Positions 1 to 64,000 of a stretch of DNA of 64,000 bases are shown piece after piece. Every line of letters starts with the position of its first letter. Position 1 is the stretch's first letter. Made by a program: the position numbers and the translations under genes. Under the pieces are notes generated by a model, which saw nothing but the letters and a program-made list of their open reading frames with translations, ran no database searches and had not been told where the DNA came from. The stretch comes from Duganella sp. BJB480 (GTDB lineage Bacteria > Pseudomonadota > Gammaproteobacteria > Burkholderiales > Burkholderiaceae_D), in assembly GCA_003416985.1 (NCBI GenBank), contig QVIN01000003.1, positions 62,001 to 126,000 on the forward strand, read 5' to 3'.

Positions 1-2
1 AA

Positions 3-37
3 GAGCTCGTGTCCGAATGTCAGACTTGACCCCAATT
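3..37. repeat. Single arm of the dispersed palindromic repeat
   Basis: This stretch matches the right arm of the palindromes at 15759-15850, 30341-30434 and 51885-51973, with the core AATGTCAGACTTGACCCCAA. The window edge cuts it, so a left arm may lie just outside. It ends about 80 bases before the first toxin-antitoxin pair. Confidence 0.85.
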
Positions 38-65
38 TAACTCGCCGCACAATTGATGCGCCTCC

Positions 66-93
66 TTGACGGCTTGCCCGTCGCGCCTACCAT
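66..93 (+). promoter_or_regulatory. Candidate sigma-70 promoter of the first toxin-antitoxin pair
   Basis: TTGACG (66-71) and TACCAT (88-93) are separated by 16 bases. They lie 24 bases before the start codon, which has a strong ribosome binding site (AGGAGGT, 107-113). Only motif matching supports this call. Confidence 0.35.
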
Positions 94-117
94 TAAACGG
101 TCAAGCAGGAGGTCACC

Positions 118-375
118 ATGAAAATCACCATCGATCTGGATGAGATCACACTCATCCGCCTCGACCGCGCCGCAAAGGACTGTGGCGGCAGAGATATGCT
201 GATCCAGCGTGCGCTGAACCATTGGTTCACCCGGATGGAGCAAAAGACCCGTGAGGAACAACGTGGCAAACCCTGGCCGCAGGATGTGCTTGCCTTCAAG
301 GGTATTCCAGACTTGCTTCCTTTGGAATCGCGCCGGGAAGAGCTGCCCGCCCCTATCGACGATCCCTTCGCATGA
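118..375 (+). CDS. VapB-type antitoxin
   Basis: This 85-residue protein should neutralise the PIN-domain toxin encoded immediately downstream. Its N-terminus (MKITIDLDE...LIRLDRAA) has the alternating pattern of a ribbon-helix-helix DNA-binding strand followed by helices. The acidic, proline-rich C-terminus (about residues 50-85) is the kind of tail that wraps around a toxin. The stop codon overlaps the next start as ATGA, so the two are translationally coupled. A strong AGGAGGT site precedes the ATG. By family behaviour the antitoxin probably also represses its own promoter, but no operator was identified. Confidence 0.75.
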   Translation: MKITIDLDEITLIRLDRAAKDCGGRDMLIQRALNHWFTRMEQKTREEQRGKPWPQDVLAFKGIPDLLPLESRREELPAPIDDPFA

Positions 376-770
376 AGTACTTGCTCGACACCTGTACCGT
401 CAGCGACCTCATTCGCGGGTATGGCGCGGTGGGACAGCGCTTTCGCGCGACTCCGTCTGACGAGCTGGCCATCTCGGCAATCACTCGCATGGAGCGGGAG
501 TACGGACTGGCACTCTCCCCCGCGCGAGCCGCGCGGATTGAAAACGCATTGAATTTGCATTTGTCCCGCATCCTGTTGCTGCTGTTCGATGAGGACGATG
601 CCAAGGAAGCAGGCAAGCTGCGCGCCAGCCTGCGGATATCGGGCTGTCCGATAGGCCCGTACGACTTGCAAATCGCAGGATGCGCCCTGGCCCGCAATTT
701 GATACTAGTCACCTCCAATACCCGCGAATTCGGACGGGTGCAGGGATTGCGGTTGGAGAACTGGCGGTAA
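372..770 (+). CDS. VapC-type PIN-domain toxin (ribonuclease)
   Basis: A 132-residue PIN-domain protein, the usual size for VapC. Acidic residues expected to bind catalytic metal are D6 in LLDTC, a glutamate at 41 or 43 in ITRMEREYG, and D98 in GPYDLQIA. The ending VTSNTREF...LENW is typical of VapC. The family consists of Mg-dependent ribonucleases, often cutting tRNA or rRNA; the target here cannot be read from sequence. It overlaps the antitoxin gene by four bases. The last acidic site seems to be part of the NTREF motif rather than a clear aspartate. Confidence 0.8.
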   Translation: MKYLLDTCTVSDLIRGYGAVGQRFRATPSDELAISAITRMEREYGLALSPARAARIENALNLHLSRILLLLFDEDDAKEAGKLRASLRISGCPIGPYDLQIAGCALARNLILVTSNTREFGRVQGLRLENWR

Positions 771-814
771 AATGGCGGATTACCCGCTCCAGCCATTGTA
801 TCGTTCAACACACC

Positions 815-1900
815 ATGTCCTTACCCATCACCATCCGGCTCGGCGCGCGGGCACGCCAGCGCATCGCGGCCGAGGGCATCCAAGCGGCCGATGTCGCCAT
901 CGTGCCGGCCGCCGCCGGCGGGCCCAAGGGCCTGATCCTGCATGGCCTCGATTGCTGGATGTTCGGCCACTGGCTGCGCGCCGCGCCGCGTCCGCGCAAG
1001 CTGGTCGGCGCTTCGATCGGCGCCTGGCGCATGGCGGCCTCGGCCTTCGACAATCCGCTTGCCGCCCACCAGCGGCTGGCGCGCCTGTACGCCGGCCAGC
1101 GCTATCCGGCCAAGGTGACGCCCGCCTACGTCAGCCAGGCCATCCGCGCCCTGCTCGATGAATTGCTCGACGGCCGCGCCGCCGAACCGGCCAACCATCC
1201 GAACCACCACGTCTCGGTGCTGACCGCGCGCGGCGTGGGTGCGCTGGGCTACACCGGCGGCCGGCGCTGGCGCGAGATGGCCGGCTTCGCGCGCGCGGCC
1301 GCCGGCAATGTGCTGTCGCGCCGCCATCTGGCCTCATCGATGGAGCGCGTGGTGTTCCACAACCGGCGCGACGATGCGCAATGGCTGCGCCAGCCGTTCG
1401 ACGCCTTCAACGGCCATTTCATCGGCCTCGACCCGGCCAACCTGCGCGACGCGCTGCAGGCCTCGGGCTCGATCCCGCTCGTGCTTGAAGCGGTGTCGGC
1501 CATCGCCGGCGCGCCGGAAGGCGCCTACTGGGACGGCGGCCTGATCGACTACCACCTGCACCTGCCCTACCAGCGCGACCCCGGCCTGGTGCTGTACCCG
1601 CATTTCAGCGACTACATCGTGCCCGGCTGGCTGGACAAGTCCATGCCGTGGCGCCGCACCCGTCCCGGCCCGGACCACCCGGCCCTGGACAATGTGATCC
1701 TGGTCTCGCCCTCGCCCGACTTCGTCGCCGGCCTGCCCAACGGCAAGCTGCCCGACCGCCGCGACTTCAAGGCCTACGGCCAAAATCACGCCGCCCGCCA
1801 GCGGGACTGGACCCGCGCCATCGCCGAGAGCGAACGCCTGGCCGAGGCCTTCGCCGCCTGGTGCGAACGGCCGGACCTGGCCCGCACAGCCGCCTTCTGA
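815..1900 (+). CDS. Patatin-like phospholipase family protein
   Basis: This predicted lipid acyl hydrolase has the two patatin catalytic elements. The nucleophile elbow GASIG is at residues 65-69 (Ser67), and the DGG motif near residue 240 supplies the catalytic aspartate of the Ser-Asp dyad. A glycine-rich stretch (PAAAGGPKG, about 31-39) fits the oxyanion hole region. The protein is 361 residues with no signal peptide, so it is probably cytoplasmic. The frame is open further upstream, but the ATG at 815 starts the recognisable domain. There is no clear Shine-Dalgarno sequence. The gene stands alone, and its substrate is unknown. Confidence 0.8.
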
Positions 1901-2001
1901 TTGTTTCGAAAAAGCAACAGAAGCCCCCGAAGATTCATGCCCGCCGCCGCCGGACGGGCGCATACTTGAGCCCTGCAAGTTGCGTCCCACGGAGAGTGAT
2001 C

Positions 2002-3759
2002 ATGAATTTTCTGACCCATCTGCGCATCGGCACCCGGCTCGCCGCCGGCTTCGCCATTGTCCTGCTGCTCGCCATCGGCGCCACCTCGGTGGCCTTGTAC
2101 AACGCCCACGTCAACGCCGCCGCCACCCGCCACATGATGGAGCAGCCGCTGGCCAAGGAACGCCTGGCCTCCGACTGGTACGTGCTGATCTACTCGGCCG
2201 TGGCGCGCACCGCGCTGATCGCCCGCAGCAGCGACGACACCCTGTCGACCACCTTTGCCGACGTCATCGCCGACAGCACCAAGAAAGGCGGCGAACTGAT
2301 CGCCAAACTCAAGGAGCTGATGGTCAGCGACGAGGAAAAGGCCGTGTTCGAGTCCTCCGGCGCCCTGCGCGCCACCTACCAGAAGGCCAAGACCGACATC
2401 ATGAACGCCAAGAAGGCCGGCAACGCCGGGGAGGCGGAACGACTGTACAAGGACGTCTTCATGCCGTCGGCCACGGCCTACCAGAACAAGGTCCAGGCGC
2501 TGCTGACCTTGCAGCGCAAGGCCATCGACGACACCGCCCACGCGATCGACGCCGCCAACGACCGCAGCAACATGCTGCTGATGGTGCTGGCGGTGCTGAT
2601 GGTGGCGATCGGCTCGCTGGCGGCGTGGGTGATCTCGCGCTCGATCACCGTGCCGCTCAAGTCGGCGGTGGCGATCGCCGCCACCGTGGCCAACGGCGAC
2701 CTGACCACCCGCTTCGACACCGAGACCAGCGGCTGCGAGATCGGCGAGCTGATGACCGCGCTCAAGGGCATGAACGACGCGCTGCACAACGTGGTCAGCC
2801 AGGTGCAGAGCGGCACCAGCACCATCGCCACCGCGTCCAATGAGATCGCCGCCGGCAATATGGACCTGTCGCAGCGCACCGAGGAGCAGGCCAGCTCGCT
2901 GGAGGAGACCGCATCGTCGATGGAGGAGCTGACCTCGACCGTGCGGCAGAACGCGGAGAACGCCAAACAGGCCAACCAGCTGGCCCAGGCCGCCTCCGAC
3001 GTGGCCGAGCGCGGCGGCACCATCGTCGGCCAGGTGGTCGACACCATGGGCTCGATCGACGCGTCGGCCAAGAAGATCGTCGACATCATCGGCGTCATCG
3101 ACGGCATCGCCTTCCAGACCAACATCCTGGCGCTCAACGCCGCCGTGGAGGCGGCCCGCGCCGGCGAGCAGGGACGCGGCTTCGCGGTGGTGGCCTCGGA
3201 GGTGCGCAACCTGGCGCAACGCAGCGCGGCGGCGGCCAAGGAGATCAAGGAGTTGATCGGCAATTCGGTCGAGCAGGTCGACATCGGCGCCAGGCTGGTG
3301 CAGCAGGCCGGCAGCACCATGGACGACGTGGTGTCGAGCGTGCGCCGCGTGACCGACATCATGGGCGAGATCACCTCGGCCAGCAGCGAGCAGAGCATCG
3401 GCATCGACCAGGTCAACACCGCCATCACGCAGATGGACCAGGTGACGCAGCAGAACGCGGCGCTGGTGGAGCAGGCCGCCGCCGCCGCGGCCAGCATGCA
3501 GGAGCAGGCGGCGCGGCTGGCCGATGTGGCCGCGTCGTTCAAGCTGGGCGACGAGGTGGCGCAAGCGATGCCGGTGCCGGCGCGCCCGGCCCAGGCCCCC
3601 GCGCGGGCCGCCGTCCGCGCAGCCGTCCCGGCGTCCGCCGTGCGGGCCGCCATACAGCCGCTGCGCAAAGTGGCGCCGCCGGCCAGGCCGGCGCCGGTCA
3701 AGCTGGCCGCGAAAAAATCCGCCAGCGTCGGCGGCGACAGCGACTGGGAAGAGTTCTAG
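2002..3759 (+). CDS. Methyl-accepting chemotaxis protein
   Basis: A 585-residue transmembrane chemoreceptor. It has an N-terminal membrane helix (about 14-33), a periplasmic four-helix-type sensor region, a second membrane helix (about 190-211), a HAMP linker, and a long signalling coiled coil. The conserved hairpin tip that contacts CheA/CheW lies at about 366-408 ([15 protein letters not shown]). After an Ala/Pro-rich linker the protein ends in DWEEF, which resembles the NWETF tether that recruits CheR and CheB. The start is the ATG preceded by GGAGAG; the frame is open upstream but lacks receptor features there. The ligand is unknown. No che genes are nearby. Confidence 0.92.
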
Positions 3760-3768
3760 GACCGGCCG

Positions 3769-5028
3769 TCAGCTGGTCAGGAACATCTCCTGCAGATCGT
3801 TGAGGAAGCGCTGGCCCAGTTCGGTCGGCTTGATCAGCTTGTGGTCGCGGTACAGCAGGCCCTTGGCTTCGGCCGCGTTGAGCTGCTTCTCGATCGCGTT
3901 CAGGCTCAGGCCGGTGCGCTCGGCGAACAGGTTGGGATCGAAGCCGCCATGCAGGCGCAGCGTGTTGAGCATGAACTCGAAGCCCATGTCCTCCCGCTTG
4001 ATCTCGTACTCCTCCTGCACCGGCGCGCCCAGCCGCACCTGCTCCATGTAGGCCTTGGGCTGCTTGTAGCGGGCCTGGCGCAGGATGCGGTGCGGGAACG
4101 ACAGCTTGGAGTGCGCGCCCGCGCCGATGCCCAGGTAGTCGCCGAATTCCCAGTAGTTCAGGTTGTGGCGCGCGCGCCGGCCCTCCTTCGCGTAGGCCGA
4201 CACCTCGTACTGGCCGTAGCCGTTGGCGGCGGTCAGCTCGGCGATCATGTCCTGCATGTCGGCGCTGGCGTCGTCGTCCGGCAGCGCCGGCGGGTACTTG
4301 GCGAACAGCGTGTTCGGCTCCATCGTCAGGTGGTACAGCGACAGGTGCGGCGGATTGAAGGCCATCGCCGTCTCGACGTCGAGGCGCGCCTCGTCCAGCG
4401 TCTGCGACGGCAGCGCGTACATCAGGTCGAGGTTGAAGTTGTCGAAGTTGGCCAGCGCGATCTCCACCGCGCGCTTGGCCTCGCCGCCGTCGTGGATGCG
4501 GCCCAGCGCCTTCAGGTGGCGCTCGTCGAAGCTCTGGATGCCGATCGACAGGCGGTTGATGCCGCTGGCGCGGTAGGACTTGAACTTCTCGGCCTCGAAG
4601 GTGCCGGGATTGGCCTCCATCGTGATCTCGCAGTCGCTGTCCAGAGGCAGCAGGGTTCGCACGTCCGACAGCAGCCGGTCCAGCCCCGCCGCCGACATCA
4701 GGCTGGGCGTGCCGCCGCCGATGAAGATCGTATAAATCTTGCGGCCCCAGATCAACGGCAGCGCCATCTCCAGGTCGGTGCGCAGCGCGTCCAGGTATTC
4801 CTGTTCGGGGAAAGTGTGGCCGTCCTTGGCCTCGTGCGAGTTGAAGTCGCAGTAGGGGCACTTCTTCACGCACCACGGGAAGTGGATGTACAGCGACAGC
4901 GGCGGCAACGCCTGCAGGTTCAGCGAGCCGGCCTGCAGGTACTTGGCGGCGACGCCGGCGGCCTCGCTGATGTCGGTGGCCGGCTTGGCCGCCTTGCTGG
5001 CGGCGCCGACGATTTTAATCGGGATCAT
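3769..5028 (-). CDS. hemW: HemW-like radical SAM heme chaperone
   Basis: A 419-residue radical SAM protein of the HemN/HemW family. The cluster-binding motif is C53-X3-C57-X2-C60 (CVKKCPYC), followed by the family's GGGTPS motif. HemW proteins were long annotated as oxygen-independent coproporphyrinogen oxidases but are now regarded as heme chaperones. The position downstream of rdgB is the usual one for hemW. The start codon overlaps the rdgB stop as ATGA, which supports the long N-terminus (about 40 residues before the domain). It converges with the chemoreceptor gene, only nine bases away. Confidence 0.88.
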   Translation of the reverse strand: MIPIKIVGAASKAAKPATDISEAAGVAAKYLQAGSLNLQALPPLSLYIHFPWCVKKCPYCDFNSHEAKDGHTFPEQEYLDALRTDLEMALPLIWGRKIYTIFIGGGTPSLMSAAGLDRLLSDVRTLLPLDSDCEITMEANPGTFEAEKFKSYRASGINRLSIGIQSFDERHLKALGRIHDGGEAKRAVEIALANFDNFNLDLMYALPSQTLDEARLDVETAMAFNPPHLSLYHLTMEPNTLFAKYPPALPDDDASADMQDMIAELTAANGYGQYEVSAYAKEGRRARHNLNYWEFGDYLGIGAGAHSKLSFPHRILRQARYKQPKAYMEQVRLGAPVQEEYEIKREDMGFEFMLNTLRLHGGFDPNLFAERTGLSLNAIEKQLNAAEAKGLLYRDHKLIKPTELGQRFLNDLQEMFLTS

Positions 5029-5609
5029 TTGAGCTTCTCTACCAGCGCGCGCAGGGCCTGGCCGCGGTGCGACAGGGCGTTCTTTTCATCGGCGCTCAGC
5101 TCCGCCGCGCATTTGCCCAGGGCCGGAATGTAGAAATACGGATCGTAGCCGAAGCCGCCGTTGCCGCGCGGGGTGGCGATCATCTCGCCGTTCCAGCGGC
5201 CGTCGGCGATCACCGGCTGCGGATCGTCGGCGTGGCGCACGAACACCAGCACGCAGTAGTAGTACGCGGACTTGTCGGCGTGCGCGGCCAGGTCGGCGAT
5301 CATCTTCTCGTTGTTGCGGGCGTCCGATTTCGGCTCGCCGGCGTAGCGCGCCGAGTACACGCCGGGCGCGCCGCCCAGCGCGTTGACGCACACGCCGGAA
5401 TCGTCGGCCAGCGCCGGCAGCCCGGTCAGGCGCGAGGCGTGGCGGGCCTTTTGCAGCGCGTTTTCCACGAAGGTGTGGAACGGCTCGTCCGCTTCCGGGA
5501 CGTCGTACTCGCCCTGGGCGTGCACGGAAAAACCAACCGTCGACAGCAGCTCGTTGAATTCTTTCAGCTTGCCGGCGTTGTTGGAGGCGAGGATCAGGCG
5601 TTGGGTCAT
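5025..5609 (-). CDS. rdgB: XTP/dITP pyrophosphatase (RdgB/HAM1)
   Basis: This house-cleaning enzyme hydrolyses dITP, XTP and similar non-canonical nucleotides to monophosphates, keeping them out of DNA and RNA. At 194 residues it has normal family length. It carries the substrate-binding SNNAGKLKE motif (9-17), the acidic pair D69-D70 followed by SGV, and the later GFGYDPYFY and SHRG motifs. It is part of the minus-strand series rph, binding protein, rdgB, hemW and overlaps hemW by four bases. Confidence 0.95.
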   Translation of the reverse strand: MTQRLILASNNAGKLKEFNELLSTVGFSVHAQGEYDVPEADEPFHTFVENALQKARHASRLTGLPALADDSGVCVNALGGAPGVYSARYAGEPKSDARNNEKMIADLAAHADKSAYYYCVLVFVRHADDPQPVIADGRWNGEMIATPRGNGGFGYDPYFYIPALGKCAAELSADEKNALSHRGQALRALVEKLK

Positions 5610-5672
5610 GGATAATCTGGTGTGACGATGGGGGAAGCCGGCATTGTAATCCTTTTGCGCGCGCGGCTCCCG

Positions 5673-6614
5673 CTATGGGGTCAGCAGCGAGCGGATCTCC
5701 GGCTTCAGGTAGTTCTCCTGCGTGACCATGACGGCGTCCGTCAGGATCAGCGCGGGCTTGATGGGCGCGCCCTTGGCTGCGGCCAGCGCGGCCTTCATGG
5801 CCTGGTAGCCCATCTGGCGCGGGTCCTGCACCACCAGGCCGTGGATTTCCTGGCGCCGCAAGCCGTCCAGCAGGAACTCGGTGGTGTCGAAGCCGATGAA
5901 TTTCTTCTTGCCGGCCAGGCCGGTGAGCCGCAGCGCGCGCAGCATGCCGTCGCTGGTCGATTCGTTGACGGCGAAGATGCCGTCCACTTGCGGATACTTT
6001 TCCAACAACGTTGCCGCGCCACGGGCGGCCTTGCCCCGCGTGCCGCCGCCGTACTCGTCGGCGACGATGGCCACGCGCGGCGCGTTCTTCCTCAGGTGGT
6101 CGATGAAGCCGTTGGCGCGGTCGTCGGTCGAGCCGCTGCCGGGAATGGTGCGCAGCACCGCCACCGTGCCCTGCCGGTCCAGCAGCTTGGCCAGGCGTTC
6201 GGCGGCCCGCGCGCCGGCGGCGTAATTGTCGGTGGTGACGAAGTTGGCCTGCGCGTTGCCGTCCACCGCCGAATCGACCACGACCACCTTGATCCCCATG
6301 GCGGCCGCCTGCCTGACCGGCTCGACCAGCCGCGCGCGGTCGGTCGAGGCGATGATGATGGCGTCGACCTCCGGCCTGGAGTAGATGCGCAGGATCTGGA
6401 TCTGCGAATCGATGTCGTCGTTATGGGCCGGGCCGCGCCAGGTCAGGCTGACATGCCCGTCCTCCTGCATGGCCCGCTCCACCCCTTGCCGCATGAAGGT
6501 CCAAAAGTCCTGGTCGCGCGCCTTCGGAATGAAGACGACGTTGAGGTCTTTGGCTTGGGCCGGCCACATCGAAAACGCGATGCACACCAGCAGGAGCGAC
6601 ATCCATTTTTTCAT
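5673..6614 (-). CDS. Orphan periplasmic sugar-binding-type protein
   Basis: A 313-residue protein with an N-terminal signal peptide (MKKWMSLLLVCIAFS..., likely cut after AQA). The mature part has the fold signature of RbsB/LacI-type periplasmic binding proteins: VVFIPKARDQDFW, DAIIIASTDRARLVEP, KVVVVDSAV, and DGIFAVNESTSDGMLRAL near the C-terminus. Such proteins deliver a sugar or signal molecule to an ABC permease or a receptor. No permease or ATPase gene is adjacent. It lies between rph and rdgB, so it is either an insertion into a housekeeping operon or part of a signalling module. The ligand is unknown. Confidence 0.75.
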   Translation of the reverse strand: MKKWMSLLLVCIAFSMWPAQAKDLNVVFIPKARDQDFWTFMRQGVERAMQEDGHVSLTWRGPAHNDDIDSQIQILRIYSRPEVDAIIIASTDRARLVEPVRQAAAMGIKVVVVDSAVDGNAQANFVTTDNYAAGARAAERLAKLLDRQGTVAVLRTIPGSGSTDDRANGFIDHLRKNAPRVAIVADEYGGGTRGKAARGAATLLEKYPQVDGIFAVNESTSDGMLRALRLTGLAGKKKFIGFDTTEFLLDGLRRQEIHGLVVQDPRQMGYQAMKAALAAAKGAPIKPALILTDAVMVTQENYLKPEIRSLLTP

Positions 6615-6673
6615 CCGTCCATTCTACAACCGGCGCGGCGTCCGAGGGCCGTATTTCGGCCGGCCGTTGCGGA

Positions 6674-7408
6674 TCAGGCGGCCAGGCCCAGCGCCTGCTT
6701 CTGCAGCTTGACCAGGTCGGCGATGCCGCCCTGCGCCAGGTCCAGCAGGCGGTTCATGCCGGCGCGGTCGAAGGCGGCGCCTTCGGCCGTGCCCTGCACC
6801 TCGATGAAGTGGCCGGCGTCGTTCATCACCACGTTCATGTCGGTGTCGCAGCCGGAATCCTCGACGTAGTCCAGGTCCAGCACCGGCATGCCCTGGTAGA
6901 CGCCGACCGAGATCGCCGCCACGAAGTTCTTCACCGGGACCGCCGGCAGCACGCCGCGCTCGACCAGCTTGGAGAAGGCGTCGTACGCCGCCACCATGGC
7001 GCCGGTGATGGACGCGGTGCGGGTGCCGCCGTCGGCCTGGATCACGTCGCAGTCGAGGTTGAGGGTGCGCTCGCCGAACGCCTCCAGGTCGAACGCGGCG
7101 CGCAGCGAGCGGCCGATCAGGCGCTGGATCTCCTGCGTGCGGCCGGACTGCTTGCCGCGCGCGGCCTCGCGGTCCATGCGGGTGTGGGTCGAGCGCGGCA
7201 GCATGCCGTATTCGGCGGTCATCCAGCCCTGGCCTTTGCCCTTCAGGAAGCCGGGCACCTTCTCCTCGATGCTGGCGGTGCAGATCACCTTGGTGTCGCC
7301 GCACTCGATCAGCACCGAGCCCTCGGCGTGCTTGGTGTAGTTGCGGGTCAGGCGCAGGGTGCGCAGCGCATCGACGGCGCGGCCGCTCGGACGGGATTCA
7401 AATGACAT
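6674..7408 (-). CDS. rph: Ribonuclease PH
   Basis: A phosphorolytic 3'-5' exoribonuclease that trims tRNA precursors. At 244 residues it is full length. The N-terminus [11 protein letters not shown] and the stretch [17 protein letters not shown] are RNase PH signatures, as is the phosphate-binding region around [16 protein letters not shown]. The [16 protein letters not shown] motif is intact. It starts 12 bases after the PP2C phosphatase gene ends, so the kinase, phosphatase and rph are probably co-transcribed. Confidence 0.95.
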
Positions 7409-7420
7409 AAACAGTATTCC

Positions 7421-8392
7421 TTATTTGAGGACTTGGGAGGATTTTTCGATGGCGCCGCGGATCTCGGCGATGGCCTTCTCGATTTCATCGTCGTCGAAGG
7501 CGTCCGCTTCCGTGGACGGCGCGGCGGCCTGCTCCGGCACCGGCGCGCTGTTGATCGTGGTGCTGTGCAGGTCCTGCGGCAGGGCTTCGGTCGAGATCAC
7601 GGTCGACAGCTCGGCCGCGGCCAGCGTGCTGGCGCCCATGCCGTCGATCATGGAGCTGCCCTGCCACATGATGGCCAGCGCGGTGACGTTGTCGCTGGCG
7701 CTGCCGGCCGCGCCCAGCGCCGCCTGCAGCAGGTCGGGCACGGCCCGCACCACGGTCTGGCTGCGCAGGCGCCGCACCAGCTCGTCGTCCGGCAGCATAG
7801 ACCACAAACCGTCCGAGCACAACAGCATCAGGTCGCCCGGCAGCATGCCGGCGCCGCCCGAGATCTCCACCTTCGGCAGGCTGTCGGCGCCCAGGCAGTT
7901 GTACAGCTTGTTGCGGTCGGGATGGGTGGCGCGCTCGGACGGCTGCGCCAGGCCCTTGGCGATCAGGCTTTCCACGTGCGAGTGGTCGCGCGTGCGCGCC
8001 AGGATCTGGCCGTCGCGCATCCAGTACAGGCGCGAATCGCCGCAGTGCGCCCAGGTGGCCGTGTTGTGCTGGATCAGGCAGGCGACGATGGTGGTGCGCG
8101 GCGTCTCCGGCAGATGGTGCTCGTGGCGGTAGCGGTGGATGTCGTGGTGGGCCGCCAGGAAGGCCTCCTCCAGGAAGCGCTGCGGCTTTTTCACGTAGGG
8201 CGCGGCCTGCTGCTGGAACAGCGCCGACACGGTCTGCAGCGCCACGGTGGCGGCGATCTCGCCGCGCAGGTGGCCGCCCATGCCGTCGGCCAGCACCAGC
8301 AGCAGCGCGTCGCGGGTGAAGCTGTAGCCCATGCGGTCCTGGTTGACCTTGCGGCCGCCGATGTGACTTTCCTGGTACACGGAGAATTGCAT
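7421..8392 (-). CDS. PP2C-type Ser/Thr protein phosphatase
   Basis: A 323-residue, metal-dependent protein phosphatase. Diagnostic motifs in order are NQDRMGY near residue 17, DGMGG (36-40), the CGDSRLY motif, SDGLW, and SDNVTAL, which together supply the acidic residues for two metal ions. About 60 residues after the domain are low-complexity and Ala/Glu-rich. The gene lies directly downstream of a Ser/Thr kinase gene (24-base gap) and should reverse that kinase's phosphorylations. The partner targets are not evident from sequence. Confidence 0.9.
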   Translation of the reverse strand: MQFSVYQESHIGGRKVNQDRMGYSFTRDALLLVLADGMGGHLRGEIAATVALQTVSALFQQQAAPYVKKPQRFLEEAFLAAHHDIHRYRHEHHLPETPRTTIVACLIQHNTATWAHCGDSRLYWMRDGQILARTRDHSHVESLIAKGLAQPSERATHPDRNKLYNCLGADSLPKVEISGGAGMLPGDLMLLCSDGLWSMLPDDELVRRLRSQTVVRAVPDLLQAALGAAGSASDNVTALAIMWQGSSMIDGMGASTLAAAELSTVISTEALPQDLHSTTINSAPVPEQAAAPSTEADAFDDDEIEKAIAEIRGAIEKSSQVLK

Positions 8393-8416
8393 GGTGCGGC
8401 CTCTTGTCGTTGTCGG

Positions 8417-9436
8417 TTAGATCAGCGTGTCGGGTCCGGCCTTGGCCTGGGGCTTGGACTGGTCCTGCCCGCCCAGCCGGCCGACCAGCCCGCGCCAGCC
8501 GGCGCCCAGCCGGTCCAGCACGCCCTGCGGCGGGGGCGGCGCGGCCGGCGCGGCCGGCGCCGCCTGCAGCACCTTCTGCAGCGCGAACAGGCTTTGCGGG
8601 CGCTCCAGCGGGTCCAGCGCCAGACACCAGCGCACCATCTTGACCAGTTCCGGCGTGTACTGGCCCTCCAGCTTGTCGAAGTGGCCGGCCATCTTGTCCC
8701 CGGTCTTGCGCTGGTCGGCCGGCTGCGGCGGCGCGCCGGCCATGCAGGCGAACATCGAGGCGCCGATGCTGTACACGTCCGACCACGGCCCCAGGCCGCC
8801 GGCCTTGGCGTACAGCTCGGGCGGGGCGAAGCCGGGGGTGTACATCGGCGTCAAGGTCGGCAGGTCGTTGTTGACGGTCTGGCGGGCGGCGCCGAAGTCC
8901 AGCAGCATCGGCGTGCCGTCGGTGCGCAGGTAGATGTTGGCCGGCTTCAGGTCCAGGTGCAGCAGCTTGTTGGCGTGCACCTCGCGCAGGCCCTTGAGCA
9001 CCTGCAGGAAGATGGTGCGGATGAAGGCCTCGCCCACCTTGCTGCCCTTGGCGCGCTGGCGCTGGATGTGCTCCTGCAGCGAATGGCCAGATTCATAGGC
9101 CATCACCATGTAGACGGTGTCGTTGGCGCGAAAGAAGTTGAGCACGCTTACAACATTCGGATGGGAGATGCGCGCCAACGCCCGTCCCTCCTCGAAAAAA
9201 CACTTGAGGCCGATGCGGAACACGGGCAGATGCGCCTTGGAGATGGTCGGCACCAGTTCGCCCTCCTGCCGCAGGGCCAGGGAACTGGGCAAATACTCCT
9301 TGATCGCCACCGCCACGCCGTCGCCGTCGTACGCCAGATAAACAATACTGAACCCACCGGACGCAATTTTCTTTACAATGCGATATCCAGCAATTTCCAG
9401 ACCATCTGGTAACGGGGCGTTGTTTTGTGCAGCCAT
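8417..9436 (-). CDS. Bacterial Ser/Thr protein kinase
   Basis: A 339-residue Hanks-type kinase. The glycine-rich loop is IASGGFSIVY (about 24-33), the ATP-anchoring lysine is K46 in VAIKEYLP, the catalytic loop is HLDLKPAN (160-167, D162) and the metal-binding DFG is at 180-182. The C-terminal 80 or so residues are Ala/Pro-rich with no membrane helix, so unlike PknB-type receptors it looks cytoplasmic. The start at 9436 (MAAQNN) has a GGAAT element upstream; an in-frame extension to 9517 would run over the yicC start region. It pairs with the PP2C phosphatase downstream. Confidence 0.9.
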   Translation of the reverse strand: MAAQNNAPLPDGLEIAGYRIVKKIASGGFSIVYLAYDGDGVAVAIKEYLPSSLALRQEGELVPTISKAHLPVFRIGLKCFFEEGRALARISHPNVVSVLNFFRANDTVYMVMAYESGHSLQEHIQRQRAKGSKVGEAFIRTIFLQVLKGLREVHANKLLHLDLKPANIYLRTDGTPMLLDFGAARQTVNNDLPTLTPMYTPGFAPPELYAKAGGLGPWSDVYSIGASMFACMAGAPPQPADQRKTGDKMAGHFDKLEGQYTPELVKMVRWCLALDPLERPQSLFALQKVLQAAPAAPAAPPPPQGVLDRLGAGWRGLVGRLGGQDQSKPQAKAGPDTLI

Positions 9437-9509
9437 AGGATTCCTCGCCTCAACAACCGGATTGTGTGGATAAATCACTGTTTTGTAAAGATTAAATCGG
9501 GGACATCCA

Positions 9510-10415
9510 TTGAGCATTTCCAGTATGACGGGCTACGCCGTCGCCACCAGTGAAAGTGCGGCGGGAACACTGACTATCGAAATCAAGAGCGTCAACTCGC
9601 GATTTCTAGACCTTCAGTTTCGAATAAACGACGATTTGCGAGCGCTTGAACCCGATTTGCGCTCGGCGATCATGGCGGCCATCACGCGCGGCAAGGTGGA
9701 ATTGCGCCTCAGTTTCGGCCGCAAGGCCGCGACCACCGGCTCGCAGGCGCTGAACCTGCCGCTTTTGACCGAATTACAACGCTTGCAAGCCGAGGTGAGC
9801 GGGCATTTCCCGGCCGCGCCCACCATGTCGGTGGCCGAGCTGCTGCGCTGGCCGGGCGTGATCGAGGAAGCCCAGATCGGCCAGGAATCGCTGCAGGCCG
9901 ACGTCGCCGCGCTGACCGCGCGCACGGTCCAGGCCTTCGTCCACAGCCGCCAGCGCGAAGGCGCGGCGCTGGAAACGATGCTGACTTCGCGCATCGAGGC
10001 CATGGAGGTGATCGTCAAGCGCATCACGCCGCTGATCCCGCAGGTGGTGTCGGCGTTCCAGCAGAAGGCGGTCGAGCGCATGCAGGACGCGCTGGGGCTG
10101 GCCTGCCAGGGCTCCAATTCGGCGCTGTCGCGCCAGGACGCGCTCGAGCGCATCCGCCAGGAGGTGATCCTGTACGGCATCCGCATCGACGTGGCCGAGG
10201 AGCTGGGCCGGCTGTCGGCGCACCTGACCGAGACGCGCCACATCCTGAAAAAAGGCGGCCAGGTCGGCAAGCGGCTGGACTTCATGATGCAGGAGCTCAA
10301 CCGCGAAGCGAACACGCTGGGCGCCAAGGCCTCGGTCAAGGAACTGGCCGACGCCTCGATGGAACTCAAGCTGCTCATCGAGCAGATGCGCGAGCAGGTG
10401 CAGAACCTGGAGTAA
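9510..10415 (+). CDS. yicC: YicC/YloC family endoribonuclease
   Basis: A 301-residue protein of the YicC family, reported to be endoribonucleases involved in RNA turnover. The N-terminal SISSMTGYA and VNSRFLDLQ motifs and the C-terminal GKRLDFMMQELNREANTLGAK are hallmarks. The start is probably TTG at 9510: a GGGGA element lies seven bases upstream and the family normally has several residues before SMTG. An ATG at 9525 would lose them. It is divergent from the kinase gene across 73 bases. Confidence 0.92.
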   Translation: MSISSMTGYAVATSESAAGTLTIEIKSVNSRFLDLQFRINDDLRALEPDLRSAIMAAITRGKVELRLSFGRKAATTGSQALNLPLLTELQRLQAEVSGHFPAAPTMSVAELLRWPGVIEEAQIGQESLQADVAALTARTVQAFVHSRQREGAALETMLTSRIEAMEVIVKRITPLIPQVVSAFQQKAVERMQDALGLACQGSNSALSRQDALERIRQEVILYGIRIDVAEELGRLSAHLTETRHILKKGGQVGKRLDFMMQELNREANTLGAKASVKELADASMELKLLIEQMREQVQNLE

Positions 10416-10425
10416 GCGGTACATC

Positions 10426-10448
10426 AAGGGAGCCGAGGCTCCCTTTTC
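10426..10448 (+). terminator. Rho-independent terminator after yicC
   Basis: AAGGGAGCC (10426-10434) pairs perfectly with GGCTCCCTT (10437-10445) across a two-base loop, followed by a short T tract. Confidence 0.8.
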
Positions 10449-10512
10449 CGTCAGTGCCCAGCTTGCTTGCGACAGTACCACGAAAGGAGTACCTTGGCTC
10501 CAGGAGGGCATC

Positions 10513-10767
10513 ATGACGACTGCGACCTTACCCGGCAAGACAAGCGAGCTATCCTTAGCGCAAGCGCAGAAAAAGGCTGAGCATGAACCGTTCGTCATTT
10601 TCGGCGAGAACGGCCCCTCGCACATCCTGCTAAGTATCGCGGACTATGAACGTCTCATCAGCGGCAAACTCAATATCGTCGAGATGCTGTGGATGCCAGA
10701 CATGGCGGATATCGACTTCGATCCGCAGCGCTCCTCTGAAACCGTGCGTCCAGCCGACTTCTCCTGA
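10513..10767 (+). CDS. Phd/YefM-type antitoxin
   Basis: An 84-residue antitoxin paired with the PIN toxin that follows. The segment EPFVIFGENGPSHILLSIADYERL is a Phd/YefM signature, where an N-terminal domain binds DNA and the C-terminal tail (about 55-84, acidic) binds the toxin. The gene has a strong AGGAGGG site. Its stop shares one base with the next start (TGATG). It lies in a small accessory stretch between yicC and gmk. Confidence 0.78.
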   Translation: MTTATLPGKTSELSLAQAQKKAEHEPFVIFGENGPSHILLSIADYERLISGKLNIVEMLWMPDMADIDFDPQRSSETVRPADFS

Positions 10768-11186
10768 TGTTTATTCTCGATACCAATGTGGTGTCCGAGC
10801 TCAGGAAAGTGGCGCTCGGCAAGGCCAATGGCAATGTCCAGCAGTGGGCTACAAGCGCGGAGCCCAGGGTCCTGTATTTGTCGGCCATAACCATACATGA
10901 ATTGGAAATCGGCGTATTGCAGCTCAAACGTCGCAATGCCACCGGCAGCGATGTTCTGCGCAAATGGCTGGACGGTCACGTACTTAGCTCGTTTTCCGGG
11001 CGCATTCTGCCTGTCGACACTGCGGTCGCCCAGCGCGCAGCAGTGCTACATATTCCCCAGACACGCCCCTGGGCGGATGCGTTCATCGCTGCCACCGCCC
11101 TCGTGCATGACATGGTCGTGGTGACACGCAACGTCGGAGATTACCAGACCACCGGCGTGAGGTTACTGAACCCATGGCTACATTAG
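10767..11186 (+). CDS. PIN-domain toxin (VapC family)
   Basis: A 139-residue PIN ribonuclease. Putative metal ligands are D5 (ILDTNVVSEL), E45 (ITIHELEIG), D104 (PWADAFIAA) and D125 (TRNVGDY). The ending GVRLLNPW is characteristic of one VapC subfamily. It is unrelated at the sequence level to the first pair's toxin beyond the PIN fold, and its antitoxin belongs to a different fold. Its 3' end overlaps the convergent monooxygenase gene by nine bases. Confidence 0.85.
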   Translation: MFILDTNVVSELRKVALGKANGNVQQWATSAEPRVLYLSAITIHELEIGVLQLKRRNATGSDVLRKWLDGHVLSSFSGRILPVDTAVAQRAAVLHIPQTRPWADAFIAATALVHDMVVVTRNVGDYQTTGVRLLNPWLH

Positions 11187-11465
11187 CTGGTTCAGCTTGA
11201 GAACCTGCACGTCCACCAAGCCATCGACGGCCTTGATCAGCTCCAGGAAATGCGGCGTGGTTTCGTGAAGCGCATGCGCCTCGGCGCCGCGCCAGGCTTC
11301 GAGCACGACGAAGCGGCCCGGGTGCTCCAGGTCGAAATGCAGGTCGTAACGAAGGCAGCCGGATTCGGCGCGGCTCGGCGGCACGACGCGCTCCAGCGCG
11401 GCCTTGAGCACGGCCTCGTGGCCCGGCTTGGCGGTCAGGGTGGCGACGACGATCAGTTCTTGCAT
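11178..11465 (-). CDS. ABM-family monooxygenase-like protein
   Basis: A 95-residue single-domain protein of the antibiotic biosynthesis monooxygenase (dimeric ferredoxin-like) superfamily. The signature is IVVATLTAKPGHEAVLKAAL at the N-terminus, then SGCLRYDLHFD and RFVVLEAWRG. Small stand-alone members include quinol monooxygenases such as YgiN, but many have unknown substrates. It converges on the toxin gene with a nine-base overlap. No redox partner is adjacent. Confidence 0.75.
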   Translation of the reverse strand: MQELIVVATLTAKPGHEAVLKAALERVVPPSRAESGCLRYDLHFDLEHPGRFVVLEAWRGAEAHALHETTPHFLELIKAVDGLVDVQVLKLNQLM

Positions 11466-11579
11466 GGGGACTCCTGTGTGTGATGAGAAAATCCAAGCTG
11501 GGGACGATTGAAAAAACGGCAAGTGCATCCGCCAAAAAATCCCGCTATCATCGCCCCATCGACCGGCAAGGAGCGCTGC

Positions 11580-12323
11580 ATGGCACAGATCAGGGTAGGC
11601 ATAGGCGGCTGGGATTTCGCCCCGTGGCGCGAAACGTTTTATCCCAAAGGCACGCCGCAGAAAAAGGCGCTGGAATACGCCAGCCGGCAAGTGACCAGCA
11701 TCGAAATCAACGGCACCTTCTACCGCACAGCCAAGCCCGAGCACTTCGCCTCGTGGGCCGCGCAAACGCCGGACGACTTCGTGTTCTCGGTCAAGGCCAA
11801 CCGCTTCGCCACCAACCGCAAGGTACTGGCCGAGGCCGGCGAATCGATCGAGCGTTTCATCAACAGCGGCCTGGACGAACTGGGCGCCAAGCTCGGCCCC
11901 ATCCTGTGGCAGCTGGCCGCCACCAAGCAGTTCGATCCCGACGACCTGCAAGCGTTCTTCAAGCTGCTGCCGGCCAAGCTGGGCACGCGCAAGCTGCGCC
12001 ACGTGCTCGACGCCCGCCATCCCAGCTTCCTGTGCGACGACTATTACCAGCTGGCGCGCAAGCACAAGATCGCCACCGTCATCACCGACTCGCCCAAGTA
12101 CCCCAACATCGGCGAGGTCACCGGCGAGTTCGTCTACGCGCGCCTGATGGACGCGCGCAGCGACATCGAAACCGGCTACACCAAGCCCGCGCTGAAACAG
12201 TGGGCCGCGCAAGCGCACCAATGGCAGCAAGGCGCCAAGTCCGGCGACGCCTACGTCTACTTCATCAACGGCGCCAAGGAACGCGCGCCCGCCGCCGCGC
12301 TGCAGCTGCTCGCACTGCTGTAA
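11580..12323 (+). CDS. DUF72 (YecE-like) family protein
   Basis: A 247-residue protein of the widespread DUF72 family, which has a TIM-barrel-like fold and no firmly established activity. Recognisable stretches are RVGIGGWDFAPWRETFYP at the N-terminus, SIEINGTFYR, FVFSVKANRF and the C-terminal VYFINGAKERAPAAAL. The ATG at 11580 has AAGGAG upstream; the open frame extends further but without family features. It is transcribed towards gmk but probably has its own promoter. Confidence 0.8.
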   Translation: MAQIRVGIGGWDFAPWRETFYPKGTPQKKALEYASRQVTSIEINGTFYRTAKPEHFASWAAQTPDDFVFSVKANRFATNRKVLAEAGESIERFINSGLDELGAKLGPILWQLAATKQFDPDDLQAFFKLLPAKLGTRKLRHVLDARHPSFLCDDYYQLARKHKIATVITDSPKYPNIGEVTGEFVYARLMDARSDIETGYTKPALKQWAAQAHQWQQGAKSGDAYVYFINGAKERAPAAALQLLALL

Positions 12324-12324
12324 A

Positions 12325-12354
12325 TTGGATGTGAATGCTTGCTCTTGGTAAAAT
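12325..12354 (+). promoter_or_regulatory. Candidate sigma-70 promoter of gmk-rpoZ-spoT
   Basis: TTGGAT (12325-12330) and TAAAAT (12349-12354) are separated by 18 bases, just after the DUF72 stop and 52 bases before the gmk start. This is motif evidence only. Confidence 0.4.
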
Positions 12355-12406
12355 ACGTCTTTGGGCGACGACGTTGCGCGCCCGCTGACGTTTTCGAAAG
12401 AGAGAC

Positions 12407-13045
12407 ATGAGCTCAACCAACTCATTCGCAGGCAGCCTGTTCATGGTCGTCGCGCCCTCGGGCGCCGGCAAGTCCACGCTGGTCAACGCGCTGCTGGCGC
12501 AGGAACCGACCATCAAGCTGTCGATTTCCACCACCACCCGCGCGCCGCGTCCGGGCGAGACCCACGGCAAGGAATACTACTTCACCACCGCCGAGGATTT
12601 CGTCCAGCGCGCCGACGCCGGCGAGTTCCTGGAGTGGGCCGAAGTGCACGGCAATTACTACGGCACCTCGCGCATCATGGTCGAACAACAGATGAAGACC
12701 GGCACAGACATCCTGCTGGAAATCGACTGGCAGGGCGCGCGCCAGGTGAAGAAGCAATTCCCGCAGGCGGCCGGCATTTTCATCCTGCCGCCGTCGATCG
12801 ACGCGCTCGAGGAACGCCTGAAGAAACGCGCCACCGACGCACCGCATGTGATCACGCGCCGGCTGCTGGCGGCGGGCGGCGAAATCGCCCACGCTCCCGA
12901 GTTCGAGTATGCTATCATCAACGAAGAATTTGCAGTCGCCCTGTCGGAACTGACGGCGATTGTCAGAGCGGCCCGTTGCCGGTTTGCGCAACAAGCGGCG
13001 CGCAACGCCTCGCTATTTGCCCAACTGGGTATCCACGCTGAATAA
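12407..13045 (+). CDS. gmk: Guanylate kinase
   Basis: This enzyme phosphorylates GMP to GDP with ATP, feeding the GTP and ppGpp pools. It has 212 residues with the P-loop PSGAGKST (17-24) and the GMP-binding segment [11 protein letters not shown]. The adenylate-kinase-like lid region and [10 protein letters not shown] are also intact. It is the first gene of gmk-rpoZ-spoT, a conserved arrangement in which a GTP-making enzyme, an RNA polymerase subunit and a ppGpp enzyme are co-transcribed. Confidence 0.96.
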
Positions 13046-13069
13046 ATACACAAGATTTTAGGAGTTAAG

Positions 13070-13273
13070 ATGGCCCGCATTACTATTGAAGATTGTTTGA
13101 AAACTATCCCTAACCGTTTCCAGCTGACCCTGGCCGCGACCTATCGCGCCCGTCAACTGCTGCAAGGCCACACCCCCAAGGTCGAAGCCAAGGACAAGCC
13201 GACCGTCGTCGCGCTGCGCGAAATCGCCGCCGGCAAAGTCGGTCTGGAAATGTTGAAAAAGGTCCCAATGTAA
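13070..13273 (+). CDS. rpoZ: RNA polymerase omega subunit
   Basis: A 67-residue omega subunit, which helps RNA polymerase assembly and forms part of one ppGpp-binding site. The N-terminus [10 protein letters not shown]...[16 protein letters not shown] is the family signature. It lies 24 bases after gmk with an AGGAG site, and about 100 bases before spoT, fitting the standard operon. Confidence 0.96.
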
Positions 13274-13370
13274 GTTGGGCCCGGCGTTCCCGAACAATGT
13301 GAATGGTGCGGTTTAGCAGTAGTATGGGATATCCTTATCCCACATTCTCATCGAGACGGAACGCGAACGT

Positions 13371-15701
13371 ATGAATCTGATCCCTGCCGATCCGACATTG
13401 AGTGGCATGCCCGCCAGGGCGAACCAGCCGGCCCCTGCGCCGGCTGCGGCCACGTCAGGAGCCGACGCAGGGGATAGCACCGCCACCCTCGCCTCATCCG
13501 CACCAGCTCCCATCCCGCCTGTGATTTCTTCGTCGCCCCTGGCCACGCCCACCCTGACCGCCGGCGTCGCCTCCGTCACGCATCTGACCGAAAAACTGGC
13601 CGAGTACATGAACGCCGCCGACCTGAAAAAGGTCAAGGAAGCCTACCGCTTCTCGGATGAAATGCACCTGGGCCAGGTGCGCAAGTCGGGCGAGCCCTAC
13701 ATCTCGCATCCGATCGCCGTGGCCGAGATCTGCGCCGACTGGAAGCTCGACGCCCAGGCCATCATGGCGGCGCTGCTACACGACGTGATGGAGGACCAGG
13801 ACGTCAAGAAGGAAGAGCTGATCGAGCGCTTCGGCGCGCCGGTGGCCAACCTGGTCGACGGCCTGTCCAAGCTGGAGAAGATCGAGTTCCAGAGCCAGAT
13901 CGAGGCGCAGGCCGAGAACTTCCGCAAGATGCTGCTGGCGATGGCGTCGGACGTGCGCGTCATCCTGATCAAGCTGGCCGACCGCCTGCACAACATGCGC
14001 ACGATGGAGGTGATGGCGCCGGCCAAGAAGGCGCGCATCTCCAGCGAGACCATGGAAGTGTACGTGCCGATCGCGCACCGCCTCGGCCTGAACAACATCT
14101 ACCGCGAGCTGCAGGACCTGTCGTTCTCGCACCTGTACCCGCTGCGCTACCGCACGCTGGCCAAGGCCGTGAAGGCGGCGCGCGGCAACCGGCGCGAGGT
14201 GGTCAAGAAGATCCTCGAATCGGTCAAGAGCACGCTGGCCATGGCCAACATCGAGGCCGAGGTCTACGGCCGCGAGAAGACGCTGTACGGTATCTATAAA
14301 AAAATGCGCAGCAAGCACCTGTCGTTCTCGCAGGTGCTCGACGTGTACGGCTTCCGCGTGGTGGTCGACAGCTTCCCCAACTGCTACGTGGCGCTGGGCA
14401 CGCTGCACTCGCTGTACAAGCCGATGCCGGGCAAGTTCAAGGACTATATCGCGATCCGCAAGCTCAACGGCTACCAGTCGCTGCACACCACGCTGATCGG
14501 CCCGTACGGCACGCCGGTGGAGTTCCAGATCCGCACCCAGGAGATGCACCGCACCGCCGAATCGGGCGTGGCCGCGCACTGGCTGTACAAGAACGGCGAC
14601 GCCAACATGTCGGACATGCAGCAGCGCACCCACGCGTGGCTGCAGTCGCTGCTCGACATCCAGCAGCAGACCGGCGACTCGGCCGAGTTCCTCGAACACG
14701 TCAAGGTCGACCTGTTCCCCGATTCGGTGTACGTGTTCACGCCCAAGTCCAAGATCATCGCGCTGCCGCGCGGCGCCACGCCGATCGACTTCGCGTACTC
14801 GATCCACACCGGCATCGGCGACCACACGGTATCGGTCAACATCAACAACGAGCCGGCCTCGCTGCGCACCGAGCTGCGCAACGGCGACATCGTCGAGATC
14901 GTCACCGACGCCAACTCGCGGCCGAGTCCGACGTGGCTGTCGTTCGTCCGCACCGGCAAGGCGCGCTCGGCGATCCGCCACCACCTGCGCACCATCAACC
15001 TGCCGGAATCGATCACCCTGGGTGAGCAGCTGCTGTCGCACGCGCTGACCTCGCTGGGCATCAACCCGGAGCTGGAAGAGCATCTGGTGGAGCGGCTGCT
15101 GAACGAATCGAGCGCCAAGTCGCTGGACGAGCTGTATGCCGACATCGGCATCGGCAAGCGCATGGCGGCGCTGGTGGCGCGCCACATCTTCGGCCTGCGC
15201 GGCGGCGAATCGGCCAGCGCGCCGGTCGACCACAACAGCGCGGCCGAGCTCGATCCGGTGACCATCTGCGGCAGCGAGGGCGTGTCGGTGCAGCTGGCGC
15301 CGTGCTGCTTGCCGATCCCGGGCGACTCCATCATCGGCCAGCTGCGGCGCGACCAGGGCTTGCTGGTGCATACCGGCGACTGCACGCTGGCCAAGCGGCA
15401 GAAGATCAAAGAGCCGGACCGCTGGATCGCGGTCAAGTGGGGCACGGAACTGAACCGCCGTTTCGACAGCCGCATCAAGCTGCTGATCAACAACGAGAAG
15501 GGGATATTGGCGCGCGTGGCGGCCGAGATCGGCGAGTCGGACGCCAATATCACGTACGTGGGCATGGACGAGGACAAGGAACACGTGCTGCACCAACTGC
15601 GCTTCACGATCCAGGTGAAGGACCGCGTGCACCTGGCGGGCCTGCTGCGCAACGTGCGCCGCGTGGCCGGCGTCAACCGCATCCTGCGCGAGCGCAGCTA
15701 A
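13371..15701 (+). CDS. spoT: Bifunctional (p)ppGpp synthetase/hydrolase SpoT
   Basis: A 776-residue long RelA/SpoT protein controlling the stringent response. Domains in order are a low-complexity N-terminal extension (about 1-65), the HD hydrolase domain with intact HDVMED near residue 137, the synthetase domain (YGFRVVVDSF, LNGYQSLHTTL), TGS (VYVFTPKSKIIALPRGATP), and a C-terminal ACT domain (NEKGILARVAAEIG). The intact HD motif and the rpoZ-linked position argue for SpoT rather than RelA. The exact start is uncertain, because no good ribosome binding site precedes the ATG at 13371. Confidence 0.93.
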   Translation: MNLIPADPTLSGMPARANQPAPAPAAATSGADAGDSTATLASSAPAPIPPVISSSPLATPTLTAGVASVTHLTEKLAEYMNAADLKKVKEAYRFSDEMHLGQVRKSGEPYISHPIAVAEICADWKLDAQAIMAALLHDVMEDQDVKKEELIERFGAPVANLVDGLSKLEKIEFQSQIEAQAENFRKMLLAMASDVRVILIKLADRLHNMRTMEVMAPAKKARISSETMEVYVPIAHRLGLNNIYRELQDLSFSHLYPLRYRTLAKAVKAARGNRREVVKKILESVKSTLAMANIEAEVYGREKTLYGIYKKMRSKHLSFSQVLDVYGFRVVVDSFPNCYVALGTLHSLYKPMPGKFKDYIAIRKLNGYQSLHTTLIGPYGTPVEFQIRTQEMHRTAESGVAAHWLYKNGDANMSDMQQRTHAWLQSLLDIQQQTGDSAEFLEHVKVDLFPDSVYVFTPKSKIIALPRGATPIDFAYSIHTGIGDHTVSVNINNEPASLRTELRNGDIVEIVTDANSRPSPTWLSFVRTGKARSAIRHHLRTINLPESITLGEQLLSHALTSLGINPELEEHLVERLLNESSAKSLDELYADIGIGKRMAALVARHIFGLRGGESASAPVDHNSAAELDPVTICGSEGVSVQLAPCCLPIPGDSIIGQLRRDQGLLVHTGDCTLAKRQKIKEPDRWIAVKWGTELNRRFDSRIKLLINNEKGILARVAAEIGESDANITYVGMDEDKEHVLHQLRFTIQVKDRVHLAGLLRNVRRVAGVNRILRERS

Positions 15702-15721
15702 GCCGCGTCGCGCAGCACAAC

Positions 15722-15748
15722 AAGGGCAGGCATCGCGCCTGCCCTTTT
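15722..15748 (+). terminator. Rho-independent terminator after spoT
   Basis: AAGGGCAGGC (15722-15731) pairs with GCCTGCCCTT (15737-15746) across a five-base loop, followed by T residues. It lies 11 bases before the perfect palindrome. Confidence 0.85.
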
Positions 15749-15758
15749 GCGTTTACCC

Positions 15759-15850
15759 AATTGGGGTCAAGTCTGACATTCGGACACGAGCTGTGCCGTA
15801 GCGGCCGCTACGGCACAGCTCGTGTCCGAATGTCAGACTTGACCCCAATT
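15759..15850. repeat. Perfect 92-bp palindrome (dispersed repeat family)
   Basis: Two 46-base arms (15759-15804 and 15805-15850) are exact reverse complements with no spacer; the centre is GCGGCCGC. The outer roughly 30 bases of each arm share the core GGGGTCAAGTCTGACATT with the other copies in the window, while the inner bases differ between copies. It lies between the convergent spoT and minus-strand binding-protein genes. Confidence 0.95.
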
Positions 15851-15864
15851 TGCTTGATTCCAAT

Positions 15865-16713
15865 TTATTTGTACGGATCGTACCAATAGGCCTTGTTGGC
15901 CAGCGGCGTCTGCGGGGATAGCAGCGGATTGTCCAGCCGGAACAGGCGGCGCTTGCGCAGCGCCGCTTTTTCAATCAGGCCGTCATAGAATTCGTGGAAG
16001 ATCTGGTCGAAACGGCCGTCGGCGATCAGCAGTTGCAGCCCGTACTCCAGCCTTCGCGCCAGCCTCGGCTGTCCACCGATGAAGAAGTAGCGTGGCAGCG
16101 GCATATAGATCACCAGGCTGCGCTCCACCGCCAGTTGCGGAAATGCCGGCGCGTATTCCTCGCGCTCGTACAGCGCCTCGTCGATCGCGCGCGGGAAATG
16201 CTGGAACCGGTGCGCCGCCAGCATCCGGTGCAGCCCCGCCGTCGTCGCGCCGCCAACCACGTCGAAACCAGCCTGCGCAAACACCGCCGTCGAACTCCAC
16301 TGCCGCCCCGCGCCCAGGCTCATCGCCTTCAGCTGCGCCAGGGTGCGCGCCTTTGAAAACGCCTCCTGCTCGCGGCCGTCGATCAGCGAGATGCGATAGC
16401 CCGACAATCCCTTGTCCACCGGGATACGCACCGGGATCAGCTCGCGCTCCCACTCGGTCGACGTCACCTGCGCGCTCAGGTTGACGGCCTGCCCTTTCCG
16501 CATCTCCACCATCAGCCGGTCGCGCTGCACGCGCAACGTCGAGATCTTCACCTCATACTCGCCGTACTTGGGACGCGAGGCCTCCAGCGCCGCCGTCAAC
16601 AGGCGCAGGACGTGGCTGTTGTTGAACTCTGTCTTGCTGGAATTCAGGTCGATGATGTAACGATCCAGCGCCAGCGCCGGATCCTGCCAGCCCGCCAGCG
16701 CCAGCAGGCACAA
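15865..16713 (-). CDS. Periplasmic substrate-binding-like protein, function unknown
   Basis: About 282 residues resembling solute-binding proteins of the bacterial family 3 type used as stand-alone sensors. It has a hydrophobic N-terminus ending in ALALD, which looks like a signal cleavage site, followed by mixed alpha/beta sequence. I do not recognise specific ligand residues. The start is doubtful: the TTG at 16713 leaves no basic n-region, whereas the in-frame upstream codons encode RRLAWAG before the hydrophobic stretch. A non-standard or further upstream start overlapping the end of greB may be real. It sits just downstream of greB on the same strand. Confidence 0.55.
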   Translation of the reverse strand: MCLLALAGWQDPALALDRYIIDLNSSKTEFNNSHVLRLLTAALEASRPKYGEYEVKISTLRVQRDRLMVEMRKGQAVNLSAQVTSTEWERELIPVRIPVDKGLSGYRISLIDGREQEAFSKARTLAQLKAMSLGAGRQWSSTAVFAQAGFDVVGGATTAGLHRMLAAHRFQHFPRAIDEALYEREEYAPAFPQLAVERSLVIYMPLPRYFFIGGQPRLARRLEYGLQLLIADGRFDQIFHEFYDGLIEKAALRKRRLFRLDNPLLSPQTPLANKAYWYDPYK

Positions 16714-16738
16714 TCCTGCCCAGGCCAGCCGGCGGGCT

Positions 16739-17305
16739 TTAGTCGGCAGCCGGGGCCGGATAGCTCACCTCAAGAATCTCCAGCTCCTCCACGCCGTGCG
16801 GCGCCTGGAAGGTGATGACGTCCCCCTCGCGCGCCTTGGTCAGCGCGCGCGCCACCGGCGCCACCCAGCTGATCTTGCCGTTCAGCGGGTCGAGCTCGTC
16901 GATGCCGACGATGGTGATGGTGCGCGTCTCATCGTGCTGGTTGCAATAGGTGACGGTGGCGCCGAAGAACACCTGGTCGCTGCCATGGTGCACGCTGGGG
17001 TCGACAATGGCGGCCGAATCCATGCGCTTGGTCAGAAAGCGGATGCGGCGGTCGATCTCGCGCAGCCGCCGCTTGCCGTAAATGTAGTCGCCGTTTTCCG
17101 AGCGGTCGCCGTTGGACGCGGCCCAGTGCACGATGCGCACCACCTCCGGCCGGTCGACGTCGATCAGCTGCAACAGCTCGTCCTTGATGCGCTGGTAGCC
17201 TTCCGGCCGGATGTAATTCTTCGACCCGGCCGGAATCGCCAGCGCCAGCGCGGCGGCTTCCTCGTCGTCGTCCTGGTCCGACTCTTTGACAAATGCTTTG
17301 TTCAT
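16739..17305 (-). CDS. greB: Transcription elongation factor GreB
   Basis: A 188-residue Gre factor that rescues backtracked RNA polymerase by stimulating transcript cleavage. The N-terminal coiled coil includes NGDRSENGDYIYGKRRLREID, whose acidic tip residues enter the polymerase secondary channel, and the C-terminal FKBP-like domain carries GATVTYCNQHDETRTITIVG. The motif NGDYIYGKRRLREIDRR favours GreB over GreA. An N-terminal acidic extension of about 25 residues (DQDDDEEAAALA) is somewhat longer than usual. Confidence 0.9.
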   Translation of the reverse strand: MNKAFVKESDQDDDEEAAALALAIPAGSKNYIRPEGYQRIKDELLQLIDVDRPEVVRIVHWAASNGDRSENGDYIYGKRRLREIDRRIRFLTKRMDSAAIVDPSVHHGSDQVFFGATVTYCNQHDETRTITIVGIDELDPLNGKISWVAPVARALTKAREGDVITFQAPHGVEELEILEVSYPAPAAD

Positions 17306-17420
17306 GCGGACTATTGTAACGGCTTCGTGCGGCGCCGGGGCTGTTGTGTACGTTCGGTGTTTTTCCCCGCGCCGGCGGTGCTTTCACGTATCATGATAGC
17401 GATAGAACAATGCTTCAACG

Positions 17421-17990
17421 ATGAAACCCTTCCACCGCTTCTGCCGCTCGCTGTTCGCCCCGCTGGTCTACCTGGCGGCCCTGCTGCTGTTGCTGGAGGA
17501 CTGGCTGTGGGACGTCGGCATGCGCGTGCTGCGCCGGCTGTCGGCCTGGCCGCCGCTGCACCGGCTGGAGGCGTGGATCTGCACGCTCAGCCCCTACGCC
17601 GCGCTGGCGCTGTTCGTGCTGCCGGCGCTGCTGCTGTTCCCGGTCAAGCTGCTGGCGCTGTGGGCGATGACGCACGGCCACGCCATGCTGGGCCTGCTCG
17701 TCATCGTGCTGGCCAAGCTGGGCGGCGCGGCGGCGGTGGCGCGCATCTTCCTGCTGACGCGGCCGGTGCTGATGACCATCGTCTGGTTCGCCCGGCTGCT
17801 GCACTGGTTCCTGGCGCTCAAGGAACGCTGGATCGAACGGCTGCGCGCCACCCACGCCTGGCGCCGCGTCAGCGCGCTGGCCAAGGCCTGGCGCCACTGG
17901 CGCCAGCACGCCGCGCCGTCGCCGCGCGGCTGGATCGCGCGCTTCCGCCGCCTGCTGCGGCGCTTCCGCGCGCGCTGGCGGCCCCGTTAA
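17421..17990 (+). CDS. Small membrane protein of unknown function
   Basis: A 189-residue protein with about three hydrophobic segments: LFAPLVYLAALLLLL near residues 11-25, YAALALFVLPALLLFPVKLL near 59-78, and MLGLLVIVLAKLGGAAAVA near 89-107. A very basic, Arg/Trp-rich C-terminal tail follows (about 135-189). I do not recognise a characterised family. It stands alone 23 bases upstream of a sensor kinase gene and could be co-transcribed with it, but nothing in the sequence ties their functions. Confidence 0.65.
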   Translation: MKPFHRFCRSLFAPLVYLAALLLLLEDWLWDVGMRVLRRLSAWPPLHRLEAWICTLSPYAALALFVLPALLLFPVKLLALWAMTHGHAMLGLLVIVLAKLGGAAAVARIFLLTRPVLMTIVWFARLLHWFLALKERWIERLRATHAWRRVSALAKAWRHWRQHAAPSPRGWIARFRRLLRRFRARWRPR

Positions 17991-18013
17991 TCCATATTAT
18001 TTATACTATTACC

Positions 18014-19198
18014 ATGAACGCAGCCTCCCCTCCCCCTGCCGACAGCGCGGCCCTGGCCGACGAGCTGGAACAGGTGCGTGCGCGCTTCGACGCCATCGTC
18101 TCCAACACGCCGGGCCTGGTCTACCAGTTCGTACTGCACCAGGACGGCCGCGTGTCCTTCCCCTATCTGAGCGACGGCTGCCAGGCGCTGCTGGGCCTGA
18201 CGGCGGCCGAGCTGCGCGACCATCCGGACCGCTTCCTCGAGCTGATCCTGGCCGACGACCGCAAATCCTACCTGGACGCGATGCAGGCCTCGGCCAACGC
18301 GCTGTGGAGCTGGAACTGGGAGGGCCGCATCTGGGTCGACGCCTGGAAGGACGTCAAGTGGATCAACCTGCGCTGCACGCCGCACGCGCTGGCCGACGGC
18401 GCGGTGCGCTGGGACGGCATCATGACCAACATCAGCGAGAGCAAGCAGGAGCAGCTGGAGGTGCGCCACTCGCGCGCCCGCCTGGCCGAGCTGAGCGCGC
18501 ACGCCGAGCGCGTCAAGGAGCAGGAGCGCGGCCGCATCGCGCGCGAGATCCACGACGAGCTGGGCGGCAATCTGACCGCGATCAAGATGGCGGTCGCCAT
18601 GCTGGCCGCGCGCCTGGACGAGGTGGGCGATTTCCCGGCGCTGCGCGACAAGACCGACTATGTCGACGCCCTGGTCGACCGCACCATCGACGCCGTGCAC
18701 CGCATCTCGCTCGACCTGCGGCCGGCGCTGCTGGACCTGGGCCTGGCGGCGGCGCTGGAGTGGCAGGTCAAGGAATTCGAGAAGCAGACCGGCATCGCCT
18801 GCAGCTTCAACGCCAACCAGCGCGACGTCGAGCTCGACAACGACCAGGCCACCGCCCTGTTCCGCATCGCCCAGGAGGCGCTGACCAACATCGCCAAGCA
18901 CGCCGGCGCCACCCGCGTCAGCGTCAAGCTGGCGCGGCTGCGGCACCACATCAGCCTGAAGATCGGCGACAACGGCCGCGGCATCCGCCAGGCCGACCGC
19001 GCCAAGCCGGCCTCGTTCGGCCTGCGCGGCATGGCCGAGCGGGCCCGCGCGCTCGGCGGCACGCTCACCCTGAGCCACGCGGCCGGCGGCGGCACCGTGG
19101 TGTCCATCAAAATTAAGCACGAAAGCGCACGCGCGGCCCTCATCGCGGCCGCCGCCGGCGCTACAATAGCGGGTGAAAACATTTCTGCTGTGAAATAG
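18014..19198 (+). CDS. PAS-domain sensor histidine kinase (NarL-partner type)
   Basis: A 394-residue cytoplasmic histidine kinase with no membrane helix. An N-terminal PAS-like domain (about 20-145, VYQFVLHQDGRVSFPYLSDG) is followed by a HisKA_3 dimerisation domain with the phosphoacceptor H180 in REIHDELGG. An HATPase domain carries the N box (EALTNIAKHAGA) and G box (DNGRGI, FGLRGMAERA). The NarL-type response regulator encoded 23 bases downstream is the evident partner. The input signal is unknown. Confidence 0.9.
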   Translation: MNAASPPPADSAALADELEQVRARFDAIVSNTPGLVYQFVLHQDGRVSFPYLSDGCQALLGLTAAELRDHPDRFLELILADDRKSYLDAMQASANALWSWNWEGRIWVDAWKDVKWINLRCTPHALADGAVRWDGIMTNISESKQEQLEVRHSRARLAELSAHAERVKEQERGRIAREIHDELGGNLTAIKMAVAMLAARLDEVGDFPALRDKTDYVDALVDRTIDAVHRISLDLRPALLDLGLAAALEWQVKEFEKQTGIACSFNANQRDVELDNDQATALFRIAQEALTNIAKHAGATRVSVKLARLRHHISLKIGDNGRGIRQADRAKPASFGLRGMAERARALGGTLTLSHAAGGGTVVSIKIKHESARAALIAAAAGATIAGENISAVK

Positions 19199-19221
19199 CA
19201 AAAGATCAAATAGAGAGTCAC

Positions 19222-19869
19222 ATGTCAGAAAAAGCCATCATCAAGGTCTTCATCGCCGACGACCACGCCATCGTGCGGGAAGGCTTGAAACAAATCCTGG
19301 CCGAGACGCGCGACATCGTCGTGGCCGGCGAGGCCGAGAACGGCCTGGACGCCATCAAGCTGTTCCGCAAGGCCGACTGCCAGGTCATGCTGCTCGACAT
19401 CTCCATGCCCGACCGCAGCGGCATCGAGGTGCTCAAGCAGATCAAGAAGGAAAAGCCGGAGCTGGCGGTGCTGATGCTGTCCATGCACCGCGAGGACCAG
19501 TACGCGATCCGCTCGCTCAAGGCCGGCGCGGCCGGCTACCTCACCAAGCAGAGCGCGCCGCGCGAGCTGGTGACGGCGATCCGCCAGGTGGCCGGCGGGC
19601 TCAAGTACATCAGCCCGGCGCTGGCGCAGGAGCTGGCCAACCACGTCGGCGAGGACCACGAGGCGCCGCCGCACGACTGCCTGTCCGACCGCGAATACCA
19701 GACCCTGACCATGATCGCCTCCGGCAAGACGGTGGGCATGATCGCCAAGGAACTGTCGCTGTCGGTCAAGACGGTCAGCGAGTACCGGGCCCGGCTGCTG
19801 GTCAAGATGAAGCTGAAGAACAGCGCGGAACTGACCCACTATGCGATCAAGAACCAGCTGATCGAATAG
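19222..19869 (+). CDS. NarL/FixJ-family response regulator
   Basis: A 215-residue DNA-binding response regulator. The receiver domain has the acidic pocket DD (13-14), the phosphoacceptor D59 in MLLDISMPD, and a conserved lysine in GYLTKQS. The C-terminal LuxR-type helix-turn-helix includes SDREYQTLTMIASGKT and LSVKTVSEYRARLL. It is presumably phosphorylated by the kinase just upstream. The target genes cannot be told from sequence. Confidence 0.93.
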   Translation: MSEKAIIKVFIADDHAIVREGLKQILAETRDIVVAGEAENGLDAIKLFRKADCQVMLLDISMPDRSGIEVLKQIKKEKPELAVLMLSMHREDQYAIRSLKAGAAGYLTKQSAPRELVTAIRQVAGGLKYISPALAQELANHVGEDHEAPPHDCLSDREYQTLTMIASGKTVGMIAKELSLSVKTVSEYRARLLVKMKLKNSAELTHYAIKNQLIE

Positions 19870-20007
19870 GCACGGTCAGGCGCTTGCCGGAATGTCCATA
19901 CTTGATACCCTGATGAAAGCCACATTCAGCCCTTTTATTCAGGCTATGCCGACCGGGACACGCGCTTATTATGGTTTAATGAACAAACCTTTAAGAGGCA
20001 GCATCTG

Positions 20008-21597
20008 ATGTCCAGCAAATCCCCCACTCCCGAGCAGAATCCGGCCGACATCGCGCGCGAGGCGTTCAAGCGCCTGGCCGTGCGCCGCATCGCGCCGACG
20101 CCGGAAGCCTACCGCGACATCTACAACGAAATCGCCGGCATCGCCGCCGAGCCGGCCGCGGCCCCCGCCGCGCCGCTGGGCGCGGTCGATCCCGGGCCGG
20201 AATCGGTGCTCAGCCAGTTCGCCACCCGCCTGACCGAGAACAGCGGCGACCTGGCCGACTTCGGCCGCCGCTTCAACCGCGCCGTCAAGTCGCGCGACTG
20301 GGAGGGCTACGCCAAGACGCTGTCGCAGCTGGTGGAAAAGCACTTCGTCAGCCGCAAGGGCGGCATCGAGGTGGCCGGTCTGGCGCCGGAGGACGAGCAA
20401 AGCCGCACGCTGCGCGACCTGCTCAGCCGCACGCTGACCTTCGCGGTGGCGTCGCTGCTGTCGGGCGCGCCGGTGCTGGTGGCCGAGGCCGAATCGCTGG
20501 GCGCGGCCACCAAGCTGGCCCACAGCGAGGAGGCGCTGGCCGAGATCGCCGTGCGCCTCAAGCAGCTGTGCTACCAGATCGAGCTGCGCGGCGGCGACAC
20601 CGGCGAGCAGCAGGAGTTGCTGCTGCGCCTGTTCAAGCTGCTGCTGGAGAACGTCAGCGAGCTGCTCGACGACGACAGCTGGCTGCGCGGCCAGATCGAG
20701 TCGGTGCAGAACCTGATCACCGGCCCGATCGACGTGCGCGCGCTGGAGGAGGCCACGCGCAGCCTGAAGGAGGTGATCTACAAGCAGGGCCAGCTCAAGC
20801 ACAGCCTGTCGGACGTCAAGCTCACCGTCAAGAACATGATGATGACCTTCATCGACCGCCTCGGCCAGGTCGCCGCCTCGACCGGCGACTTCCACGAGAA
20901 GATCGGCGGCTATTCGGAGAAGATCAGCAAGGCCGACAACATCGCCGAGCTCAACACCATCCTCGACGAGGTGCTCAAGGAAACCCGGCTGGTGCAGAGC
21001 GAGGCCCTGAAGGCGCGCGACAAGATGGTGCTGGCGCGCCAGGAGGTGCAGGACGCCGAGAACCGCATCCACGCGCTGGAGGCCAAGCTGCAGCATTTGA
21101 GCGAGCTGGTGCGCGAAGACCAGCTGACCGGCAGCCTCAACCGCCGGGGCCTGGACGACGTGTTCGAGCGCGAGACCGCGCGCGCCGACCGCCGCGGCAC
21201 GCCGCTGTGCATCGCCATCCTCGACCTGGACGATTTCAAAAAGCTCAACGACACCTACGGCCACATCGCCGGCGACGCCGCGCTCAAGCACCTGGTCAAG
21301 ATCGTCAAGGACACGCTGCGCTCGATGGACGTGATCGCCCGCTTCGGCGGCGAGGAATTCCTGATCCTGATGCCCGAGACCACGGTCGAGGCGGCCGCGA
21401 GCACGATGACCCGCCTGCAGCGCGAGCTGACCAAGCACTTCTTCCTGCACGACAACGAGAAGGTCTTGATCACCTTCTCGGCCGGGGTGGCGCTGCGCCG
21501 TCCGAACGAGGAGCAGACCGAGCTGGTCAAGCGCGCCGACAAGGCCATGTACACCGCCAAGCAGACCGGCAAAAACCGGGTGGTGGTGGCCGACTGA
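20008..21597 (+). CDS. Diguanylate cyclase (GGDEF protein)
   Basis: A 529-residue protein with a long helical N-terminal region (about 1-365) and a C-terminal GGDEF domain that should make cyclic di-GMP from GTP. The active-site motif is GGEEF (447-451), and the allosteric inhibitory site RSMD lies at 438-441, the correct spacing for product feedback. The helical N-terminal part probably mediates dimerisation or sensing. It lies just upstream of the flagellar genes and the c-di-GMP effector gene ycgR is in the same cluster, so a role in motility control is plausible. Confidence 0.92.
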   Translation: MSSKSPTPEQNPADIAREAFKRLAVRRIAPTPEAYRDIYNEIAGIAAEPAAAPAAPLGAVDPGPESVLSQFATRLTENSGDLADFGRRFNRAVKSRDWEGYAKTLSQLVEKHFVSRKGGIEVAGLAPEDEQSRTLRDLLSRTLTFAVASLLSGAPVLVAEAESLGAATKLAHSEEALAEIAVRLKQLCYQIELRGGDTGEQQELLLRLFKLLLENVSELLDDDSWLRGQIESVQNLITGPIDVRALEEATRSLKEVIYKQGQLKHSLSDVKLTVKNMMMTFIDRLGQVAASTGDFHEKIGGYSEKISKADNIAELNTILDEVLKETRLVQSEALKARDKMVLARQEVQDAENRIHALEAKLQHLSELVREDQLTGSLNRRGLDDVFERETARADRRGTPLCIAILDLDDFKKLNDTYGHIAGDAALKHLVKIVKDTLRSMDVIARFGGEEFLILMPETTVEAAASTMTRLQRELTKHFFLHDNEKVLITFSAGVALRRPNEEQTELVKRADKAMYTAKQTGKNRVVVAD

Positions 21598-21623
21598 GCC
21601 CCGTTTATTGTCGATTTGATTCC

Positions 21624-21650
21624 AGCCCGGCGCCCGCCGGGCTTTTTTTT
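21624..21650 (+). terminator. Rho-independent terminator after the diguanylate cyclase gene
   Basis: AGCCCGGCG (21624-21632) pairs with CGCCGGGCT (21635-21643), followed by a run of eight T residues. Confidence 0.85.
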
Positions 21651-21687
21651 GCCCAAAAACAAGGCTGAAAAATAATTATTTTTGCCC

Positions 21688-21714
21688 TAAAGATTCCGCG
21701 AACGCGGTCGTTTA
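21688..21714 (+). promoter_or_regulatory. Candidate sigma-28 promoter of fliC
   Basis: TAAAGATT (21688-21695), 11 bases, then GTCGTTTA (21707-21714). This matches the FliA pattern TAAAGTTT-N11-GCCGATAA in the -35 box and spacing, and partly in the -10 box. The flgM promoter in this window has a similar -10 box (GCCGTTAT). Confidence 0.6.
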
Positions 21715-21897
21715 AACGGGCATAGGTAATGAACTTTAGGCCTGCCGCAGAAAATTTCCCGGCTTTTTACCCCTTAATTTTCCCATAGGGCAACCGTTAC
21801 CAGTTACAACAGCGGTTTGAATGTCTCGGAACGTGGAGACAGACCAATGGGAACTGAGCATATCGCCGAATCGAAGTATTAAGTCTGGAGAAACATC
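21715..21897 (+). promoter_or_regulatory. Long 5' leader of the flagellin mRNA
   Basis: The interval between the cyclase gene and fliC (21598-21897) holds a terminator, the candidate promoter and this leader of roughly 180 bases; no small ORF stands out. Four GGA motifs occur at 21828, 21835, 21850 and 21887, the last inside the ribosome binding site (TGGAG). Clustered GGA motifs are what the translational repressor CsrA binds in other flagellin leaders, so similar control is possible here. Confidence 0.4.
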
Positions 21898-23478
21898 ATG
21901 GCACAAGTCATTAACACTAATATTGCATCGCTGAATTCGCAACGTAACCTGACCACGTCGCAAGCCTCGCTGTCGACTTCCCTGCAACGCCTGTCTTCCG
22001 GTTTGCGCATCAACAGCGCAAAAGACGACGCCGCCGGCCTGGCGATTTCCGAGCGCTTCACCTCGCAAATTCGCGGCAATACCACGGCTGCACGTAACGC
22101 CAACGACGGCATCTCGCTGGCGCAAACGGCCGAGGGTGGCTTGAGCACCGCAGGCGATCTGCTGCAGCGTATCCGCGAGCTGGCAGTCCAGTCCGCCAAC
22201 GGCACCAACTCGGATTCGGACCGCAAGTCGATCCAGAACGAGGTGTCGGCACTGTCGGGTGAGCTTGATCGCGTCGCCACGTCGACCCAGTTCAACGGCC
22301 AGAACGTGCTGGACGGTTCGCTGACTTCGGCCCAGTTCCAGGTCGGCGCCAACTCGGGCCAGACCATCAACATCGGCGTGCAATCGGCCAAGGCCACCGA
22401 TATCGGCAATAACACGCTGGCTGCCAACTTCAACAATGGCGGCACACTCACGCTGTCGGACGCAACCGCCGCCGGTGCCCAGACCGCCGGTCATCTGGCC
22501 AATAACCAAGCTGCCGACACCCTGAATCTCACCTCCGGTAGCGGCATTGCTACCAATGTCAGCATTGCCGCCGGCGACTCCGCCAAAAAGATCGCAGCCA
22601 GCGTCAACGCATTGTCGAATCAGAGCGGTGTCAGCGCGACGGCCAGCACCAGCGCTACCATCTCCGGCTTGACCGCCGCAGGCGTCGGCGATGGCTCGCT
22701 GCAATTCTCCTTGCGCGGCGACAACTCGCTGGAAAATGATCCCAACTCGACCGCCGTCACCATCTCGGCCAAGGTCAAGGGTGGCGACCTGTCGGCAGTA
22801 GCGCAGGCGGTCAATGCCCAATCCGGCACCACCGGCATTTCGGCCAGCATCAAGACCAACAGCTCCACCGGCGTCAAGGAATTGCAGCTGACCAATGCGT
22901 CCGGTGCCGACATCGAGATCCTCAACACCAACGCCGCCAGCGACGACCTGCTGTCCAAAGGCACCACCAACATCCGTGGCACCGACCAGCCAGCCGTGGG
23001 CAGCACCGCTGCCCAAGTAGCAAGCAACACGGCTGGGTTTGCCAAAGACACCGCCGTAACTGTTGGCGGCAAACTGAACTTCTCGTCCGACACCGGCTTC
23101 ACCATCGCCTCGACGGCCGGCACCGCGACCATCGTCAACGGTGCCACCGGTTCGGACCTGCAATCGGTAGCCAAGGTAGACGTGTCGACCGTGGACGGCG
23201 CCAACAAGGCCCTGAAAACCATTGACTCGGCCCTGAACCAGATCAACAGCAACCGCGCTGCACTGGGTGCGATCCAGAACCGTTTCGCTTCGACCATCTC
23301 GAACCTGAACACGACGACGGAGAACTTGTCCGCTTCGCGTAGCCGGATTCAAGATACCGACTTCGCGTCGGAAACGGCCAACCTGACCCGCGGCCAGATC
23401 CTGCAACAAGCCGGTACCGCCATCCTGGCCCAGGCCAACTCGCTGCCGAACGGCGTGCTGTCCCTGCTGCGTGGCTAA
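21898..23478 (+). CDS. fliC: Flagellin
   Basis: The filament subunit, 526 residues. The N-terminal D0/D1 region (MAQVINTNIASLNSQRNL, SSGLRINSAKDDAAGLAISERF) and C-terminal region (about 440-526, ending LPNGVLSLLRG) are strongly conserved. They form the coiled-coil core of the filament and the export signal. The central part (about 165-420) is Ala/Ser/Thr/Gly-rich, low in aromatics, and forms the variable surface. It is a single copy in this window, with its own promoter and terminator, and is followed by flaG and fliD. Confidence 0.97.
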   Translation: MAQVINTNIASLNSQRNLTTSQASLSTSLQRLSSGLRINSAKDDAAGLAISERFTSQIRGNTTAARNANDGISLAQTAEGGLSTAGDLLQRIRELAVQSANGTNSDSDRKSIQNEVSALSGELDRVATSTQFNGQNVLDGSLTSAQFQVGANSGQTINIGVQSAKATDIGNNTLAANFNNGGTLTLSDATAAGAQTAGHLANNQAADTLNLTSGSGIATNVSIAAGDSAKKIAASVNALSNQSGVSATASTSATISGLTAAGVGDGSLQFSLRGDNSLENDPNSTAVTISAKVKGGDLSAVAQAVNAQSGTTGISASIKTNSSTGVKELQLTNASGADIEILNTNAASDDLLSKGTTNIRGTDQPAVGSTAAQVASNTAGFAKDTAVTVGGKLNFSSDTGFTIASTAGTATIVNGATGSDLQSVAKVDVSTVDGANKALKTIDSALNQINSNRAALGAIQNRFASTISNLNTTTENLSASRSRIQDTDFASETANLTRGQILQQAGTAILAQANSLPNGVLSLLRG

Positions 23479-23521
23479 AATCCGGGGAAGGATTGACCCG
23501 ACAAGGTCACCCTGACTAGGT

Positions 23522-23553
23522 TCCCCGGCTGATTTATTCAGTCGGGGATTTTT
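23522..23553 (+). terminator. Terminator after fliC
   Basis: TCCCCGGCTGA (from 23522) pairs with TCAGTCGGGGA (to 23549) with one G-T wobble and a short loop, followed by a T tract. It should isolate the abundant flagellin transcript from flaG. Confidence 0.75.
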
Positions 23554-23568
23554 CACAAAGGAAGCATC

Positions 23569-23958
23569 ATGACTATCGATACCATCGGCTCGGCCACCCA
23601 GGCCCGCCCAGTAGACCGCCCGGCCAACGCCGCTGGCGGCGATGTCGCTGCGCAGGGCGCCGTGCGCGCGCCGGCCACTGCCGTGGAAACGGCGGCCGCC
23701 GTCAAAGGCCCGGCCAACGTGCCGACACTGGAGCAGGTCAACCACGCCGTGTCGCAGTTGAACAAGTCGGCGCAGGCCAAGTCGCAAGGCCTGGAATTTT
23801 CGGTCGACAGCGACACCAAGCGCACTGTGGTCAAGGTGATCGACCAAACCACCAAGGAAGTGCTGCGCCAGATTCCCTCGCCTGAGGCGTTAGAAATCGC
23901 CAAATCGCTGGAGTCCAAGTCCAGCAACTCCGGCTTGCTGATCCAGCAAACCGCCTGA
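23569..23958 (+). CDS. flaG: FlaG family protein
   Basis: A 129-residue protein. The C-terminal half (about 60-122: LEFSVDSDTKRTVVKVID, EVLRQIPSPEALEIAKSL) is the FlaG domain. The first half is Ala-rich and variable. FlaG proteins influence filament length and adhesion in several genera, by an unclear mechanism. The position between fliC and fliD is the normal one. Confidence 0.9.
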   Translation: MTIDTIGSATQARPVDRPANAAGGDVAAQGAVRAPATAVETAAAVKGPANVPTLEQVNHAVSQLNKSAQAKSQGLEFSVDSDTKRTVVKVIDQTTKEVLRQIPSPEALEIAKSLESKSSNSGLLIQQTA

Positions 23959-23998
23959 AGCGGCCGCGCTTGCGCGCGCCGCTTTTTCTCCACGCATG
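23959..23998 (+). terminator. Terminator after flaG
   Basis: AGCGGC (23959-23964) and GCCGCT (23988-23993) flank a GC-rich inner stem and are followed by a T tract. Confidence 0.65.
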
Positions 23999-24095
23999 GC
24001 ATCCTGACACTGGGAGCGCCTGTCCACTGCCCCGTCACATCCTCTCCGCTGCCCGTTTTTTCAGCTTTGCCTGAACTGGCAGGTATTCTCCCCTC

Positions 24096-24122
24096 TCAAG
24101 TCCGGTTTGATTCTGCCGATAT
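24096..24122 (+). promoter_or_regulatory. Candidate sigma-28 promoter of fliD-fliS-fliT
   Basis: TCAAGTCC (24096-24103), 11 bases, then GCCGATAT (24115-24122). The -10 element matches the FliA consensus GCCGATAA in seven of eight positions and the spacing is exact. It lies 34 bases before the fliD start. Confidence 0.65.
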
Positions 24123-24156
24123 TGTCTTATATTATTGTTTTACTTAGGAGCACATC

Positions 24157-26847
24157 GTGGGCATCTCTTCAGCGGGCATCGGATCTGGCCTCAAAGTCGA
24201 CGACATCGTCAGCAAGCTGATGGCGGTTGAGTCGCAGCCACTGGCAGATTACGACAAAAAGTCGGCCAGTTACCTGTCCCAGGTGTCCGCGTTCGGCAAT
24301 CTGTCTGGCGCGCTGGGCAGCTTCCAGGGGGTGCTGTCGGGACTGACCTCAGTGTCGAGCTTCCAGACACTGGTGAGCACCCCCAGCGATGCCACCGTGA
24401 TGACCGCCACCGCGAGCAGCACCGCGCAGCCAGGTACGTATCGCGTCAACATCAACCAGCTCGCGCAGGCCCAGACGCTGGCCTCCGGCGGCTACAAAAC
24501 CACCACGGCAGCGATTGGCCTAGGGGCCAAGACCACGATCAACTTCTCGCTCGGCACCGTCAGCGGCGGCAGCTTCGGCATCACCGGTACCCAGTTGGGC
24601 GCCAGCCTGTCGAGCGGCGGCCTGTCTCCGGGCTCGCTGAGCATCAACAACACCGTCATCGCTAGCGACGGCACCACCCGCAGCGCGCGCTTGCTGGCCG
24701 ACGCCATCAACGCCAAGAGCACCACCACCGGCGTCTCCGCCAAGGCCGCGCCCACCGTCACCAACGCCGCGCTGTTCGGCGCCGCCGGCGCTTCCACTTT
24801 CGGCAATATCGATACCAGCGCCGGCGGCACCTATGCGCTGACCGTCGGTGGCGTGGAAATCGCCGCCCAGGCGACCGGCGTCGCCGGCGGCGGCGCAGGA
24901 GGGGTCAGCGCCGCCTCGATCGATGCGGCGCTAACCGGCAACACCGCCGTCACCCGCGCGCTGGCCGACGCCAACATCACCGTCACCGGCACCGCCGCCG
25001 CCGGCACGCTGCAGTTCACCAACGCCGACGGCAGCAACATCGCCATCGCCGAGGCCGTGACCGGCTCCGTCACCGGCGGCATCGGCAACAGCGGCACGGC
25101 CAATATCGGCTCCAGCACAACGGCAGTCGGCTCGATCTCGCTGGTCTCGGCCGACGGCAGCCCGATCACCATCGGCGGCACCAATCCGGCCGGCGCCGGC
25201 TTGACGGCCGGCGTCGGCGGTGCCTACCTGGGCGCCAGCTTCACCGCCGATTCGACGCGTACCAGTGGCAACATCGTCATTGACAGCAGCAACAATACGC
25301 TGCAGGGCATCATGGCCGCGATCAACAAGGGCGGCTTCGGCGTCACCGCGAGCATCGTCTCGGACGGCTCCACGGGCACCAACGCCACCCCCAACCATCT
25401 GATCCTGACCTCGACCGCGACAGGCGTCACCTCGACCATGAAGATCACGCTGGCCGGGTCCGGCGGCAATCCACCGGACCCTGATCTGGTCTCGTTGCTG
25501 GGCTACGATCCGGGCGGCGTGCAGAACCTGAGCCAAAAATCGGCAGCGGCCGATACGCTGGCCACTGTAAATGGCATTGCCGTCACCAGCTCCAGCACCA
25601 GCATCGGCGGTGCGATCGCCGGCGTCAGTATCAGCGCGCTCAAGGTCGGCAGCTCGACGCTGTCGGTGAGCAAAGACAGCGGTTCCCTCACAACTGCGGT
25701 CAGCGGTTTTGTCAAGGCGTACAACGACTTGACCAACCAGATCAAGCAGTTGGGCGGTTACGATCCCGATACCAAGACCGGCGGCCCACTGCTGGGCGAT
25801 CCGACCCTGCGCAATCTGCAAGCCTCGATCCGACGCCAGCTCGGTACCTCGATCACCGGGCTGCAAGGCACCAGCCTGACCAATCTGTCGCAGATCGGCA
25901 TCTCGTTCCAGAAAGACGGCTCGCTGACGTTGGACAATTCCAAGCTGCAAAAGGCCATCACCAATAACTTCAATGACATCGCCGGCCTGTTCGCGGCGGT
26001 TGGCCATGGCAGCGATCCCGATGTCAAGTTTGCCAGTTCCGGCACCAATACCAAGGCCGGCGACTATTCGATCAACATCACCCAACTGGCAACGCAGGGC
26101 ACGCTGCAGGGCACTAATGCGCTGCCGGCCGAAACCGTGATCGATGCGGACACCACCTGGACCGTGACGCTGAACGACACCTCGCCGCCGACGCTGGCCA
26201 ACACCGCCACCATCTCCCTGCCGGCCGGCAGCTACAATCCCAGCCAGCTGGCCACATTGCTGCAATCGTCGATCAACGGCGTCAGCGCGTTTTCCAACGC
26301 CGGCGCCACCGTTACTGCCACCGTCGGTGACGACGGCAAGCTCAAGCTCGCCTCGACCAATTATGGTTCGAAGTCGAACATCCATATCGCCACGGCTACC
26401 GGCACCGATATTTCGGCCGTCTTCGGCACCGGCACCTCAGTCGATGGCCTGGACGTGGCCGGCACTATCGGCGGCTACACCGCCACCGGCAGCGGCCAGA
26501 CCCTGACCGGCTCACCAGGAGCACCGGTCGACGGCCTGAAGCTGACCATCACCGGCGACGCCGTCGGTTCACGCGGCAGTTTCGGCTTCTCCCAAGGCTA
26601 CGCCTACCAGCTCAACTCGCTGGCGGCCGGCTACCTGGGCGCCAAGGGCGCGATCACCAGCCGCACCACCGGTCTGAACAATTCAGTCAAAGACATCGCC
26701 AAGCAGAAGGACGCGTTCGCCTCCCGCCTGACCGATATCGAAGCGCGCTACCGCGCGCAGTACACGGCGCTCGACACCTCGATCGCCAGCATGAATACCA
26801 CCGCGTCATTCTTGACGCAACAGTTCGCGGCCATGGCCAAGCAATAG
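24157..26847 (+). CDS. fliD: Flagellar filament cap protein FliD
   Basis: Caps the filament and folds incoming flagellin. The N-terminus (GISSAGIGSGLKVDDIVSKL) and C-terminus (helical, QYTALDTSIASMNTTASFL) are the conserved D0/D1 parts. At 896 residues it is clearly longer than most FliD proteins (roughly 450-700). A motif PGTYRVNINQLA near residue 92 recurs as AGDYSINITQLA near residue 632, suggesting internal duplication of a cap domain. The long middle is Gly/Ala/Thr-rich. The start is likely GTG, preceded by TAGGAG. Confidence 0.95.
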   Translation: MGISSAGIGSGLKVDDIVSKLMAVESQPLADYDKKSASYLSQVSAFGNLSGALGSFQGVLSGLTSVSSFQTLVSTPSDATVMTATASSTAQPGTYRVNINQLAQAQTLASGGYKTTTAAIGLGAKTTINFSLGTVSGGSFGITGTQLGASLSSGGLSPGSLSINNTVIASDGTTRSARLLADAINAKSTTTGVSAKAAPTVTNAALFGAAGASTFGNIDTSAGGTYALTVGGVEIAAQATGVAGGGAGGVSAASIDAALTGNTAVTRALADANITVTGTAAAGTLQFTNADGSNIAIAEAVTGSVTGGIGNSGTANIGSSTTAVGSISLVSADGSPITIGGTNPAGAGLTAGVGGAYLGASFTADSTRTSGNIVIDSSNNTLQGIMAAINKGGFGVTASIVSDGSTGTNATPNHLILTSTATGVTSTMKITLAGSGGNPPDPDLVSLLGYDPGGVQNLSQKSAAADTLATVNGIAVTSSSTSIGGAIAGVSISALKVGSSTLSVSKDSGSLTTAVSGFVKAYNDLTNQIKQLGGYDPDTKTGGPLLGDPTLRNLQASIRRQLGTSITGLQGTSLTNLSQIGISFQKDGSLTLDNSKLQKAITNNFNDIAGLFAAVGHGSDPDVKFASSGTNTKAGDYSINITQLATQGTLQGTNALPAETVIDADTTWTVTLNDTSPPTLANTATISLPAGSYNPSQLATLLQSSINGVSAFSNAGATVTATVGDDGKLKLASTNYGSKSNIHIATATGTDISAVFGTGTSVDGLDVAGTIGGYTATGSGQTLTGSPGAPVDGLKLTITGDAVGSRGSFGFSQGYAYQLNSLAAGYLGAKGAITSRTTGLNNSVKDIAKQKDAFASRLTDIEARYRAQYTALDTSIASMNTTASFLTQQFAAMAKQ

Positions 26848-26875
26848 CCGCTGACGCTTTAACAGGAGACAGAGT

Positions 26876-27313
26876 ATGTTCGGATCGCGACAAACTGGCG
26901 TGCACGCCTATGCCAAGGTTGGCATGGAAACCGGCGTGGTGGCCGCCAGTCCCCACAAGCTGATCGTCATGCTGTTCGACGGCGCCCTGGTGGCGCTGAG
27001 CAGCGCGCTGAACGGCATGCGCAACGGCGACATCGGCGAGAAAGGCAAATCGATCTCCAAGGCCATCATGATCATCGACAGCGGCCTGCGCGCCGCGCTC
27101 GACAAGAAGGCCGGCGGCGACATCGCCGAAGGCCTGGACGCGCTGTACGAGTACATGAGCGCACGCCTGCTGACGGCCAACCTGAACAACGACCCGGCGA
27201 TCCTGGAGGAAGTGCAGCGCCTGCTCACCGAGTTGCGCGACGCCTGGAACGCGATCGCCGACACTCCCGCCGCCACCGGCATCCGCCCCACCACCAATCT
27301 CGCGAGCGCCTGA
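26876..27313 (+). CDS. fliS: Flagellin chaperone FliS
   Basis: A 145-residue, mainly helical export chaperone that binds the flagellin C-terminus and prevents premature polymerisation. The signature (HAYAKVGMETGVVAASPHKL, IVMLFDGAL) lies at the N-terminus, and LNNDPAILEEVQRLLTELRDAW near the C-terminus is also typical. It sits between fliD and fliT, four bases from the latter, in a probable fliDST operon. Confidence 0.95.
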   Translation: MFGSRQTGVHAYAKVGMETGVVAASPHKLIVMLFDGALVALSSALNGMRNGDIGEKGKSISKAIMIIDSGLRAALDKKAGGDIAEGLDALYEYMSARLLTANLNNDPAILEEVQRLLTELRDAWNAIADTPAATGIRPTTNLASA

Positions 27314-27316
27314 TTC

Positions 27317-27646
27317 ATGATGACCAGCCAAGATATCCTTTCCGTGTACGCCGCCATGGCCGACCTGACCGAACAGATGGTGCAGGCCGCCACGCGCAGC
27401 GACTGGGACCAGTTGGTGCTGCTGGAGCAACGCTGCGCCGCGCATGTGCAGGCGCTGCGCGAGCAGGAGCCGGCCCAGCCGATGCAGGGCGCCGAGCGCG
27501 AACGCAAGATCAGCCTGATCCGCCAGATGCTCAACGCCGACCGCCAGATCCGCGACCTGACCATGCCGTGGATGGCGCAACTGTCCAAACTGATCAACTC
27601 CACCGGCACTGAACGGCGCGTGATCAACGCCTACGGCAGCGTCTAA
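27317..27646 (+). CDS. fliT: FliT-like flagellar chaperone
   Basis: A 109-residue helical protein matching FliT mainly by size, composition and place immediately after fliS. FliT binds FliD for export and in enterobacteria also inhibits FlhDC. Conserved features are weak in this family (here MVQAATRSDWDQLVLLEQRC and IRQMLNADRQIRDL), so the call depends partly on context. Confidence 0.8.
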   Translation: MMTSQDILSVYAAMADLTEQMVQAATRSDWDQLVLLEQRCAAHVQALREQEPAQPMQGAERERKISLIRQMLNADRQIRDLTMPWMAQLSKLINSTGTERRVINAYGSV

Positions 27647-27660
27647 AGCAGGGGCGCGCC

Positions 27661-29232
27661 ATGCTGCCGCCAGCGGTCACCATCCTGCCGGTCGGCCCGG
27701 CGGCCGGCGTCGGCGGCGCCGCGCCGGTGGGCGACGGCCGCCAAGCGGCCTTCCAGCGCGCGCTGCAAAGCCTGGTCGGACAACCTGTCACGGCCGAGGT
27801 GCTGTCCAAGTACAACGACGGCAGCTTCCTGGTCCGCGTGGCCGACAACGCCGTGCGCATGATGCTGCCGCCGGAAGTGCAGGTGGGCGCCGACGTGCCG
27901 CTGACCGTGCTCACGGCCAGCCCCCGCCCCACCTTCCAGCTCGCCAACAACACCCCCGGCAGCTCCGCCACGGTGGTCTACGGCGACACCGCCGAAGCCG
28001 ACCCCGGCCTCTATTCCCCCACCCTGCCGTCGCAGGACGCGCCGGCCACCGTGCCGGGCTCGCCCCGGCAACCCGCCGGCAGCGCGCCGGGCCAGCCGGC
28101 CACGCCGGGCGCGGCCGATGCCGAAGCCGGCGTGCCGGCGGAAGCGGACGGCGTGCCGGGCCAGGCCAAGCCGGGCACACCGGCAGCCGGCAACGCGGCC
28201 AGCCCGGCCACGGGTGCCACGCAAGCCGGCGCCGCAGCCGCAGCCGGGGCGGCCGGCGCGCAGGCCGCCGATCAGCAGGCCGCAACATCGGGCCGTCCCA
28301 CCACCACCCCGCAGGCGGCCGGCGCCGCGACACCCGCCGCGAATCTGCCGGGCGCGGCAGCGACACCGGCCGCTGCCGGCGCTGCAGCCCAGGCCAGCGC
28401 CGCAGCCCAGGCCGGCGCGGCCGCGGCAGCCAGCGGCGGCGCGGTCCCGGCCGAAGCCGTCAAGCCGCAAAGCATGGCCGCCACGCTGCTGGGCAAGGCG
28501 CCGCTGACGCCCGCCAACGAACTGCCCGACCTCGACCCCAACACGCCGCAAGCCACGCTGAGCAACACGGCCCGTCTGCTGACCACCGTGCTCAGCGCGG
28601 CGCAGAGCGGCGGCGCCGCGCAACTGGCGCTGGTCGGCAAGAGCGCGCTGTTCGGCAACGCCGCGCCGGCCACCGAACAGCTGGCGCAAAAGCTGCAGGA
28701 CACCATCTCGCAGAGCGGCCTGTTCTACGAATCGCATGTCACCGAATGGGCCAAGGGCGAGCGCACCCTGCCCGAGCTGATGCGCGAGCCGCAGATGCAG
28801 CGCATGCTGCAAGGCGGCGAGAACGCGGCGCGCGCCGCCGCCAACGGTCCCGACCTGAGCGCGGCGCAGCTGATCAACCAGCAACTGCACACGCACGAGC
28901 AGGGCCGGGTGCAGTGGAACGGCGAGGCCTGGCCGGGCCAGCCGATGCAGTGGGAGATCCGCCGTGAACAGCGCGAAGGCCGCCAGGACCAGGGCGGCGC
29001 CGACGGCGAGCCCGAGCAGATCTGGCGCAGCGGCGTGCGCTTCCGCTTCCCGATGCTGGGGGCGGTGTCGGCGTCGGTCACGCTGATCGGCGGGCAGGTG
29101 CATATCCAGGTGCAAGCCGACGACGGCGGCACCGCCGACACCTTGCGCGCCTACGCCGGCCAGCTGGAACAGGCGATGGAGGCGGCCGGCGCGCCGTTGT
29201 CGTCGCTGACCATCGCGCAGGAATCGCCATGA
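27661..29232 (+). CDS. Second FliK-like hook-length control protein
   Basis: A 523-residue protein with a FliK-type layout: a structured start (about 1-100), a long Ala/Pro/Gly-rich middle (about 125-280) and a folded C-terminal domain (about 400-523). The end resembles the FliK specificity-switch domain in composition and position (VHIQVQADDGGTADTLRAYAGQLEQAM). The canonical fliK lies elsewhere in the cluster (36446-38107). This copy overlaps the orphan FlhB-like gene by four bases (ATGA), suggesting a matched pair acting on export switching. Confidence 0.7.
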   Translation: MLPPAVTILPVGPAAGVGGAAPVGDGRQAAFQRALQSLVGQPVTAEVLSKYNDGSFLVRVADNAVRMMLPPEVQVGADVPLTVLTASPRPTFQLANNTPGSSATVVYGDTAEADPGLYSPTLPSQDAPATVPGSPRQPAGSAPGQPATPGAADAEAGVPAEADGVPGQAKPGTPAAGNAASPATGATQAGAAAAAGAAGAQAADQQAATSGRPTTTPQAAGAATPAANLPGAAATPAAAGAAAQASAAAQAGAAAAASGGAVPAEAVKPQSMAATLLGKAPLTPANELPDLDPNTPQATLSNTARLLTTVLSAAQSGGAAQLALVGKSALFGNAAPATEQLAQKLQDTISQSGLFYESHVTEWAKGERTLPELMREPQMQRMLQGGENAARAAANGPDLSAAQLINQQLHTHEQGRVQWNGEAWPGQPMQWEIRREQREGRQDQGGADGEPEQIWRSGVRFRFPMLGAVSASVTLIGGQVHIQVQADDGGTADTLRAYAGQLEQAMEAAGAPLSSLTIAQESP

Positions 29233-29558
29233 CCGAAGACCTGCCGCGCCGTCCGCTGCAGCAGGCGGTGGCCCTGACCTACGAGACCGGCGCGCCGGCG
29301 CCCAAGGTGGTGGCCAAGGGCCGCGGGCTGGTGGCCGAGCAGATCATCAGCGTGGCGCTGGAGGCCGGCGTGTTCATCCACGAGTCCAAGGAACTTGTCT
29401 CTTTGTTGATGGATGTTGACCTTGATCAACAGATTCCCCCGACGCTGTACCGGACGATTGCGGAACTATTAGCGTGGCTATATCATATTGAATCAGCGCA
29501 AAAGTCCGGGCTGCCGCTGCCGGCGGTGCCCGACAGCATCCCTCTTACAGAAATTTGA
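29229..29558 (+). CDS. Orphan FlhB cytoplasmic-domain homologue
   Basis: A 109-residue protein aligned to the part of FlhB/YscU after the autocleavage site: VALTYETGAPAPKVVAKG, then IHESKELVSLLMDVDLDQQIPPTLYRTIAELLAWLY. Full FlhB has four membrane helices and an NPTH site that splits itself; here there are no membrane helices, and NPTH is absent (PLQQ occupies that place). Such free domains are known in many flagellar clusters, but their role is unsettled. They may bind export substrates or substitute for the cleaved FlhB fragment. It overlaps the second fliK-like gene by four bases. Confidence 0.85.
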   Translation: MTEDLPRRPLQQAVALTYETGAPAPKVVAKGRGLVAEQIISVALEAGVFIHESKELVSLLMDVDLDQQIPPTLYRTIAELLAWLYHIESAQKSGLPLPAVPDSIPLTEI

Positions 29559-29566
29559 CGCGAACG

Positions 29567-30325
29567 ATGTACCCACACTTTCAGGATGCGGAATTGGAAA
29601 ACTGGCACGATTTTGAAGTCGAATCACGGAAGGAAATCACCTCCCTGCTGCGCGGTATCGGCGAAAAAAACCAGTTGATCCGCATGCTGATCCAAGGCGA
29701 GGCCGACGTCTGCGTGACCTCCATCCTGGAAGTGGACGAGCCGCACAACACCGTCTACCTGGACTGCTCGATCGATCGCGAGCAGAACAAGCGCATCCTG
29801 GCGTCGCGCCGGCTGTCGTTCGAGACCACGCTGGACAAGGTGCGCATCCTGTTCGCGGCCGACCGCATCGAGGCGGCCACCTGGCAGGGCAACCCGGCGT
29901 TCAAGATCGCCGTGCCGCCGACGCTGATCCGGCTGCAGCGGCGCGAGTACTACCGCATCTCGACGCCGGTGACCAATCCGGTGCGGGTGCTGATCCCGCT
30001 GCCGGACGAGCTGGGCGGCAACACCACCTTCCCGCTGGCCGACATCAGCTGCGGCGGCATCGCCATCCTCGACAACAAGATGATGCTGGGCGACGCCATC
30101 GGCCGCAACTACGCGGACTGCCGCATCGACCTGCCGGAGATCGGCCAGGTGGCGACGTCGCTCCAGATCCGCAACTCGCTGGACCTGACCCTGCTCAACA
30201 ACAAGACCAACCGGCGGCTGGGGTGCGAGTTCGTCGGCATCTCGCGCGGCATGCTGTCGTACGTGCAGCGCTACATCACCAAGCTGGAACGCGAACGCAA
30301 CGCCCGCATCGCCGGCCTGATTTGA
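29567..30325 (+). CDS. ycgR: YcgR-like flagellar brake protein (PilZ domain)
   Basis: A 252-residue two-domain protein: an N-terminal YcgR domain (about 1-120) and a C-terminal PilZ domain. The c-di-GMP-binding motifs are RREYYR (125-130, RxxxR) and DISCGG (159-164, D-x-S-x-x-G), both intact. In enterobacteria the loaded protein contacts the flagellar motor and slows rotation. The ATG at 29567 is preferred over an in-frame TTG at 29555 overlapping the previous gene. It ends 16 bases before a palindrome that separates it from convergent fliE. Confidence 0.9.
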   Translation: MYPHFQDAELENWHDFEVESRKEITSLLRGIGEKNQLIRMLIQGEADVCVTSILEVDEPHNTVYLDCSIDREQNKRILASRRLSFETTLDKVRILFAADRIEAATWQGNPAFKIAVPPTLIRLQRREYYRISTPVTNPVRVLIPLPDELGGNTTFPLADISCGGIAILDNKMMLGDAIGRNYADCRIDLPEIGQVATSLQIRNSLDLTLLNNKTNRRLGCEFVGISRGMLSYVQRYITKLERERNARIAGLI

Positions 30326-30340
30326 AGTTGCTTCAACAAC

Positions 30341-30434
30341 ATTTGGGGTCAAGTCTGACATTCGGACACGAGCTCTGCCGTAGCGCGGGCGTTACGGCAG
30401 AGCTCGTGTCCGAATGTCAGACTTGACCCCAAAT
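30341..30434. repeat. Long palindrome (42-base arms, 10-base loop)
   Basis: Arms 30341-30382 and 30393-30434 are exact reverse complements flanking the 10-base loop GCGCGGGCGT, which can pair further inside. The outer sequence is the family core shared with 15759-15850 and 51885-51973. It fills the gap between convergent ycgR and fliE, ending one base before the fliE stop codon, and may act as a bidirectional terminator. Confidence 0.93.
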
Positions 30435-30435
30435 T

Positions 30436-30780
30436 TCAAACCTGCATGTTCATGATGTCGTGGTAGGCTGACACCAGCTTGTTGCGCACCTGGATGGTGG
30501 CCTGGAAGTTGATGCTGGCTTTCTGCATCGACACCATCATGTCCGACAGGCTGACGCTGTCGTCCCCCATCGCGAATTTCTTGCCCATGTCGTCGGCCTG
30601 CACCTGGCTGGCGTTGACGCCGTCCAGCGCGTTCTTCAAGGCGTCGGAAAACTCCACCTTGGCGGCCGGCGCCGGCTCGGTCTTGATCACCGGCGGCGTC
30701 AGCCCCGGACGCGTGGCGTGCGCCTTCAACTGGGCAATCATGGCCTGGATCTGGCTGCCGTCAATTCCACCTGTTTTCAT
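30436..30780 (-). CDS. fliE: Flagellar hook-basal body adaptor FliE
   Basis: A 114-residue protein joining the MS ring to the rod. The family signature is in the C-terminal half: FSDALKNALDGVN, SLSDMMVSMQKASINFQATIQVRNKLVSAYHDIMNMQV (about 50-114). The start is fixed by family length (the frame stays open far upstream as a shadow of fliF and fliG). It is transcribed away from fliF, with 228 bases between them that must contain divergent promoters; I see no confident promoter motif in that gap. Confidence 0.94.
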   Translation of the reverse strand: MKTGGIDGSQIQAMIAQLKAHATRPGLTPPVIKTEPAPAAKVEFSDALKNALDGVNASQVQADDMGKKFAMGDDSVSLSDMMVSMQKASINFQATIQVRNKLVSAYHDIMNMQV

Positions 30781-31008
30781 CTCACACTCCCATCTTGTTG
30801 CTGTCGTGGAACAAATTTCCGCGACATGGCCGGGCGCGGCGTTACAATACGGCACGGCTCTATCAGTGCTGACAGAATACCAAGGCCATGACCAGCTCCC
30901 TTGGCCGAGCAGGACCGTAAACGGCGCTCTGTTTGGCCGATTGATTTGCCCGCAGTCGCGCAATAATGGCTCATTCTCTCTAGAACCACGCACCGGAAAA
31001 CTATCATC

Positions 31009-32763
31009 ATGGCCGTAGCCGAACCACTCGACAACGACACAGCAGCAGCCGACGCCGCCGATGACGGTGCCGAGAAGCTGCCCTTCATCCAGACCCCGAT
31101 GGGCCGCAATTTCCTGCGCGCGGCCGGCGCGGCGGCCATCGTGGCCATCCTGCTCGGCCTGTGGCTGTGGAACAAGCCACCCGAGTACGGCGTGCTGTTC
31201 TCCAACTTCACCGACCGCGACGGCGGCGCCATCACGGCCGAGCTGGACAAGCTCAACGTCAAGCACAAGTTTTCCGAGAACGGCACCGCCATCCTGGTGC
31301 CGACCGACCAGGTGCACGATATCCGCCTGAAACTGGCGGCCCAGGGCCTGCCCAAGGGCGGCAACGTCGGCTTCGAGCTGATGGAGAACCAGAAGCTGGG
31401 CGTGTCCCAGTTCCTCGAACAGGTCAACTACCAGCGCGCGCTGGAGGGCGAGCTGGCGCGCTCGATCCAGTCGCTGGCCGCGATCGAGAACGCCCGCGTC
31501 CACCTGGCGCTGCCGAAGCCGTCCGTGTTCGTGCGCGACCAGCAGAAGCCGACCGCCTCGGTCATCGTAACCTTGCATCCGAACCGCCAGCTCGATCCGT
31601 CCCAGACCGCCGCCATCGTCCACCTGGTCGCCTCCAGCGTGCCCGAGCTGCTGCCGGCCAACGTCAGCGTCATCGACCAGGCCGGCAACCTGATCTCCGA
31701 GCAGAACAAGAACGGCAACGGCGGCCTGAACGCCAAGAACATGGACGAGACCCAGCTCAAGTATGTCAAGGACATGCAGCTGCAGGTCATCAAGCAGGTC
31801 GAGTCGATCATCATCCCCATCGTCGGCGAGGGCAATGTGCGCGCCGAGGCCACCGCCGACGTCGACTTCGCCCAGATCGAGCAGGCCGCCGAGACCTACA
31901 AGCCGAACTCGCCGCCGGCCGCCTCGGCCATCCGCAGCCAGCAGAGCAGCGAGACCAACGGCAACAACGGCGCCACCAATCCGGGCGGCATCCCGGGCGC
32001 GCTGTCGAACCAGCCGCCGGGCACGGCCACCGCGCCACTGACCCAGACCGCCGGCTCGCCGACCGGCACCGCGCCGGCCCCGGGCACGCCGCCGGGCGCG
32101 GCCTCCAACACCACGGCCACCGGCCCGAGCCACAAGGAATCGACCACCAACTACGAAGTCGACAAGACCGTGCGCTACGAGCAGCGCGGCATGGGCGGCC
32201 TGCGCCGCCTGACGGTGGCGGTGGTGGTCAACTACAAGCGCATCATCGGCAAGGATGGCAAAGTCACCATCAAGGCCTATACTCCAGAAGAGATGGTCAA
32301 GATCAACGACCTGGTCAAGCAGGCCATGGGCTACAACCAGGACCGCGGCGACGCCGTCAGCGTGGCCAATTCGCCGTTCGACGGCGTCGACAAGCCGTTC
32401 GAGCCGCCGCCGGAGTGGTGGCGCGATCCGGCCAACCTGCCGATGGCCAAGGACCTGGCGAAGTTCCTGATCACCGCGCTGATCCTGCTGTACATCGTGA
32501 TGCGCATCGTCAAGCCGATGATGCGGCCGGTGTTCAAGAAGATCGACGAGATCAACGCGCCGGAGCCGGAACCGGAAGAGCCGGAGGAGATCGTCGAGGA
32601 AGGCCCGGACGAGGCCCTCATCGCCGAGGAAGAGCTGCGCAAGATGGAAGAAAACACCGCGCGCGGCTATCGCGAAAACCTGGCCATGGCCAAGAAACTG
32701 GCAACCGAGGATCCGCGCATCGTTGCCAACGTGATCAAAGAATGGATAGGCGCAAATGACTGA
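31009..32763 (+). CDS. fliF: MS-ring protein FliF
   Basis: A 584-residue protein forming the membrane-embedded MS ring. It has two membrane helices (about residues 35-55 and 485-505), with the YscJ-like ring-building domains between them (TDRDGGAITAELDKLNV, HLALPKPSVFVRDQQKPTASV). A Pro/Gly/Thr-rich stretch lies near 310-380. The cytoplasmic C-terminal tail binds FliG. The gene begins the run fliF to fliR and overlaps fliG by eight bases. Confidence 0.96.
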   Translation: MAVAEPLDNDTAAADAADDGAEKLPFIQTPMGRNFLRAAGAAAIVAILLGLWLWNKPPEYGVLFSNFTDRDGGAITAELDKLNVKHKFSENGTAILVPTDQVHDIRLKLAAQGLPKGGNVGFELMENQKLGVSQFLEQVNYQRALEGELARSIQSLAAIENARVHLALPKPSVFVRDQQKPTASVIVTLHPNRQLDPSQTAAIVHLVASSVPELLPANVSVIDQAGNLISEQNKNGNGGLNAKNMDETQLKYVKDMQLQVIKQVESIIIPIVGEGNVRAEATADVDFAQIEQAAETYKPNSPPAASAIRSQQSSETNGNNGATNPGGIPGALSNQPPGTATAPLTQTAGSPTGTAPAPGTPPGAASNTTATGPSHKESTTNYEVDKTVRYEQRGMGGLRRLTVAVVVNYKRIIGKDGKVTIKAYTPEEMVKINDLVKQAMGYNQDRGDAVSVANSPFDGVDKPFEPPPEWWRDPANLPMAKDLAKFLITALILLYIVMRIVKPMMRPVFKKIDEINAPEPEPEEPEEIVEEGPDEALIAEEELRKMEENTARGYRENLAMAKKLATEDPRIVANVIKEWIGAND

Positions 32764-33754
32764 GAATACCGGACTGCAAAAGGCCGCCATCCTGATGCTG
32801 GCGATGGGCGAAAGCGAGGCCGCCGAGGTGATGAAGTTCCTCGGCCCGCGCGAGGTGCTCAAGCTGGGCGCCGCCATGGCGACCATGAAGAACGTGCCCC
32901 ACGAGGAAGTGGTGGGCACGCTGGACAACTTCCGCGACATGGTCGCGGCCGCCTCCACCGTGGGCCTGGACTCGGACGAGTACATCCGCCAGGTGCTGAC
33001 CAAGGCGCTGGGCGACGACAAGGCCTCGGTGCTGCTGTCGCGCATCCTGGGCGGCAAGGACGCGTCCGGCATCGAGTCGCTGAAGTGGATGGATTCGCAA
33101 TCCGTGGCCGAGCTGATCCGCAACGAGCACCCGCAGATCATCGCCACCATCCTGGTCCACCTGGAGCGCGACCAGGCTTGCGAAATCCTCGGCCACTTCA
33201 CCGACCGCCTGCGCAACGACGTGGTGCTGCGCATCGCCACGCTGGACGGCGTGCAGCCGGCCGCGCTGCGCGAGCTGAACGACGTGCTGACCAAGCTGTT
33301 GTCGGGCAACGAGAACATCAAGAAATCGTCGCTGGGCGGCGTGCGCGCGGCGGCCGAGATCCTCAACTTCATGTCCGGCGAGCAGGAAGGCTCGGTCATG
33401 GACAACATCAAGAACTACGACAACGACATGGCCCAGAAGATCATGGACGAAATGTTCGTGTTCGACAACCTGATCGATATCGACGACCGCGGCATCCAGC
33501 TGCTGTTGCGCGAGGTGCAGTCCGAAATGCTGATCATCGCCTTGAAGGGCGCGTCGCAGGAGCTGCGCGACAAGATCTTCAAGAACATGTCGGCCCGTGC
33601 GTCGGAAATGATGCGCGAAGACCTGGAATCGAAGGGTCCCGTGCGCCTGTCCGAAGTGGAAACCCAGCAGAAGCAGATTCTGCAGATCGTCCGCCGCCTG
33701 GCCGACGAAGGCCAGATCGTGCTTGGCGGTAAAGGTGAGGATTCCTTCGTCTAA
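32756..33754 (+). CDS. fliG: Motor switch protein FliG
   Basis: A 332-residue rotor protein that contacts the stator to generate torque. The N-terminal domain (AAILMLAMGESEAAEVMKFL) binds FliF. The middle carries the EHPQ motif (NEHPQIIATILVHL), and the C-terminal domain contains the charged torque helix (DDRGIQLLLREVQSEMLIIALKGA). Length and motifs are standard. It overlaps fliF by eight bases and fliH by one (TAATG). Confidence 0.97.
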   Translation: MTENTGLQKAAILMLAMGESEAAEVMKFLGPREVLKLGAAMATMKNVPHEEVVGTLDNFRDMVAAASTVGLDSDEYIRQVLTKALGDDKASVLLSRILGGKDASGIESLKWMDSQSVAELIRNEHPQIIATILVHLERDQACEILGHFTDRLRNDVVLRIATLDGVQPAALRELNDVLTKLLSGNENIKKSSLGGVRAAAEILNFMSGEQEGSVMDNIKNYDNDMAQKIMDEMFVFDNLIDIDDRGIQLLLREVQSEMLIIALKGASQELRDKIFKNMSARASEMMREDLESKGPVRLSEVETQQKQILQIVRRLADEGQIVLGGKGEDSFV

Positions 33755-34509
33755 TGTCTCTGTTACCTAAAGAACAGCAGTCGGCGTTCCAGCGCTGGGA
33801 GATGACCTCGTTCGGCGACGAGCGCCCCAGCGTGATGGCGCTGCGCGAAGCCGAGCAGCGCGAGCGCGACGCCGAACAGGCGCGCCTGGACGCCGAGCAG
33901 CGCGTGCAGGAAGCGTTGATGGAGCAGCAGGAGGCGCTGGAAATGGGCCCGCCGCTGCCGCCGCCGATGGAATACCCCACCGTCGAGGAGCTCGAAGCGA
34001 TCCGCGAGGAAGCCCGCAAGGACGGCTACGACGAAGGCCACGCGGCCGGCCACGCCGACGCCCTCGCGGCCGGCAAGCTGGTCACGGACCAGGAGCTGGA
34101 GCACGTGCGCGCCATCGCCGCCAACTTCAGCAACTCCCTGCACGACGCCGACCAGCTGATCGCCAACGACGTGCTGGAACTGGCGCTGCAACTGGCCAAG
34201 GGCATGTTGAAGAACGCCTTCCAGGTCAAGCCCGAACTGATCCTGCCGATCGTGCGCGAGGCCATCGAATACCTGCCGGTGCTGCAACAGCCGGCGCTGC
34301 TGGTGCTGCATCCCGACGACGCCGCCGTGGTGCGCGCCGGCATCGGCGAGGAGCTCGACAAGGGCGGCTGGCGCGTGGTCGAGGACCCGCAGGTCGGCCG
34401 TGGCGGCTGCAAGGTCGATACCGCCAGCAACCAGATCGACGCCACCGCCGCCGCGCGCTGGCAGCGCCTGAGCCACGCGCTCGGCAAAGAAGTGGACTGG
34501 CTGGCCTGA
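33754..34509 (+). CDS. fliH: Flagellar export regulator FliH
   Basis: A 251-residue regulator of the FliI ATPase. It has a long charged coiled coil in the N-terminal half (about 25-110, [19 protein letters not shown]) with glycine-spaced segments ([14 protein letters not shown]), and a C-terminal FliH/HrpE domain ([28 protein letters not shown]). It starts on the last base of the fliG stop codon and ends one base before fliI, so the three genes are tightly coupled. Confidence 0.94.
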
Positions 34510-34510
34510 C

Positions 34511-35935
34511 ATGGACGCCGACGCTCCCATCGCTCCACCCGCCCCCGCCAGCCCGCACGCCGGCCGCTGGAAATCCTATCTGCACGACTGCGCCGCGCTG
34601 GTCGGCTTCGTCGAGCCGATGCAGGTGTCGGGCCGCGTCACCCGCGTGGCAGGGCTGGTGATGGAGGCGGTCGGCCTGCGCCTGGCCGTCGGCGCCGCCT
34701 GCACCGTGCCGCTGCCGTCGGGCGGCAAGATCGAGGCCGAAGTGGTCGGCTTCGAGGGCGAAAAACTGTTCCTGATGCCGCAAAGCGATGTCGAGGGCGT
34801 GGTGCCGGGCACCCGCGTGTTCCCGGTCGAGCCCGCCATTCCCCGCCCCGGCACCGTCAACCATCCGCGCCGCCGCCCCAGCGACCGCGCGCGCCACCTG
34901 CCGGTCGGCCCCGAACTGCTGGGCCGCGTGCTGGACGGCGCCGGCCGTCCGCTGGACAACCTCGGCCCGCTGCACGCCAGCGACAGCGCGCCCATCAACA
35001 CCCGCCCTGCCAATCCGCTGGGCCGCGCGCCGATCACCGAGACGCTGGACGTCGGCGTGCGCTCGATCAACGCCATGCTGACCGTCGGTCGTGGCCAGCG
35101 CATGGGCCTGTTCGCCGGCTCCGGCGTCGGCAAGTCGGTGCTGCTGGGTATGATGGCGCGCTACACCGAGGCCGACATCATCGTGGTCGGCCTGATCGGC
35201 GAGCGGGGCCGCGAGGTCAAGGAATTCATCGAGCAGATCCTGGGCGAGGAAGGCCTGGCGCGCTCCGTGGTCGTGGCGGCCCCGGCCGACACGCCGCCGC
35301 TGATGCGCCTGCAAGGCGCGGCCTACGCCACCGCGATCGCCGAGCACTTCCGCGACAAAGGCCAGAACGTGCTGCTGATCATGGATTCGCTGACCCGCTA
35401 CGCGATGGCGCAACGCGAGATCGCGCTGGCCATCGGCGAGCCGCCGGCCACCAAGGGCTATCCGCCGTCGGTGTTCGCCAAGCTGCCGATCCTGGTCGAA
35501 CGGGCCGGCAACGGCGAGATGGGCGGCGGCTCGATCACCGCCTTCTACACCGTGCTGACCGAGGGCGACGACCAGCAGGACCCGATCGCCGACTCGGCGC
35601 GCGCCATTCTCGACGGCCACATCGTGCTCAACCGCCGCCTGGCCGAGGCCGGCCACTACCCCGCCATCGACATCGAACAGTCGATCAGCCGGGCCATGCA
35701 CTCGATCACCTCGCCCGAGCACCAAACCCGCTCGCGCCACCTGAAGCAGCTGTTCTCGCGCTATGAGCGCAGCCGCGACCTGATCAGCGTGGGCGCCTAC
35801 GCGCCCGGCAGCGATCCGGTGCTCGACCAGGCCATCCAATTGCACGACCGGATAGAGAATTTCCTCCAGCAGCAAATCACCGAACGGGTGACCATGGGCG
35901 AGAGCTTGGCCCAACTTACCTCTCTATTCGACTGA
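34511..35935 (+). CDS. fliI: Flagellar export ATPase FliI
   Basis: A 474-residue F1-beta-like ATPase that energises and feeds export substrates. The Walker A motif is GSGVGKS within residues 199-209, and the Walker B region is [26 protein letters not shown]. The N-terminal beta-barrel domain contains a stretch typical of the family. It is followed by fliJ 36 bases on. No residues appear missing. Confidence 0.97.
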
Positions 35936-35971
35936 TTGACGCCGGCAACCGCCACCTATAATTGACGCATC

Positions 35972-36412
35972 ATGGCTTCCAAAGCGCAACTTGAAACACT
36001 GATGGACCTGGCGCGCCGGGAAACCGACGACGCCGCCAAGCGGCTGGGCGCTTCGCTCAAGGCCGTGGACGAGGCCAAGCAGAAGCACCAGATGCTGGTC
36101 GGCTATCGCGAGGAGTATGCGAAACGCTTCGAGGCGGCGCAGCAGGCCGGCATCACGCCCATGGCCTACCGCAATTTCCAGGCTTTCATGGAGAAGCTGG
36201 ACGTGGCGGTCAAGGGCCAGCAGGACATGATCAAGCACGCCGAGTACCGCAGCGAGCAGGAAAAGGCCGCCTGGCAGGCCAGCGAACGCAAGCGCATGTC
36301 CTACTCCACCCTGAACGACCGGGCGGACGCCGAAGCGCTCAAGCTGGAAAATAAGCGCGACCAGAAGCAGATGGACGAACACGCAGCACGGCAGGCGTAT
36401 TACAAACGCTGA
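35972..36412 (+). CDS. fliJ: Flagellar export protein FliJ
   Basis: A 146-residue, highly charged coiled-coil protein that acts as the central stalk linking FliI to the export gate. Sequence (LMDLARRETDDAAKRLGASL, AYRNFQAFMEKLDVAVKGQQ) shows the continuous heptads and high Lys/Glu/Gln content of the family. The identification depends on composition plus position between fliI and fliK, as usual for this poorly conserved family. Confidence 0.9.
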   Translation: MASKAQLETLMDLARRETDDAAKRLGASLKAVDEAKQKHQMLVGYREEYAKRFEAAQQAGITPMAYRNFQAFMEKLDVAVKGQQDMIKHAEYRSEQEKAAWQASERKRMSYSTLNDRADAEALKLENKRDQKQMDEHAARQAYYKR

Positions 36413-36445
36413 CATTCAGACGCAACCAACCGACACGGCGCGATC

Positions 36446-38107
36446 ATGCAAACCCAGAATCTCCAAATTCCCACTCTGAACGCCAATGCGGTGGCGGCGC
36501 CCAAGGTCAACCTGAATCTGAACGCCGGCGGCGGCGACAATTCCTTCCAGCGCGCCCTGTCGCGCGAGATGGACCAGCGCCAGGCCGGCAACGCCAGCAA
36601 CGGCCCCGCCATCGTCGCCAAGGCGCCCGAGCGCCCCGCCGCCTCGCGCCCGTCCGCGTCCAAGCCGGCCGAGCAGGCCAAGCCCGCCCAATCCCAGAAC
36701 CAGCAGGCCGACGCGGCCGACAACCAGGCCGTCGCCAAAAATGACAGCCAGCCGGCCCCCGCCGCGCCCGCCACGGCCAAGAACAACAGCAAGGACAGCA
36801 ACGCCAGCGCGGACGAGTCCGCAGCCAGCGCGGCCAGCGATGCGCAAGCCGCCGCCCAGGCCGATCCGGTGGCCGACATGCTGGCCCTGGTGGCCGCCTT
36901 CAATCAACCGGCGGCGCCGGCCGCCGCACCGGTCGCCAGCGCCGCCGACGCCTCGGCAGGCAGTGCGGCCGGCGCCGTGAGCGCCGCCGCCCTGGCCGCC
37001 GAAGCCGCCGCTGCGGCAGCCGCGACAGCCGCCTCCGCAGCAGCAGCCGGCGCCGACGACACGGCCACCACCGCCGTGGACGCCAACGCCACCGCCGCCC
37101 TGCCCGCCGCCGCCACGCTGGATGCCGACACGCTCAAAACCGCTCAGGCCGGCGCGGATGCCAATGCCGCCGCCGATTTCAAGGCCGCCCTGACGAAAGC
37201 CGGCTCGGCCGCGCAAACCGCCGCCGATGCGGCCGCAGCAGCAGCCAAGGCCGCAGCCGCAGCCAGCACCACGGCAGGCGCCACCGTCGCCGCTGCGGCC
37301 ACTGCGGTCAAGTCCGCCGCCACCGACAACAAGCCGGTCAGCGCGGTGCCGGACGGCCCGATCGTCGACACCCTGTCCGACACCACAGACGCCGCGCCCG
37401 CCACGCCGGCCGAACCGGCCGCCCCGATCAAGGTTGGCCCCGGCATGGAAAAACCGGCCGACGTGGCCCACGCCACGCCGCGCCAGTCCGATCCGCTGCA
37501 GCCCGTGTTCAACGGCAAGAGCACCCAGCCGACCGAGGCGGCGCCGGTGCTGAAGGAAGCCGCCCCGGCCATCACCATCGCGCCGAGCGCGCAATCGGCG
37601 CTGGAGGCGGCCAAGGCGGCCGTCACCGCCGTGCCGACGGACAAGCTCAGCAGCCGCGTCGGCACCCAGGCCTGGGACCAGCAACTGGGTCAAAAGATCA
37701 TCTTCATGGCGGCCGGCGGCGAGCAGAGCGCCACCATGGAATTGAATCCGCCCGATCTCGGCCCGCTGCAGGTCGTGCTGAGCGTGAACAAGGACCAGGC
37801 CACCGCAGCCTTCAGCTCGGCCACGCCGGAAGTGCGCCAGGCCCTCGAAGCGGCCATGCCCAAGCTGCGCGAGATGATGAGCGAGGCCGGCATCCAGCTG
37901 GGCAACGCCACCGTCTCGGCCGGCATGTCTGACCAAAACAACGGCTTCAACCAGCAGGCCGGCTCGGCGCAGCACAGCGGCGGCCACGGCGGCGGCGGCC
38001 GTTCCGGCGCCAGCTTCGGCGGCGACAGCGGCGGCAGCGTGGACGTGCCGCGCAGCGCCCCGCCGGCGCGCCGCGTGCCGGCCGGCGCGGTCGACACCTT
38101 CGCCTGA
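36446..38107 (+). CDS. fliK: Flagellar hook-length control protein FliK
   Basis: A 553-residue secreted ruler that measures the hook and switches export specificity. The N-terminal and middle parts are extremely Ala-rich and disordered (about 60-390). The C-terminal FliK domain (about 410-510) is well conserved: MELNPPDLGPLQVVLSV, then AFSSATPEVRQALEAAMPKL. It ends in a Gly/Ser-rich tail. It is the canonical copy by position between fliJ and fliL. A terminator follows the gene. Confidence 0.93.
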   Translation: MQTQNLQIPTLNANAVAAPKVNLNLNAGGGDNSFQRALSREMDQRQAGNASNGPAIVAKAPERPAASRPSASKPAEQAKPAQSQNQQADAADNQAVAKNDSQPAPAAPATAKNNSKDSNASADESAASAASDAQAAAQADPVADMLALVAAFNQPAAPAAAPVASAADASAGSAAGAVSAAALAAEAAAAAAATAASAAAAGADDTATTAVDANATAALPAAATLDADTLKTAQAGADANAAADFKAALTKAGSAAQTAADAAAAAAKAAAAASTTAGATVAAAATAVKSAATDNKPVSAVPDGPIVDTLSDTTDAAPATPAEPAAPIKVGPGMEKPADVAHATPRQSDPLQPVFNGKSTQPTEAAPVLKEAAPAITIAPSAQSALEAAKAAVTAVPTDKLSSRVGTQAWDQQLGQKIIFMAAGGEQSATMELNPPDLGPLQVVLSVNKDQATAAFSSATPEVRQALEAAMPKLREMMSEAGIQLGNATVSAGMSDQNNGFNQQAGSAQHSGGHGGGGRSGASFGGDSGGSVDVPRSAPPARRVPAGAVDTFA

Positions 38108-38125
38108 TCCCCTGCGGCCGCGACA

Positions 38126-38170
38126 AAAACCGGGACCGGCCACCCAGCCTTCCCGGTTTTGTTGTTTGTT
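38126..38170 (+). terminator. Terminator between fliK and fliL
   Basis: AAAACCGGGA (38126-38135) pairs with TCCCGGTTTT (38151-38160) across a 15-base loop, followed by a T-rich stretch. fliL-fliR therefore probably starts from its own promoter within 38171-38293, where no confident motif was identified. Confidence 0.75.
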
Positions 38171-38293
38171 ACACTACGGAAACGTCAAGCAGCACCCGGA
38201 TCGCCCCTCTTTTCGACGTATGCGATGCCGCAGTCCCGACCGATAATGACATAATGGCGTCATGTTCCACTTCCGCATCATGCAAGGGCAATT

Positions 38294-38836
38294 TTGAAAG
38301 CGAACCCAAAAATGAAAGCCGATCAGAAAGTTGAAGCAGCGCCCAGCGGCGGCGGCAGCAAAAAACTGATCATCATCATCCTGGCGGTGGTCCTGGTGTT
38401 GGGCGCTGCCGGCGGCGGTGCGGCCTGGTTCTTCCTGCATGACAAGGGCGACGCGGCCGAGGAAGAGGCGCCGGCCAAGAACAAGCACAAGAACGCCAAG
38501 AAGGCCAAGGCCGGTCCGCCGGAATATGTGCCGGTCGAGCCGTTCACGGTCAACCTGCAGCCGGGCGACAACGGCGCCGACCAGTACCTGCAGATCGCCT
38601 TCACGCTGGAAGTGGGCGGGCTGGAAGAGAAGGAAAACGTCAAGAACAACATGGCCAAGGTGCGCAGCCGCATGCTGTTGCTGCTGTCGAGCAAGCGCGC
38701 CGTGGACATCAACACGCCGGATGGCAAAGTCCAGCTGGCCAAGGAAATCATCGCCCAGCTCAAGGAACCCTTCGAGGACCGCGGCGCGCCGCAGGACATC
38801 GAGGATGTGCTGTTCACCTCGTTTATCATTCAGTAA
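38294..38836 (+). CDS. fliL: Flagellar basal body-associated protein FliL
   Basis: A 180-residue single-pass membrane protein near the stator. It has a basic N-terminus, a membrane helix (about 24-48, KLIIIILAVVLVLGAA), and a periplasmic domain (EYVPVEPFTVNLQPGDN, RSRMLLLLSSKRAVDINTPDGK). The start is probably TTG at 38294, with an AAGGG element upstream; an ATG at 38312 lacks a good ribosome binding site. It begins the fliL-M-N-O-P-Q-R series. Confidence 0.93.
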   Translation: MKANPKMKADQKVEAAPSGGGSKKLIIIILAVVLVLGAAGGGAAWFFLHDKGDAAEEEAPAKNKHKNAKKAKAGPPEYVPVEPFTVNLQPGDNGADQYLQIAFTLEVGGLEEKENVKNNMAKVRSRMLLLLSSKRAVDINTPDGKVQLAKEIIAQLKEPFEDRGAPQDIEDVLFTSFIIQ

Positions 38837-38846
38837 GTAGAAAGTC

Positions 38847-39827
38847 ATGGCTGATAATTTTCTCTCCCAGGAAGAAGTCGATGCCCTTCTGAAGGGCGTC
38901 AACGGCGACCAGGACGACGTCCAGGCGCAGGAAGACGTCGCGGGAGTACGAACGTATAACCTGGCCACCCAGGAACGTATCGTCCGTGGGCGCATGCCGA
39001 CGCTGGAGATTATCAACGAGCGCTTCGCCCGCCTGTTGCGGGTCGGCCTGTTCAACTTCCTGCGCCGCAGCGCCGAGGTGTCGGTGGGCTCGGTGCGGGT
39101 CTCCAAGTATTCCGAGTTCATCCGCAACCTGGTGGTGCCGACCAACCTCAACCTGGTGCACATGAAGCCGCTGCGCGGCACCGCGCTGATGGTGTTCGAT
39201 CCGGGCCTGGTGTTCCTGCTGGTGGACAACCTGTTCGGCGGCGACGGCCGCTTCCACACCCGCGTCGAGGGCCGCGACTTCACCCAGACCGAGCAGCGCA
39301 TCATCCTGCGCATCCTGGACATCGTGTTCGAGGCCTACACCAAGTCGTGGGAGCCGGTCTATCCGGTCGAGTTCGAATACATCCGCTCGGAGATGAATAC
39401 GCAGTTCGCCAACATCGCCACGCCGAACGAGGTGGTGGTGGCGTCGACCTTCACGGTGGAGCTGGGATCGGTGTCCGGCCAGATCCACTTCTGCATGCCG
39501 TACTCGATGATCGAGCCGATCCGCGATTCGCTGACCTCCAGCCTGCAGGGCGAGGCGCTGGAGGTGGACAAGCGCTGGATCCGCCTGATGACGCAGCAGA
39601 TCCAGATCGCCGAGGTCGAGATCGTCGCCTCGCTGGGCACGGCCAAGGTCAATTTCGACGAGATCCTCAACATGCGCGTGGGCGACATCATCCCGCTGCA
39701 CATCCCGGAAATGATCTCGGCCACGGTCGACGGCGTGCCGGTCATGGATTGCAGCTACGGCGTGATGAACGGACAATACGCGCTGAAGGTGGAGAAATTG
39801 CTCGCCAATGCCGATAACATCAAATAA
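38847..39827 (+). CDS. fliM: Motor switch protein FliM
   Basis: A 326-residue C-ring protein. The N-terminal segment (FLSQEEVDALLKGVNG) includes the CheY-P-binding peptide region. The middle CheC-like domain contains LLVDNLFGGDG, and the C-terminal SpoA domain interacts with FliN (about 240-320). No length anomaly. It lies ten bases after fliL. Confidence 0.97.
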   Translation: MADNFLSQEEVDALLKGVNGDQDDVQAQEDVAGVRTYNLATQERIVRGRMPTLEIINERFARLLRVGLFNFLRRSAEVSVGSVRVSKYSEFIRNLVVPTNLNLVHMKPLRGTALMVFDPGLVFLLVDNLFGGDGRFHTRVEGRDFTQTEQRIILRILDIVFEAYTKSWEPVYPVEFEYIRSEMNTQFANIATPNEVVVASTFTVELGSVSGQIHFCMPYSMIEPIRDSLTSSLQGEALEVDKRWIRLMTQQIQIAEVEIVASLGTAKVNFDEILNMRVGDIIPLHIPEMISATVDGVPVMDCSYGVMNGQYALKVEKLLANADNIK

Positions 39828-39871
39828 CGCCGGCGCAACCGCCGCCGGTGACCGCAATACAGGAGAGAAGC

Positions 39872-40297
39872 ATGTCGGATAATCAAGACGATACGATGGA
39901 CGACGACCCATGGGGCGCGGCCATCGCCGAGCAGGCCCAGGCCGAGGCGGCCGCGCTGGAGAAGCAGCAGGCCCAGACGGCCAGCGCCGCCGTGTTCACG
40001 GACTTTTCCAGCACGCCGAGCAAGACCGAGACCCACAACGATATCGACTTCATCCTCGATATCCCGGTGCAGCTCACGGTCGAGCTGGGCCGCACCAAGA
40101 TCGCCATCAAGAACCTGCTGCAACTGGCGCAGGGCTCGGTGGTGGAGCTGGACGGCCTGGCCGGCGAGCCGATGGACGTGCTGGTCAACGGCTGCCTGAT
40201 CGCCCAGGGCGAAGTGGTGGTGGTCAACGACAAGTTCGGTATCCGCCTGACCGACATCATCACGCCGTCCGAACGTATCCGAAAACTGAATAAATGA
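39872..40297 (+). CDS. fliN: Motor switch protein FliN
   Basis: A 141-residue C-ring protein. The SpoA domain (about 58-135) has IDFILDIPVQLTVELGRTK and GEPMDVLVNGCLIAQGEVVV. The N-terminal 50 residues are acidic and Gln/Ala-rich. The ATG at 39872 is preceded by AGGAGAG; a longer frame to 39848 lacks support. It overlaps fliO by four bases (ATGA). Confidence 0.96.
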   Translation: MSDNQDDTMDDDPWGAAIAEQAQAEAAALEKQQAQTASAAVFTDFSSTPSKTETHNDIDFILDIPVQLTVELGRTKIAIKNLLQLAQGSVVELDGLAGEPMDVLVNGCLIAQGEVVVVNDKFGIRLTDIITPSERIRKLNK

Positions 40298-40989
40298 AGC
40301 ACGGACTGACCTCAACCCTGATCCTCGCGGCGGCCCTGGCCGCCGCGCCCGCAATGGCCCAGCGCAGCGTGTCGGGCACCATCGGCGGCCAGCACGCGGC
40401 CAGCGCACTGGCCGTGGCCGCGCCGCCGGCCGTCGCCGCAGCCGCGCCCGCCGCCACCGCCGCCCCTACTCCTGCCGCTGCTCCCGCCGCCACGGCAGCC
40501 GGTGCGGCGTCCGCGCCGGCCCAAGGCGCCCCGGCCGATGCGCCCGCCTCCGCTGGAGCCGCATCCGCGCCGGGCCCAACGGCCACAACGGCCCCCACCG
40601 GCCCGCTGTCGATGACCATCCCCACGCCGCAGGCGGCGCCCGCCTCCCCCGGCGGCGGCCTGCTGCAAACCACTTTCGCGCTGATGTTCGTGCTGGCCTT
40701 GATGATCGGCGCGGCCTGGTTCCTGAAGCGCTTCGGCCCCAAGAACTTCGGCGGCGGCAACAGCAACGTCAAGCTGGTCGGCGCGCTCAGCGTGGGCGCG
40801 CGCGAGCGCATCCTGGTGGTGGAAGTGGGCGAACAATGGATCGTGGTCGGCGCCTCGCCCGGCCGCATGAACGCGCTGGCCACCATGCCGCGCCAGGAAA
40901 GCAGCGAACCGGCCACCACCGCCGCGCTGCCGACCGCCAACTTCGCCGAATGGTTCAAACAAACGATCGAAAAGCGCAATGGCAAATAA
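40294..40989 (+). CDS. fliO: Flagellar export protein FliO
   Basis: A 231-residue protein that helps assemble the FliP pore. A signal-like N-terminus ([20 protein letters not shown]) leads into an Ala/Pro-rich linker (about 45-110). A membrane helix follows (about 127-147, [20 protein letters not shown]), then a short cytoplasmic FliO domain ([22 protein letters not shown]). The linker is longer than in enteric FliO. It overlaps fliN by four and fliP by eleven bases. Confidence 0.9.
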
Positions 40990-41755
40990 GCAGGCCGGCA
41001 TCCCCCTGGCTACGGCCGTCAAATCCCTGTTGATGCTGGCCGCGCTGGCCCTGCCGATCGCGGCCGGCGCCGATTCGAGCATCGGCATCCCGGCCTTCAA
41101 CGCCACCCCGGCGCCGGGCGGCGGCACCAGCTACACGCTGCCGATCCAGACCATGCTGCTGATGACGGCGCTGACCTTCATCCCGGCCGCGCTGCTGCTG
41201 ATGACCAGCTTCACCCGCATCATCATCGTGCTGTCGCTGCTGCGCCAGGCGCTGGGCACGCAGTCGGCCCCGCCCAACCAGGTGATGGTCGGGCTGGCGC
41301 TGTTCCTGACGCTGTTCGTCATGGGCCCCACCTTCGACAAGATCTACACCGAGGCCTACCTGCCGCTGCAGGAAAACAAGATCAACATGAGCGTGGCCAT
41401 GGACAAGGGCGCGGCGCCGTTAAAAACTTTCATGATGAAGCAAACCCGGCAGGCCGACCTGGCCTTGTTCGTGAAACTGTCGCGCAGTCCCGCGCTGCAG
41501 GGGCCGGAAGACGTGCCGCTGCGCATCCTGGTGCCGGCCTTCGTCACCAGCGAACTCAAAACCGCGTTCCAGATCGGCTTCGCCATCTTCATTCCATTTC
41601 TGATTATCGACATGGTGGTCGCCTCTGTACTTATGTCGATGGGGATGATGATGATGTCGCCGGCCGTGATCTCGCTGCCGTTCAAGCTGATGCTGTTCGT
41701 GCTGGTGGACGGCTGGCAACTGCTGCTGGGCTCGCTGGCCCAGAGCTTTTACTAG
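40979..41755 (+). CDS. fliP: Flagellar export gate protein FliP
   Basis: A 258-residue pore protein of the export gate, normally five copies per flagellum. It has a cleavable signal-like N-terminus ([16 protein letters not shown]), and the conserved stretches [31 protein letters not shown] and [20 protein letters not shown]. It overlaps the end of fliO by eleven bases and is followed by fliQ. Confidence 0.97.
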
Positions 41756-41764
41756 GAGCGCGCC

Positions 41765-42034
41765 ATGACACCCGAAAGCGTGATGACGATGGGCCGCCAC
41801 GCCATGGAGGTGACCTTGATGATCGCCGCCCCGATGCTGCTGGTGGCGCTGATCATCGGCCTGGTGGTCAGCATCTTCCAGGCCGCCACCCAGATCAACG
41901 AGGCGACCCTGTCCTTCATCCCCAAGCTGGTCGGCATCTTCGTGGCGCTGGTGGTGGCCGGCCCGTGGATGCTGGCGGTCATGCTCGACTACATGCGCGA
42001 GATCTTCGGCGGCATCCCCGGCTTGGTCGGCTAG
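41765..42034 (+). CDS. fliQ: Flagellar export gate protein FliQ
   Basis: An 89-residue protein with two membrane helices (about 15-40 and 53-75). The family signature includes VALIIGLVVSIFQAATQINE and TLSFIPKLVGIF. Four copies assemble with FliP and FliR in the export gate. It lies ten bases after fliP. A 96-base gap without a visible gene separates it from fliR. Confidence 0.96.
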   Translation: MTPESVMTMGRHAMEVTLMIAAPMLLVALIIGLVVSIFQAATQINEATLSFIPKLVGIFVALVVAGPWMLAVMLDYMREIFGGIPGLVG

Positions 42035-42130
42035 ACATTTTGCCAATATGTAACAATTTACGATTCGCTAAGAAGTTGTTTTAAAATAAGAAGGTAGATG
42101 CTCGGTGGAAATAAATAGGGAAAACGCCTC

Positions 42131-42973
42131 ATGATTTCGTTCTCCACTGCCGATATCAACCTGTGGATCGCCGGATTGCTGTGGCCGCTGACCCGCATCC
42201 TGGGCTTGCTGGCGGCGTCGCCGCTGTTCGGCAACTCCAGCGTGCCGGCCAGCGTCAAGATCAGCCTGGGCGTGTTGCTGGCCATGGTGGTGGCGCCGGC
42301 CGTGCCGCCGCTGCCGGCCGCCGACCCAACCTCGCTGGCAGGCCTGCTGATCGTGCTGCAGGAAATGCTGGTCGGGCTGGCGATGGGCTTCAGCATCCGC
42401 ATCGTGTTCGCGGCGGTGGAGATGGCGGGAGAAATCTCCAGTTTGACCATGGGCCTGGGGTTCGCGACGTTTTTCGACCCCAACACCCAAGGCCGCTCGT
42501 CGGCGATCAGCCAGTTCCTGGCGCTGGTGGCGACCATGATGTTTTTGGCGGTCAACGCCCACCTGGTGCTGCTGTCGGCGCTGGTGGAGAGTTTTTACAC
42601 GCTGCCGGTGTCGGCCTCGCCGGTGTACGGCGGCGGCTTCAAGCAGCTGGCCGACTGGGGCGGCAGGATTTTCAGCACCGGTGTGCAGCTGTCGCTGCCC
42701 ATCGTGGCCGCTTTACTGATTACCAACGTCGCGCTGGGCATCCTGACACGCGCGGCGCCGCAACTGAATTTGTTTGGGATCGGATTTCCGATCACCTTAG
42801 GTGTAGGTTTGCTGGTCATCGCCACGACACTCCCGTACTTGGCGACGCCCGTGCAAAACCTGTTTTTGGATGGCATAGAACGCGCGCGGCTGATGCCGCG
42901 GACGTGGTCGCAGCGCCCCCCGACGGCTCCGCCGGCAAGCTTGCCGGTTAGACCTCCCGGGCCGCGGCCATAG
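42131..42973 (+). CDS. fliR: Flagellar export gate protein FliR
   Basis: A 280-residue integral membrane protein with about six hydrophobic segments and the conserved stretches LWPLTRILGLLAASPLFG, GFSIRIVFAAVEMAGEISS and PQLNLFGIGFPITLGVGLL. The final 20 or so residues are Pro-rich. It is the last fli gene of the series. The giant repeat-protein gene begins 85 bases downstream on the same strand, and flhB does not follow as it does in some genomes. Confidence 0.96.
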   Translation: MISFSTADINLWIAGLLWPLTRILGLLAASPLFGNSSVPASVKISLGVLLAMVVAPAVPPLPAADPTSLAGLLIVLQEMLVGLAMGFSIRIVFAAVEMAGEISSLTMGLGFATFFDPNTQGRSSAISQFLALVATMMFLAVNAHLVLLSALVESFYTLPVSASPVYGGGFKQLADWGGRIFSTGVQLSLPIVAALLITNVALGILTRAAPQLNLFGIGFPITLGVGLLVIATTLPYLATPVQNLFLDGIERARLMPRTWSQRPPTAPPASLPVRPPGPRP

Positions 42974-43058
42974 CGAAATTCAATAGCCAGCCAGTGATTT
43001 TTGGTTTCCATGAGGCAATTATGCGCGTATCATGGAGGCTCCCCGGGAGAACAACGCA

Positions 43059-46000
43059 ATGACTTCGATCGTTACCAGTTTCACAACCGACCAGATCATC
43101 AGTCTCACGACTGCGCAGATCGGCCTGTTCACGACCGAAGACATGCAGGCGCTCAGCTCCGACCAGGTCGGCGTGATGAGCTCGGCCCAGGTGCGCGCCA
43201 TCAGCACGCTGCAACTGAACTTCCTGAGCACCGACGGCCTGGCCGGCCTGTCCACCGACAACGTCCCCACCCTGACCCAGCAGCAGGTCGGCGCGCTCAA
43301 CAGCGACCTGATCGCCGCCCTCAGCACCAGCCAGATGGTGGCGCTCAGCACCCGCGAGATGCAGGCGCTGAACAGCCGTCAGCTCAACCTGCTGAACTCC
43401 GACCAGGTCGCCGCGCTGGAAACGGTGGACCTGCGCGCGCTGTCGACCCTCCAGCTGGGCGCGCTCGGCTCGGACCAGGTCGCCAGCCTCACCAGCGACC
43501 AGCTCGGTTCGCTGGCCACCCAGCAATTGCGCGCCCTCAGCACCAGCGCCGTGCAGGCGATCGGCACCGACCAGGTGCTGTCGCTGGCCACCGCCCTGCT
43601 GGGGCAGCTGACCACCAGCCAGCTCAACGCCCTGACGCAAGGCCAGCTGGCCGCCATCACCACCGACCAGATCGCCGGCCTGAGCTCGCTGCAGGTGAGC
43701 CTGCTGGCGACCGCCTCGCTGGCCAGCCTCGGCAGCGACCAGGTGGGCGCGCTGGAGACCCGCGACTTGATCGGCCTGAGCAGCGGCCAGGTGGCCGCCC
43801 TGGGCGCGCTGCAACTGGCCGGCCTGAACAGCGACCAGCTGCACGCGCTGCGCAGCAACGAGATCGCCGCCCTCACCACCGACCAGCTGCCGCTGCTGGG
43901 CACGGCCCAGCTCAATGCGCTGAGCTCGCTGGCACCGCTCAATTCCGCCCAGGTCGGCGCGCTCACCACCGAACAGGTCAACGCGCTGACCACCCGCACC
44001 ATCGCCGCGCTCGGCAGCGCCCAGCTGGCCGCGCTCAACGCCGGCCAGGTGCAGGCGCTGGGCAGCGACCAGCTCATCGCGCTGTCGACCGCCCAGGTGG
44101 CGGCCCTGAGCAGCGCCGTGCTGGCCGCGCTGACCACCGACCAGATGCCGTTCATCGAAACGCGCGACATCGGCGCGCTGACCCCGGCGCAGATCCGCGC
44201 CCTCGGCAGCGACCAGCTGGTGGCGCTCACCACCGACCAGATCGCCGCGCTGAGCACGGCCGCCGAGGCCGCCCTGCTGCCCGAGCAGCTGGCCGCGCTG
44301 GGCACCGGCCAGCTCAACGCGCTGCGCAGCGTGGCCCCGCTGAGCACGCTGCAAATCCAGGCGCTCGGCACCGACCAGATCGCCGGCCTGGACAGCAAGG
44401 CCATCGTCAATCTCAGCAGCGTGCAACTGGCCGCGCTGACCGCCGCCCAGGTGCAGGCGCTGGGCAGCGACCAGATCATCGAGATGACGGCGCTCCAGTA
44501 CAGCAACCTGAGCAGCAACATGCTCAACGCCCTCTCCAGCATCCAGATCGGCCTGATCGAGACGCGCGACATCGCCGCGCTGCGCGCCGCGCAGATCGCC
44601 CACCTGGCGACCGACCAGCTGGTGGTGCTGCTGAGCGACCAGTTCGTCGCGCTCAGCAGCAGCGCCATCGGCGCCCTCAGCACCGACCAGATCAGCGTGC
44701 TGACCACCGAGCAGCTGAACGCGCTGTCGACGCTGGCCGGCCTGTCGGGCAACCAGATCGCCTCCTTCACCACCGCGCAGCTGAGCTCGCTGTCGCTGCA
44801 CAACCTGGGCACGCTGGCCAGCGGCCAGCTGCGGGTGCTGACCTCGGACCAGATCCAGTCGCTGACCACCGACCAGATCATCGCGCTGAGCGCGGCCCAG
44901 TTCCGCGGCCTGAGCACGGCCGCCATCGCGGCGCTGAGCACCGAGCAGGTGGCCGCCATCGAGACCGCCGACCTGGCCGGCCTCAACACCCAGCAGGTCA
45001 ACAAGCTGGGCACGGCCCAGATCGCCGCGCTGAGCACCGACCAGATGTTCGCGCTGACCTCGGCCGAGACGGCCGCGCTGGGCACCGACCAGGTGCGGGC
45101 CCTGGACAGCGCCCAGATCGACGCGCTGCGCTTCCTGACCGCGCTGACCACGCGCCAGATCCGCGCGCTCACCACCGACCAGATCGGCAACATCACCACC
45201 ATCGACCTGGCCAGCCTGACCACCCGCCAGTTCACCGGCTTCACCAGCGACCAGCTGCAGGCCTTGACCAGCGACCAGATCGTCGCGCTGAACTCGGCCC
45301 AGCTGGTGGCGCTGAGCACCGGCGCCATGGCCGTGCTGTCGACCGCCGCCATCGCCGCCATCGAGACGCGCGACATCCGCGCGCTGCGCACCGCCCAGAT
45401 CGCCCAGCTGAGCACCGACCAGATCATGGCGCTGACCACCGGCCAGCTGGCCGCGTTCACCACCGGCGAGATCCGCGCGCTGACGTCCGACCAGCTGTCC
45501 GTGCTCACCAGCGACCAGATCGTCGCGCTGTCGACGCTGGGCCCGCTGCTCACCAGGCAGATCGCCGGCCTGACCAGCGACCAGATCATGCAGCTGACCA
45601 CGGACGACTTCGCGGCGCTGCAGACCAACCAGCTGGCCGCCTTCAACACCGACCAGGCCGCCGCGATCAGCAGCGACCAGGTGGTGGCGATGTCGACCGC
45701 GCAGGTGCGCGCGCTCAGCGCGGCCGCCATCGCCGCGCTCGGCACCGACCGCATCGCCGCGCTGCGCAACGCCGACCTGGTCGCGCTGAGCACGCGCCAG
45801 GTGGCCGCGCTCACCACCGCCCAACTGGCCGCGCTGAGCACGCAGCAGCTGCGGGTGCTCACCACCGCCGAGATCGCCGCGCTGACGCTGGGCCAGATCG
45901 CCGGCCTGAGCAACGGCCAGATCGACGCCCTGGCCACGCTGGCCGCGCTGAGCACCGCGCAACTGGCCGGCTTCAGCACCAACCAGCTGGCCGCGCTGAA

Positions 46001-49000
46001 CCTGCCCGACCTGCGCTCGCTGAGCTCGAAACAAATCCACGCCCTCGGCACCGACCAGCTGGTGGCGCTGACCGTCGGCCAGATCGCCGGCATGACCACG
46101 GCCCAGCTGCGCGGCATCGCCGCCGGCGACATCGGCGCGCTCACCACCGACCAGATCGCCGCGCTGACCAACACCGAGCTGGCCTCGCTGAGCACCAAGC
46201 AGCTGGCCGGCCTGGGCACCGACCAGATCGTCGTGCTCAGCACGCTCCAGATCGCCGCGCTGACCACCCAGGAGATCGCCGCCCTCAGCACCGACCAGAA
46301 GGCCGTGCTGAGCAGCGACCAGATCGCCGCGCTGAGCTCGCTGGCCAGCTTCACGCCGGCCGCCATCGCCGCCCTCACGACCACCCAGATCGCCTCGCTG
46401 CCGCCGGCCGTCCTGGCCGGCCTGACCACGCGCCAGATCACCGCGCTGACCTCCGACCAGATCGCCGTGCTGACCACCGACGAACTGGCGGCGCTGTCGA
46501 CCGCCCAGTTCCGCGCCCTCACCACCGACCAGATCGCCGCGCTGACGACCGGCCAGGTGCCGGCCATTCCGCTGGCCGACGTGCGCGCGCTGTCGACCCG
46601 CCAGGTGGCGGCGCTGACCACCGACCAGCTGAGCATGCTGACGCCGTCGCAGTTCGGCGCCCTGAGCACCGTCGACATCGCCAACCTCAGCACGCAGCAG
46701 ATCGCCGCGCTGTCGCTGGCCCAGGTGGCCAGCTTCGCCTCGCTGGCGCCGCTGACCAGCAAGCAGATCGCCGCCCTCACGACCACCCAGATCGCCAGCC
46801 TGGCGCTGGCCAAGATCGCCACGCTCAAGACCAGCCAGATCGCCGGCCTGACCAGCGTCCAGGTGGGCGCGCTCACCACCGACGAGATCGTCGCGCTGAG
46901 CACCGCCCAGGTGCGCAGCCTGAACGCCGCCACCCTGGCCGCGCTGTCGCCGGCGCAGGTGGCCGCGATCGAGGTGGTGGACATCGCCGCGCTGGGCACC
47001 AACCAGGTCACCGCGCTGTCGAGCGACCAGATGGCCGCGCTGACCGCCGGCCAGTTCGCCGCGCTCAGCACCCGCACCCTGGCCAGCCTGACCACCGACC
47101 AGGTGGCCGGCCTGCTGCTGGCCCAGATCGACAGCCTGGCCTCGCTGGCGCCGCTGACCACCAACCAGGTCGGCGCGCTCACGACCGACCAGATCGTCAG
47201 CCTCGGCCTGGCCCAGATCGCCACGCTGGGCAGCCGCCAGCTCAACGCGCTGGCCAGCGCCCAGCTGCAGGCGCTCACCGCCGCCCAGATCGTCGCGCTG
47301 GAGACCGCGCAAATCCGCGGCCTGAGCGCGGCCACGCTGAACACGCTCTCCACCGACCAGATCGTCGCGATCGAACTGGTCGACATCGCCGCGCTGCGCA
47401 CCGCCCAGGTGGCCGGGCTGAACACCACCCAGGTGGCCGCGCTCACGCTGGCCCAGCTCGGCGCCTTCACCTCGCAGGAGATCGCCGCGCTGACCACCGT
47501 CCAGCTGGGCGCGCTCACCACCGACCAGTTCGCCGCATTGGGCAGCCTCGCCGGCCTCAACACGCGCCAGATCAGCGGCCTGTCGAGCGACCAGATCATC
47601 GCGCTGACGCCGGCCCAGGTGGCCGCGCTCAAGACCTCGCAGATCGCCGCCCTCAGCAGCACCCAGATCCGCTACCTCACCAGCGACCAGATCCCCGTGC
47701 TCAGCACGGCCCAGGTGAGGGCGCTGTCGGCCGCCGTCATCGCCGCGCTGACCACCGCCCAGATCATGGACCTGAGCGGGCCCGACCTGGCCGCGCTCAA
47801 GACCAGCCAGCTGATGGCGCTGACCAGCGACCAGCTGGGCGCGCTGTCGCTGACCCAGTACGGCGCCCTGATCAGCAGCGAGGTGGCCGCGCTGACCACC
47901 AGCCAGCTGAGCGTCCTGACCAGCGACCAGATCGCCGCGCTGGCCAACCTGGCGGTGCTGACCACCAACCAGATCGGCAGCCTGACCACCGCCCAGCTGG
48001 CCACGCTGTCGGTGCCGCGCTTCGTCTCGCTGACCACGCGCCAGCTGGGCGCGCTGGGCAGCCGCCAGGTGGGCGGCATCAACACCGACCAGATCATGGC
48101 GCTGTCGACCGCGCAGATCCGCGCCCTCAACACCAGCCTGCTGACCGCGCTCAGCAGCGACCAGCTGGAGGCCATCCAGGCGCCGGACTTCGGCGCCCTG
48201 ACCACCAGCCAGCTGCGCGCGCTGACCACGGCGCAGATGCAGGCGCTGCTGACCGACCAGCTGCACGCGCTGAGCTCGGCCGGCATCGCCGCCTTCACCC
48301 AGTCCCAGCTGGCCGCGCTCAGCAACGCCCAGGCCGCCGCGCTGGGCAACCTGGCCGACTACTCGACGCTGCAGATCGCCGCCATGTCGACCAGCCGCAT
48401 CGCCGGCCTGTCGCTGCTGGACATCGACCTGCTGAGCACGCGCCAGATCGGCGCCCTGTCGTCGACCCAGGTGTCGGTGCTGAGCAGCGACCAGATCATC
48501 GAGCTCAGCGGCGCCCAGGTGGGCGCGCTCAGCGCCGCCGCGCTGGCCGGCCTGAGCACCGACCAGATCACCTACATCGAGGCGGGCGACATCGCCGCGC
48601 TCAAGTCGGCCCAGTTGCAGGCGCTCTCCAGCGCCCAGCTGCAGGCGCTCACCAGCGACCAGATCGGCGCGCTGACCACGCGCGAGGTGGCCGCGCTCAA
48701 GGCCAGCCAGATCCCCCTGCTGACCGCCAGCCAGCTGGCCAACCTGGCCGGCATCGCCGGCCTGACCTCGGCGCAGATCCGCGCGCTGGGCTCCGAGCAG
48801 ATCGCCGCGCTGCTGCCGGACCAGATCGCCGCGCTGCGCACCGCCCAGATCGCCGCGCTGAGCAACACCCAGATCGTCAACCTGAACAGCGACCAGATCA
48901 TCGCGCTGACCACCGCCGACATGCTGGCGCTGAACACGCGCAGCCTGGCCGCGCTGACCCCGGCCCAGATCGTCGCGATCGAGCTGGCCGACGTCGCCGC

Positions 49001-51851
49001 GCTGCGCTCGGCCCAGCTGTCGTCGCTGACCACCGACCAGCTGGCCGCGCTGACCACCGACCAGGTCGCCGTGCTGGGCAGCAACGCGATCAACGGCCTG
49101 ACCGTCAACCAGGTGCGCGCGCTCACCACCGACCAGATCGTCAACCTGACGGCCGGGCAGGTGGCCGCCCTGTCGACCCGGACCATCGCCACGCTCAATT
49201 CCGACCAGTTCGCCGCGATCGAAGTGGGCGACCTGGCCGCGCTGCGCACCCAGCAGATCCGCGCGCTGACCTCCAGCGAACTGATCAACATGACCACCAA
49301 CCAGCTGACCGCGCTCAGCACCGCGCAGATCGCCGCGCTGAGCACCGCCCAGCTGAACTACCTGACGCCGGACCAGTTCCTGCTGCTCGGCTCGCTCGGT
49401 TCGCTCAACACCAACCAGGTGTCGACGCTGACCACCGACCGCATCCAGGCCCTGACCGACGACCAGCTCGGCGCGCTGAGCACCGCCCAGCTGACCGCGC
49501 TGACCAGCCGCCAGCTGCAAGCGTTCAACACCCACCAGATCCAGCAACTGACGGTGGCGCAGTGGCGCGCGCTGAGCACCTCGGCGCTGCGCGGCCTGTA
49601 CAGCGACCAGATCACCGCGATCGAGGTGGAGGACCTGTCGGGCCTGAAGACCAGCCAGATCGCCTCGCTGAGCACGCTGCAAATCTCGCAGCTCACCCTC
49701 GACCAGTTCGGCGCGCTCACCACGGCCGAGGTGGCCTCGCTGACCGCAGCCCAGGCCAAGGCCCTGACCACCGACCAGCTCAACGGCCTGGCCACGCTGG
49801 CCGGTCTGACCACGCTGCAGGTCGGCGCGCTGACCACCGACCAGCTGGTCGCCCTCAACGGCGACCACATGGCGACGCTGCGCACCGCGCAGATCGCCGC
49901 GCTGACCAAGAACCAGCTGCAAGCCTTCACCACCGACCAGGTGGTCAACCTGAGCACCGCGCAGGTGCGCGCGCTGAGCGTGGCCGCGCTGGCCGGCCTG
50001 AGCACCGACCAGATCCAGCTCATCTCGCTCGACGACATCCCGGCGCTCAGCAGCATGCAGTTGAACGCGCTGACCAAGGCCCAGTTCACGGCCCTGACGC
50101 TGGGCCAGATCGCCAGCCTGGCGACGCTGCAGATCGCCTCGCTGAGCCCGGCCGACATCACCGCCCTGAGCACCCAGCAGATCAACACGCTGAGCACGCT
50201 GGGCGTGCTCAACGCCGGCCAGGTGGCGGCGCTGACCTCCGACCAGCTGGGCGGCATCGACGTCGACCACTTCGCCACCTTGCGCTCGGCGCAGATCGCC
50301 GCGTTCACGCTGCGGCAGATGGCGCTGCTGACCACCGACCAGCTGGGCGCGCTGAGCACCCAGCAGGCGCGCGGCCTGAACATGACCATCCTGGGCACCG
50401 ACCAGATCGCCGCGCTGAACGTCGACGCGGTGGCCGCGCTGACCACGGCGCAGCTGCAAACGCTCAAGACCAGCCAGATCGGCGCCCTCACCGGCCCCCA
50501 GTTCGCCGCGCTGTCGACCCGTTCGCTGGCCTCGCTGGCGGTCGCGCAGATCCGCGGCCTGAGCACCGACCAGCTGACCGCGCTCGGTTCGCTGAGCGCC
50601 TTCACCGCCAACCAGATCACCGGCTTCAGCTCCGACCAGATCGTCGGCCTGTCGGCCGACATGATCAACAGCCTGCGCACCGCGCAGATCGCCGCGTTCG
50701 GCTCGACCCAGTCGCTGGGCCTGACCACCACGCAGATCTCCTCGCTCGCCCCGACGCTGGTGGCATCGCTGTCGGTGGCGGCGATCAACGCGCTGAGCGC
50801 CGACCAGATCCACGCGCTCGACGGCAACGACATCGTGGCGCTGAAGACCGCGCAGCTGTCGGGCCTGAGCTCGACCACCATCACCAACTTCTCGCTCGAC
50901 CAGGTGGCCGCGTTCTCGACCGCGCAGATCCGTTCGCTCAAGGGCACCCAGATCAAGGCCTTCACGCTGGAGCAGATCGCCGCCTTGACGGTGGGCGAGA
51001 TTTCCGCGCTGGCCTCGACCCAGGTGTGCGCGCTGACCGCCGAGCAGCGCGCCGCGCTGACCGCCGATCAGCTGGCGGTGCTGCCGGCCGGCAGCCCGGT
51101 GATCCTCGACCTGAACGGCGACGGCATCGCCACGCTGGGCATCGAAGCCGGCGTCAAGTTCGACCTGTACGCCGACGGCGAGCGCATCAACACAGGCTGG
51201 GTCGGCCGCGGCGACGGCCTGCTCGCGCTGGACCGCAACCACGACGGCCTGATCAACGACGGCAGCGAGCTGTTCGGCACCGCCACCAATCTGGCCGCCG
51301 GCGGCAAGGCCAGCGACGGCTTCGCCGCGCTGGGCGACCTGGACAGCAACCACGACGGCGTGGTCGACAGCAAGGACGCGCAGTTCGGCGACCTGCGGGT
51401 GTGGATCGACGCCAACGCGGACGGCGTCAGCCAGGAAGGCGAGCTCAAGACATTGAACGCGCTGGGCATCGCCAGCCTGACGGTCCAGGCCGACAAGGTA
51501 AGCGAGCTCGACAACAACAACTGGATCGGCCGGCGCTCCAGCTACACCGGCACCGACGGCGTGGCGCACCAGGCGGCCGACGTCTGGTTCCTGGCCAGCC
51601 GGGCCGCGCAGACCAGCGCGCTGACGCAGGCGATCGCCGGCTACGGCCAGCAAGCCGTCGCGGGCGACAGCGGCGGAGGTGGACAGCTGACGCAACCGGC
51701 CGCGCCCGGCCTGGCCGGCCATGTCGCCGCGCTGACCGAGCAGCTCAAGCAATACGACGCCACCACTAGCCTGAGCGGCAGCGCAACGTCCGGCGAGCAA
51801 GACTGGTTCCGCAAGCCCACCACCGCAACCGGCCTGCTCGCCGCCAAATAA
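43059..51851 (+). CDS. Giant octapeptide super-repeat protein with calcium-binding C-terminal domain
   Basis: About 2,930 residues. Residues ~5-2675 are some 330 octapeptides of pattern [S/T][T/S]xQ[I/L/V]xxL, for example TTDQIAAL. From residue 121 they form a 134-residue unit: an octad with Asp/Glu at its fourth position (ETRDIAAL type), six ordinary octads, one hexapeptide (such as STLAGL), and nine octads. Residues ~2684-2830 carry DLNGDG and three EF-hand-like loops (DRNHDGLIND, DSNHDGVVDS, DANADGVSQEGE), a domain common in secreted adhesins and type I-exported proteins. There is no signal peptide, membrane helix or RTX nonapeptide. ATG 43059 is preferred (GGGAG upstream) over ATG 43032. 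Its function is unknown; a surface or secreted structural protein is an inference. It sits between fliR and flgL. Confidence 0.85.
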   Translation: MTSIVTSFTTDQIISLTTAQIGLFTTEDMQALSSDQVGVMSSAQVRAISTLQLNFLSTDGLAGLSTDNVPTLTQQQVGALNSDLIAALSTSQMVALSTREMQALNSRQLNLLNSDQVAALETVDLRALSTLQLGALGSDQVASLTSDQLGSLATQQLRALSTSAVQAIGTDQVLSLATALLGQLTTSQLNALTQGQLAAITTDQIAGLSSLQVSLLATASLASLGSDQVGALETRDLIGLSSGQVAALGALQLAGLNSDQLHALRSNEIAALTTDQLPLLGTAQLNALSSLAPLNSAQVGALTTEQVNALTTRTIAALGSAQLAALNAGQVQALGSDQLIALSTAQVAALSSAVLAALTTDQMPFIETRDIGALTPAQIRALGSDQLVALTTDQIAALSTAAEAALLPEQLAALGTGQLNALRSVAPLSTLQIQALGTDQIAGLDSKAIVNLSSVQLAALTAAQVQALGSDQIIEMTALQYSNLSSNMLNALSSIQIGLIETRDIAALRAAQIAHLATDQLVVLLSDQFVALSSSAIGALSTDQISVLTTEQLNALSTLAGLSGNQIASFTTAQLSSLSLHNLGTLASGQLRVLTSDQIQSLTTDQIIALSAAQFRGLSTAAIAALSTEQVAAIETADLAGLNTQQVNKLGTAQIAALSTDQMFALTSAETAALGTDQVRALDSAQIDALRFLTALTTRQIRALTTDQIGNITTIDLASLTTRQFTGFTSDQLQALTSDQIVALNSAQLVALSTGAMAVLSTAAIAAIETRDIRALRTAQIAQLSTDQIMALTTGQLAAFTTGEIRALTSDQLSVLTSDQIVALSTLGPLLTRQIAGLTSDQIMQLTTDDFAALQTNQLAAFNTDQAAAISSDQVVAMSTAQVRALSAAAIAALGTDRIAALRNADLVALSTRQVAALTTAQLAALSTQQLRVLTTAEIAALTLGQIAGLSNGQIDALATLAALSTAQLAGFSTNQLAALNLPDLRSLSSKQIHALGTDQLVALTVGQIAGMTTAQLRGIAAGDIGALTTDQIAALTNTELASLSTKQLAGLGTDQIVVLSTLQIAALTTQEIAALSTDQKAVLSSDQIAALSSLASFTPAAIAALTTTQIASLPPAVLAGLTTRQITALTSDQIAVLTTDELAALSTAQFRALTTDQIAALTTGQVPAIPLADVRALSTRQVAALTTDQLSMLTPSQFGALSTVDIANLSTQQIAALSLAQVASFASLAPLTSKQIAALTTTQIASLALAKIATLKTSQIAGLTSVQVGALTTDEIVALSTAQVRSLNAATLAALSPAQVAAIEVVDIAALGTNQVTALSSDQMAALTAGQFAALSTRTLASLTTDQVAGLLLAQIDSLASLAPLTTNQVGALTTDQIVSLGLAQIATLGSRQLNALASAQLQALTAAQIVALETAQIRGLSAATLNTLSTDQIVAIELVDIAALRTAQVAGLNTTQVAALTLAQLGAFTSQEIAALTTVQLGALTTDQFAALGSLAGLNTRQISGLSSDQIIALTPAQVAALKTSQIAALSSTQIRYLTSDQIPVLSTAQVRALSAAVIAALTTAQIMDLSGPDLAALKTSQLMALTSDQLGALSLTQYGALISSEVAALTTSQLSVLTSDQIAALANLAVLTTNQIGSLTTAQLATLSVPRFVSLTTRQLGALGSRQVGGINTDQIMALSTAQIRALNTSLLTALSSDQLEAIQAPDFGALTTSQLRALTTAQMQALLTDQLHALSSAGIAAFTQSQLAALSNAQAAALGNLADYSTLQIAAMSTSRIAGLSLLDIDLLSTRQIGALSSTQVSVLSSDQIIELSGAQVGALSAAALAGLSTDQITYIEAGDIAALKSAQLQALSSAQLQALTSDQIGALTTREVAALKASQIPLLTASQLANLAGIAGLTSAQIRALGSEQIAALLPDQIAALRTAQIAALSNTQIVNLNSDQIIALTTADMLALNTRSLAALTPAQIVAIELADVAALRSAQLSSLTTDQLAALTTDQVAVLGSNAINGLTVNQVRALTTDQIVNLTAGQVAALSTRTIATLNSDQFAAIEVGDLAALRTQQIRALTSSELINMTTNQLTALSTAQIAALSTAQLNYLTPDQFLLLGSLGSLNTNQVSTLTTDRIQALTDDQLGALSTAQLTALTSRQLQAFNTHQIQQLTVAQWRALSTSALRGLYSDQITAIEVEDLSGLKTSQIASLSTLQISQLTLDQFGALTTAEVASLTAAQAKALTTDQLNGLATLAGLTTLQVGALTTDQLVALNGDHMATLRTAQIAALTKNQLQAFTTDQVVNLSTAQVRALSVAALAGLSTDQIQLISLDDIPALSSMQLNALTKAQFTALTLGQIASLATLQIASLSPADITALSTQQINTLSTLGVLNAGQVAALTSDQLGGIDVDHFATLRSAQIAAFTLRQMALLTTDQLGALSTQQARGLNMTILGTDQIAALNVDAVAALTTAQLQTLKTSQIGALTGPQFAALSTRSLASLAVAQIRGLSTDQLTALGSLSAFTANQITGFSSDQIVGLSADMINSLRTAQIAAFGSTQSLGLTTTQISSLAPTLVASLSVAAINALSADQIHALDGNDIVALKTAQLSGLSSTTITNFSLDQVAAFSTAQIRSLKGTQIKAFTLEQIAALTVGEISALASTQVCALTAEQRAALTADQLAVLPAGSPVILDLNGDGIATLGIEAGVKFDLYADGERINTGWVGRGDGLLALDRNHDGLINDGSELFGTATNLAAGGKASDGFAALGDLDSNHDGVVDSKDAQFGDLRVWIDANADGVSQEGELKTLNALGIASLTVQADKVSELDNNNWIGRRSSYTGTDGVAHQAADVWFLASRAAQTSALTQAIAGYGQQAVAGDSGGGGQLTQPAAPGLAGHVAALTEQLKQYDATTSLSGSATSGEQDWFRKPTTATGLLAAK
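43419..51083 (+). repeat. 402-bp higher-order tandem array inside the giant gene
   Basis: Units start at 43755 and then every 402 bases to 48981 (13 complete units). The unit at 48981 is cut to 240 bp. Complete units start at 49221 and 49623; the unit at 50025 is 393 bp; another complete unit starts at 50418; a partial one starts at 50820. The first unit (43419) is 336 bp and lacks the hexapeptide. Each 402-bp unit consists of sixteen 24-bp octads and one 18-bp hexapeptide. Copies have diverged in sequence but not in length. Confidence 0.92.
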
Positions 51852-51852
51852 A

Positions 51853-52028
51853 ATGGGGGCAAGTCCGACATTCGGACACTAAAATTGGGGTCAAGTCTGA
51901 CATTCGGACACGAACTCAGCTGTAGCACGGTGCTACTGCTGAGTTCGTGTCCGAATGTCAGACTTGACCCCAAGGTTGGGGCGCAATGCTACGGTAAAGC
52001 TCGTGTCCGAATGTCAGACTTGACCCCA
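51853..52028. repeat. Cluster of palindromic repeats
   Basis: It contains a degenerate single arm (51853-51880), a near-perfect palindrome (51885-51973: 44-base arms around one central base, one mismatch), and a solo right arm (about 51998-52028). All carry the shared core. The inner sequence of the solo arm (CTACGGTAAAGCTCGTG) resembles the copy at 15759-15850 rather than its neighbour. The cluster lies between the convergent giant gene and flgL. Confidence 0.92.
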
Positions 52029-52051
52029 AAGTTGCTTCCTGGATTGGCCAC

Positions 52052-52088
52052 AAAAAAGCCCCGAGCGCGCAAGCGTCGGGGCTTTTTT
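52052..52088. terminator. Bidirectional terminator downstream of flgL and the giant gene
   Basis: AAAAAAGCCCCGA (52052-52064) pairs perfectly with TCGGGGCTTTTTT (52076-52088) across an 11-base loop. A- and T-runs on the two sides allow termination in both directions, suiting convergent genes. Confidence 0.9.
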
Positions 52089-52113
52089 CATGGCGGCGCC
52101 GCAGGCGCCGGGA

Positions 52114-53376
52114 TCAGGTGATGTAGTTGAACAGCGATAGCCCCGCCAGGCTCTTGAACGATTTCTGCGCCGCGTCCAGCGTGGTCTGCTGCTGCGTGAA
52201 CAGCGAGATCGCCTTCACCGTGTCGACGTCCTGCAAGTCCGACAGCGTGGTGGCGTACTGCAGATTCAAATCGTCGCCGGAACTGTCCAGGTAGTCCAGC
52301 TCCTTCAGCCGCGATCCCACCTCCGACTGGATCGACAGCAGATTGTCGGTGGCGTTGTCGATGTTCATGTGCGCCTGGTTCAGCTTGTTGTTCAGGCTGG
52401 CCTGCCCCGCCGCGCCGTCGCCCGGCGCGCGCAAGGCGGCGATCAGGTCGGTCACCGTGGTGAAGATCGATTGCTTGGTGCTCGGCTGCACCGTGAAGTT
52501 GTCGAGGTCGGCCGGGTCGCCCTTGACGTCGAACTGCACGCCGTCGAAGGTGATGTTCTGCCCGCTGACGTAGGGCTGCGGCACGGCCGGCACCGGCGCC
52601 GGCGGCACCGGTTGGTTCAGCGTCAGGTCGGTGACGGTGTAGGTGGTCACCTTGGGCGTGCCCGGCGTGGCCGGCACCACCTGGAAATCCACCTGGTACT
52701 TGTGGCCGGTCAGCTGGGTCGCGTCCTTGACCGAGCCGGCGCTGATGATGCCCGAACCGCCGCGCGTGAAGTTGGCCGGATCGGCGCCGGTGACGAAGGT
52801 GCCGTTGCCGGTCGCGTTGTTCTCGAACACCGACTCGCCGGAATCGCTGATCGGCAGCTTGCGGGTCGAGCCCACCTGCAGCTCGCGCTGCCCCTGGTCG
52901 CCCTGGTAGGCGGCGCCGGTGGCGGTCTGCGTGAACGGCAGGGTGGTCGACTTGTAGCCGGAGAACACATAGCCGCCCGTACCGTCGGCGGTGTTGGCCT
53001 GGCCCAGCAGGTCGGCCAGACGCCCCTCCAGTTCGGTCGCCAGCGACTCGCGGTCCTTCTGCGTCATGCCGCCGTTGCCGGCGTTGACGGTCAGCGTCTT
53101 GATGTCCTGCAGGATCGAGGTCGAGCTGGCCAGCGCCACCGTCTCCAGCGACAGCGTGCCCTTGGCGTTGGAACGGTTGGTCACCAGCTGGGTGTTGATC
53201 GACTGCGACTGCGTCACTTCCAGCGCGCGCGCGGTGGCGATCGGATCGTCGGCCGCGGTCAGGTTCTTGCGGTTGGTCGCCAGCTGCTGCTGGGTGCGGG
53301 CCAGCGCGGTCTGCAGCGTGCCGATCTGGCCGACACCGACGTCGTAGATCGTCTTGGAACTGATACGCATGGTCAT
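52114..53376 (-). CDS. flgL: Hook-filament junction protein FlgL
   Basis: A 420-residue junction protein between the hook and filament. N-terminal flagellin-like D0/D1 (MRISSKTIYDVGVGQI, NLTAADDPIATARALEV) and a C-terminal helix pair (QTTLDAAQKSFKSLAGLSLF) are conserved. The middle is variable and beta-rich. It is longer than the roughly 300-residue enteric FlgL because of an expanded centre. It is the last gene of the flgB-L series, five bases after flgK. Confidence 0.95.
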   Translation of the reverse strand: MTMRISSKTIYDVGVGQIGTLQTALARTQQQLATNRKNLTAADDPIATARALEVTQSQSINTQLVTNRSNAKGTLSLETVALASSTSILQDIKTLTVNAGNGGMTQKDRESLATELEGRLADLLGQANTADGTGGYVFSGYKSTTLPFTQTATGAAYQGDQGQRELQVGSTRKLPISDSGESVFENNATGNGTFVTGADPANFTRGGSGIISAGSVKDATQLTGHKYQVDFQVVPATPGTPKVTTYTVTDLTLNQPVPPAPVPAVPQPYVSGQNITFDGVQFDVKGDPADLDNFTVQPSTKQSIFTTVTDLIAALRAPGDGAAGQASLNNKLNQAHMNIDNATDNLLSIQSEVGSRLKELDYLDSSGDDLNLQYATTLSDLQDVDTVKAISLFTQQQTTLDAAQKSFKSLAGLSLFNYIT

Positions 53377-53381
53377 GATAA

Positions 53382-55337
53382 TTACCTAATGTTGAGCAGG
53401 ACATCAAACAACGTGCTGGCGACCTGCATGACTTTGCCGCTGGCCTGGTACGCCTGTTGATAGCGTAACAGATTTGCCGCCTCCTCATCCAGGTTCACAC
53501 CGGAGACGCTCTGCTGCTGCGTGGTGGCCTGGGCCACGGCGGCGTCGGCGGCCGAGCCGCTGATCTGCGCCTCGCGCGCCTTGTTGCCGACGAAGTTGAC
53601 CATCTGCGCGTAGGTGGTCTGGTAGGTGGCGTTGCCGTTGTCGAGGATGTTCTTGGTCTGCAGCCCGGCCAACAAGGCGCCGTTGCGGCTGTCGCCCACG
53701 CCGCTGACGTTGGGCCCGACGGTGAACGTGTCGAGGTCGGCCGGCGTGCCGCTGATGTTGAAGTTGATGCCGCCGAAGCTGATCGCCGCGCCCGGGGTGT
53801 AGGGCACGCTCGGCGTGCCGGCCGGGTACACGGTGGCCACGCCGTTGACCGTCACCGTCACGTCCTGCGCCGGCGGGAAGCCCGACAGCGAACCGCTGGC
53901 CTTGTCATAGGTCAGCGTGACCGGCGCCGCCAGCGCGTTGCCCGGCGTCAGGTAGGCCGGATCGACCGTGCCGGCGCTGATCTTGGCGTTGCCGGCGTTG
54001 GCGGTCGGCGCGGCGGTGGCGATCGGCGCCGCCAGCGCGATCTTGGTGCGGTCGGTGATGGCGACGCTGAAATCGTGCGCCGCGTTGTAGGTCGGCCGCA
54101 CCAGGAAGTTGTCCTTGGCCTGCGGCGCGCCGGTGATCGTGTAGTCGACGCCGTCGATGGTCTGCGGCACCGTCTGCGGGAACGGGTTGATCTGCGTGAC
54201 CTGGCCGTCGCTCAGCCGGGTGACGTTGAAATTGGTGCCGTCGAAATCCACGCTGTAGTCGCTGGCGGTGAGCTTGCTGGCGTCGGTGACCACCGCGCTG
54301 ACGCTGGCCGTGCTGGCCTGCGAGTTGTGGCTGTTGACGCCGACATAGGCGTTGATCGGCCCGAAGAACGGCGTGCCCAGCGCGCCGTTCTGGTCCTGCC
54401 CCAGCACGTGCTGGGCGTTGAAGCTGACCGCCAGCCCGGCCGCGATCTGGCCCAGCGAGTTTTGCGCGCGGTCCATGGTGCCGTCGCGGAACGTGATCAG
54501 GCCGCCCAACTGGCCGCCGGTCAGCACGCTGTCCGGCAAGGCGCTGAAGGCGCCGCTGGGCGACTGGTAGCCCACCGTCACGCGGCTGACATCGGTCGGC
54601 GAGGTCGACGTCGCCAGCTGGAACGCGGTGTTGCCCACCACCAGCGGCTGGCCGGTGCCGAACTCCACCGTCAGCGTGTTGTTGTCGCCCGGGATGACGG
54701 TGGTCTTGACCAGCTTGTTGAGCTCGGTCAGCATCTGGTCGCGGTGGTCCAGCAGGTCGTTGGGCGCCTTGCCGTCCACGCTCAGGCCGGCGATGGTGTT
54801 GTTCAGGGCGGCGATCTCCTTGGCGAAGGAGTTGATCTCGCCGACATTGGACGTGATCTGGCCGTTGACGCCGGAGGCGATCTCGGTCAGCCGCGCGCTC
54901 AAGCCCTGGAAGCGCCCGGCCAGCGAACTGGCGCTCGACAGCATCGCCTGGCGCGACGCGGCCGAGGCTGGATTCGACGTGGCGTCCTGCACGCCGTTGA
55001 AGAAGTCCTGCAGCGCCGGCGACAGGCCGGCGGTGGGATCGGCCAGCAGGTTGTCGACCTGGCTGATCTGCTTGGTGTAGGCGTCCAGCGAGGCCTGGCT
55101 GGACTCGGCGTTGCGCAGCTGCACCGCGAGGAAGTTGTCGTAGTAGCGGCGCACGGCCGACACCTCGGTGCCGCTGCCGACGAAGCCGAAGCCCTGGTCC
55201 TGGGTCGCGGTGTCGGACTGGATGGCGGCCTGGCGGCTGTATCCCGCAACACCAGCGTTGGTGATGTTGTTGCCGGTGGTCGACAGACCTACCTGGGCCG
55301 CCAACAAACCGCTTTTGCCGATGCTGAGAAGTGACAT
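53382..55337 (-). CDS. flgK: Hook-filament junction protein FlgK
   Basis: A 651-residue junction protein. The N-terminal rod/hook motif (LLAAQVGLSTTGNNITNAGV) and C-terminal motif (SGVNLDEEAANLLRYQQAYQ) form the conserved D0/D1 helical domain. The middle (about 200-550) is beta-rich; it includes LPDSVLTGGQLGGLITFRDG, typical of FlgK. The protein is somewhat longer than the enteric 547 residues. It lies between flgJ and flgL. Confidence 0.95.
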   Translation of the reverse strand: MSLLSIGKSGLLAAQVGLSTTGNNITNAGVAGYSRQAAIQSDTATQDQGFGFVGSGTEVSAVRRYYDNFLAVQLRNAESSQASLDAYTKQISQVDNLLADPTAGLSPALQDFFNGVQDATSNPASAASRQAMLSSASSLAGRFQGLSARLTEIASGVNGQITSNVGEINSFAKEIAALNNTIAGLSVDGKAPNDLLDHRDQMLTELNKLVKTTVIPGDNNTLTVEFGTGQPLVVGNTAFQLATSTSPTDVSRVTVGYQSPSGAFSALPDSVLTGGQLGGLITFRDGTMDRAQNSLGQIAAGLAVSFNAQHVLGQDQNGALGTPFFGPINAYVGVNSHNSQASTASVSAVVTDASKLTASDYSVDFDGTNFNVTRLSDGQVTQINPFPQTVPQTIDGVDYTITGAPQAKDNFLVRPTYNAAHDFSVAITDRTKIALAAPIATAAPTANAGNAKISAGTVDPAYLTPGNALAAPVTLTYDKASGSLSGFPPAQDVTVTVNGVATVYPAGTPSVPYTPGAAISFGGINFNISGTPADLDTFTVGPNVSGVGDSRNGALLAGLQTKNILDNGNATYQTTYAQMVNFVGNKAREAQISGSAADAAVAQATTQQQSVSGVNLDEEAANLLRYQQAYQASGKVMQVASTLFDVLLNIR

Positions 55338-55390
55338 GATGTTTTTACTCTATCTGTAAGGTGGTAACGGCAGGCCGCCGCCAAACTTGA

Positions 55391-56365
55391 CTAGCCGGCC
55401 AGCGAGCGCTTGATGATGCTGGTCAGCTTGTTCGCGTAATTCGGGTCGGTGGCGTAGCCGGCCTTCTGCAGGCCGTGCGCGAAGCTGCTGGCGTCGCCCG
55501 CGCTGGCCAGCACCTTCTCGTAGCGCGGATTGCTGGCCAACAGCTTGGCGTAGTCCTTGAAGCTGTCGCTGTAGCTGTCGTAGGCGCGGAAGCGTTCCAC
55601 CTTGGTCTGCGCCTTGCCGTTGACATATTCGGTGGTGGTGGCCTCGACCACCTTGCCCTTCCAGTCGCCGCCGGCCTTGATGCCGAACAGGTTGTGGCTG
55701 TTGCTGCCGTCGCGGCCCTTGATCTCGCGCTTGCCCCAGCCGCTCTCCAGCGCGGCCTGGCCCAGCATGAACTTGGCCGGGATGCCGGTGGCGCGGCTGG
55801 CCTCCTCGGCGTCGGCGCCGAGCTTTTGCTGGAAGCTGCGCACGTGCGCCGCCTGGCTGCCCTTGACCGTGGCCGGCACCGCGCTGTTGTCGTCCACCGA
55901 GCCGGCCGCCCCCACCGCGCCGGCGCCGCCGGCCGCCGCGATGGCGCGCTGCAGCTTGGCGTCCATCAGGCTGGCCAGGCCGCCGAAGCTGCCGCCGTTG
56001 GCGCCGCTGCCGGTGTCGCCGGCCTCGTTGCCGATCGCCAGCGCCTGCTTGTCAGCGGTCTTGGACAATTGACGGATCAGCATGTCCGACAGGCCGATGC
56101 CCTTCTTGGCGATGTTCTGGCTGGTCTGCTGGTCCAGCATGGTGGTGAACATCTTGGTCTGCTGGCTGTCCATCATGCCGTCCTGCGGCGTGGCCTCGCG
56201 CATGCTCTTCATCATCATGTTGACGAACATGGCCTCGAACTGCGTGGCGGCTGTCTTCAACGCCTCCGGGCTGCCGGCCTTGGCCGACTGCCGCAGGCTG
56301 CCCATGTCTTTGACGTCGAGGGCGAACTTGCTGCTGAGGTCGTTGGAGGTGTTTGGACTGGTCAT
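55391..56365 (-). CDS. flgJ: Rod cap and peptidoglycan hydrolase FlgJ
   Basis: A 324-residue two-domain protein. The N-terminal rod-capping domain (about 30-105, TQFEAMFVNMMMKSMREATP) is followed by an Ala/Gly-rich linker (about 115-165). The C-terminal glucosaminidase domain has the catalytic glutamate E207 in AALESGWGK and the conserved HNLFGIKAG. It locally opens the cell wall for rod growth. The domain fusion is the normal gamma/beta-proteobacterial arrangement. Confidence 0.96.
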   Translation of the reverse strand: MTSPNTSNDLSSKFALDVKDMGSLRQSAKAGSPEALKTAATQFEAMFVNMMMKSMREATPQDGMMDSQQTKMFTTMLDQQTSQNIAKKGIGLSDMLIRQLSKTADKQALAIGNEAGDTGSGANGGSFGGLASLMDAKLQRAIAAAGGAGAVGAAGSVDDNSAVPATVKGSQAAHVRSFQQKLGADAEEASRATGIPAKFMLGQAALESGWGKREIKGRDGSNSHNLFGIKAGGDWKGKVVEATTTEYVNGKAQTKVERFRAYDSYSDSFKDYAKLLASNPRYEKVLASAGDASSFAHGLQKAGYATDPNYANKLTSIIKRSLAG

Positions 56366-56377
56366 GATGCGCCCCGC

Positions 56378-57526
56378 TTAAATGATTTCCAGCTCGGCGC
56401 GCAGCGATCCGGCCGCTTTCATCGCCTGCAAAATGGCCAGCAGATCCTGCGGCGTGGCGCCGATGGCGTTGAGCGCCTTGACCACGTCGGCCAGCGAGGC
56501 GCCGCCCTTGACCAGCATGACCTTGCCGCTGTCGGCCTTGATGCCCACCTGCTGGTTGGGCGCGACCACGGTGCGCCCGCCCGACAGCGGATTGGGCTGG
56601 CTGATCTGCGGATCGGCCGTCACCGAGATCGACAGGTTGCCGTGCGAGATGGCGCAGGTGTCGAGCGTGACCGCGCGGTTCATCACCACCGAGCCGGTGC
56701 GCGCGTTCATGATCACCTTGGCCGGCTGCTCGGCCGGGTTGACCTGCATGTCCTGCAGGGTGCCGATGAAGCTCACGCGCTGGTCGCTGCTGCTGGGCGA
56801 CTGCACGCGGATCACGCGGCTGTCGAGCGCGTAGGCGATGCCGGGACCGTATTTGTCGTTGATGACCTCGACCACGCGGCTGGCGGTGGCGAAGTCGGCG
56901 GTGTTCAACTCCAGCTTGATGAAGTTGCCCTCGCCCAGGCTGGAGGCGACCGCGCGTTCGACCGTGGCGCCGCCGGAGATCTTGCCCACGCTCAGGTGGT
57001 TGACGGTCAGCGAGCTGCCGCCCGCGCCGCCGGCCGCCACGCCCACGCCGCCCACCAGCACATTGCCCTGGGCCATGCCGTAGACCTGGCCGTCGGCGCC
57101 CTTGAGCGGCGTCATCAGCAGCGTGCCGCCGCGCAGGCTCTTGGCGTTGCCCATCGACGAGACGGTGATGTCGAGCGTCTGGCCCGGCTGCGCGAACGGC
57201 GGCAGCGAGGCCGTCACCATCACGGCGGCGACGTTCTTCAATTGCAGCGAGGTGCCCTGCGGCAGGTTCACGCCCAGCTGCTGCAGCATCGAGACCACGC
57301 TCTGCACGGTGAACGGGGTCTGCGTGGTCTGGTCGCCGCTGCCGTCGAGGCCGACCACCAGGCCGTAGCCGATCAGCTGATTTTGCCGCACGCCGGCGAT
57401 GCTGGCCAGGTCGCGCAGACGCTCGGCCTGTGCCGGCTGCGCCAGCAGCGACACCGCCGCCAGCGACAGCGCCGCCAGCCTGCGCGCGCCCTGCATGATT
57501 GATTGAGTGCTGTCCATGGTCGCCAT
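56378..57526 (-). CDS. flgI: P-ring protein FlgI
   Basis: A 382-residue periplasmic ring protein with a signal peptide (cut after PAQA). Family motifs are LRDLASIAGVRQNQLIGYGL and VVGLDGSGDQT near the N-terminus. It starts on the A of the flgH stop codon (TGATG), so the two ring genes are coupled. Another ATG nine bases further in is equally possible as the start. Confidence 0.96.
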   Translation of the reverse strand: MATMDSTQSIMQGARRLAALSLAAVSLLAQPAQAERLRDLASIAGVRQNQLIGYGLVVGLDGSGDQTTQTPFTVQSVVSMLQQLGVNLPQGTSLQLKNVAAVMVTASLPPFAQPGQTLDITVSSMGNAKSLRGGTLLMTPLKGADGQVYGMAQGNVLVGGVGVAAGGAGGSSLTVNHLSVGKISGGATVERAVASSLGEGNFIKLELNTADFATASRVVEVINDKYGPGIAYALDSRVIRVQSPSSSDQRVSFIGTLQDMQVNPAEQPAKVIMNARTGSVVMNRAVTLDTCAISHGNLSISVTADPQISQPNPLSGGRTVVAPNQQVGIKADSGKVMLVKGGASLADVVKALNAIGATPQDLLAILQAMKAAGSLRAELEII

Positions 57527-58182
57527 CAGAAAGGTAACAGGCTTTGGAAGAAGCGCGACGCCATCGACGCCATCTCGGCGCGGTCGATCTGGCTGTTGGT
57601 GCGGTACTCGACCTTGGCGTCGGCCACGGCGGTCGACTGCACCGTGTTGCCGGTGGCGATATTGTCGGGATTGATCATGCCGGAGAAGCGGATGAACTCC
57701 ACGCCCTTGTTCATCGCCACCTGCTTCTCGCCGGCCACGATGAGGTTGCCGTTGGCCAGCACCTCGACCACGGTCACGCCCATGGTGCCGGTGAAGGTGT
57801 TGCTGGCCGACTGGTTGTCGCCGTCGGCGTACTTGCTGGCGTTGTTGGCGCTGAGCGTGGCGCCGAAGGTCGATTGCAGCGGATGCGGCACGCTGGCGCT
57901 GACGCTGCCGGACTTGTTGCCCGAGCTGGCGCCGGCTTTCACGGCCGAGGTTTTCTCGGTGATGACCAGGGTCAGCACATCGCCCACGTGGCGCGCGCGG
58001 CGGTCCTCGAAGATGGGACGGAAGGCGGCGTTCTGGTAGATCGCGCCGTTGCTGGGCGCGGTCTGCAGCTGCTCGCTGGTCAGCGGACGGGCCGTCATCG
58101 GCATCTGCACGATGGAGGTCGGGGTGGTCATGCAGCCGCTCAGGCCGATGGCGGCGGCGACGATGGTGATGGCGTATTTCAT
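57526..58182 (-). CDS. flgH: L-ring lipoprotein FlgH
   Basis: A 218-residue outer-membrane ring lipoprotein. The lipobox LSGC puts the lipidated cysteine at residue 17. Family features are GAIYQNAAFRPIFEDRRARHVGDVLTLVI and, near the C-terminus, FSGMINPDNIATGNTVQS. Length is normal. It lies ten bases after flgG and shares one base with flgI. Confidence 0.96.
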   Translation of the reverse strand: MKYAITIVAAAIGLSGCMTTPTSIVQMPMTARPLTSEQLQTAPSNGAIYQNAAFRPIFEDRRARHVGDVLTLVITEKTSAVKAGASSGNKSGSVSASVPHPLQSTFGATLSANNASKYADGDNQSASNTFTGTMGVTVVEVLANGNLIVAGEKQVAMNKGVEFIRFSGMINPDNIATGNTVQSTAVADAKVEYRTNSQIDRAEMASMASRFFQSLLPF

Positions 58183-58192
58183 GCTCTGCTCC

Positions 58193-58975
58193 TTACATCT
58201 GCGACAGCTTGGCCAGCATCTGGTCGGAGGTCGTGATGGCCTTCGAATTGATCTCGTAGGCGCGCTGGGTCTGGATCATATTGACCATCTCCTCGACCAC
58301 GTTGACGTTCGAGGTTTCCACATAGCCCTGCATGATGACGCCGGTGCCGTTGGTGCCGGGGGTGTTGGTCTGCGGATTGCCGGAGGCGCCGGTCTCCACG
58401 TACAGGTTCTCGCCCTTCGATTCCAGCCCGGTCGGGTTGATGAAGGTCGACAGCTGGATGCTGCCGATCTGCTGCGGCGCCACCTGGCCCGGCAGCGTGA
58501 CCGAGACGGTGCCGTCGCGGCCCACGGTGATCGATTGCGCGGTAATCGGGATGGTGATGGCCGGCTGCAGCACGAAGCCGCTGGAGGTGACCATCTGGCC
58601 GTTGTTGTCGCGCTGGAAGGAGCCGTCGCGGGTGTAGGCGGTGGTGCCGTCCGGCAGCAGCACGTTGAAGAAGCCGTTGCCGTTGACCATCAGGTCCTTG
58701 TCGTTGCCGGTCGACTGGGGATTGCCCTGGGTGTGGACCCGTTCGATCGCCACCGGCCGCACGCCGGTGCCCAGCTGCATGCCCGACGGCAGATTGGTCT
58801 GCTGCGACGACTGCCCGCCCGGCTGGCGGATGTTCTGGTACAGCAGATCCTCGAACACCGCGCGCGACTTCTTGAAGCCGTTGGTGCTGACGTTGGCCAG
58901 GTTGTTGGACGTGACATCGAGCGCGGTCTGTTGCGCTTCCATGCCGGTCTTGGCGATCCACAGTGAACGTATCAT
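58193..58975 (-). CDS. flgG: Distal rod protein FlgG
   Basis: A 260-residue distal rod protein. The N-terminal motif ([20 protein letters not shown]) and C-terminal motif ([20 protein letters not shown]) form the coiled-coil rod core. At 260 residues the length is exactly that of enteric FlgG, as expected from its fixed rod length. A gap of 81 bases to flgF contains a small hairpin, CTCCCGT (58983-58989) with ACGGGAG (58997-59003), without a T tract. Confidence 0.97.
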
Positions 58976-59056
58976 GATGCTTCTCCCGTTGCTTGGACGG
59001 GAGCCGTCAAAAGCGACAGCTACTCATCCCACGCAACCATTATGCGGGAGAGGGCA

Positions 59057-59797
59057 TCAACTCAAAGCGAGGATCTGGGTGGCTTTTGCGGCGTTATTCT
59101 CGGCGTTCTTCATCAGGCTCATTTGCATTTCAAACTGCCTTGCCAGACTGATCATGTTGACCATGGAATCGACCGGATTGACGTTGCTGCCCTCCAGCGC
59201 GCCGTCGACCACGCGCACCGCCGGGTCGTTCTCGGCCGGCGTGCCGCTGACCTGCCGGAACAGGCCGTCGTCGCCGCGCACCAGGCCCTTGGGGTCCGGG
59301 TTGACCAGCTTGATCCGCCCCAGCACGTTGGCCGGGCCGGGCTTGAAATCGGTCGAGATGGTGCTGACCGTGCCGTCGCCGGCCACCGACACCGTGGTGT
59401 CGGGCGGGATGGCGATCGGGCCGCCGTCGCCCACCAGCGTCTGGCCGCTGGTCGTTTGCAGCAGGCCGTTCTCGCTGACCTTCAGGCTGCCGTTGCGGGT
59501 GTAGGCTTCCGAACCATCGGCCGACTGCACCGCGATCCAGCCCTGGTCGCGCACCGCGATGTCCAGCGCGCGGCCGGTGGTCTGGATCGGGCCGGCGCGC
59601 ATGTCGGCGCCCACCGTGGAATCGACCACGAAGGCGCGCGTCTGCAAGCCCTCCGACACCACCGGCACCGCCCGGAACGTGTCGAGCTGGGCGCGGAAGC
59701 CGGTGGTGGTGGCGTTGGACAGGTTGTTGGCGACGGTGGCCTGCTGCTCCATCACGTGCCGCGCCCCTGTCATCGCGGTATAAACCAGGCGGTCCAT
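59057..59797 (-). CDS. flgF: Proximal rod protein FlgF
   Basis: A 246-residue proximal rod protein. N-terminal motif MTGARHVMEQQATVANNLSN and C-terminal motif NPVDSMVNMISLARQFEMQM identify it; the former differs from FlgG and FlgE in the usual FlgF way. It lies 11 bases after flgE. Confidence 0.96.
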   Translation of the reverse strand: MDRLVYTAMTGARHVMEQQATVANNLSNATTTGFRAQLDTFRAVPVVSEGLQTRAFVVDSTVGADMRAGPIQTTGRALDIAVRDQGWIAVQSADGSEAYTRNGSLKVSENGLLQTTSGQTLVGDGGPIAIPPDTTVSVAGDGTVSTISTDFKPGPANVLGRIKLVNPDPKGLVRGDDGLFRQVSGTPAENDPAVRVVDGALEGSNVNPVDSMVNMISLARQFEMQMSLMKNAENNAAKATQILALS

Positions 59798-59808
59798 GGC
59801 TTACTCGA

Positions 59809-61368
59809 TTACCGGAGGTTGACCAGGGTTTGCAGCACCGAATCCTCGGTCTTGATGGTCTGCGCATTGGCCTGGTAGACGCGCTGCGCGGTGATCATGT
59901 TGACCAGTTCGGCCGTCAGGTCGACGTTCGACACTTCGACCGAGCTGGCGCGCAGCGAACCCATCGAGCCGGCGTTCGGCACCCCGACCTGCGGCGTGCC
60001 CGAGGCCGAGCTTTCCGCCCAGGCGTTGTTGCCCAGCGGGGTCAGGCCGTCGACGCTGGCGAAGTTGGCCATGGCGATCTGCCCCATCGGACGCGACTTG
60101 CCGTTGCTGTACTGGCCCAGGATCACGCCGTTGGCGTCGATGGCGTAACGCTGCCACGAGCCGGCCGAGTAGCCGTTCTGCACCGAGCCCAGGTCGTTGG
60201 TGACGCTGCCGTACTGGGTGGTCTTGTCGAACGTGGTGGCGACCACCATCGGCTGCTGGGAGCCGGTATCGGGGAAGATCGGCAGGCTGATGTTGAACGG
60301 CAGCGTTTGCGGCGTCGGTTGCATCAAGGCCATCGCCTCGGGGTCCAGCACGCCGGTCTTGGTGAACAGCAGCGTACCGGCCTTGACGGCGGGCACCGTG
60401 ATGGCGGCGGCCAGCTTGGCGTTGATCTGGTCCGGCGTCATGCCGGTGATCGAATTGCTGCCGGTCGGATCAAGCGCGGTCATGGCGGCATCCAGCGCGT
60501 CCAGCTGCGCCTGGGACGCGGCGGCTGGCGGCACCTGGGCCGCCGTCTTCATCGAATCATGAGCCGCTTGCGCATAGGTGAACGCGGCGGCGGCGATCGC
60601 GGCCGGGTCCGGCGGGGTCGCGCGCACCGCGTCGTTGTACGCGCTGCGGGCGGCCTTCACGGTGGCATCAAGATTGATCGCCGCGGCCACGCCGCCGGAA
60701 ACGATTTCCTTGTTGTCGGCCGCCGCGTACACGTCCCAGGTGTTGGCGTCGGTCTTGACGTAGTAGGTCGTCATGATGTGCGAAGTGCCCAGGCTGTCGA
60801 ACACGTTCAGCACGGTCTGCTTGTTGTAGCTGGTCGGATCGCCGGCGTCGAACGGGATCGTGGCCGGGACCTTCTCCGCCGAGCTCAGGTTCAGCTGGAA
60901 GTTGGCGGTGGTGGTTTGCACCGGCGTCAGGTCGGACTTGTCCAGCGTCAGCGGGGTCGGCGCGCCCAGCTGGATCACGCCGGCCGCGTTCGACAGGTAG
61001 CCGGTCAGCACCGCGCCCTGCGCGTTGACCAGCGTGTGAGTGTTATCTTCATGGAACTGGCCGTTGCGCGAGTACTGCACCGCGCCGTTCACCACTTCGC
61101 GGAAGAAGCCGCCGCCGTTGATCGAGATGTCCAGCGGATTGTTGCTGGTCTCGATATTCCCCTGCGTGAATTGCTGGGCCAGCTTGGCGGTCGTCACACC
61201 GATGCCCGGGTTGTTGCCCGACACGCCGTTCAGCGAGTTGGCGTACAGGTCGGCGAACTGCGCCTGCGAGCCCTTGAAGCCAACGGTGCTGGCGTTGGCG
61301 ATGTTGTTGCCGATGACGTCCAGCGATTTGGATGCTGCGTTCAGGCCGCTAAGTCCTTGTTGGAACAT
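59809..61368 (-). CDS. flgE: Hook protein FlgE
   Basis: A 519-residue hook subunit. Its N-terminal core (GLSGLNAASKSLDVIGNNIA) and C-terminal core (VDLTAELVNMITAQRVYQAN) are intact. It exceeds the roughly 400 residues of enteric FlgE because of an Ala-rich, helix-favouring insertion at about 228-328 (AAAAFTYAQAAHDSM, PPAAASQAQLDALDAAM), in the part expected to lie on the hook surface. It is transcribed between flgD and flgF. Confidence 0.96.
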   Translation of the reverse strand: MFQQGLSGLNAASKSLDVIGNNIANASTVGFKGSQAQFADLYANSLNGVSGNNPGIGVTTAKLAQQFTQGNIETSNNPLDISINGGGFFREVVNGAVQYSRNGQFHEDNTHTLVNAQGAVLTGYLSNAAGVIQLGAPTPLTLDKSDLTPVQTTTANFQLNLSSAEKVPATIPFDAGDPTSYNKQTVLNVFDSLGTSHIMTTYYVKTDANTWDVYAAADNKEIVSGGVAAAINLDATVKAARSAYNDAVRATPPDPAAIAAAAFTYAQAAHDSMKTAAQVPPAAASQAQLDALDAAMTALDPTGSNSITGMTPDQINAKLAAAITVPAVKAGTLLFTKTGVLDPEAMALMQPTPQTLPFNISLPIFPDTGSQQPMVVATTFDKTTQYGSVTNDLGSVQNGYSAGSWQRYAIDANGVILGQYSNGKSRPMGQIAMANFASVDGLTPLGNNAWAESSASGTPQVGVPNAGSMGSLRASSVEVSNVDLTAELVNMITAQRVYQANAQTIKTEDSVLQTLVNLR

Positions 61369-61405
61369 GGTATTCCCCTATGCTAGGTGTGACGTGTGAA
61401 CTGCG

Positions 61406-62107
61406 TTACAAAACTTCTTTGATATCGGACATCGCGAACTGTCCGAGCGAGGTGTTCAGCTTGACGCCGCCGCTGCCGGTCGACACGCTGGCCACCGCCG
61501 CCAGTTGCAGCGGCGTAGCGTCGGTCAGGGTCTTGCCGGCGCTGACCGCCTTCACCGTGAAGGTGTAGCTGCCGGCCGGCGCGGTGGTCTTGGCGTCGGT
61601 GGTGCCGTCCCAGGTGATCGGGTAGGTGCCGACGTCGGTGCTCTTCATGCTCATGGTACGCACCACGGCGCCGCTCTTGTCCTGGATCGAGATCGTCACG
61701 CTCTCGGCCGGCGAGGCCAGGTCGATGCCGAACACGCTGGTGCTGGTGGTCGTGCCGGCGCTGTCGGTGCTGGTCGTCAGGTCGACGCCCTTGCCCGCCA
61801 CCAGCACGCCCTTGCCGATCAGGTTGGTCGCGGTCAGCGATTGCGAGGCGGCCTGGTCGGTGCGCAGCGATTCCAGCGTGGCGTTGACCTTGTTGATGCC
61901 GGTCACCGTCGACAGCTGGGCCAGCTGGCTGGTCATGGCCGCGTTGTCCATCGGGTTCAGCGGATCCTGGTTCTTCAGCTGCGTCACCAGCAGCTTCATG
62001 AACTTGTCCTGGTCCGCGCCGACGTCGTCGGTGGACTTGGTGCTGGTGTTGTTGGTTGTGTTGATCGGCGCCGCCACTGGCGTGTCGATCACTGCGCTGA
62101 TGGTCAT
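61406..62107 (-). CDS. flgD: Hook cap protein FlgD
   Basis: A 233-residue scaffold for hook assembly. The conserved N-terminal part (DKFMKLLVTQLKNQDPLNPM) is followed by a Tudor/fibronectin-like C-terminal region (about 100-220, MSMKSTDVGTYPITWDGTT). Length is normal. It lies between flgC and flgE, as in most flg operons. Confidence 0.96.
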   Translation of the reverse strand: MTISAVIDTPVAAPINTTNNTSTKSTDDVGADQDKFMKLLVTQLKNQDPLNPMDNAAMTSQLAQLSTVTGINKVNATLESLRTDQAASQSLTATNLIGKGVLVAGKGVDLTTSTDSAGTTTSTSVFGIDLASPAESVTISIQDKSGAVVRTMSMKSTDVGTYPITWDGTTDAKTTAPAGSYTFTVKAVSAGKTLTDATPLQLAAVASVSTGSGGVKLNTSLGQFAMSDIKEVL

Positions 62108-62123
62108 GATGTCCTCTTATGAA

Positions 62124-62531
62124 TTACTGGCCGATGGTCAGGGTTTTAAGCAGCAGCGTCTTGGCCGCGTTCATCGTCTCGACGTTGGTCTGGTAGGAGC
62201 GCGAGGCCGACAGCATGTTGACCATCTCGTCGACCACGTTCACGTTGGGCATGGTCACATAGCCCTTGTCGTCGGCCATCGGATGCTTGGGGTCGTACAT
62301 CTGCTTCATCGGCGACTGGTCTTCCACCACCTGCTTGACCCGCACCCCGGTCGAGGCCCCGCCGTCGGTCGGCGTGGTGGCCTCGAACACCACCTGGCGC
62401 GCGCGGTAGGCCTCGCCGCTGGCGCTGGTGGCGCTGTCGGCGTTGGCCAGGTTGGACGCCACCACGTTGAGCCGTTGCGCCTGGGCGCTCATGGCCGAAC
62501 CTGAAACATTGAAAATATTAAACAGCGACAT
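62124..62531 (-). CDS. flgC: Proximal rod protein FlgC
   Basis: A 135-residue rod protein. N-terminal [20 protein letters not shown] and C-terminal [20 protein letters not shown] are diagnostic. It overlaps none of its neighbours, with two bases to flgB and 16 to flgD. Confidence 0.97.
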
Positions 62532-62533
62532 GA

Positions 62534-62959
62534 TCAGCTACCTCCCTGTATCGCCGCCATCATGGTTTTGATCTGGGCGTTGATTGCGGTGATGCCAGCC
62601 TCGTAGCGGATGGCGTTGTCGGCGAACTGGTTGCGTTCCACATCCATGTCGACCGTGTTGCCGTCGACCGCGCCCTGCACCACGCCGCGGTACAGCAGCG
62701 GCGTGCCGTCCGCCATCGTCGTACCGTCTTGCAGGGGGGTGGGGTAATGCTTGCTGGCGGTGGTCTTCAAGGTGGCGTTGGCGCTGGGGCTGGCCTTGTC
62801 CAGCGCGGCCTGCATGGCGCTGGAAAAATCGATGTCGCGGGCCTTGTAGTTGGGCGTATCGCCGTTGGCGATGTTCGAGGCGAGCACGCTCTGCCGCTGA
62901 GAGCGCAGGCTCAGCGCGGCTTCGTTAAAGCGCAGGTAATCGTCGAGTTTCCCAACCAT
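62534..62959 (-). CDS. flgB: Proximal rod protein FlgB
   Basis: A 141-residue rod protein and first gene of the flgB-L series. N-terminal [20 protein letters not shown] and the C-terminal [15 protein letters not shown] motif are typical. The start at 62959 (MVGKLDD) has GGAG upstream, whereas a start at 62980 would precede the family's N-terminus. It is divergent from flgA; the 158 bases between hold both promoters, but I cannot assign a definite motif there. Confidence 0.95.
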
Positions 62960-63117
62960 GGCAGCTCCCAATGGACGCACTTGTTATGACAGGATCGATG
63001 ATACGGAGTTGCCGGCGGTAACGATCCGGCGATAAGCCACTGCTTTTCGGTCCTATTCAAGGCTTCAAGTCCAGGCCGCCAGACTATGATGGCAATATTG
63101 AAGGGGACTCACACGCC

Positions 63118-63813
63118 ATGAAACGACTGCTCATCACCGCCGCCCTACTGGCCCTGTTGCCGGCGGCCCACGCCCAGCAAGCGCCGCTGCGCCAGGACGC
63201 CGCCGCGCTCAAGCGCAGCGTCGAACAATTCCTGCAGGTGCAAAGCGGCGGCCTGCCCGGCCAGGTGACGGTCGCCGTGGGCGCCATCGACCCGCGCATG
63301 AACCTGGCCGCCTGCCCCGATCCGCAGGCCTTCTTCATGCCCGGCGCGCGCGCCTGGGGCAAGACCACGGTCGGCGTGCGCTGTGCGACACCAACGGCCT
63401 GGACGGTATATATTCAAGCCACGGTCACCGTGGTCGGCGAGTACATCGCCAGCGCCGCCCCGCTGGCCCAGGGCCAGGCCATCGAGGCCAGCCAGCTGGT
63501 GACCTTGAAGGGCGACCTGACCGCGCTGCCGGCCGGCATCGCCACCGACATGGGCCAGGTGATCGGCCGCAGCACCAATATTTCACTGCCGCCGGGCACC
63601 CCGCTGCGCCTCGATACGCTGCGCAGCAAGCCGGTGGTGCAATCCGGGCAACTGGTGCGGCTGGTTTCCAGCGGCAACGGCTTCAGCGTCTCGGCCGAAG
63701 CCCGCGCCATGAGCACGGCCGGCGACGGCCAGGTGGTCCAGGTAAAAACTTCCGGTGGGCAGCAAATCACCGGGATCGCCAAGGCGGGCGGACTGGTGGA
63801 GGTGGCGTTTTGA
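63118..63813 (+). CDS. flgA: P-ring assembly chaperone FlgA
   Basis: A 231-residue periplasmic chaperone for P-ring formation. It has a signal peptide (MKRLLITAALLALLPAAHAQ), and the C-terminal SAF domain ends VQVKTSGGQQITGIAKAGG, a family hallmark. An AAGGGGA site precedes the ATG. Its divergent position to flgB and its place before flgM are standard. Confidence 0.95.
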   Translation: MKRLLITAALLALLPAAHAQQAPLRQDAAALKRSVEQFLQVQSGGLPGQVTVAVGAIDPRMNLAACPDPQAFFMPGARAWGKTTVGVRCATPTAWTVYIQATVTVVGEYIASAAPLAQGQAIEASQLVTLKGDLTALPAGIATDMGQVIGRSTNISLPPGTPLRLDTLRSKPVVQSGQLVRLVSSGNGFSVSAEARAMSTAGDGQVVQVKTSGGQQITGIAKAGGLVEVAF

Positions 63814-63846
63814 CGGAACGCCGGGGATCTTGCGGTAAAGCAACGC

Positions 63847-63873
63847 TAAAGTTTTGCGCGCGGCCGCCGTTAT
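63847..63873 (+). promoter_or_regulatory. Candidate sigma-28 promoter of flgM
   Basis: TAAAGTTT (63847-63854) is an exact match to the FliA -35 consensus, followed by 11 bases and GCCGTTAT (63866-63873; six of eight with GCCGATAA). A late promoter here fits the known feedback by which FliA drives flgM. Confidence 0.78.
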
Positions 63874-63921
63874 AGAGTCAGATCCCGGAGTTTCGTACTC
63901 CTACCAGAGAAGGATAATGCT

Positions 63922-64000
63922 GTGAAAATCAACGATACATTGAAGAGCACGACCGGCTTGCCGTCGTCGACCCCGGCTTCCACCTCGACCGCGCGCGGCG
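63922..64000 (+). CDS. flgM: Anti-sigma-28 factor FlgM (5' part only)
   Basis: The first 26 codons of FlgM, which binds FliA until it is secreted through the finished hook. The start is GTG at 63922, with GAGAAGGA about eight bases upstream. The sequence KINDTLKSTTGLPSS matches the family N-terminus. The window ends inside the gene, so the FliA-binding C-terminal half is not visible. Confidence 0.85.
   Translation, partial: MKINDTLKSTTGLPSSTPASTSTARG

Follow-up and report, generated by a model that had tools for sequence, protein, structure and literature searches.

The locus considered here raises the question of what a giant protein built from octapeptides is doing between the genes of a flagellar cluster, and of why its octapeptides should be grouped into units of 134 residues. 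The gene lies in a window of 64,000 nucleotides from Duganella sp. BJB480 (contig QVIN01000003.1, positions 62,001 to 126,000), this window being the whole stretch of DNA that was analysed and the frame of reference for all coordinates given below (Table 1).

Gene layout and the 134-residue unit

The open reading frame runs on the forward strand from 43032 to 51851 and specifies 2,939 amino acids from its first ATG; a start at 43059 is nevertheless the more probable one, as the ATG at 43032 overlaps the -10 hexamer of a promoter-like element and as orthologous proteins align from M[ST][ST]. Dynamic-programming tiling of the protein returned 321 octads, 313 of which are distinct, the commonest residues at positions 1 to 8 being Thr/Ser, Thr/Ser, Asp/Ala, Gln, Ile/Leu/Val, Ala, Ala and Leu. 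The [S/T][T/S]xQ octad pattern reported in the initial annotation is thus real, although the count of approximately 330 octads given there is not reproduced. The overall order is that of 36 octads, a repeated module of one hexapeptide followed by 16 octads, one block of 26 octads, a unit bearing a pentapeptide and a final 20 octads.

Sixteen octads and one hexapeptide make up the 134-residue unit, and a count from hexapeptide to hexapeptide gives 15 exact units and one of 131 residues, while the sixteen exact 402-bp units originally proposed are recovered by a hand count in which the intervals run between the octads bearing Asp or Glu. The strict super-repeat which had been claimed was confirmed for the 15 exact units: the window protein's own units share 45% of their residues when in register as compared to 36-37% at any other octad rotation, and the aligned units have an entropy of 191.5 bits as compared to 222.5 +/- 1.4 bits when the octad order is shuffled (500 shuffles). 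Position-specific features were compared over 149 distinct units, obtained as exact three-unit runs from up to 15 orthologous proteins. Octad 10 mostly reads ExxD, with Asp at position 4 in 91% and Glu in 4% of the 149 units; the acidic residue noted at this position in one octad per unit is present in all 15 own units (as Glu in one), and the preceding octad, also as noted, often ends in Ile (75% of the 149 units). Octads 3, 8 and 14 mostly lack Gln at position 4 (Gln in 15, 4 and 2% of units, respectively), and element 17 is the hexapeptide.

The pairwise identity between own units is 37-57%, the same plan was found in 14 of 14 fetched orthologs, in which the number of units varies and some hexapeptides have 5 or 7 residues, and three near relatives show no insertion or deletion in the 2,675-residue repeat region, gaps being encountered beyond alignment position 2,870. 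These three observations support the earlier proposal that the length of the unit is held by selection and not by recent copying.

An antisense open reading frame of 2,950 amino acids (42948-51800, reverse strand) was rejected as an artefact, since it spans the whole gene in only two of 15 orthologs, among which the longest open stretch of this frame ranges from 769 to 2,947 codons; it looks like a by-product of the GC-rich octad codons. By eye, a GTGTCCGAATGTCAGACTTGACCCC-like element recurs 3' of the giant gene (51849-52095) in both direct and inverted orientation, with one tandem copy, and beyond these copies a terminator-like hairpin lies in the gap between the convergent gene pair.

Table 1. 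Features of the giant gene and its immediate neighbours (positions within the window)
Feature	Position	Strand	Details or basis
fliR, upstream neighbour	42131..42973	+	Pfam Bac_export_1
Promoter-like element	43003..43039	+	TTTCCA 43005-43010, 17 bases, TATCAT 43028-43033; alignment of 15 orthologs
Giant gene	43059..51851	+	2,930 aa from MTSIV
Leading block, 36 octads	43059..43922	+	tiling
First hexapeptide, SSLAPL	43923..43940	+	tiling
12 consecutive 134-residue units, 402 bp each	43941..48764	+	tiling, unit alignment
10 additional octads, no hexapeptide (a block of 26 when the following 16 are included)	48765..49004	+	
3 more 134-residue units	49005..50210	+	tiling
131-residue unit, likewise of 17 elements (7 octads, pentapeptide, 8 octads, hexapeptide)	50211..50603	+	
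Last 20 octads	50604..51083	+	tiling
FrpC-like Ca2+-dependent self-processing domain, Ser-Pro for Asp-Pro	51096..51596	+	6sjw_A, E 2.5e-35
C-terminal tail ...GLLAAK, likely type I secretion signal	51597..51848	+	
flgL-like gene, convergent downstream	52114..53376	-	place beside flgK and translation

Coil periodicity and predicted fold

With an octad or a hexapeptide counted as one element, the periodogram of the window protein has its top peak at 5.00/17, with a power of 88.0 as compared to at most 29.8 in 300 shuffles. A 17-element unit will itself put power on multiples of 1/17, and the test is therefore which multiple wins. Summed periodograms were also calculated for 20 uninterrupted octad arrays from paralogs, where no 17-element unit is imposed; these arrays (18 for Asp at position 3) were picked by us as long unbroken runs from the paralogs on a contig of the same genome and from 11 or 10 named loci. 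Ten of the 20 have their top peak at 0.292-0.296 per octad. In a further seven this peak is among the five highest, the top one lying at 0.114-0.12, 0.186 or 0.408-0.412, which we read as aliased harmonics of 0.294, and three arrays, namely that of L080 and the second one from each of L089 and L095, depart from this pattern. A frequency of 0.294 is 5/17, equivalent to 3.4 octads, or 27.2 residues, per coil. For Asp at position 3, a peak at 0.293-0.296 rises above the 95% level of the shuffles in 14 of 18 arrays, which are related and not independent, and the remaining four do not fit. A turn of approximately 5.6 octads, or three turns to the unit, deduced from the spacing of the Gln-less octads, was considered and dropped, as the periodograms gave 3.4; at 3.4 octads per coil, 0.176 is therefore the fourth harmonic.

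Within the unit, Asp at position 3 holds 0.82 of its variance at k=5 in the own units (p 0.0001) and 0.83 across all 149 units, and is the only one of nine single features to peak there, the other eight failing to do so; the pooled-feature test is modest (p 0.010 for own units and 0.024 for all) and gives p 0.085 under another feature scaling. When arranged by coil phase 5j/17, the percentage of Asp at position 3 runs 3, 5, 0, 4, 2, 11, 35, 44, 71, 71, 69, 55, 68, 40, 6, 8, a single hump which would place a stripe of Asp along one face. As the periodograms and the Asp phase both point to 5/17, the 134-residue unit may be read as 17 elements, the last of them cut to six residues, that together form five coils of 26.8 residues.

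The AlphaFold2 model of three units (48 octads) contains 47 helices of at least four residues, none of which falls in the three hexapeptides, and no strand, with a mean pLDDT of 94.7 and a pTM of 0.79; the input consisted of 56 of 78 selected three-unit rows, from 111, and since rows free of gaps and in matching register were chosen, the confidence of the model may be raised. The predicted fold is one short helix per octad, wound as a screw, in agreement with the solenoid of short helices first put forward, and the disorder which had been named as the contrary outcome was not returned. The hexapeptide, annotated as a slight break in the solenoid, is indeed non-helical in the model, but would be better read as the 17th element of the five-coil period with two residues trimmed than as a mere break. 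Each octad would accommodate Ser or Thr at the start of its helix and Gln at position 4, and winding at about 3.4 octads per coil, a figure taken from the sequence periodicity, would bring the pattern back after 17 elements and five coils, hence 134 residues once the last element is trimmed to six. With a coil rise of about 9-10 Angstrom, the approximately 339 elements would form some 100 coils and a rod of the order of 100 nm.

Other members of the family appear to obey the same arithmetic. The flagellar-type variants 2[6]13[6] and 7[5]8[6] likewise total 17 elements, and periods of 217 and 139 residues found elsewhere in the family fit the 5/17 ratio too. Layouts of 27 octads plus 1 residue, of 7+7+3 octads plus 3, of 24 octads plus 1 and of 10 octads seem to represent 8, 5, 7 and 3 coils, respectively, the same mismatch being closed differently in each. 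On balance we believe that the alpha-screw has a gear ratio of about 3.4 octads per coil for which subfamilies have chosen near-integer solutions (134 or 139 residues as 17/5, and 217 residues as eight coils), with one face gaining or losing one or two residues. If this is true, the register should nearly recur after 3, 7, 10, 17, 24 or 27 octads.

The repeat family itself is already known, as Pfam PF20080 (ALTTAQ_rpt), contrary to the first impression that no described family was involved: this model scores 1,602 bits as compared to a cut-off of 26.4 bits and matches 97 stretches along the repeat part. It has 38 positions, however, and the label is silent on the 17-element, five-coil period, the trimmed element and the flagellar locus; what appears to be new here is the reason proposed for the 134-residue unit. 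The octad pattern is also shared by HeliScrew4 (PDB 9zem), which a profile of the repeat matches without gaps over approximately 100 residues (E 4.1e-26) and which contains octads such as LTPEQIAA, but which is just 120 residues long and is compared here by sequence alone. No paper on ALTTAQ, PF20080 or HeliScrew was found in the literature searched, and among the matches listed for neighbouring terms nothing in the titles or the starts of the abstracts concerned the giant gene or the octad repeat.

Neither Foldseek nor VIA returned a clear fold relative of the three-unit model, scores being weak. Mesothelin was the sole recurring match with a Foldseek probability above 0.9 among the 50 of 452 matches listed (8cx3_B, probability 1.00, with a weak E of 7e-4); the absence of HeliScrew4 from these 50 excludes nothing. 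The available part of the mesothelin report describes 24 short helices in a nine-layered right-handed coil (PMC10035497), and both mesothelin and the ARM/HEAT solenoids share with the giant protein, as predicted, a solenoid of short helices.

C-terminal domain and candidate export route

Residues 2689-2855 of the giant protein match the FrpC self-processing module (6sjw_A) over 167 residues with an E of 2.5e-35; the initial annotation mentioned neither this domain nor the flagellar setting of the gene. According to the available part of PMC7078468, FrpC (PDB 6sjw, 6sjx) is cut at the Asp414-Pro415 bond by way of the Asp side chain. In a hand mapping onto the positions given there, the Ca2+ ligands of four EF-hand-like sites are kept in the giant protein (with Asn for D421), whereas Thr replaces Asp478 of the fifth site and Ser-Pro replaces Asp414-Pro415; owing to this replacement of the scissile Asp by Ser, cleavage and cross-linking by the FrpC route would not be expected. 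The module further differs from FrpC in that it closes a rod of repeats for which no RTX repeats were reported, and RTX nonapeptides (PF00353) gave no match in the giant protein at E up to 1 in a Pfam scan.

Ser precedes this Pro in 15 of 15 orthologs. A survey of named loci returned at least 542 relatives, of which the best 80 were kept, corresponding to 79 loci; in these the residue preceding Pro is Ser in 45 and Thr in 34, 73 of the loci being read with a pattern allowing Ser, Thr or Asp and six (four of them flagellar) with a looser pattern. Among FrpC-like proteins (120 of 218 listed), 126 motif sites carry Asp in 20 cases, Ser in 44, Pro in 27, Ala in 17, Thr in 10 and other residues in 8, and 30 of the 120 proteins have no motif match. 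One protein in this listed set, P0041, combines ALTTAQ repeats and RTX repeats with PF26745, the accession that marks other FrpC-like hits. The AlphaFold2 model of the C-terminal domain and tail is poor, with 179 of 546 residues under pLDDT 50. The protein ends in G-x-L-A-...K/R in 15 of 15 orthologs and in three of five paralogs from the same genome; four flagellar-type loci that are more distant (L069, L071, L072 and L077) lack this motif or carry a changed form of it.

Those five paralogs are open frames of 3,314, 2,692, 2,007, 2,592 and 1,092 codons on another contig, C5 (L021-L026). One is located approximately 1.4 kb from a gene for an ABC transporter with a C39-like domain and an HlyD gene, two are within 25 kb of the transporter and two are about 63-66 kb away; the next most similar transporter encoded by this genome shares 34% identity with it. 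The interval from the first paralog to the transporter also contains three genes for GT41-like (O-GlcNAc-transferase-like) glycosyltransferases, and the Ser/Thr-rich rods may be glycosylated. An ABC gene of the same type, with no flagellar genes, occurs in 29 of the 79 named loci (the best 80 of at least 542 relatives). In genomes of the genus the ABC gene is found in 54 of 60, including 38 of 38 with the giant gene and 14 of 19 which have fliR and lack the giant gene, counts that are not corrected for kinship. As a separate observation, in the Pseudomonas members L089, L095 and L108 the octads form uninterrupted arrays of 356 or 496, the C-terminus is of another kind, and nothing closer than a distant (25%) ABC match lies in the neighbourhood.

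No secretion genes adjoin the giant gene, which has flagellar genes on both sides; transporter genes beside a substrate gene were found for the C5 paralog. The giant protein begins with repeats and no hydrophobic leader is visible by eye. From these features of the protein and its paralogs we infer export by a type I secretion system: the chain would exit unfolded through the system encoded beside the paralogs. In type I systems the C-terminus exits first, and the FrpC-like Ca2+ domain would fold outside as a cap and thereby start the folding of the chain.

Flagellar locus, repeat evolution and likely role

The flgL and flgK genes converge on the giant gene from downstream, and flagellin and fliD genes are also present within the window. 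Two FliK-type hook-length open reading frames (Flg_hook; 27661-29232 and 36446-38107, forward strand) were noted in this one flagellar cluster. The giant gene directly follows fliR in 14 of 14 fetched orthologs, these being the 14 best non-own matches, and FlgL matches lie 76-215 bases 3' of it in ten and approximately 2.3 kb away in two; in the last two (L035 and L038) FlgL is about 5 and 8 kb further on, as seen in the named copies L066 and L049, so that in four orthologs the giant gene is separated from flgL by other DNA of 2 to 8 kb. A close fliR (E 6e-85 or better) is present in 57 of 60 sampled genomes of the genus, and the giant gene follows it in 38 of these 57 (the window, the 14 orthologs and 23 of 42 tested). 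Of the 19 giant-less genomes, 18 have flgL within 4 kb of fliR, and an empty fliR-flgL site exists since three of them (L164, L178 and L180) have flgL within 100 bases of the fliR match; in four others (L167, L168, L169 and L184) 2.3-2.7 kb of other DNA was observed between fliR and flgL. In the survey of named loci (the best 80 of at least 542 relatives), 35 of 79 are of the flagellar type, 31 of which were parsed; the hosts among the matches listed are Rugamonas, Duganella, Pseudoduganella, Massilia and Oxalobacteraceae without genus, and the closest named match listed is from Rugamonas sp. A1-17 (93% over its best segment), on which basis the source of the window would probably be a Rugamonas.

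The TTTCCA-N17-TATCAT element is conserved with its flanks in 15 orthologs, and no second match was found in the own genome, where a search at up to 3 mismatches gave one match, together suggesting by resemblance that the giant gene has its own promoter.

Taken with the predicted screw, these data lead us to favour, as the probable explanation, an alpha-solenoid rod of the cell surface or matrix which is exported by a type I system, is adhesin-like and winds at about 3.4 octads per coil. Its most likely job would be that of a long adhesin-like rod, encoded in a flagellar locus yet under a promoter of its own. The constancy of the position after fliR in 38 of 57 genomes and the flagellar neighbourhood would also be compatible with a structural protein exported or assembled with the flagellum, such as a sheath, tether or ruler, but we consider this unlikely: the gene has its own promoter-like element, the flagellar genes persist without it as 18 of 19 giant-less genomes retain flgL within 4 kb of fliR, the C-terminal domain and tail, like the paralogs, speak for type I export, and the paralogs are situated on a different contig.

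The manner in which the repeats evolve bears on a second alternative. For two of the three near relatives the identity across the full-length protein is 88 and 79%, and dN/dS in the repeats is 0.61-0.69 in the three near pairs, two of which gave 0.71 and 0.63 when a slightly shorter stretch was taken, as compared to 0.06-0.18 for FliR, FliP, FlgL and FlgK in two near pairs with similar dS; two more distant pairs, with gaps, gave 0.43 and 0.93. When expressed as dN over repeat dS, octad position 3 has values of 1.23-1.47 and position 6 of 0.87-1.01, position 4 being at 0.06-0.09 and position 8 at 0.17-0.26. All of these ratios were obtained by a counting method on a gene with a GC3 of 0.977 and are rough. 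Positions 1, 3 and 6, with dN over repeat dS of about 0.8-1.5, are taken as exposed, and the scaffold and register appear to be fixed with some octad positions evolving fast.

Such values at positions 1, 3 and 6, a repeat dN/dS of 0.61-0.69 and a variable number of units (9-19 exact units in the 31 parsed flagellar-type named proteins, from the best 80 of at least 542 relatives) would be expected of an elastic spring or space-filler, for which any suitable screw works and the surface drifts near-neutrally. We regard this as improbable, because the Asp stripe is kept across 149 units and special residues are kept at octads 3, 8, 10 and 14. In the surface or matrix rod which we prefer, the Asp stripe would mark one face, positions 1, 3 and 6 would change fast, and Gln at position 4, the residue at position 8 and element length would be held.

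An LRR-like beta solenoid or a disordered chain, to which HMMER cross-matches to LRR proteins might point, is very improbable given the AlphaFold2 helices at a mean pLDDT of 94.7 without strand and an 8-residue step with Gln at position 4 that the LRR consensus does not fit. The cross-matches to LRR, CAAP1, EndoS LRR and a lanthipeptide leader were set aside as composition matches because AlphaFold2 shows helices, although those to CAAP1, EndoS LRR and the leader exceed curated cut-offs.

At this locus a giant gene has kept a single place in the flagellar cluster; the repeats of near relatives show no insertions or deletions while some positions change at about the silent-site rate, and the FrpC-like module lacks the residue needed for the clip-and-link chemistry. 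The gear ratio, if correct, means that super-repeats across the family would follow from geometry and that the Asp-marked face would be the working surface of the rod. For a family that is otherwise only a Pfam label in the literature searched, it would provide a rule linking sequence period to solenoid geometry, thereby allowing coil, face and length to be predicted from sequence for giant bacterial exoproteins.
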